A stretch of 25,906 bases of DNA from a virus: IMG/VR virus record IMGVR_UViG_3300045018_000134, positions 1 through 25,906 of that record, one strand, 5' to 3'. Shown here piece by piece: positions 1-25,906 of this stretch. Position 1 is the stretch's first letter. Each line of letters opens with the position of its first letter. The notes under the pieces are model-generated. The model saw only the letters and a list, made by a program, of their open reading frames with translations, searched no databases and was not told the DNA's origin. The translations under genes were made by a program, and so were the position numbers.

Positions 1-461
1 ACAAAAATTTCATCATTATAATTTTCCGCCATTGAAAATATTTTTTTGCAAATATACATTTGCCCAATTTTATAATTACTTCCGTCTGATGATTCTTGCA
101 TATCAATCTGCAGTATATCAGTATCAGCTTCTGGTGTTATTTCGACAATAAAATCTTTGGCTGTTGCATCAACTTTTGTAGTTAGTGTTGTTCCATCGCC
201 ATCTTTAATTAGAAAATCCCGCAAATTAGTGTTTTGCAGAATTAAATAATATATTTCTGTAGTTACAAAATTTTGCAAATCATCCCGAACAAAATAAATA
301 GAAACAGGATTATCATAAGTTAATGTTACAAATTGAAAATCTTTATTACCATCAATTAATTTGTTTTTTTGGCTTTGAGAATATGTCCCATCAGTAATCC
401 CTATACTGTTATGATTTCCCGCAAGCGTTTTATAAAAAAAAGTAGGTCGAATTAATGTCAT
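1..461 (-). CDS. Phage tail protein, N-terminal part (cut by window edge)
   Basis: Open frame of 153 codons that runs off the left edge without a stop. The ATG at 461-459 overlaps the TAA of the tape measure gene (TAATG), so the two are translationally coupled. The visible protein starts MTLIRPTFFYKTLAGN and looks beta-rich, without signal peptide or membrane segment. A stretch reading QIDMQESSDGSNYKIGQMYI resembles the beta-sandwich proteins often found just downstream of tape measure genes. By position this should be a distal tail or tail-tip component, but that role is inferred from gene order only. Confidence 0.75.
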   Translation of the reverse strand, partial: MTLIRPTFFYKTLAGNHNSIGITDGTYSQSQKNKLIDGNKDFQFVTLTYDNPVSIYFVRDDLQNFVTTEIYYLILQNTNLRDFLIKDGDGTTLTTKVDATAKDFIVEITPEADTDILQIDMQESSDGSNYKIGQMYICKKIFSMAENYNDEIF

Positions 462-2128
462 TATCTAAGTCCACTCCTTTTTAGTTTATTGTAATCAACA
501 ACAGCTCTTCCGATAGTTTTTGAATCGATCTGAACGTTAATTTGCAATGGGGATCTATTAACCGCTGTATTATTCCCACGCAACATAGATAATAAGTTCA
601 TCTGATCCTCTTTTGTTAACATCATTTCGCCAGAATTGGCTCTAACAGGCACGCGATCCCCACTATATGAGTTCCCAGCCACCACTCCACCAGTTGCCAT
701 TTTTTGTGCTGTTATCCCGGCAATTTGTTCGGCTCCGTATGCAGTAGCCGTCGCCGCCGCCGCCGCTCCAAGAGCAGGACCAACAAATGGTATCCCAGCC
801 ATCGCAGCATACGCATTCATTGCAGCTTCGTATGTTTTTATGGCAACATTATATATCGCAAAGGCTTTCCCTATATTAGATATTTCTTGAGATTTTGAGC
901 TTTGCAAAGCAATCATATCGTCAAAAAATTTTGAAGTTATTTCTTTTTCTTTTTGTTTTTGTTCATCAAGTTTTGCTACTTCTTCTTCAAGATTCCAAGC
1001 GTGGTATTCAGATATTTTTTTTTGTTTTTGTTCTTCTTTTTTTATATTTTCATCAATATATTCATTTTCTTGATTAATAACATTTTCCGCTTGCTCATAA
1101 TAATCTTCGTCTAATTTTTTAATTAATTCTTTATATGATTTTTCATATTCAAGTTCTTTTTGCAGAGTTTCCTTTTTTTGTTCAAGTTTTTTAATGTCTT
1201 TATCTTTTGTGTTTTTTGTTTCATCATCATTTATGGATTTTATTGATTTCTTCTGAATATTTTTTATCGTATTTATTGCGTTAATTGTTGATTTTTTTTT
1301 GGCTTCTAAAGCAGATTCATCTTTTCCAAAAAGAAAGTTATAAATAGAACCATGTTTTTTGCTTTCAGCTATATCAGAGTTAATCATTTTTAAAACTTCT
1401 GATAAATTTTTTAATTTTTCTTCCATAGGAACAACCGGACCATCAACAAATTCTTTAACCCAATAAATTAAATTAGTTAAAGATTCCGCTGTTTTATTAA
1501 TTGATGGATTAGTTTTTGTACCAATTGTTTCTTGCAATTCTTCAATAGCTTTTTTAAATTTATTAATATTATCAACATCTGCTGCTTCTGCAACCCCTTC
1601 GAATTTATCTGTCATTAATTTTATAATTTCAGTAGCATTTTTAAGTTTTGACCCCGTATCCTCAAATGATATTCCAAGCTTTTGCAATGCAACAGAGTTG
1701 CCATTTACAGCCTTTGAAAGCATTTTCGCTGCAGAATCAAGGTCAATCCCCATTGCAACAGATAAATTAACGGCTGATTTTGTTAAATTTTGAATCGTGT
1801 TTTTATCAAGTTCTGTCAAAACTGTAATTAATGATTCAGCAGAAATTATTTGTTCATCAGTATATTCTGTAATTTTTGATAAACTAAAAGCAAAATCAAT
1901 GTTAGATTGATATGCTTCTTCTGTATATACTCCTGCATTTTTCATTGATACTTCTAATTTTTGAAGCTCTCTATTAGATTCTATAGCCGCGTCATTAGAT
2001 TTCTTCAAAATTCCAACAAAACCACCAATTGATACTATTGTTGATAAAAATCCTAAATTAAGGCTTTTTAAAATTTTACTAAAATTATCTTTTGCATTAA
2101 TTAGTATATTAATATTTTTATCAGTCAT
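461..2128 (-). CDS. Tail tape measure protein (555 aa)
   Basis: Expected to form the ruler inside the tail tube and set tail length. Most of the chain is charged and helical or coiled-coil (Lys/Glu-rich at about residues 280-410). A hydrophobic Ala/Gly-rich segment follows at about 435-475 (AYAAMAGIPFVGPALGAAA). The C-terminal motif GGVVAGNSYSGDRVPVRAN, then SGEMMLTKEDQ, is characteristic of siphophage tape measure proteins. It is short for the family: at about 0.15 nm per residue it would give a tail near 80 nm. An SD-like GGAT lies upstream of the ATG. It begins only 17 nt after the tail tube gene; see the finding on missing chaperones. Confidence 0.9.
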   Translation of the reverse strand: MTDKNINILINAKDNFSKILKSLNLGFLSTIVSIGGFVGILKKSNDAAIESNRELQKLEVSMKNAGVYTEEAYQSNIDFAFSLSKITEYTDEQIISAESLITVLTELDKNTIQNLTKSAVNLSVAMGIDLDSAAKMLSKAVNGNSVALQKLGISFEDTGSKLKNATEIIKLMTDKFEGVAEAADVDNINKFKKAIEELQETIGTKTNPSINKTAESLTNLIYWVKEFVDGPVVPMEEKLKNLSEVLKMINSDIAESKKHGSIYNFLFGKDESALEAKKKSTINAINTIKNIQKKSIKSINDDETKNTKDKDIKKLEQKKETLQKELEYEKSYKELIKKLDEDYYEQAENVINQENEYIDENIKKEEQKQKKISEYHAWNLEEEVAKLDEQKQKEKEITSKFFDDMIALQSSKSQEISNIGKAFAIYNVAIKTYEAAMNAYAAMAGIPFVGPALGAAAAATATAYGAEQIAGITAQKMATGGVVAGNSYSGDRVPVRANSGEMMLTKEDQMNLLSMLRGNNTAVNRSPLQINVQIDSKTIGRAVVDYNKLKRSGLR

Positions 2129-2145
2129 TTTTATTATCCAAAAAA

Positions 2146-3171
2146 TTAAACCGTATAGGTTCCAGAAACCGAATTAACAGCGGTTATCTTGCACGTATAT
2201 CCAAGGCTTGGATGCTGCATCGCTTCAAATGGAATTGTCAGCGTCTGTAACCCTTGCCCAGATATAGCCGGGGCTTCACCAAGAAGCAATACATAAGGTA
2301 ATTCGATTGTAATTGAATACGGAATGGTTGTCCCCGCAATTAATTCAGTATGTGTAATAACATATTTTAACGCAATTGGAGTTCCTGCAATATAATAATT
2401 ATAAAAAATTAAATCCTTTGTTCTATCAATTGTAAAATCTCCATTAATCATCGGAATTCCATTAAAAGCCACACGTGATGGAGTCGCAGAATTTCCCCCG
2501 GGAATCATTTCAGCCATATTATCATATTTGAATTTAGCTGATTTTTGATAAATTGAAGCTGTGCTCGAAATTGTTGCCCCATATTGCAAATCACAATTTG
2601 AAGAAACAAAAGGGTTTTTGCTTGTATAAGTGGGGGAAGAAAGCGATGCACTTGCAGTTTGCACCGTCTTGCCAACATACTCAGCAATAAAAGTTATTTC
2701 TCCCTGTTCAGGGATACTTAATTCTAAAGATTTCATGAAAGATCCTATGAATTGAAAAAGCAGAGTGTTATCTTCTCCACCCATCAATGCTTCTAATGTT
2801 TGCCCAGTAGATGGGAAATCAGCAGGGACCGAAACTCTCGGCTCATTAAAAATATGCGTATAGCCAATAGAAGCTGATCCGCTTACAGAATTATAATTAC
2901 CCATCAGATCAGCAAATCCAATAGACTGCATAATCTCATCTGGGAATAATTGTCCGTTAGCTGTTCCTGTTACACTTGTACGGTCAACTATAACCGCTGT
3001 TTTACCTCTAGTTTTTCTGTTTGTTTCAACAGCTTTAAGATTCGGCATATCTATTTTTAAATTTAAATCAGTAAAACTTTGGAAGCTTGTTGCAGCAACA
3101 GCGGTAGGAATTGTCGCTTGAGTTCCTCTCCCAAAATACCCTTCATGCCCGTATATATATTGTGTACTCAT
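2146..3171 (-). CDS. Major tail tube protein (341 aa)
   Basis: Probable subunit of the tail tube. The protein starts MSTQYIYGHEGYFGRGTQAT and is beta-rich with few charged blocks. The segment around residues 150-172 (LELSIPEQGEITFIAEYVGK) matches the pattern conserved in siphophage tail tube proteins, where an immunoglobulin-like or tube strand is followed by a 'F.GEFVGK'-like turn. Its place immediately before the tape measure gene supports the call. The SD AAGGAGAACAATAAA precedes the ATG. At 341 residues it is longer than lambda gpV-type tube proteins, so an added domain in the C-terminal third is possible. Confidence 0.8.
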   Translation of the reverse strand: MSTQYIYGHEGYFGRGTQATIPTAVAATSFQSFTDLNLKIDMPNLKAVETNRKTRGKTAVIVDRTSVTGTANGQLFPDEIMQSIGFADLMGNYNSVSGSASIGYTHIFNEPRVSVPADFPSTGQTLEALMGGEDNTLLFQFIGSFMKSLELSIPEQGEITFIAEYVGKTVQTASASLSSPTYTSKNPFVSSNCDLQYGATISSTASIYQKSAKFKYDNMAEMIPGGNSATPSRVAFNGIPMINGDFTIDRTKDLIFYNYYIAGTPIALKYVITHTELIAGTTIPYSITIELPYVLLLGEAPAISGQGLQTLTIPFEAMQHPSLGYTCKITAVNSVSGTYTV

Positions 3172-3172
3172 T

Positions 3173-3331
3173 TTATTGTTCTCCTTTTTTATTTATTATT
3201 TTTTTAAATATATTTTGTTTTAAAAGTTTAGTTCCTATACTATCTCTAACTTCGAAAATTTCGCCTCTTAATACAGTCTTTTTTATATCAGATATTACTC
3301 TTTCGGCGAATCCAATTAATTGTAATTTCAA
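3173..3331 (-). CDS. Small phage protein with TTG start (52 aa)
   Basis: Reading frame of 52 codons from a TTG at 3331-3329 to TAA at 3175-3173. It begins LKLQLIGFAERVISDIKK (the TTG would be read as Met) and continues TVLRGEIFEVRDSIGTKLLK. The start is chosen because a perfect AGGAGG (3346-3341) sits 9 nt upstream, and the TTG overlaps the TGA of the preceding gene, implying coupled translation. The pattern 'GEIFEV.D..G..LL' is seen in small phage proteins that accompany tail or head genes; the 64-residue product at 8644-8838 has a similar layout. Function unknown. Confidence 0.65.
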   Translation of the reverse strand: MKLQLIGFAERVISDIKKTVLRGEIFEVRDSIGTKLLKQNIFKKIINKKGEQ

Positions 3332-4257
3332 TTTTCAATACCTCCTATTAAAAATTTAAAACTTAACTTATCAATCCCTGTTATAATTCCATCAGAGCAA
3401 TCAACAATTTTATCAATATGATTGTTTAATTTGATATACTCACTAATTTGCTGAGAATATCGGAACAAATTAGCGTTTGTTTTCAAGTTTAATTCTTCAT
3501 TAAGAATAATTTCTTCTTCTTTTCTTATTGAATTTATTCCAGAATAATAAGCATCATCAATATAACTGTAATCATGGCCAAGTAATATTAATTGCTTGCA
3601 ATTAAAAAATTCTAATGCAAAAGATATTGTTGCATGCCCTACACATCCGCCGCATTTTGTAATTATTGGCAAATCTGATAATTCAGCTTCTTTAATTAAT
3701 TCTATATGGCTATTTATTCGGCATGGAGTCACAAAAAAACAAACTCTTCCGCCTAATTGATAGAATTTTCTAACAAAATCATGATTACAACCAATATGAG
3801 CCAATAAAATTGATCCATGCAAGTCAACATTATCAATATCGGCTTTAGTTTTCATTTCAGCATCTAATGCAATAACAAACTTTGGCTTAATCCCATGGTT
3901 CAATAAATAATTAAGGCTTCTGTCGGCTGCAACAATTTTATATTTATGCTGTATTTGCTGTAATTCTTCGATATTTTTTGATAAAGAAGCTCCAGAAGCA
4001 ATAGAAATTACTGTTTTCCCAGAAAATTTAAACTTATATTTATTTAAATTAATAGACGGTATAGCTTTATTTTTCTTCGCATTTTCTATTTGAACAGGTA
4101 GTATCCTTTCAACAGTGTTAATATCAGATTCAGCCTCGAATAGCTTAAAAACAGCAATATCAATCATTTTTCTTGTTGATGCTGGATTACGCTTGATGAT
4201 TTCTACAAGTTCTCTAACTTTTTCTAGGTTTCTTCGCATTCTTGCAATATCTAACAT
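3328..4257 (-). CDS. MAF/DUF115 family protein (6-hydroxymethylpterin diphosphokinase MptE-like fold)
   Basis: 309 residues from ATG 4257. The core matches the DUF115 (MAF_flag10 / MptE-like) family: SIASGASLSKNIEEL (about 85-99), VAADRSLNYLLNHGIKPKFV (about 109-128, nucleotide-binding-like), LLAHIGCN, GGCVGHATISFALEF (about 203-217) and LILLGHDYSYIDDAYYSG (about 223-240). Family members include motility-associated flagellin glycosyltransferases (Maf) and a pterin diphosphokinase; which activity applies is unknown. It lies between the head-tail joining genes and the tail tube gene, an odd place for an enzyme. A GTG start at 4269 is possible (11-nt overlap with the gene before), but ATG 4257 lies one base after that gene's stop and has GGTGGG 8 nt upstream, so it is preferred. 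Confidence 0.8.
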   Translation of the reverse strand: MLDIARMRRNLEKVRELVEIIKRNPASTRKMIDIAVFKLFEAESDINTVERILPVQIENAKKNKAIPSINLNKYKFKFSGKTVISIASGASLSKNIEELQQIQHKYKIVAADRSLNYLLNHGIKPKFVIALDAEMKTKADIDNVDLHGSILLAHIGCNHDFVRKFYQLGGRVCFFVTPCRINSHIELIKEAELSDLPIITKCGGCVGHATISFALEFFNCKQLILLGHDYSYIDDAYYSGINSIRKEEEIILNEELNLKTNANLFRYSQQISEYIKLNNHIDKIVDCSDGIITGIDKLSFKFLIGGIEN

Positions 4258-4258
4258 T

Positions 4259-4942
4259 TTATAGCCCACCAGGAATAAATCTTGGAGTTTTTACGTTGAT
4301 ATCAACTGTAGATATTACATAACCATCAATTAACTCTATATTATGTGATATTTCAGGGTCTTCAAGAATTGTATTATTCAAATTTTTATCTTTAAAAACT
4401 ACATTTATTACATTTGTCAAATCCACTAATGCTCCACAAGCTTCTATTGCGGCTTGAGATGAATTATTGAAAGCAGAAACATGATTAGAATTACATAAGA
4501 AGTAATATCCGGAATTTGTATCATATATTTTTGCTCCTATATTTTTATAATATTTACCAACTTCAAGCAAGTCCGTTCCACCAACTAAAGTTGCTGCTGT
4601 ATTATTAGAGCTTATATAGTAATCGTTAACATTATCCGTCCCTTCTTGTAATGCAGATTTTATAGTTAATTGTATTGCTTGATTATAGATCCAGTGGTTA
4701 TTATTCAAGGATTCCTTATTTCCTTGACCAATCTGAACTGTAATGCTTGGCAAAGATTCCTCATCTTCAACAATATTTGATGGACCATAAAAAAATCTTT
4801 TAAAATATGCTAAAGTTGTTCCAGATTTAAGATATGATCCAAATTCATCAATCAGATAATTATCTTGAGAGTCAAGCAGATATCCTCCGATAGAGGCTTC
4901 AATTCTTCTGCAAATTTGATTATATATATTAATTAATTTCAT
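4259..4942 (-). CDS. Probable head-tail joining / tail-terminator-position protein (227 aa)
   Basis: Unrecognised by clear motif. Begins MKLINIYNQICRRIEASIGG and is rich in Asn, Ser and Ile with alternating hydrophobic strands. It has no signal peptide or membrane helix. Its ATG overlaps the stop of the HK97 gp10-like gene (ATGA, 4939-4942). The slot between the gp10-like gene and the tail tube is where tail terminator or tail-completion proteins are encoded in HK97/lambda-like gene orders. An N-terminal helix followed by a strand 'SLPSITVQIGQG' is compatible with a terminator fold. The role is inferred from position; confidence in the gene itself is high. Confidence 0.7.
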   Translation of the reverse strand: MKLINIYNQICRRIEASIGGYLLDSQDNYLIDEFGSYLKSGTTLAYFKRFFYGPSNIVEDEESLPSITVQIGQGNKESLNNNHWIYNQAIQLTIKSALQEGTDNVNDYYISSNNTAATLVGGTDLLEVGKYYKNIGAKIYDTNSGYYFLCNSNHVSAFNNSSQAAIEACGALVDLTNVINVVFKDKNLNNTILEDPEISHNIELIDGYVISTVDINVKTPRFIPGGL

Positions 4943-5469
4943 AAGATTTCATCAACCTTCCTGCTCATTATTTCATTAAAAATATTTTGTATAACTGGTA
5001 CTATTTTATTTTGTACAAAATGTGTCCCTGTTCTTGCCGGCTGGTTAACTTTTCGAGCGATAGTAATCCCAGTTTTTTCTGATGCTTTTTTTATCCCAAG
5101 CTTCCCAACAATTTTAAAAAATTTATCTTTGCTAGATTTTTTTATTTGAAAAGTATTTACTTGTTGAGCTTTTTTATCTATAGCGAAAACTAAAATTTTG
5201 CTTCTTTTTGGAGTTATAGTTGTAGCTTTTCTTCCATTCTCAAGACTTACAAGCGGAATAGAGTTTGTTTGTATAATTCCGCTATTATTTTTAAGTACCT
5301 TTCGCCATGTCTTTCTGCCAATCCCTGTTCTTTTTGGCGTATTTTCAACGGCAACACGGAACCCTTTAATAGTAGTCTCATTGATAGCTATTTTAACGTT
5401 TTTTGGCAATTCTTTCTCTAATTTATTTAAAAATTTATCAGCATCAGTCTTAATTACAAAATCAAACAT
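4939..5469 (-). CDS. HK97 gp10-like head-tail component (176 aa)
   Basis: Basic protein starting MFDFVIKTDADKFLNKLEKE. The block VENTPKRTGIGRKTWRK matches the 'A....P..TG.LR.S' signature of HK97 gp10-like minor capsid/tail-completion proteins, and the C-terminal PARTGTHFVQNKIVPVIQNI fits the closing helix of that family. An ATG at 5496 would add nine residues but has only a weak SD. ATG 5469 has AAAGAGAG 8-13 nt upstream and overlaps the preceding stop by 8 nt, so it is preferred. It sits directly after the gp6-like connector, as in classic head-tail modules. Confidence 0.75.
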   Translation of the reverse strand: MFDFVIKTDADKFLNKLEKELPKNVKIAINETTIKGFRVAVENTPKRTGIGRKTWRKVLKNNSGIIQTNSIPLVSLENGRKATTITPKRSKILVFAIDKKAQQVNTFQIKKSSKDKFFKIVGKLGIKKASEKTGITIARKVNQPARTGTHFVQNKIVPVIQNIFNEIMSRKVDEIL

Positions 5470-6031
5470 ATATGCGTCTCTCTTTATATAATTCATTAAG
5501 GATCCATTCCGGTATTTGAGTTATATTAACGCTCAATTCTCCGCCATTACCATCAGATACTATTTTTGTAGCTAATCCTGAAAAAATCGCTGCAATTTTT
5601 ACACAAAGGTTTTTTATGTTTTCTGGAGTTGATGAATACCCAAAAACTCCAGTAATTACAATAGCATTATGTCCTGAAGACCAAGCATTTTTCATTATTT
5701 TTCCATAATTTTTAAAAAGATAATAATCTTCATCTTTTGTTAATATTATTCCATCTTCTATAATTGAAGTAATCGAAACTATTGGCGGGGTTAATATTGA
5801 ATCTTGAGCATAATTAATAATAAATCCATTATTAGATTCTCCATATATGTCCACGATTTCATTTGATAATGTCGCTTGGTAATAAAAATTTCCCGTATTA
5901 TCTTCAATATATTTCGTTGCTCTTCGAATACAATCTTCAAGAAAAGTATATTTTTCGTCTGTTATTTTTTGCTCTCTTCCAAGTTCTTGTTGCAATTCAG
6001 AAACTGTTGCATAACAATTAGTTAATGTCAT
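5462..6031 (-). CDS. gp6/gp15-like head-tail connector protein (189 aa)
   Basis: Begins MTLTNCYATVSELQQELGRE. The N-terminal helical part (ITDEKYTFLEDCIRRATKYI followed by EDNTGNFYY) is the typical pattern of the phage gp6-like connector family, in which an 'i...A...IE..tgr.f' helix is followed by a beta insertion. The central section (PPIVSITSIIEDGIILTKDE then DYYLF) also fits. It would bind the portal and extend the neck to receive the tail. Its ribosome binding site is an unusual nine-guanine run two bases before the ATG (see separate entry). Confidence 0.8.
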   Translation of the reverse strand: MTLTNCYATVSELQQELGREQKITDEKYTFLEDCIRRATKYIEDNTGNFYYQATLSNEIVDIYGESNNGFIINYAQDSILTPPIVSITSIIEDGIILTKDEDYYLFKNYGKIMKNAWSSGHNAIVITGVFGYSSTPENIKNLCVKIAAIFSGLATKIVSDGNGGELSVNITQIPEWILNELYKERRIYV

Positions 6032-6033
6032 TT

Positions 6034-6042
6034 CCCCCCCCC
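6034..6042 (-). promoter_or_regulatory. Homopolymer G9 tract acting as ribosome binding site
   Basis: Nine consecutive C on the plus strand (G on the transcribed strand) end two bases before the ATG of the connector gene at 6031. No other SD is present in the 15-nt gap after the preceding stop (6049-6047), so the G run itself must supply ribosome pairing. Such a tract is striking in this A/T-rich sequence and is prone to replication slippage. Confidence 0.55.
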
Positions 6043-6046
6043 GATA

Positions 6047-7057
6047 TTATTCATATACACAAGTTATATTTGTTGCTCCCGATAATGATATAAATAAACC
6101 ATTATCAAAAGGGATGTTAGTTAATACTGTCGCTATATTCGCTTTCGTTGTGTCAATTGTAGCAATAACCGTTCCATTTGTTGAAAGCCCGTCATATAGA
6201 GTTATAATTTTTGAGTCTAAACTATTAATATCTACTTGATGTATTTCACCCGGTCCAACTTTTAATAAATAATTTCCGTTTGTCATATTAACTACTTTTG
6301 ATTGAGAATTTTTTGTCCCCAATCTTGAAATAGAACCTACTAATATCTTCATACTTCCTGTAGCGTTTGTCCCGTTTTGATTTAAAACTTGAAAAGTTGG
6401 TTTTAAATGTAAAGTTCCAGAATTACTATTAGTATTCGCAATTAAAGTGTATACCAGATCCCCATTCATTGTGTACTGAGTAATTTTATTTGTAAAATAA
6501 ATTTCATAAGTATTGAAGGAGACTCCCATATATTGAGAGCAATTAATACTATCACAAGAAGTATCTACGCCTAATCTTCTATTAACGCAACTTAATCTAT
6601 TGCCTGAAATTTCAAAAAAGAATCCATTATAATTATCAAAAGCCCCGATTCTTTTTGTTGATGTATTTGTATCTTGGATTCTTACAATTGATCTGAACAT
6701 GTTAGAATTTGCACCTTGGTATCTTGCTACTCTTCCAGAAGTTATCATTACATTTGCGGTAGTTGAGCTGTTAACTGATATTACACACTCTGAAGCGGTA
6801 ACAACTATTGAACTATTATTACTTATCGGAGAAATCCAAAAATTACCATCTAATGCTGCCCCGTTGAATACCCCTCCAGCTAGTCGATAGGTTTCTGCTG
6901 TTCTTAGTTGGTTTACTAATGTTCCTTCTATTTCATTCCCATATTCATCTGTTAGCAAAATTTCTTGAGGAGATGTGCTAATTCTTGAATTAGCACTAGA
7001 AATCTGTAAAAATAATACAAAAACTAAAACAAAATAAAAAAATATTTTAACCATCAT
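6047..7057 (-). CDS. Secreted-type phage virion-region protein with C-terminal beta domain (336 aa)
   Basis: ATG at 7057 (or 7054) with GGAG 5-8 nt upstream, overlapping the preceding TGA. A start seven codons further up has no SD. The N-terminus (MMVKIFFYFVLVFVLFLQIS, then SANS) is a clear Sec signal peptide with a possible SSA cleavage site. The mature part is Asn/Ser/Thr-rich, beta-type, with several cysteines at about 150-180. The C-terminal about 75 residues (GPGEIHQVDINSLDSKIITL then YDG, ending FISLSGATNITCVYE) resemble the beta-sandwich domain seen in phage head decoration and fibre proteins, with a 'TLYD...GTVIATID' strand. Likely a surface-exposed virion or host-surface protein; export is unexpected and unproven. 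Confidence 0.75.
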   Translation of the reverse strand: MMVKIFFYFVLVFVLFLQISSANSRISTSPQEILLTDEYGNEIEGTLVNQLRTAETYRLAGGVFNGAALDGNFWISPISNNSSIVVTASECVISVNSSTTANVMITSGRVARYQGANSNMFRSIVRIQDTNTSTKRIGAFDNYNGFFFEISGNRLSCVNRRLGVDTSCDSINCSQYMGVSFNTYEIYFTNKITQYTMNGDLVYTLIANTNSNSGTLHLKPTFQVLNQNGTNATGSMKILVGSISRLGTKNSQSKVVNMTNGNYLLKVGPGEIHQVDINSLDSKIITLYDGLSTNGTVIATIDTTKANIATVLTNIPFDNGLFISLSGATNITCVYE

Positions 7058-7674
7058 AATTTCTCCACAGCAATGCACAGGTCGCTAAATACAACATTAA
7101 TTCCTGAACCTGTTCCGTTCGGACTTGTCCATCGCAAATTAAACCAATCATTAAGATTAAACAACCCTACATGCTCTAAAATCAAAAAACTATATGCAGC
7201 TGAATTAGAATGCTGAACATATCTTGTTGGAGATATTATTGATGCATCATTAACGCTTATCCCAGCTAATACCGTAGCGATATATGATGCTGTAGTAGTA
7301 CTTATCTTGCACCAAACTCTAACTTTGTAGATTCCAGTCTTGCCCATCACAATATTGCCGGTAGGACCCAGAGAAACATTAAGCGTGGCTTCTTGTGTAA
7401 CGGCATTAAGCGTTATTAGGCACACATTACCTGTAATAAGCACCGAGTTAAGAGTTACTGCACGCTGATGGAAATATCCATAAGCTCTAGAATTATCGTA
7501 AAAATAATTTGCGGTAATGCCTCCAGCAGCGGTTATCCCACCGTTATAATTATTAGTTACTGTTTTTGAATTAGCTAATCCGATAACTCTATTGGCATCA
7601 ATGCTTAATTGATTAGCAAAAACAAAAGATTGAGCTGATATTATCACTAATATAAACAAATAAAATATTTTCAT
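7054..7674 (-). CDS. Secreted-type phage protein, possible jelly-roll (C1q-like) domain (206 aa)
   Basis: Begins MKIFYLFILVIISAQSFVFA, a canonical signal peptide with a VFA cleavage motif before NQLSIDANR. A Gly/Asn-rich linker (about 30-60) is followed by a beta-rich C-terminal half: GKTGIYKVRVWCKISTTTAS, LAGISVNDASII, then FNLNDWFNLRWTSPNGTGSG. The pattern 'G.Y.v......I.VN......GD.v.lr' is that of C1q/TNF-like or phage receptor-binding jelly rolls. Second-to-last of four consecutive signal-peptide genes in transcription order is the preceding gene; this one is third. Fold assignment is by eye only. Confidence 0.75.
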   Translation of the reverse strand: MKIFYLFILVIISAQSFVFANQLSIDANRVIGLANSKTVTNNYNGGITAAGGITANYFYDNSRAYGYFHQRAVTLNSVLITGNVCLITLNAVTQEATLNVSLGPTGNIVMGKTGIYKVRVWCKISTTTASYIATVLAGISVNDASIISPTRYVQHSNSAAYSFLILEHVGLFNLNDWFNLRWTSPNGTGSGINVVFSDLCIAVEKL

Positions 7675-7688
7675 GAATAACTCCCATT

Positions 7689-8126
7689 TTAATATTTAGT
7701 CGCTAAAATATTGCCCGTAATATTTGCTGTTGCAGAATAATTATAAAAAGTAATTACGCAATTATTTGACTTAAAATTAATCAAATCTGTTCCAGAAGTT
7801 AAGGTATCGTTACTTAATAATGTGGTTCTATCAGACAAATACCATGCAACATTAGCAGTTGTTATGTTTCCCGTACTTTGCCAAGGAAAATAAAAATTTA
7901 AAGCTCCAAAATCGCCGATATTATCTATCTTATAATTAATGCTTGAGTTTGCTGTTATTTGCTGCGATTTCAATTCTGCCTGAATAGCAGTTGGGATATT
8001 ATTATTCAATGTAGTTCGATTCGAATAACTACCAGCTTGAAATTTCGGAAGATAATCCGCAAAAAGCCCATTAGTTGCAACTATGAGCATGATTATAATT
8101 GTAATTAATAAGCTCTTTTTATACAT
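7689..8126 (-). CDS. Secreted-type phage hypothetical protein (145 aa)
   Basis: ATG 8126 is chosen because AAAGGAAAT lies just upstream; an earlier TTG at 8162 falls inside a stem-loop and has no SD. The N-terminus MYKKSLLITIIIMLIVATNG then LFADYLP is a signal peptide with an LFA cleavage motif. The mature 110 residues are polar and beta-like (FKSNNCVITFYNYSATANIT), Asn/Thr-rich, with one cysteine. No family recognised. It lies between two other signal-peptide genes and shares their composition, so a joint role is likely. Confidence 0.7.
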   Translation of the reverse strand: MYKKSLLITIIIMLIVATNGLFADYLPKFQAGSYSNRTTLNNNIPTAIQAELKSQQITANSSINYKIDNIGDFGALNFYFPWQSTGNITTANVAWYLSDRTTLLSNDTLTSGTDLINFKSNNCVITFYNYSATANITGNILATKY

Positions 8127-8150
8127 TTTTTTATTTCCTTTTATTAAAAT

Positions 8151-8175
8151 TGGGTAGAGCAATAAGCCCTACCCA
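8151..8175 (-). terminator. Stem-loop between two signal-peptide genes, possible weak terminator
   Basis: TGGGTAG (8151-8157) pairs with CTACCCA (8169-8175); GC pairs continue inside around an AATAA loop. The single A/C mismatch in plus-strand RNA becomes a G-U wobble in minus-strand RNA, giving a continuous 10-bp stem on the transcribed strand only. It is followed by ATTTTAATAA, a weak U-tract, then the next gene's SD. It could attenuate or protect the mRNA downstream of the 8183-8647 gene. Confidence 0.5.
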
Positions 8176-8182
8176 TAAAAAC

Positions 8183-8647
8183 TTAACTTGCTTCTCCACC
8201 GCAAAGGCTCAAAAGATTCCATTTTCCTAAAGTAGAATCATAAATAAATCCAGCAATTGCAGATGTGGTATTTAATGTTACAACAGTATAATTTCCGATG
8301 CTGATATTTCCTGCAGTTGAAATAACGATATCATGTGTACTATTAACTGGTCTGATATATACGATATCACCATCATACACTTTTGAATATTTAGTATCCC
8401 CAGCAAAAATATTCATTGATACAAGCGTATCTACAGCAGCAGCGGCATAAGTATCAACCTTACAAAAACTTTCTTGTGGTACAAAATATCCAGCATCTGC
8501 AAGAGTATACGTTGATGATTTTTGCCCAGCTCCAGCAACCATTTTTGTTCTTTTTCCTACATCAGAACGAGAAATCACTCTGGAATCTACCGCAAAAGCT
8601 GAAGCACAAAAACATAACAAAACCAAACTAACTAATATTCGCTTCAT
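8183..8647 (-). CDS. Secreted-type phage decoration-like protein (154 aa)
   Basis: Begins MKRILVSLVLLCFCASAFAV, a textbook signal peptide with cleavage after AFA; a cysteine in LCFCAS is not a proper lipobox position. The mature protein (about 135 residues) is beta-type, with repeated strand patterns GDIVYIRPVNSTHDIVI, ISIGNYTVVTLN and AIAGFIYDSTLGKWNLLSL. The last pattern ('...F.YD...W.l') recurs in phage decoration and fibre domains. Strong SD GGAGG, with ATGA overlap to the preceding small gene. It is the first of four signal-peptide genes after the capsid gene, the slot often used for decoration proteins. Confidence 0.75.
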   Translation of the reverse strand: MKRILVSLVLLCFCASAFAVDSRVISRSDVGKRTKMVAGAGQKSSTYTLADAGYFVPQESFCKVDTYAAAAVDTLVSMNIFAGDTKYSKVYDGDIVYIRPVNSTHDIVISTAGNISIGNYTVVTLNTTSAIAGFIYDSTLGKWNLLSLCGGEAS

Positions 8648-8838
8648 TTCCCAACCTCCTTTTTATCGCCTTTCGGCATTCTCTTGTTATCATATTTTTC
8701 TACCCATTTTTCTTTTTCAAAAGCCTTGATATGTTTTTCATTAATAAAATCAGATTCAGGAACAACATTCCCAGCCACTAATTTTATAATTTTATTATTT
8801 TTCTCAAAATTAAATGGATGCAATACTTTAAATTCCAT
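8644..8838 (-). CDS. Small hypothetical phage protein following the capsid gene (64 aa)
   Basis: Begins MEFKVLHPFNFEKNNKIIKL. Highly charged; central pattern 'LVAGNVVPESDFIN..HIKAFEKEKWVE' then a Lys-rich tail. No signal peptide. AAGGGGGA precedes the ATG. Layout resembles the 52-residue product at 3173-3331 (a strand, a 'G..V' turn, then a helix), but no functional family can be named. Confidence 0.7.
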   Translation of the reverse strand: MEFKVLHPFNFEKNNKIIKLVAGNVVPESDFINEKHIKAFEKEKWVEKYDNKRMPKGDKKEVGK

Positions 8839-8857
8839 AATTTATCCCCCTTCTTTA

Positions 8858-8895
8858 TAACGCCTCTCGTTAAACAAAATCATGGAGAGGCGTTA
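8858..8895 (-). promoter_or_regulatory. Stem-loop after the capsid stop codon
   Basis: Perfect 11-bp inverted repeat TAACGCCTCTC (8858-8868) / GAGAGGCGTTA (8885-8895) with a 16-nt loop, starting 8 nt past the capsid gene stop. No U-tract follows on either strand, so it is not a standard intrinsic terminator. An mRNA-stabilising or processing element at the 3' end of the capsid transcript is the more likely role. Confidence 0.6.
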
Positions 8896-8903
8896 ATTAA
8901 ATA

Positions 8904-10280
8904 TTAGTTTGTTAATTCTTGCACAGCAGCCACTACACCACTTGTTGATGTTCCAGAAAGGACTTTTGAACCAATCCTTCCTACAGCTCTATATGCTGTC
9001 TGGTCATAATCAAATTTTAAATCTCGGCTCATATCGATAGCCAAGTCATCAATCCCAACCGAAACCATAGATAAATCAGCAGCTATAATAATATCTGATG
9101 TCCCTCCAGTCCTTCTGTTAACGTTCCCAGAGCTTGCTAATACTTGCATTGTTGATGGAATTGCACTATTCACAATAAAATCATTACCATATGGCGCAAT
9201 CACTCCAGAATTTACAAAATCAGGGAAAACAGAATTTCCAGCTGCATTCTTAATAGCTCCGAACGCATTTCTTACCTTTCTATTTGCCATAAAAGTTATA
9301 TTGTTTGTTTTCTCGGAAATAGCAGCAATTAATGCAAGCAAATCCGCTTCTGTTATATCAACAAGTGCTTTTGATGTAACTCCAGCAGTTAACGTATCGA
9401 AAGCAATACCATTGAACGGGTCAGAATTAGTTGTTACAGAAAAACAAGGTACTGCTAAATCAACATGTCTTGCATTTGCAGAAGCAAACTGATTCATTAA
9501 TGCGGTAACAACTTCAGGGCTTCTCATTTTAATGAGTTCATTAGAGATATAAGCCATCCCTCCATATCGGCTCATAGCAATAGTCGGGTTGCTGATTGTC
9601 GGTGTTTTATCACCGATTTGCGTAGATTCATCTGTAATTGTAGCAAAAGATACATCAACCATAATCGGATACAATTTGCTATTAAATACAACATTATTCC
9701 TGTTGCATTTAGATAGCATTTGGCTTTGTTCATAAGTCAATTGCATAATTTCTGATGCTACTTCTGTAGGGATAAGATATGATCCGGTTGTTGCATCAGT
9801 ATATAATGCTGTTTTCATACTTAATCCTAATTGTTTCGCATCAGCGATATTCTGAGCCTTAACATCTTCGCAAACTTTATTTAAACTTGCTATATCCCCA
9901 ACTAGCTTATAATACAAAGCATCAGCTACGGATTTTCTAGCATCTGACATCCCCTTATATCCTTCACTTTTACCAGTAATCATAGAAAAATATTTAACTT
10001 CTTCTTTTTCTTGTCCTCTTTCGAGCAATCCCTTAACTCCAGTAGATTCAAGAACAGCGTCTACACTAGCCTTCACTTTTGCTTCAAGTTTTTTCGCTTC
10101 TTCGTCTTCTTCAATAGATTTTGACGCTAATTTGCTTGCCTCGAAAGCTTTTTTTGCTTCAAGATAAGCAGCAGATAATTCTTCTGGAGTGGCTTTAACT
10201 TCTGTATCAGAAGCGATTTCCAGCATAGCCTCTTCGTAATTCATGCCTTTTTTTAATAATTCTAAAAACTTCTTTTTCAT
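8904..10280 (-). CDS. Major capsid protein, HK97 fold, with N-terminal delta domain (458 aa)
   Basis: Residues 1 to about 120 are charged and helical (EEAKKLEAKVKASVDAVLES), matching the scaffolding-like delta domain that the prohead protease removes. The mature part contains TDATTGSYLIPTEVASEIMQ, the classical start of HK97 coat domains, then YGGMAYISNELIKM, and MANRKVRNAFGAIKN and ISVG-type strands of the A domain. Length fits HK97-like proteins that carry their own scaffold. Strong SD AAAAGGAGAAG. It lies directly after the protease gene and no separate scaffold gene is present, consistent with the fused delta domain. Confidence 0.9.
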   Translation of the reverse strand: MKKKFLELLKKGMNYEEAMLEIASDTEVKATPEELSAAYLEAKKAFEASKLASKSIEEDEEAKKLEAKVKASVDAVLESTGVKGLLERGQEKEEVKYFSMITGKSEGYKGMSDARKSVADALYYKLVGDIASLNKVCEDVKAQNIADAKQLGLSMKTALYTDATTGSYLIPTEVASEIMQLTYEQSQMLSKCNRNNVVFNSKLYPIMVDVSFATITDESTQIGDKTPTISNPTIAMSRYGGMAYISNELIKMRSPEVVTALMNQFASANARHVDLAVPCFSVTTNSDPFNGIAFDTLTAGVTSKALVDITEADLLALIAAISEKTNNITFMANRKVRNAFGAIKNAAGNSVFPDFVNSGVIAPYGNDFIVNSAIPSTMQVLASSGNVNRRTGGTSDIIIAADLSMVSVGIDDLAIDMSRDLKFDYDQTAYRAVGRIGSKVLSGTSTSGVVAAVQELTN

Positions 10281-10294
10281 TTTTACTTCTCCTT

Positions 10295-10873
10295 TTATTT
10301 TATAAATTTTTTTGTTTTTGCTATAAAATCTACTAAATTAGATTTCGATTCCTCTACTTCCTGACTTTTCGATTTTTGTCTTGGTATTGTTTCTGATAGA
10401 GCTGATCCGTCAGCTCCAACGCCAACTAATGATATTTCGTGAATTAAAGCTTTAGTTAGATGCATCGGATTATTCTGGTCTTCATAATACCATCTTCCTC
10501 CTATAGAAAAAGCCCTTCCAAACCCTGTCATGTAAGCAGATACGGCATCTTTCACTTCATCGTTATATATTTGGTCTAACGGCCTTAATTTTAGTTTAGC
10601 TTTTAATCCAATGCTATCTTCTTCAAGCGATACCCAATTCCCAGCGATCATTGCCGCTGAATTATAATGATCGACAAAAGCTACTGGATTAGCCTTAATT
10701 CTATCAAGTATATATACAGGATTACCGTTATAATTTGTAGGGATATCTCCATAAGCATCAGGCTTGTTTTTTGTATTAACATATCCTTCAAGATAGAAAG
10801 CCCCATCCTCTTCAATTGTTTTCATTTCAGCGATAGTAAATACTTTATTTTCGTATTTTTCTTTAATTTTCAT
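10295..10873 (-). CDS. Prohead maturation protease, HK97 family (192 aa)
   Basis: Serine protease that matures the head by cleaving the capsid delta domain. Visible signatures: GAFYLEGYVNTKNKPDAYGD near the N-terminus, the catalytic histidine in FVDHYNSAAMIAG (about residue 69), the nucleophilic serine in GRAFSIGG (about residue 123), and LIHEISLVGVGADGSA, typical of the family's last core strand. ATG 10873 has AAGGGG 8 nt upstream; an upstream TTG at 10894 would add seven residues. It sits between portal and capsid genes, the canonical order. Confidence 0.9.
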   Translation of the reverse strand: MKIKEKYENKVFTIAEMKTIEEDGAFYLEGYVNTKNKPDAYGDIPTNYNGNPVYILDRIKANPVAFVDHYNSAAMIAGNWVSLEEDSIGLKAKLKLRPLDQIYNDEVKDAVSAYMTGFGRAFSIGGRWYYEDQNNPMHLTKALIHEISLVGVGADGSALSETIPRQKSKSQEVEESKSNLVDFIAKTKKFIK

Positions 10874-10908
10874 CTTTATTCCCCTTTTTCTCAAATTATA
10901 CCTTTTTT

Positions 10909-12900
10909 CTAATTTGCTGGAACAATTGCCCCAGTATGGTTAGGATGGAACTCAAGATCCTCTAATTCTTCGAGTGTTATCCCTGTTCGATTGCAATCCG
11001 TAGTCTCATCTTCGCACCCGATAACATCAAACATCTGTACTCCAAGCTCTTTGTAACTTAATAACATAGCTTGGTCCATAGCATTTGATGCTTCTGTTCG
11101 AGCTATTCTTGTCGCCATCCAGCCATTTTTACCGGTAAGATTTGAAAAATAATCCTTAATTGTTCCTTCAAGCTCTGAAACTCCAGTGTTAGCATCTCTC
11201 CACGCTGAAATAATGCCCTCAAGCTCTGAAACTCTGCTGTCGATTGTTCTTGATGCATATTTTTCTGCCAGAGTATTAATAATTTTAGGTACTTGTGGAT
11301 TTTTTGTTGATGAATCGACATCAGTTCCCATCGTTTGATTTGCAGAATTAATCCCGATTGTTATTGCAGAAGTAAAAAAATTCTTAGCATCTTTTTTCGC
11401 TGCATTTTTTACTTCAGCAAAATTAAAGCCTACATCCGATTTTTTTGGCAAATTATCAAGAACAACTGATTCTAATTCCTTATAAAATTTATTTACTGAT
11501 TTCGTAATTTGTGGTTCTATTTTAAGCTTAGTCTTTTTCGAATTTCTAAGAATTAACTGCTGATTATACTTCCCAGCCTTTTTTTTTTCTTCTTGGGGAT
11601 GTTTTCCAGAACAACCACAAATATTTTTCCCAGCTTCTTGATTTTGCGGTTGAGCAGTTTCAGAAATAGAATAATTGATATCAGATGCAGGAATATAATT
11701 CATCGGAAGGATATATTCATTTGGTGCGTACTCATCGAATGTTAGTCCTACTAGAGGCTTTAATTCGTTTGGCTTCATCCCCCCAAGCGGAACTAATGTT
11801 TGTGCAATCTTGATAGCTTTTTCGATATCAATGATAGTATCTTTTTTAAATTTTGGATAAGCATTATTTCCATCGATAATTTGCACAAATGGAGTTAACG
11901 CTTCTTCGATCAAAGTATGATTAACAGCTAATACTTCCTGCCATGCACGGGATTCTTCTTCTTTTGCTGTGTATACACTTTGCAATCCTGCTTTTGAACG
12001 TGGCACTCTGAACATCATCAAGCAATTTTCTTTGTTTTGTAATTGCCTATCAAGCATCTGGAGTTCATTATATTTAATATCCATACTATCAACTTTTGCT
12101 CCAGGAGGAACAAAAACAATCGGTTCTTTTGATTTCCCATATTCGAACCTGAAATTATCTTTAAATTCTTTCATTTTGCCCGCAATAGGGGCTTGGTTAA
12201 CATCTTCCCAAAATACAGCTAGCTTTGCATTCGGACCTTTTCCGAAAAATATTTTCTCAAACAAATTCTGAATTTGTTCAGCTTCTAGAAGTGATGAATT
12301 GCGTTGAACTATACCCATCCCACGTAATAAGTTATTTGGATTCCCTGTTTTTATATGAATTATATTTTTTGGATTTAAATTAACAATTCCAGCAGAATGA
12401 GAATAACGGTAATTAACAACCGTTCTTCCGACTCTGCTATCAGTCGCACGCACAACTTTTCCGAACTCATCTATTATTTCGACAAGAGCAGGGTTAAGAA
12501 TCCTTAATTTGTTTGGTTTCCCTGTGGTTTCGGCTAGAGCATTATCCCTATCCATAAGAATAAAAGCATTACCATCAAGGTCCAGATGCATACTTAGAGT
12601 TTCTTTGAATTGCCTCCCATTTACGAATTCTTCAGGATTATCAAGTATAAATTTAGATTTTGATGCATTTATAGCTGATTCTTTTTTGTCAACAATAATT
12701 AAAGGTACTTTTGCCACGTCTTCGGCTCGGATCCCAACACAGAATCCAATAAACCCAAGCAAAGAATAAGATTCAATAGCATCAGACGACGAATTAATAC
12801 CATAATTTATTTGGCTACTACCAGAATTTACAAATCCAAAGTTTGCAGCAGTTAATGATTTTTTGCCGGGGAAAAATATTTTTTTAATTTTTGATATCAT
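10909..12900 (-). CDS. Portal protein fused to a MuF-like head domain (663 aa)
   Basis: N-terminal 430 residues form an HK97-type portal: IGFCVGIRAEDVAKVPLIIV, LDGNAFILMDRDN, NIIHIKTGNPNN then LLRGMGIVQ, and a crown/wing region ending DEYAPNEYILPMNYIP. After a basic, cysteine-containing linker (ICGCSGKHPQEEKKK, about 438-452), a helical region follows. The end is MuF-like: MATRIARTEASNAMDQAMLL (595-614), then CEDETTDCNRTGITLEELED and FHPNHTGAIVPAN. MuF proteins are usually separate; here they are one chain. No SD is visible before ATG 12900; a TATAAT lies just upstream. Confidence 0.9.
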   Translation of the reverse strand: MISKIKKIFFPGKKSLTAANFGFVNSGSSQINYGINSSSDAIESYSLLGFIGFCVGIRAEDVAKVPLIIVDKKESAINASKSKFILDNPEEFVNGRQFKETLSMHLDLDGNAFILMDRDNALAETTGKPNKLRILNPALVEIIDEFGKVVRATDSRVGRTVVNYRYSHSAGIVNLNPKNIIHIKTGNPNNLLRGMGIVQRNSSLLEAEQIQNLFEKIFFGKGPNAKLAVFWEDVNQAPIAGKMKEFKDNFRFEYGKSKEPIVFVPPGAKVDSMDIKYNELQMLDRQLQNKENCLMMFRVPRSKAGLQSVYTAKEEESRAWQEVLAVNHTLIEEALTPFVQIIDGNNAYPKFKKDTIIDIEKAIKIAQTLVPLGGMKPNELKPLVGLTFDEYAPNEYILPMNYIPASDINYSISETAQPQNQEAGKNICGCSGKHPQEEKKKAGKYNQQLILRNSKKTKLKIEPQITKSVNKFYKELESVVLDNLPKKSDVGFNFAEVKNAAKKDAKNFFTSAITIGINSANQTMGTDVDSSTKNPQVPKIINTLAEKYASRTIDSRVSELEGIISAWRDANTGVSELEGTIKDYFSNLTGKNGWMATRIARTEASNAMDQAMLLSYKELGVQMFDVIGCEDETTDCNRTGITLEELEDLEFHPNHTGAIVPAN

Positions 12901-12909
12901 TCTATAAAA

Positions 12910-12938
12910 ATTATATCATTATCAAACTTAATCGTCAT
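12910..12938 (-). promoter_or_regulatory. Possible promoter immediately before the portal gene
   Basis: On the minus strand ATGACG (12938-12933) is followed after 17 nt by TATAAT (12915-12910). A transcript would start about 12903, three bases before the portal ATG, giving a nearly leaderless mRNA. This would fit the missing SD. The -35 match is only four of six and the sequence is A/T-rich, so chance is possible. Confidence 0.25.
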
Positions 12939-14352
12939 TAATTTCATTTATTATATTTAATCCAAGTTTTGAAATTATTTCACGTCGCAGAGGATAATAG
13001 CTCCAAACAGCAAAAGTCAGTGAGTCTGAAACATCATCATTTTTCGCTTCGATTTTATTGTTATCATACGAATTATTTGCTAGAGATAACTTAAAACATA
13101 CGTTTTTTAAGTCTTTTTTTAATTCTTCTTGATTCTCGAGATAAAACAATAAATTATTCTGGAAAAGCATATTAGCAAACAAATATCGTGCAGTTCGTTT
13201 TGTTTCTGCAATACCTTCATCGTTTGATGTCGATAGCCAACTAACAGCATCGATATCATATTGCCGCAAAGCCTTAATATTTTCTGGTCGTTCATGCGAA
13301 CAGAACCATTTATCAACATTATATTTTTCTTGTAATTCTTTTATGATTTTTACGATTGTTCGATCCGATTCATTAATAGATAGAAACAACAATCCAGATT
13401 CTCCGATTGATTCCAATACGTACATTTTATGTTCTTTCGAAACGCCTACAACGGTTATTCCTGTTCGGTGTGTATGCCCATGATCATAACCCCCAAAAAC
13501 ATACTCAAACTGTAAGTTGTTAGGTAATTGTTGCAAACAGTTATCTTCTGTTACTCCGTCAAAAACTTGACCTTCGTATATTTCCCTAGAAGCAAGAAAG
13601 TTTCTTGCAAATTCTGCTTTTGACATTACTTTTTTTAAATCATCAACTCTTTTTATGAATCCTGAAATTTTTGTTTGTTCTAAGTATGTCCAATGGAAGA
13701 AAACCCAGTTTCTGGAAGGATCGCATTTTTCAGGATATAACGGCAATCCAGTTATTCCATCAACGCATAGTTGCTGCATTTCCGTAAAGTCCCATCCTTC
13801 GCCTTTTGGGGTAGTATTCGCAATTACCCATCCATCAGTATCAGTTATCGTAGGTAATACGTTTTCGCTCCAGACTGTAGGCTTCATACGTGCAACCTCA
13901 GTCATCACTATTCCATGTATCCCTTCACCAACGAGGTCATCAGGATTATCAGCAGATTTAAATTCTATCATAACGTCCCATTCCCCATCAATATATGGAC
14001 GTATTATCCACATCTGCTTTGTTGACTTATTATATACAAAATCACGATTCAACTTAAATCCAGCAAAAATAAGGTATCTAAACAATTCTTTTCTAATTAT
14101 GTTCGAATGCTTGTATTTCGGTCCTATTGCCCAATAATGCAGCCTTGGGAGTTCAGCCTCCAAGGAATGAACTTTACTCCCTTTTCCCGCTGCCAAATCT
14201 TCGCAAATATTCTTAAAAGCTTTGCGTGCGGTTATCCAATCTTTACCGCCTCTTCTAGTCGCTAGCAAGAATTTATATTTATGTTCATCAGAATAAATTA
14301 ATTCTTGGATCTTATGCCCACCAACTTGTTTTGATAGGTCAATTTTTGCCAT
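12928..14352 (-). CDS. terL: Terminase large subunit (474 aa)
   Basis: DNA-packaging motor: ATPase plus headful or site-specific nuclease. Walker A is ATRRGGKD (31-38), of the 'RRGGKD' type. The Walker B strand is GIHGIVMTEVARM (145-157), with Thr in place of the usual Asp before the catalytic Glu152. Coupling motif ANTTPKG is at 178-184. The RNase H-like nuclease has its first acid in GGYDHG (D290) and the distal acids in KNDDVSDSLTF (D439/D440/D443). ATG 14352 has AAAAGGAT upstream and overlaps the small-subunit stop by 14 nt. Confidence 0.95.
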   Translation of the reverse strand: MAKIDLSKQVGGHKIQELIYSDEHKYKFLLATRRGGKDWITARKAFKNICEDLAAGKGSKVHSLEAELPRLHYWAIGPKYKHSNIIRKELFRYLIFAGFKLNRDFVYNKSTKQMWIIRPYIDGEWDVMIEFKSADNPDDLVGEGIHGIVMTEVARMKPTVWSENVLPTITDTDGWVIANTTPKGEGWDFTEMQQLCVDGITGLPLYPEKCDPSRNWVFFHWTYLEQTKISGFIKRVDDLKKVMSKAEFARNFLASREIYEGQVFDGVTEDNCLQQLPNNLQFEYVFGGYDHGHTHRTGITVVGVSKEHKMYVLESIGESGLLFLSINESDRTIVKIIKELQEKYNVDKWFCSHERPENIKALRQYDIDAVSWLSTSNDEGIAETKRTARYLFANMLFQNNLLFYLENQEELKKDLKNVCFKLSLANNSYDNNKIEAKNDDVSDSLTFAVWSYYPLRREIISKLGLNIINEINDD

Positions 14353-14722
14353 TATTTATATCCTTTTCCTTTTTTATATTTTTTCCAAATATAAATGTAT
14401 CGGTCTCATGCTCTGGCTTTTCTTCAATCATCCTATCGATATAACCTCTTTTTTTCCCTTTGCATTTCAGATAAAACAGTATCGCAGTTAAGTCTTCTTC
14501 TTGTATTTTTTTATGTAATTTGCTTTCAGCAAAATCAAGCGTAATCGCTTCGATATCCTCCACTTCTTTCCGAAACGCTGCATCTTCTCGTTGCCATTTA
14601 TAGAACTGGTCCCGGCAAATATTCGCCATCTTGCAAGCGGAAGTAACAATACCTAATGTTTTTCGTAAACACTCCAGAACCTTTTTTTTATTTATGTCTG
14701 TTTTGCGTTTTGATGTTGCCAT
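14339..14722 (-). CDS. terS: Terminase small subunit (127 aa)
   Basis: Recognises phage DNA for packaging. After a basic N-terminus (MATSKRKTDINKKKVLECLR) comes a helix-turn-helix: IVTSACKMANICRDQFYKWQ (about residues 25-44). Then REDAAFRKEVEDIEAITLDF and AESKLHKKIQEEDLTAILFY, a helical oligomerisation part with the 'LKCKGKKRGY' motif of phBC6A51-type small terminases. The start lies in the second copy of a 21-bp tandem repeat that duplicates the SD and ATG. Overlap with terL supports the pairing. Confidence 0.85.
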   Translation of the reverse strand: MATSKRKTDINKKKVLECLRKTLGIVTSACKMANICRDQFYKWQREDAAFRKEVEDIEAITLDFAESKLHKKIQEEDLTAILFYLKCKGKKRGYIDRMIEEKPEHETDTFIFGKNIKKEKDINNGKN

Positions 14723-14757
14723 TTACCCTTTACCCTTTGCCATTTACCCTTTACCTT
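14716..14757 (-). repeat. 21-bp tandem duplication of SD plus start codon of the terminase small subunit
   Basis: Two 21-bp copies (14716-14736 and 14737-14757) differing at one base. Each carries AAAGGGTAAATGGCAA. The downstream ATG (14722) starts the small terminase; the upstream ATG (14743) opens a six-codon frame (MAKGKG) closed by the TAA inside the repeat. The TAA preceding each ATG is part of the unit, so each ATG follows a stop codon directly. Confidence 0.85.
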
Positions 14758-14830
14758 TACCTTTTTTCGGGTTTCTTTTGGAAGCTTTTGTTTTTCCTTT
14801 TACTCCTCCTGCTGATCCTTTTTCTGACAT
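14744..14830 (-). CDS. Tiny Lys/Gly-rich ORF (28 aa)
   Basis: ATG 14830-14828 shares a base with the stop of the PLD-like gene (TAATG) and has a very strong SD, GAGAGGTGAT, 5-14 nt upstream. The product MSEKGSAGGVKGKTKASKRN then PKKGKGKG is strongly basic. The last Lys-Gly pairs come from a GGTAAA repeat. It ends right where the duplicated terminase start begins. It may be a real small basic protein or a leader ORF that couples translation to the terminase. Confidence 0.45.
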   Translation of the reverse strand: MSEKGSAGGVKGKTKASKRNPKKGKGKG

Positions 14831-15528
14831 TATTCATCACCTCTCTTTTTTGTTGAGAATTCTTCCCCAATATTATTATAAAAACTTAAACAATAATTAT
14901 AAAGCTCTTCGTTTTCTTGAATAGAAACTTGTTCGATGCAATCTGAAGATCTTAAATTTGCCGAACCAGAAAAAACTATAAAAAATCCTGATGTTTTTAT
15001 TAATGCAATTTTTGTGTGATTTCTGTTTACAACTATATCAAAATCATAATTTTTAAATTTTTCAAAAGCATATTTTATGAGTTTATGGTTACATTTATGC
15101 CCAAAAAAATAATTTGAAACATAAATTCTTAATTTATTTAAAAATTCTCCTTTAAATAAATTAAATAAACTATCAATATTTTCTTGAGAAAAACTTAACG
15201 AGCTTATAATTAATTCATCTACAAAAAAATCATTTTCCACTATAAAAGCTTCTATGAAATCTCCATAAATAAATCTGCCAGAGACAAAGCTAAAAATATT
15301 TATGTTTTTTTCTATTTTAATATTTTTTACAAAATCTTCAGCATATTTATATTTTATTAAATGTTGAGGTTTAGATTTTTGTTTAACTGGAATTTTAAAT
15401 AAATTTTTTTCAGATTCTTCTAGAGTTTCAAAAACATTAAAATCTAAAAACTCTTCATTATCATCGTCGTAATAACTTTGATTACCAAAGTTATTAAAAT
15501 TTACTCCAAAATCAAAATTATTATCCAT
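14830..15528 (-). CDS. Phospholipase D-like (single HxK motif) protein (232 aa)
   Basis: N-terminal 45 residues are Asp/Asn/Phe-rich and probably disordered. The rest is alpha/beta. Near the C-terminus lies VNRNHTKIALIKTSGFFIVF followed by SGSANLRSSDCIEQ: HTK (H171, K173) and the downstream 'GSANL....IEQ' fit the PLD/HKD fold with a one-motif active site, as in Nuc-type nucleases that dimerise. Relatives with 'HAK...SANL...IEQ' occur in phages and bacteria near terminase genes. Function is unknown; a nuclease or nucleic-acid-binding role is plausible. The late position suggests a role in packaging or virion. Confidence 0.6.
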   Translation of the reverse strand: MDNNFDFGVNFNNFGNQSYYDDDNEEFLDFNVFETLEESEKNLFKIPVKQKSKPQHLIKYKYAEDFVKNIKIEKNINIFSFVSGRFIYGDFIEAFIVENDFFVDELIISSLSFSQENIDSLFNLFKGEFLNKLRIYVSNYFFGHKCNHKLIKYAFEKFKNYDFDIVVNRNHTKIALIKTSGFFIVFSGSANLRSSDCIEQVSIQENEELYNYCLSFYNNIGEEFSTKKRGDE

Positions 15529-15535
15529 GATTAAA

Positions 15536-16222
15536 TTATACCTTTATTGTTGATTTAAGTTTTCTTATGGATTTTTGTAATATTTTTAAGACTTCTTTTT
15601 TAGATATATTAGTTAAAATTGCAATATCTTTAGTTGTTTTCTCAAAAAAACTCATCCAGAAGATAATTTTTTCTTTTTCAGATAAAATATTATTTATTTC
15701 ATTTTTTAAAATTTCAAAATATATATTTGAAATTGAGTTTTCAGCAAAATTATTATTAAAAATTAATTGAGTATCAGAAATTTTATCAATATTAATTATT
15801 TGTATTTCGCAATCAGATATAAATTTAAGATTATGGTAATTGTATTTTTCAGGATTTTTTTTAATTGAAATTAATGCATCATGGATGTTTACCGGAAGTC
15901 TTATCAATCTAGAATTATTTGCTAGAAATCGCCTAATATATTGATGGATCCAAAAAGTTGCATACGTTGAAAAAGAAACATCCCTTTTATAATCAAATTT
16001 TTCTATTGATTTCATTAACCCTAAAATACCTTCTTGAATTAGATCTTCAATCTCATAAAAAGCAATATATTTTGTAGCTATTTTAATAACCATCGGGATA
16101 TATTTAGAAATAAATTCATTGTAAGCTAATTCGTCTTTGTTGTTTTTAATTTTATTTATTAATTCTATCTGTTTTTCTTTTGATGGAAACTTGACATCTA
16201 TTAAATAATTACTATAGTTCAT
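15536..16222 (-). CDS. Phage-encoded sigma-70 family RNA polymerase sigma factor (228 aa)
   Basis: Directs host RNA polymerase to chosen promoters. Sigma region 2 is clear: AYNEFISKYIPMVIKIATKY, then DLIQEGILGLMKSIEKFDY (core binding), SFSTYATFWIHQYIRRF (-10 recognition and melting) and SRLIRLPVNIHD. Region 4: LSEKEKIIFWMSFFEKTTKD then IAILTNISKKEVLKIL (helix-turn-helix) and RKLKSTI. Region 3 is poorly conserved. ATG 16222 has GGGAG 8 nt upstream; an ATG at 16246 overlaps the previous gene and lacks an SD. It lies between early and late genes, so control of late transcription is the natural guess. Confidence 0.9.
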   Translation of the reverse strand: MNYSNYLIDVKFPSKEKQIELINKIKNNKDELAYNEFISKYIPMVIKIATKYIAFYEIEDLIQEGILGLMKSIEKFDYKRDVSFSTYATFWIHQYIRRFLANNSRLIRLPVNIHDALISIKKNPEKYNYHNLKFISDCEIQIINIDKISDTQLIFNNNFAENSISNIYFEILKNEINNILSEKEKIIFWMSFFEKTTKDIAILTNISKKEVLKILQKSIRKLKSTIKV

Positions 16223-16239
16223 TTCATATTCTCCCATTT

Positions 16240-16671
16240 TTAACATAAATAATCTGCAAAACTTTTCCCTTTTGATAAATCTATATGGCTATTAGTAGCA
16301 AATTTTTTTGATATTGCCTTTCTTCTTTCTTCCCAAGTCAATTGTGCTTGTTTTTTATTGCTGTTTTTCTTGCTTATTGTCGGTGTTATCCGGGGAGTAT
16401 CTTTTAACGGAAGTTCAAAATATTTAAGCATTAATTTATCGATATAATTTGTAGTTTTATGTTTAGAATTATGAAAACATAATCTTCCGCTAGCATCAGC
16501 TTTTATTTGAAGATACCCACCAGGAATAAAACGTTTGATTTTTTGACATTTTTGATTCGTGAAACAGCTATAACTTCCGATACGATAAAGTTTTCTTTCA
16601 CGATTAAGATATAAACAATCGTGTTCATCTATTTTAACATATCCTTTTTCGAATAATTCTTTTTCATCCAT
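16240..16671 (-). CDS. Hypothetical protein (143 aa)
   Basis: Basic protein with four to five cysteines; begins MDEKELFEKGYVKIDEHDCL. The middle part (RFIPGGYLQIKADASGRLCF, then YIDKLMLKYFELP) recalls the N-terminal beta region of HNH/NUMOD-type phage proteins ('GY..v.l...G......ihrLm...F'), but no HNH catalytic motif is present. The C-terminal part is Lys-rich. The ATG follows the stop of the MazG-like gene directly, with AAGGAGGAG upstream. Possibly a DNA-binding remnant; unproven. Confidence 0.65.
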   Translation of the reverse strand: MDEKELFEKGYVKIDEHDCLYLNRERKLYRIGSYSCFTNQKCQKIKRFIPGGYLQIKADASGRLCFHNSKHKTTNYIDKLMLKYFELPLKDTPRITPTISKKNSNKKQAQLTWEERRKAISKKFATNSHIDLSKGKSFADYLC

Positions 16672-16947
16672 TTAATTCTCCTCCTTAACAAAATATCCGC
16701 GGTTTTCAAGCTTCTTATTGTGGGTATTATTCCAGTAATCTTCTATTTTTTCTGTATTCCCGGGTATTTTATCCCACAAGCCAATTAATGCTTGAATAAC
16801 ATCGCATAGTTCTTCTTTTTGACCACTAAAGTTACTTTTAATAATATCAATAAAAAACTCCTGTAATTCTTCTTGTACTTTTGAAATTTGTTCATAAAAA
16901 CTATTATTTTTTGCTTTTTTTATTTGTTTTATTTGCGGCATTTGCAT
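16672..16947 (-). CDS. MazG-like nucleotide pyrophosphohydrolase (91 aa)
   Basis: All-alpha NTP pyrophosphatase signature: ISKVQEELQEFF (EExxE metal-binding helix, about residues 21-32) and QKEELCDVIQALIGL (ExxD helix, about 43-57). The compact length fits single-domain phage MazG-like proteins, which hydrolyse (d)NTPs or alarmone-like nucleotides to adjust the host nucleotide pool. The ATG overlaps the stop of the gene before (TAATG), with GGAGGAATT upstream. Located among early genes, as expected for nucleotide metabolism. Confidence 0.75.
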   Translation of the reverse strand: MQMPQIKQIKKAKNNSFYEQISKVQEELQEFFIDIIKSNFSGQKEELCDVIQALIGLWDKIPGNTEKIEDYWNNTHNKKLENRGYFVKEEN

Positions 16948-17135
16948 TAGTGCAATTCCTCCAGTTCATTGTTATTTTTTACGATGACAGTTCTGCTGCC
17001 CCGTTCGATTACAACATCTTCAAGCGGCGTATTCCCGTATATATATCTTTTCCCGATACATTTTATTTCTAGTATTTCCGGACCGTTCCAATTCCTAATA
17101 AAATTAACCATTTCCCAGTCTTTATTTGTTAACAT
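16947..17135 (-). CDS. Small hypothetical protein (62 aa)
   Basis: Begins MLTNKDWEMVNFIRNWNGPE; central strand pattern ILEIKCIGKRYIYGN and VVIERGSRTVIVKNNNELEE. GGAGGGGG precedes the ATG and the stop overlaps the MazG-like start. No family recognised; a small beta-rich protein of phage early regions. Confidence 0.65.
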   Translation of the reverse strand: MLTNKDWEMVNFIRNWNGPEILEIKCIGKRYIYGNTPLEDVVIERGSRTVIVKNNNELEELH

Positions 17136-17152
17136 TTTTCCCCCTCCAGTTA

Positions 17153-17266
17153 TTAGTTTTCCGATAACGTAATGGCAATTTCTATCGAACCTAAATCTAT
17201 CTTATAATTAAGTGTTTTTGCATCTTCTATCTGATCTAATTCGATTTGTTCTTCAATAGTTGTCAT
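17153..17266 (-). CDS. Very small acidic hypothetical protein (37 aa)
   Basis: Frame from ATG 17266 to TAA 17155-17153, reading MTTIEEQIELDQIEDAKTLN then YKIDLGSIEIAITLSEN. The start has AGGAGAG close upstream. It is closely packed ahead of the 62-residue gene, whose SD follows the stop. No function recognised. Confidence 0.5.
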   Translation of the reverse strand: MTTIEEQIELDQIEDAKTLNYKIDLGSIEIAITLSEN

Positions 17267-17298
17267 GATTCTCTCCTAATTTTTAGATTTTTCTATTA

Positions 17299-18000
17299 TT
17301 AGCAGACGTGTACTTGCGCCCCTGTGGCTCTTTGTACGGCGTCCTTGAAGCGTAATTCGTTGCTATTGTTGTCGCTAAGGTGTAGCAGATATATATGCTG
17401 AATTTTACTCAAATCATTGGCCCGCAAAAGCTCAAGGAAAGTATCAAGTGACATGTGACTCTTCATCAGTCTTGATGCTAGTTCTATCGGCACATACCCA
17501 GCCTGAATGCTTTGCAATAATGCCTCTTGGTCATAGTTTGCCTCTCCCATGATGTGTGTTATTCCAGAGAACTTGTATTTGAGATAATAAGTATCAGTGA
17601 AAAACAATAATCTCTCGTAGGAAATTTCCGATGTCAAAACGAATCCGAGCGGTTCAGGTGTATCATGCTGCACATCTAATGGGTATATATTCCAAGTTCC
17701 TATCCAAAAATCTTTATGTGCACTTATCGCATGTACTCTATGACCAGTAAGTTTGCATGTATCAATAGTTCCTTGGCTGGTGTAGATATCAACGCCCATC
17801 TTTGCCAATGCTTGAGCAGATTTGCTATGATCTCTGTGAGAATGAGAAATTAAGCAGCCATCAATAGCGGACAACTTGAAGTCGCATCCTATCTGGATAT
17901 TTTTGATGGAAATTCCTGCTTCAATCAGCAACGATGTATCACCATTGCTGACCTTATAGCAGTTTCCCTTCGAACCAGAAGCAAGAACTTTTATTTCCAT
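17299..18000 (-). CDS. Metallo-beta-lactamase fold hydrolase, YycJ/WalJ-like (233 aa)
   Basis: Begins MEIKVLASGSKGNCYKVSNG, the typical 'LASGSxGNCY' start of YycJ/WalJ-type MBL proteins. The metal motif HSHRDHSK (H53, H55, D57, H58) is complete; further ligands are expected in GEANYD, MKSHMSLDTF and LLHLSDNNSN. Relatives are double-strand DNA 5'-3' exonucleases or uncharacterised hydrolases. The gene begins one base after recT, and an SbcC-like ATPase precedes recT, which suggests a nuclease in recombination. The nuclease role is inference. Confidence 0.85.
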   Translation of the reverse strand: MEIKVLASGSKGNCYKVSNGDTSLLIEAGISIKNIQIGCDFKLSAIDGCLISHSHRDHSKSAQALAKMGVDIYTSQGTIDTCKLTGHRVHAISAHKDFWIGTWNIYPLDVQHDTPEPLGFVLTSEISYERLLFFTDTYYLKYKFSGITHIMGEANYDQEALLQSIQAGYVPIELASRLMKSHMSLDTFLELLRANDLSKIQHIYLLHLSDNNSNELRFKDAVQRATGAQVHVC

Positions 18001-18001
18001 A

Positions 18002-19048
18002 TTAGAACATCATTCCTTGTCCGGTAGTAGTTGTTTTTTCAGAAACAGGATGTTCTTTTTTTTCTTCCTGCGGCTGTTGTACTTCTCCAGTCTGCGTGTT
18101 TACTGTTACTGTTTCTCCTTTGTCGGTTACGGTTACGGTTTCGATATCAATAGCATTTGCATTTTCGTCTATTTCTGCTTGAGCCATCATTTCAGCATGC
18201 TTAAGCTCTTGCCGAAGCATAAAATGGTAGTTATCATCAATTTTTTTGGGGTCTCTTGGGATATGTTTTGCGGAATAGACTTCTCTCTTCAAAGTCTTTA
18301 GATACATTTCTTCCTTCCATCCTTCTTTTTCAACTTCAACCTGTTTCCCGTCTTCCCATACTTTTGTAGTTCCACCCCAGAATTCAGCAGCCGCATACTT
18401 TTGTTTTCTTTTGAGAATATCTGCGATAGACATGATGATAAGCTTGTTTTTATGTTGATCTTTGTATTCAATATAGCCAAAGCCCCCAATAACTTCACCT
18501 CGAGAAAAAGCATTAGTAATTTCAAACTCATAACTCTCAACTTTATTATTAGAATTTTTCTTGATAGGCTTGAAGATATCAGTTGAATATACGAGTTCTG
18601 TTGTTACCGACAACGGAGTTTCTACAGCATATTTTTCCGCAATATACTGGATACCGTTGTACCCAAGCATCAACTCCATGTCATACTTCCCTGATTTAGT
18701 ATTTTTGTATGGAATTGGATGAAGATGATTTTTTTCCATAATATCCAGCCCCATTCTTGAAAAATGCATAACATCTTTTGCAAGTTCTTGAAGGTTAATA
18801 TTATGCCAAACTACAGGCAGATCATTATCAAACTTATGATCTTTGTTTGTTTTATTTTTTCTGATTCTGTTTTCTTCCGCAAGCTGTAATGCCCTATCAA
18901 TACCGATGAAAGCTTTTGAAATCAAACTTTTCTCGTAATCTGTAAGTTTACTTTCACCAACTGAATTGCTTCCGAATTCTTTCATTACCATATTTTGAAA
19001 TCTTTCGCTATGCGATACTTCTGTTTTTGCTACTGTTGCTGTCCCCAT
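18002..19048 (-). CDS. recT: RecT single-strand DNA annealing protein (348 aa)
   Basis: Anneals complementary single strands during phage recombination and replication. Visible family core: LQELAKDVMHFSRMGLDIME, NHLHPIPYKNTKSGKYDMEL then MLGYNGIQYIAEKY (RecT 'P....n...k....igykG...la..'), VIGGFGYIEYKDQHKNKLII and the basic LKTLKREVYSAKHIP. The C-terminal 70 residues are acidic and Thr/Gln-rich (DIETVTVTDKGETVTVNTQT), a likely flexible protein-interaction tail. GAGAGGGAATAATT precedes the ATG, 2 nt after the ATPase stop. Confidence 0.92.
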   Translation of the reverse strand: MGTATVAKTEVSHSERFQNMVMKEFGSNSVGESKLTDYEKSLISKAFIGIDRALQLAEENRIRKNKTNKDHKFDNDLPVVWHNINLQELAKDVMHFSRMGLDIMEKNHLHPIPYKNTKSGKYDMELMLGYNGIQYIAEKYAVETPLSVTTELVYSTDIFKPIKKNSNNKVESYEFEITNAFSRGEVIGGFGYIEYKDQHKNKLIIMSIADILKRKQKYAAAEFWGGTTKVWEDGKQVEVEKEGWKEEMYLKTLKREVYSAKHIPRDPKKIDDNYHFMLRQELKHAEMMAQAEIDENANAIDIETVTVTDKGETVTVNTQTGEVQQPQEEKKEHPVSEKTTTTGQGMMF

Positions 19049-19050
19049 AA

Positions 19051-21024
19051 TTATTCCCTCTCAATTCTTAGAGTTTGATCGGCTGCGGAAACCACAAGCC
19101 TTATACACTGACTGTCGATAGCCAGAAGTTTTGTTACGGATTCTGCGTTGTCCACGATGACAGGCAGAGACACTCCCCACTTTTTTGAAAAAGTATCGAT
19201 TATCTCTATACCTGCGTTAATTCTTGCCCCGTTATTCGCAAATTGATAAGGTATCAAATCGCCGTTGTCAGATGGAACCATCACATCGCAACATTCGGTA
19301 GTCCCTCCATTAATTTGTGTCTGGAAAAGTCTGAATTGAACATTGCTGAAAAGAGTATTAATTTTTGTTGATAACGTTTTCATTTTAGCAGCCGTGAATT
19401 GCTCACAAAAATATAGTCCTTGCTGCACAGTTTCATATTGCGCAGATAAGTCTTTTTCTTGTTTTGTTAATTCGTCTATTCTTTTTTGTTGGGTTTCTGC
19501 GGTTGCGAACTTGGCTATGTCTGCCTTGCAAGCTTCAATCTTTTCGGATATTTCTGAGATTTTCTTGTCGTATTTTCCCATAGTTTCAGATACAGCAGAA
19601 TTGCAAGTTTCTTCTTCGTTCTGGTACTCATTAATTTTGCTTTGTAATTCTTGATATTCTTGCGTTGTATGGTATTCGACAGCCGGCTTGATTTCGAGAT
19701 TATTCCTTGCAATATTTTCTCTGATATTGATAATCTCTGCACCGATAGAATCAATTGTATGCCTTTTACCTTCAATATCCTCTTCAAGCTTTGCGATTAT
19801 TTCCTTGCTTGCTTCCTTCTGCCCTCTCATATTGATAGCTTCAAGTTGCTGAGACTTGTTCAAGTTGAACTCTTCTTTTATTTTCTGGATATCCGATGAA
19901 GGGAATGTCTGTTTGCAAGTTGGGCATGTCTCTTTTGATTCGTCCCATTTCTGTTCAGATATCACCGTATATTCAGAAATTAGATCAGCTCTTAACTTTG
20001 TTTTTTCAGCTAATTCTTTTTCGAGTTTCTGTAAGTTATATTTTTCAGTATCTAATAGCGAATGCTTGGCGAGTAATTCTGATTGCAATCTTTGTATTTC
20101 AGCTTGAATATCTTTATTTTTCTCAATTTCTGCGGCTTCATGAGCAACTCTATTTTCAGTTATCTGTGTTCTTATTTCTGCTATCATCCCCCGAACCGCA
20201 AGCGATATATCAGATGATTTTGCTTGCAATTTCTCTTCAAAGGCTTCATCCTTTGCCTTTTCTAATGCCAGATGGTTAATTTTCATTTGCTCAAGATTGA
20301 AACCACCACCGAGGTCTGGGATTGCTTTTTGTGCCTCGTCAATTCTTCCCGGAATTTCCTGTATTTGCTTGTTGAGTTCCGTTTTTTGCACTGTAGCTAT
20401 TTTTCGGAATTCTTCAACGCTATAGAACTTATCCGATGTACCTGGCTTCAATAAGAGATGCTGCAATCCTTGAAGTTCCTGATTCTGAGATAGTATATCT
20501 GAATCGGTAACATCGCCGAAAATACCTACTAATATTTTCCTTCTTAGTTCCCAAGACATTACTTCAGGGAAATAGTTTGGCATAGTAAGAATCTTCATTT
20601 TTTCAGGATCATTACCAGAAAGAAAAGTTACAAAAGTTGAGAACTCTCTTTCAGAAGCGGGAACACCGTCTATGAAATATACATTTTCGTGTCCAGAAAA
20701 TTCTTCTTCTGTTGATCCTCTTTTCTTGGTCCATTTTTCGTGAAATACTTTTTTCAAAGTAACGATTTGTCCGTCTTCCTTTTGTATCCTTGCTTCAACA
20801 GAATGATCCAAGAAATGGACGTCTTGGTCCCCTATTCGAGTTTTCGGAGTGAAGTTCTTTGCTCCGGTAGACGCTTTGTCGAAAAGCACCCAGGTTATGG
20901 CATTGAATACGGTCGTCTTTCCTTTACCGTTATCCCCATAGATTGATGCTGATTTTCCGTCGAAATCAAATTCTTTATCTTTTATTCCCTGAAAATTTTT
21001 CAGGATTAATTTTAAAATTTTCAA
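19051..21024 (-). CDS. SbcC/Rad50-like AAA ATPase with zinc hook (657 aa)
   Basis: SMC-type DNA-repair ATPase. Numbering from TTG 21024: Walker A YGDNGKGKT (29-37) after LKLILKNFQGIKD; a coiled-coil interrupted by a zinc hook ETCPTCKQTFP (CxxC at 367-370); and a Walker B-like LPVIVDNAESVTK (620-632), with Asn after the Asp. The TTG start is preferred to ATG 21084: AAAGGAGGT lies 7 nt before it, and the family's first strand begins there. Followed at 2 nt by recT. No SbcD-type nuclease gene is adjacent, so the MBL protein may be the nuclease partner (inference). Confidence 0.85.
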   Translation of the reverse strand: MKILKLILKNFQGIKDKEFDFDGKSASIYGDNGKGKTTVFNAITWVLFDKASTGAKNFTPKTRIGDQDVHFLDHSVEARIQKEDGQIVTLKKVFHEKWTKKRGSTEEEFSGHENVYFIDGVPASEREFSTFVTFLSGNDPEKMKILTMPNYFPEVMSWELRRKILVGIFGDVTDSDILSQNQELQGLQHLLLKPGTSDKFYSVEEFRKIATVQKTELNKQIQEIPGRIDEAQKAIPDLGGGFNLEQMKINHLALEKAKDEAFEEKLQAKSSDISLAVRGMIAEIRTQITENRVAHEAAEIEKNKDIQAEIQRLQSELLAKHSLLDTEKYNLQKLEKELAEKTKLRADLISEYTVISEQKWDESKETCPTCKQTFPSSDIQKIKEEFNLNKSQQLEAINMRGQKEASKEIIAKLEEDIEGKRHTIDSIGAEIINIRENIARNNLEIKPAVEYHTTQEYQELQSKINEYQNEEETCNSAVSETMGKYDKKISEISEKIEACKADIAKFATAETQQKRIDELTKQEKDLSAQYETVQQGLYFCEQFTAAKMKTLSTKINTLFSNVQFRLFQTQINGGTTECCDVMVPSDNGDLIPYQFANNGARINAGIEIIDTFSKKWGVSLPVIVDNAESVTKLLAIDSQCIRLVVSAADQTLRIERE

Positions 21025-21093
21025 TTTATGACCTCCTTTCTGACATGTCGAAACCAGATATTGACTAAGTTGTCGGTTACACATGGCGTGATA

Positions 21094-21183
21094 CTAATAA
21101 TTTTCTGCTCGTTCTATTCCTTCTGAGCGGATTATTTCGTTTACTTTTTCTGGATTGTTTTCGCAAACTATGTTTCTGATCAA
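21094..21183 (-). CDS. Micro-ORF with TTG start (29 aa)
   Basis: TTG 21183-21181 overlaps the TGA of the gene before and has AAAGGAGAG upstream. Product LIRNIVCENNPEKVNEIIRS then EGIERAENY (first residue read as Met). It is short but has the same start architecture as neighbouring genes. Function unknown; possibly a coupling peptide ahead of the ATPase gene. Confidence 0.4.
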   Translation of the reverse strand: MIRNIVCENNPEKVNEIIRSEGIERAENY

Positions 21184-21314
21184 TTAGTCTCTCCTTTTTC
21201 GATTATTTGCATTACTTGCTTTGCTTGCCTGATTTTATCTATCAGGTTTTGACTTTGTTGGTACTGTCGGCAGACTTCCACTGCCAAATACTTTGCAATT
21301 TCGTTCATCGCCAT
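21180..21314 (-). CDS. Small helical hypothetical protein (44 aa)
   Basis: ATG 21314 (or 21308, which overlaps the preceding TGA) to TGA 21182-21180. Product begins MAMNEIAKYLAVEVCRQYQQ and continues SQNLIDKIRQAKQVMQIIEK; a single amphipathic helix pair is likely. SD is weak (GTGG), so translation may depend on coupling to the membrane peptide gene upstream. Confidence 0.45.
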   Translation of the reverse strand: MAMNEIAKYLAVEVCRQYQQSQNLIDKIRQAKQVMQIIEKGETN

Positions 21315-21394
21315 ATCGCCACATAGAGAATGTCAAAAGCTAGTCCTACAAATATCATCGCAATTATTAATTCTGGACCTCTTATTTCTGGCAT
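21305..21394 (-). CDS. Single-pass membrane micropeptide (29 aa)
   Basis: ATG 21394 with AAAGGAAAAAGAGC upstream, stop TGA 21307-21305. Sequence MPEIRGPELIIAMIFVGLAF then DILYVAIWR: a central stretch of about 17 hydrophobic residues forms one membrane helix with an Arg at the end. Phage single-helix peptides of this size can be inhibitors of host membrane proteins or simply uncharacterised. Confidence 0.5.
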   Translation of the reverse strand: MPEIRGPELIIAMIFVGLAFDILYVAIWR

Positions 21395-21414
21395 GCTCTT
21401 TTTCCTTTCAAAAT

Positions 21415-21579
21415 TTATTTTTCTTGCGATAATTTCCCTTCAACCCAAGATTTAGCTTTTGCAAAAACTTCATCTGGATTGTCTTTTTCGTCCAATATCA
21501 TGGATACTGACAATTTTACTATTTGGTAATTTCCTAAGTTTTTGTTTTTTTCATAAGTAATTTGATTAAGTTTTGCCAT
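21415..21579 (-). CDS. Small conserved-type phage protein (54 aa)
   Basis: ATG 21579 with AAGGAGAGGG upstream to TAA 21417-21415. Product MAKLNQITYEKNKNLGNYQI then VKLSVSMILDEKDNPDEVFA and AKAKSWVEGKL. The pattern 'NLGNYQ...l.....l.e.edPeevf..l+.fV...l' is recurrent in small phage proteins near recombination/nuclease genes; their function is unknown. Start and length are well supported. Confidence 0.65.
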   Translation of the reverse strand: MAKLNQITYEKNKNLGNYQIVKLSVSMILDEKDNPDEVFAKAKSWVEGKLSQEK

Positions 21580-21624
21580 AGTTCCCTCTCCTTGTGCTAT
21601 AATTTATATATCAGTTTTATTCAG

Positions 21625-21644
21625 CCCTCTATCCCACTAGAGGG
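21625..21644. other. Short inverted repeat over the stop codon at 21629
   Basis: CCCTCTA (21625-21631) pairs perfectly with TAGAGGG (21638-21644), loop six bases. It overlaps the TAG stop of the minus-strand gene ending at 21629. On the plus strand a T-rich tract (TTTTGTTTTG) follows, but there is no plus-strand gene to terminate; on the minus strand no U-tract follows. A minor mRNA hairpin at the gene boundary is the best reading. Confidence 0.4.
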
Positions 21645-21994
21645 TTTTGTTTTGCCGGGATTTCTCCGGCCGTTACATCCGCTTCACCTCCTTCTTTGTA
21701 TTTGGCTATGATCTCATCAAGCCTTTTTCTTGTTTCGACCTTTTGGTAATAACTCATTGGTAATACCTGCTCAGAATCAATTGGCAACAGAGTTCGAATC
21801 AACTTGTCCCAGATATCGACCGCTTCTTCATACTGCTGCACAGCTGTAATAATTTCTTGTTTTGGAGCTAAGAATCTTTTTGTCAGAAACTCTATCTTGC
21901 AAGCTGAACAATCAAGTTTCCTGCATAATGATCCTGAAGGATCAAAACATCTGTTTTCTGCTATATTTTGTACCGCTTTTGCATCTGTTATCAT
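21629..21994 (-). CDS. Cysteine-cluster hypothetical protein (121 aa)
   Basis: ATG 21994 has AAAGGA 8 nt upstream, after a 40-nt gap from the previous gene; ATG 22003 would add three residues. The same frame continues upstream inside the preceding gene but without an SD. The N-terminal part has CFDPSGSLCRKLDCSACKIE (cysteines at about 16, 24, 29, 32), a likely zinc site. It is followed by long helices (AVQQYEEAVDIWDKLIRTLL) and an acidic Pro-rich tail. Located in the replication module; function unknown. Confidence 0.7.
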   Translation of the reverse strand: MITDAKAVQNIAENRCFDPSGSLCRKLDCSACKIEFLTKRFLAPKQEIITAVQQYEEAVDIWDKLIRTLLPIDSEQVLPMSYYQKVETRKRLDEIIAKYKEGGEADVTAGEIPAKQNPLVG

Positions 21995-22034
21995 CTCTTC
22001 CATCCTTTCTTTTCCAAAATTATTTTGTCCTGGG

Positions 22035-22589
22035 TTAAGCAACTTGCTCACTTCCTCCAATCCGTTCTCCGGCAACAGTGAAAAACATCTGTTTTGTCGC
22101 TTCCCTGCTGAATTCTTCAGGTGTATCAACGCTCCCCCATTTGTCTTTGATACGATATCCTTTAGCAAAATAAGCACCGCTCCATTGTGGGATTGAATTA
22201 TTTCTTAGATGTCCAGCACGGCACACACAACGCATCAATATTTCATCGCCAACTGGTCTACGTACGTACAGATATCCATCTCCATTGCATAGTTGTGGTT
22301 GAGCTGAACAAGTTCCGATATAGCTATAATCTTTGTCGTATACGATAGTTTTTTTTGTTTTGATTCCTAGGTCAGAACACGCTTTTAGGAAATCTGCTCT
22401 TACTGGATGCCGTCTGCAATTTTCCCCTAGATTATCTCCGACAAGTTTCAGGCTTTCTTTTGTTAACATGCCTTCGGTAGATTTTAGGCATGCTCCAATT
22501 ATTTTGAGATTAGGCTCTACCTTATCTAAGCCATCGCAAATTAATCGAAAAACAGACACATAGTCATCAAATACGGCGATATCCGTCAT
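22035..22589 (-). CDS. Replication-module protein with zinc-finger-like cysteines (184 aa)
   Basis: Begins MTDIAVFDDYVSVFRLICDG. The N-terminal half is helical, with ENCRRHPVRADFLKACSDLG similar to phage replication accessory proteins. The second half has CSAQPQLCNGDGYLYVRR followed by LMRCVCRAGH, a CxGxG-CxC zinc-binding arrangement. The ATG overlaps the TGA of the DUF6291-like gene, with AGAGGGGAAA upstream. Location next to that gene suggests a role in replication initiation or helicase loading, but no catalytic motif is visible. Confidence 0.75.
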   Translation of the reverse strand: MTDIAVFDDYVSVFRLICDGLDKVEPNLKIIGACLKSTEGMLTKESLKLVGDNLGENCRRHPVRADFLKACSDLGIKTKKTIVYDKDYSYIGTCSAQPQLCNGDGYLYVRRPVGDEILMRCVCRAGHLRNNSIPQWSGAYFAKGYRIKDKWGSVDTPEEFSREATKQMFFTVAGERIGGSEQVA

Positions 22590-23275
22590 CTTGTTTCCCC
22601 TCTCAATCGTTCTTCAAGTTGCTTAAGGTCGCTTTCAATCTGTGCAGGAGTAAGATTGATATCTTCAAGAATTTTCCTACGTTCTTCTAGTTGCGAGATT
22701 ACAGGATCGATATTGTATTTTGAGATTATTAAGTCACAGCGTTTGAGTGAGGCTATTAAGTCGGAGCGAAAATCAGGAATATAATTGATAGCCTCAACAA
22801 TTTTGTCAGCGTTATATAGTCCTCTGCGTTCAACTTCATTTTGTACTTGTTGTTTAGATCGGAGTATTTCAAGAAATTTATTATCAAGAGCAAAACCATT
22901 TACATTTACATTATCATTTACATTATCATTTACATTTACATTATCATTTACATTATCATTTACATTTACATTGGGGGTTTCTATGGGGTTTACTTGGGGT
23001 TCTTGTGGGGTTCTTGTGGGGTTTTCTTGCTTTGGTCTTCCACCTTTAACCCCATATTCTCCGCCTTTCTTTCCGTTTTCAAATTTTTTGTAATTTGCTT
23101 CAAGTTGTGGTTTTATTAGTAAAAAAATTGCATCACTGAACCCGGATAGTTCTTTTTCTTCGTGATTTAACGCAAAATTACAAATTGCGTCAAATATTTC
23201 AAGTTTATTATTATCTGGAAGTTTTCTGACGGATTCATAAAAGCTTCTATAAAACACAAAACTGTCTCTATGCAT
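22586..23275 (-). CDS. DUF6291-like phage replication-module protein (229 aa)
   Basis: The N-terminus MHRDSFVFYRSFYESVRKLP, then LEIFDAICNFALNHEEKELS and FLLIKPQLEANYKKFENGKK, matches the DUF6291-type (winged-helix-like) domain common at the head of phage replication modules. A 'GGRPK' basic motif leads into a Pro/Gln-rich linker and an Asn-Val-Asp repeat (about residues 105-130), followed by a helical C-terminus. ATG 23275 has AAAGGA upstream and overlaps the methyltransferase stop by 8 nt; the ORF extends further upstream without an SD. Probable DNA-binding initiator-type role; inferred. Confidence 0.75.
   Translation of the reverse strand: MHRDSFVFYRSFYESVRKLPDNNKLEIFDAICNFALNHEEKELSGFSDAIFLLIKPQLEANYKKFENGKKGGEYGVKGGRPKQENPTRTPQEPQVNPIETPNVNVNDNVNDNVNVNDNVNDNVNVNGFALDNKFLEILRSKQQVQNEVERRGLYNADKIVEAINYIPDFRSDLIASLKRCDLIISKYNIDPVISQLEERRKILEDINLTPAQIESDLKQLEERLRGETR
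22899..22972. repeat. 30-bp tandem repeat (about 2.5 copies) inside the replication-module gene
   Basis: Copies start at 22899, 22929 and 22959 (partial). Each is itself built from 6-bp and 12-bp sub-repeats (TTTACA, TTATCA). Translated on the minus strand it gives the low-complexity run NVNVNDNVND repeated. Copy number changes in multiples of 30 bp keep the frame. Confidence 0.9.
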
Positions 23276-24089
23276 AAATAATCCTTTCAAATATAGCCTT
23301 AACGACAGGAACACTAACAGCATTACCAATCATCTTATAACGCTGAGAATCACTAATTTTCTCTCCATTCTTTCCCCATTCTGTCCAATTATCAGAAAAA
23401 CCTTGTAACCTTTCGCATTCTATTGGAGTTAAGCGTCTTATACTAATATTATCCTTATCAATTAGCGTCATGCCTGAGTGTAACCCACCACTATTAGCTC
23501 CAGCAGTTATAGTTCTAATATTTGTGGTTTTTGTTGCCCTTTCATTAGACCTTGCAACTTCTTTTCCGATAGGAAATATTTTTGGTCTGGTTGTTCCTCT
23601 AGGATATCCGACAAAATATATTCGCTCTCTATTCTGGGGTAGAAACCAGGAAGTATTAAGCATCTGCCACTGACCATCATACCCAACGTCGGCAACCTCT
23701 TTGAGAACTTCGACAAAGTCTCTGCCGTCATTGGATGAAAACAGTCCTTTGACGTTCTCAAAGATAAAATAACGGGGATTGACTTCCCGGATAATCTGCA
23801 TTGCTCGATAGAACAAGCCAGATCGTTGTCCAGACAATCCTTTTCTTTTTCCAGCAAGCGACAAGTCTTGGCAAGGAAATCCGAAAGTGATAAGGTCGAT
23901 TCTTGGTAGTTCATTAGTTCTAATAGTCTTAACATCACCTAATACCTCGCTTTTTGAAAAATGACGCTCATACACTGAGCTTGCATATTTATTTATTTCA
24001 CTGTGTCCTTCCCACTCGAAGGTAAATCCAGCTTCACAAAGTCCTTGCCTAAATCCGCCAACCCCAGAAAATAAATTAAGATAATTCAT
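23268..24089 (-). CDS. DNA (cytosine-5-)-methyltransferase, orphan (273 aa)
   Basis: All key C5-methyltransferase motifs are present in order: I NLFSGVGGFRQG (5-16), IV GFPCQDLS with catalytic Cys73, VI FENVKG (110-115), VIII QNRERIYFVG (152-161), IX RRLTPIECERLQGF (218-231) and X QRYKMIGNAVSVPVV (249-263). The target-recognition region (about 165-215) is short. No restriction enzyme gene is adjacent, so it probably protects phage DNA from host restriction or marks it. SD AAAGGAAT precedes the ATG. A promoter and structured leader lie upstream. Confidence 0.93.
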   Translation of the reverse strand: MNYLNLFSGVGGFRQGLCEAGFTFEWEGHSEINKYASSVYERHFSKSEVLGDVKTIRTNELPRIDLITFGFPCQDLSLAGKRKGLSGQRSGLFYRAMQIIREVNPRYFIFENVKGLFSSNDGRDFVEVLKEVADVGYDGQWQMLNTSWFLPQNRERIYFVGYPRGTTRPKIFPIGKEVARSNERATKTTNIRTITAGANSGGLHSGMTLIDKDNISIRRLTPIECERLQGFSDNWTEWGKNGEKISDSQRYKMIGNAVSVPVVKAIFERIIYA

Positions 24090-24110
24090 TTTTATTCCTT
24101 TTAATTTTGT

Positions 24111-24200
24111 ACGCCCTAGACTATATTGAAGTTGTCTATGCTTTAGAATAGCCTAGGGACGTCGTATTTTTATTGTTAATTGTATGTATTAGCATAGACA
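24111..24200 (-). promoter_or_regulatory. Structured 5' leader with two interlocked stems (pseudoknot-capable)
   Basis: In minus-strand RNA, stem P1 pairs UGUCUAUGCU (24200-24191) with AGCAUAGACA (24142-24133), 10 bp without mismatch. Stem P2 pairs ACGUCCCUAGGCUAU (24162-24148) with AUAGUCUAGGGCGU (24124-24111), 14 bp with one G-U and one bulged U. The order P1-P2-P1'-P2' is that of an H-type pseudoknot; loops are 28, 5 and 8 nt. The G-U would be an A-C mismatch in plus-strand RNA, which points to function in minus-strand RNA. P2' ends 10 nt before the methyltransferase SD. It could instead be a DNA operator. Confidence 0.6.
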
Positions 24201-24206
24201 TTTTTA

Positions 24207-24234
24207 ATTATACATTACTTTTTGTTTGTTGCAA
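24207..24234 (-). promoter_or_regulatory. Sigma-70-type promoter for the methyltransferase/replication operon
   Basis: TTGCAA (24234-24229) and a perfect TATAAT (24212-24207) are separated by 16 nt. The predicted transcription start is about 24200, exactly at the 5' arm of the leader structure. This is the best promoter match noted in the window, and it lies in the largest gap between genes in the right half. Confidence 0.6.
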
Positions 24235-24239
24235 AATTT

Positions 24240-24554
24240 TCATCCTATATAAATAATAATTGATTTAAAAATCTTGCCTTTATCTAAGTCTTCTTGAAAC
24301 TTCACTTCTGCTTTTTTTTTGGCTTCTTCTTCTTCTTCAAAAACTTGTTCAATAAAATATTCAATAATTTCATCCTTCCCGATACATATTCGTTCCTCTG
24401 CTTCATAATAGTAATCAATAATGACAGAGCTGAATTCACAAACATAATAGCGGTATTCCTCGCCAACATAATCAGCATGTGCCATATACTTAACAGGCAA
24501 CTCTGGATTGTTCTGTAGTATTTCAATCAATTTTGCTCTATCTTCTTGTTTCAT
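24240..24554 (-). CDS. Acidic hypothetical phage protein (104 aa)
   Basis: Begins MKQEDRAKLIEILQNNPELP and continues VKYMAHADYVGEEYRYYVCE, a pattern ('NP.LPV......V..DY.yy.cE') seen in small phage early proteins. The C-terminal half is a Glu/Lys-rich helix (VFEEEEEAKKKAEVKFQEDL). SD AAGGAAGGAATT; the ATG overlaps the stop of the zinc-ribbon gene (ATGA). Function unknown. Confidence 0.7.
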   Translation of the reverse strand: MKQEDRAKLIEILQNNPELPVKYMAHADYVGEEYRYYVCEFSSVIIDYYYEAEERICIGKDEIIEYFIEQVFEEEEEAKKKAEVKFQEDLDKGKIFKSIIIYIG

Positions 24555-24679
24555 AATTCCTTCCTTTCTTGATTCCAGTATTTAGACTTGCAGCTAGGGC
24601 AAAGCACAGGCTGCAATTTCGGCGGTCTAGGATACCACTGATGATCACATCTTTTGCATTTTTGTAGTTTTATTTCCAT
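24551..24679 (-). CDS. Zinc-ribbon protein (42 aa)
   Basis: ATG 24679 with AAAAGGAGGGG upstream, TGA 24553-24551 overlapping the next ATG. Product MEIKLQKCKRCDHQWYPRPP then KLQPVLCPSCKSKYWNQERK: two CxxC pairs (CKRC, CPSC) separated by about 15 residues form a zinc ribbon of the type 'C..C...W.pr......CP.CkS.yW', common in archaeal and phage small DNA-binding regulators. Likely DNA- or RNA-binding. Confidence 0.75.
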   Translation of the reverse strand: MEIKLQKCKRCDHQWYPRPPKLQPVLCPSCKSKYWNQERKEL

Positions 24680-24694
24680 TTCAATCCCCTCCTT

Positions 24695-24904
24695 TTATCT
24701 GAAAATAACCAGCTGAAAAAATAGCCTGGTGAAAGCTATAAGTAACGCTATCTTACCGCATCGGATAGCGGCATCAGCTCCAACTTCTCCGATTGCCCAA
24801 GCCAAGCCAAAGGCTATCAGAGAAATTATTACAAAAAACAATATTAAAATTCCTATTAGCTCAAAATTATTGAGCATAAATAATCTTACTTTTGGTTTCC
24901 TCAT
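24695..24904 (-). CDS. Small membrane protein, two helices (69 aa)
   Basis: Begins MRKPKVRLFMLNNFELIGIL. Two hydrophobic segments: about residues 15-37 (IGILILFFVIISLIAFGLAW) and 50-66 (KIALLIAFTRLFFQLVI), separated by a short loop GEVGADAAIRCG. The positive N-terminus suggests it faces the cytoplasm. The ATG follows the preceding stop with no gap, with AAAGGAGAAAA upstream. A holin-like role cannot be excluded, but it is far from any lysis gene. Confidence 0.65.
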   Translation of the reverse strand: MRKPKVRLFMLNNFELIGILILFFVIISLIAFGLAWAIGEVGADAAIRCGKIALLIAFTRLFFQLVIFR

Positions 24905-25456
24905 TTAATTTTCTCCTTTCAATAATGCTAGGCCATAATTTATTATTTTTATTTCACAAGCATCAGCAGCGGCATAAGTAATGGTGTAAGCGGCAGAAGC
25001 GGCATCAGCGGCATCAGCGGTATAAGCGGCAGAAGCGGCGGCAGAAGTAATGGTGTAAGCGGCATAAGCGGCATAAGCTGCGGTATAAGCGGCATAAGCG
25101 GCATCAGCGGCGGTATAAGCGGCATAAGCGGCTGCATAAGCGGCATCCCTATTAGCTTTTGTGTTTTTTAGCAGCACTTTTTTTGCTGCTTCTATTGCAG
25201 CTCTTGGCCTAGTGTCTTCAGGATATTTTTTCTCAAAAATATTTAAAACTAATTCAGCAGAAAATATTGCATATTTAATTCTTTGTTTTTTATCAAGAAT
25301 CCTTGATAAGATCCAATTAGCCCAATTGAACCGATATTCTGCAAGTATTTGTATTTGCTTTATATTGGGTTTACCTTCACAATTTTTTACCCAAAAATCA
25401 AACCCATCTTGGCACGCATTCCATCTTTTTAAGTCTTTTTTAGTTACTTCTTTCAT
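24905..25456 (-). CDS. Alanine-repeat protein resembling Imm5-like putative immunity proteins (183 aa)
   Basis: The middle segment AELVLNIFEKKYPEDTRPRA then AIEAAKKVLL matches the 'vLplFe..yP.D.RPR.AIEAAr' signature of the Imm5-like putative immunity family, which continues in related proteins into Ala-rich repeats. Here residues about 105-168 are a run of AAY/AYT/AAD triplets, coded by a 9-bp DNA repeat. The N-terminal part (LKRWNACQDGFDFWVKNCEG) is helical with two cysteines. SD AAAAAAGGAG precedes the ATG. The biological role in phages is not established. Confidence 0.65.
   Translation of the reverse strand: MKEVTKKDLKRWNACQDGFDFWVKNCEGKPNIKQIQILAEYRFNWANWILSRILDKKQRIKYAIFSAELVLNIFEKKYPEDTRPRAAIEAAKKVLLKNTKANRDAAYAAAYAAYTAADAAYAAYTAAYAAYAAYTITSAAASAAYTADAADAASAAYTITYAAADACEIKIINYGLALLKGEN
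24958..25146. repeat. 9-bp degenerate tandem repeat coding for alanine-rich triplets
   Basis: About 20 copies of GGCATAAGC and variants (GGTATAAGC, GGCAGAAGC, GGCATCAGC) over nearly 190 bp, all in one reading phase of the minus-strand gene. Its local G+C is well above the surrounding sequence. Insertions or deletions of 9 bp keep the frame. Confidence 0.9.
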
Positions 25457-25501
25457 TTTTTATTCTCCTTTTTTTTATTCAACAATTGATAATTACCATC
25501 T

Positions 25502-25900
25502 TTAATTACCATAAAACTGACGATATAACTTATTTTTAATAATCACTTTTTGTTCTGTAGTGTGATAAACATCAATTTCATCTACACTACCCCCGGAATA
25601 ACAGAAATCACTATTTACTCCAGTTAAAAACCATCCGGAAGGGCAAAACTCAAAAGTACAAGACATAAAAGCCTTTTTGTACTTATAAGCTTTCGGAAGG
25701 CTACCTGAGAAGCCATTGAGAATTAATTTAGTCCCAATAGCTTCTTTTTTTGTCAAAAGCTCAACATTTTTGTCGAGCTTTTTGATTGTTTCTGGTGTTA
25801 TCATAGGATAGCATTCCATCCTTCCTGCTTTTTCTAGTATTAATGCATTAATACTAGTTATATTTTTTTCTTCTAATTTTATTTTCATTTTTTTTCTCAT
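25502..25900 (-). CDS. Hypothetical protein at the right edge (132 aa)
   Basis: ATG 25900 (or 25888) to TAA. Begins MRKKMKIKLEEKNITSINAL. Mixed alpha/beta; the section CTFEFCPSGWFLTGVNSDFC has three cysteines, followed by a beta-rich tail. No family recognised. The six bases before the ATG are the window edge, so an earlier start outside the window cannot be ruled out. Confidence 0.6.
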   Translation of the reverse strand: MRKKMKIKLEEKNITSINALILEKAGRMECYPMITPETIKKLDKNVELLTKKEAIGTKLILNGFSGSLPKAYKYKKAFMSCTFEFCPSGWFLTGVNSDFCYSGGSVDEIDVYHTTEQKVIIKNKLYRQFYGN

Positions 25901-25906
25901 AATACC

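Follow-up and report, generated by a model that had tools for sequence, protein, structure and literature searches.

The stretch of DNA analysed here (the window) is the whole of IMG/VR record IMGVR_UViG_3300045018_000134, a linear tailed-phage sequence of 25,906 bases whose assigned genes in the window all lie on the minus strand. Read 5' to 3', these encode the small and large terminase subunits, a portal fused to a MuF-like domain, a protease, an HK97-type major capsid protein (MCP), a 64-aa product, four proteins that we call P4, P3, P2 and P1, a head-tail adaptor, a neck protein, a 227-aa product, an MptE-like protein, the tail tube and the tape measure (Table 1). The capsid and adaptor genes, neither of which encodes a signal peptide, form the upstream and downstream borders of a block in which P4 to P1 carry signal peptides, with the signal-less 64-aa gene separating the capsid gene from P4. 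The four genes and their strand stood as initially annotated; the starts of two of them did not, that of P1 being corrected to an ATG at 7057 and that of P3 to an internal ATG at 8126, with AAAAGGAAAT upstream. P2 and P4 start at 7674 and 8647.

Table 1. Coordinates of features in the window
Feature	Positions	Strand	Details
Imm5-like protein	24905-25456	-	phrog_38757, E 4e-34; Ala/Tyr/Thr-rich repeat stretch
69-aa gene	24695-24904	-	strongly hydrophobic stretch
Sigma-70 family factor	15536-16246	-	phrog_351, E 6e-39
Major capsid protein, HK97 fold family	8904-10280	-	PF05065, E 1e-21; phrog_10, E 7e-29
11-bp hairpin 3' of capsid gene	8858-8895	-	no T run; -18.7 kcal/mol, z -3.9
64-aa gene	8644-8838	-	no signal peptide; ATGA coupling to P4
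P4	8183-8647	-	signal peptide residues 1-19 (8591-8647), score 5.86; mature part 135 aa
10-bp hairpin between P4 and P3	8151-8175	-	followed by ATTTTAA; -18 kcal/mol, z -3.8
P3	7689-8126	-	signal peptide residues 1-23 (8058-8126), score 5.66; mature part 122 aa
P2	7054-7674	-	signal peptide residues 1-20 (7615-7674), score 5.51; mature part 186 aa
P1	6047-7057	-	336 aa; signal peptide residues 1-22 (6992-7057), score 5.20
Nine-G homopolymer	6033-6042		ribosome-site region of the adaptor gene
Head-tail adaptor	5462-6031	-	phrog_442, E 3e-8
MptE-like/DUF115 gene	3328-4269	-	PF01973, E 6e-28; PseD likeness, E 1e-8

Each of P1-P4 is preceded by a Shine-Dalgarno-like sequence (AGGAGG for P4), and ATGA overlaps join the 64-aa gene to P4 and the stop codon of P2 to the start codon of P1. 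Promoter-like sites around the four genes showed no excess over shuffled expectation. Of the two hairpins, that between P4 and P3 is a possible partial terminator and that behind the capsid gene a possible mRNA-processing or attenuation stem. An assembly chimera is unlikely, because a second assembly (L002), which differs by 2 mismatches in 8,891 bases from the terminase to its end within P1, has the same P4-P1 block; this near-identical contig was the only direct relative recovered when IMG/VR was searched with MCP, the large terminase subunit, P1 and P4.

Several other features of the window deserve mention. The nine-G tract could slip and so give variable expression of the adaptor. The MptE-like gene, of glycosyltransferase type and with a likeness to the flagellin-modification protein PseD, sits in the tail module between the neck and tail-tube genes, and its product could modify virion proteins. 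Late transcription may be driven by the sigma-70 family factor, whose gene lies a short way upstream of the virion cassette. The 69-aa gene, which lies beside that of the Imm5-like protein, encodes a possible membrane protein or holin.

Signal peptides of P1-P4

Signal peptides were scored with a simple rule on the n-, h- and c-regions, calibrated on known signals and phage genes; 14 known E. coli and M13 signal peptides score 3.8-5.9. P1-P4 fall within this range and are the only genes of the window with textbook Sec signal peptides, the next best of its 34 genes scoring 2.6. All four have the Sec/signal peptidase I pattern of a positive n-region, a short h-region and a cut at residues 19-23, with a c-region whose residue is small at -1 and permitted at -3. 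The predicted cuts lie between MMVKIFFYFVLVFVLFLQISSA and NSR in P1, MKIFYLFILVIISAQSFVFA and NQL in P2, MYKKSLLITIIIMLIVATNGLFA and DYL in P3, and MKRILVSLVLLCFCASAFA and VDS in P4. A lipobox ([LVI][ASTVI][GAS]C) was absent from the end of all four h-regions, no transmembrane anchor was found, and none of the proteins matched an outer-membrane beta-barrel family in Pfam, NCBIfam or PHROG.

Scores of this size are rare in phage genes. In 79 other phage loci, all 479 genes of 100 aa or longer scored below 5, as did all but 5 of 9,000 shuffled N-termini; a wider survey of about 147 other contigs gave 21 genes out of 1,180 (1.8%) at 4.5 or above, and no run of three. In a published survey, the whole genomes of five lytic rumen phages were reported to encode 2, 1, 0, 0 and 0 signal peptides (PMC5723332). 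The observation that opened this work, four consecutive Sec-type signal peptides between capsid and connector, is thus far beyond chance.

Family membership and recurrence of the signals

Mature P1 matched the "virion structural protein" family phrog_1645 of the head and packaging category (E 2e-12, residues 41-170), and independent phmmer matches ranged from E 7e-8 to 2e-6. It carries the motif RxGxFDxxNGFFFE, which makes up most of the residues that are invariant in a 32-sequence alignment, part of the motif being itself the search pattern. Full-length alignment of P1 to phrog_1645 fails: the profile covers only some 130 residues, the C-terminal half is unlike that of the family, and P1 continues beyond the phrog_1645-type domain in a C-terminal extension. 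By its core domain, mature P1 is a predicted member of the phrog_1645 virion structural protein family.

P2, P3 and P4 had no family match in Pfam, PHROGs or NCBIfam. P2 and P4 had no PDB match by sequence and no significant match among GenBank phages, and tblastn with P4 gave a non-significant likeness (E 0.8-3) to segments of phage tail-fibre and internal virion proteins. P1, P2 and P3 are rich in Asn, Thr and Ser, which make up 33% of the whole P3 protein. Charged residues amount to 10-16% in P1-P4, 14% in the tail tube and 18-41% in the remaining genes. The AlphaFold model of P1 was poor; that of P2 (AF2) was of low confidence, with a beta-rich C-terminal half, and these models did not confirm the earlier likening of two of the products to decoration or jelly-roll domains. 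The earlier suggestion that the four proteins were taken up together, or arose by duplication, as a single system found no support: they show no pairwise similarity, which rejects duplication of one unit, and their codon usage and GC content are those of the neighbouring virion genes, which rejects a recent foreign cassette.

Known relatives in phrog_1645 come from cyanomyophages, Puniceispirillum phage HMO-2011, Sulfitobacter phage phiGT1 (gp4) and halovirus HGTV-1 (gp10). As for P1, the gene lies in the head module, flanked by portal and scaffold in phiGT1 and by portal and protease in HGTV-1, and the RxGxFDxxNGFFFE core is common to P1 and its relatives; P1 differs in its C-terminus and in the signal peptide that stands in place of the family's N-terminal part. 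Signal peptides were absent from all annotated phrog_1645 members examined, from the GenBank homologues of P1 (L180-L183) and from four homologues in bacterial genomes, to which phylum searches added none.

Because the P1-family alignment was too divergent for a scan, we searched IMG/VR with patterns of the P1 core motif and examined about 150 matches among those listed, some on overlapping or related contigs. Among the matches listed, three further unrelated lineages bear a signal peptide on the phrog_1645 protein: L106/L167, L107/L169 and L090/L168, the last with a near copy (L156) of weaker score, 4.05. In L168 the phrog_1645 gene adjoins that of a 284-aa phrog_8198 protein, also with a signal, between portal and protease. 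Elsewhere among these contigs, a conserved secreted nuclease-like gene (MKKLLLLLLAVPALALA...) lies near the phrog_1645 gene in L131, L136, L141, L143, L145, L149 and L152, as well as in L117.

In a maximum-likelihood tree of 35 phrog_1645 members the four signal-bearing proteins were scattered, with four changes, at least two of them forced by well-supported branches; P1 is very divergent (branch 3.1) and its place in the tree unsure. Close relatives of the signal-bearing proteins are without these signals. Judged from these sequences, signal peptides of the P1 family appear to have been gained independently and more than once, all four signal-bearing phages having been sampled through this one family among the matches listed. 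Since such gains recur on P1-family members of other phages, convergent rerouting of existing parts fits the data better than transfer of one cassette.

A podophage with a run of six signal-peptide genes

L167 (IMGVR_UViG_3300009788_000448) is a 15.8-kb podophage fragment unrelated to the window phage. Between its capsid (phrog_212) and tail tubular A (phrog_394) genes, a 148-aa gene without a signal is followed by six signal-peptide genes in a row, whose products are a 759-aa fibre-like protein, a 146-aa protein, a 234-aa LamG protein (PF13385, E 6e-24; also matching virion structural PHROGs), a fibre-like protein of about 549 aa, the phrog_1645 protein (E 6e-98) and a 107-aa protein; "fibre-like" is our judgement from the sequence and does not come from a database match. 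The two phages thus share a signal-peptide run between capsid and tail connector that includes a phrog_1645 protein, yet they differ in the number of genes (six versus four) and in the phrog_212 capsid and tail tubular proteins of L167, which also has no detectable homologues of P2-P4. The signal peptide of the 549-aa protein (4153-5799, minus strand) ends in a lipobox-like LAAC, and this protein may be a lipoprotein. Upstream of the protease and capsid genes, at 12632-13830 on the minus strand, signal peptides also occur on two further products of 227 and 173 aa, neither with a confident family.

L167 further differs from the window phage in bearing a signal on a core tail protein. Beyond the six genes, its phrog_376 tail protein (E 7e-119), a homologue of epsilon15 gp12, begins with the signal extension MRKIFIKIFTILFILCPVSYGLLSQA, and the phrog_376 match sets in right after this signal, at residue 28. 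The homologues in epsilon15, Baldr, ctVRi840, L177 and L178 start at a short normal N-terminus with no extension; L177 and L178 resemble L167 in their podophage layout but carry no signals. The L167 gene is equipped with a ribosome site; from the signal peptide to the start of the conserved core it offers no other ATG, GTG or TTG. It runs off the end of the contig, so the rest of that genome may contain another copy that lacks the signal. Proteins of phrog_376 were also scanned for signal peptides, with no hit, but by a pattern that could not match L167 either.

Across these phages, the assigned capsid, portal, protease, adaptor, tube, tail tubular A and terminase proteins are without signals, and the signal-bearing proteins are outer parts or proteins of no known type. 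Export signals thus seem to have been added repeatedly to outer parts of virion type.

A proposed staged assembly, its rivals and known systems

Tailed-phage virion proteins normally assemble in the cytoplasm. The reading we prefer, at a probability of roughly 40%, is that P1-P4 are outer virion parts that are exported by Sec and join DNA-filled heads at lysis. Head-decoration or fibre-type proteins would be routed through the host Sec system and not kept in the cytoplasm; signal peptidase I would remove their N-terminal 19-23 residues, and the mature proteins would fold outside the cytoplasm. Meanwhile the signal-less capsid, portal, protease, adaptor, tail tube and tape measure would build DNA-filled heads and tails in the cytoplasm. 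Failure of the inner membrane at lysis would bring exported parts and particles together for the first time, and the parts would then bind. The support for this staged assembly consists of the signal peptides, the gene order, the family membership of P1 and the recurrence of signals, including that on a core tail protein; from these we infer export itself, the presence of mature P1-P4 in the virion, a diderm host and attachment at lysis. Against it, export of a tail protein requires late completion of assembly, which is mechanistically awkward, and P1 is very divergent, with about 130 residues aligned, while P2-P4 are without a family.

Surface export and loading onto virions after lysis had both been proposed when the block was first described. 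Both stand, and the evidence favours the second, because P1 falls in a virion-protein family and a core tail protein of L167 has a signal peptide: exporting a tail protein would be pointless unless it ended up in the virion all the same, and this consideration leads to staged assembly. The first, the main rival and somewhat less probable, holds that P1-P4 are host-surface or periplasmic proteins made from virion parts and exported late, which would block receptors or adsorbing phages (superinfection exclusion) or mediate cell adhesion, and would not be virion components. Signal peptides directly predict such export, low charge and abundant Asn, Thr and Ser suit extracellular proteins, and the tail cassette of lambda encodes Lom, an outer-membrane protein with a signal peptide (PMC12309495). 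However, no lipobox, transmembrane anchor or beta-barrel family was found in P1-P4, P1 belongs with virion proteins, and surface exclusion does not account for the signal on the tail protein of L167.

We consider it improbable that P1-P4 are secreted morons or auxiliary proteins with no relation to the virion, which lie in the decoration locus by chance and target the host or its environment. Although P2-P4 lack a family, and single secreted genes do occur in other phages, such as the nuclease-like gene near the P1 homologues of freshwater phages, the codon usage of the four genes is that of virion genes, they are translationally coupled to the cassette with no excess of promoters, P1 is placed in a virion family, and the unrelated L167 has its run at the same location. 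Least probable of all is that the hydrophobic N-termini are membrane-interaction or assembly segments of unexported virion proteins, as the cytoplasmic norm would have it, given the full n-h-c pattern with a cut at 19-23, scores equal to those of real E. coli signals, and the aggregation that an unexported hydrophobic N-terminus would be expected to cause in soluble beta proteins.

Generalizing the staged-assembly model, we tentatively suggest, as a possibility we hold with some doubt, a two-compartment mode of building in which some phages of diderm bacteria attach Sec-exported outermost or last-added parts to heads made in the cytoplasm, and only at lysis, a mode that would have evolved several times by the addition of signals to existing virion genes. 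If outer virion parts do travel by Sec, they would be exceptions to the taught rule of wholly cytoplasmic tailed-phage assembly, and would meet the oxidising periplasm and the extracytoplasmic modification systems of the host; screening virion families for signal peptides would then be a cheap route to more cases. If P1-P4 instead stay on the host, phages would have a new source of surface proteins in the domains of their virions.

The initial annotation knew of no described counterpart, and this agrees with the literature: in open-licence PMC papers we found no tailed phage described whose virion proteins carry signal peptides in a run, the nearest case being lambda Lom (PMC12309495). Lom shares with P1-P4 a Sec signal peptide on a gene inside a virion operon; it is one protein, a beta-barrel of the outer membrane that lysogens express, whereas P1-P4 are four soluble-looking proteins between capsid and adaptor, one of them in a virion family. 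Superinfection-exclusion lipoproteins of the Cor and Llp type have a lipobox with an invariant Cys at +1, which P1-P4 lack. From their genes, P1-P4 may be likened to g3p and g8p, the coat proteins of filamentous phage M13, which are virion proteins with cleavable signal peptides; M13, however, assembles at the inner membrane without lysis, whereas the window phage has a dsDNA genome and a tail and encodes capsid, portal, protease and terminase.
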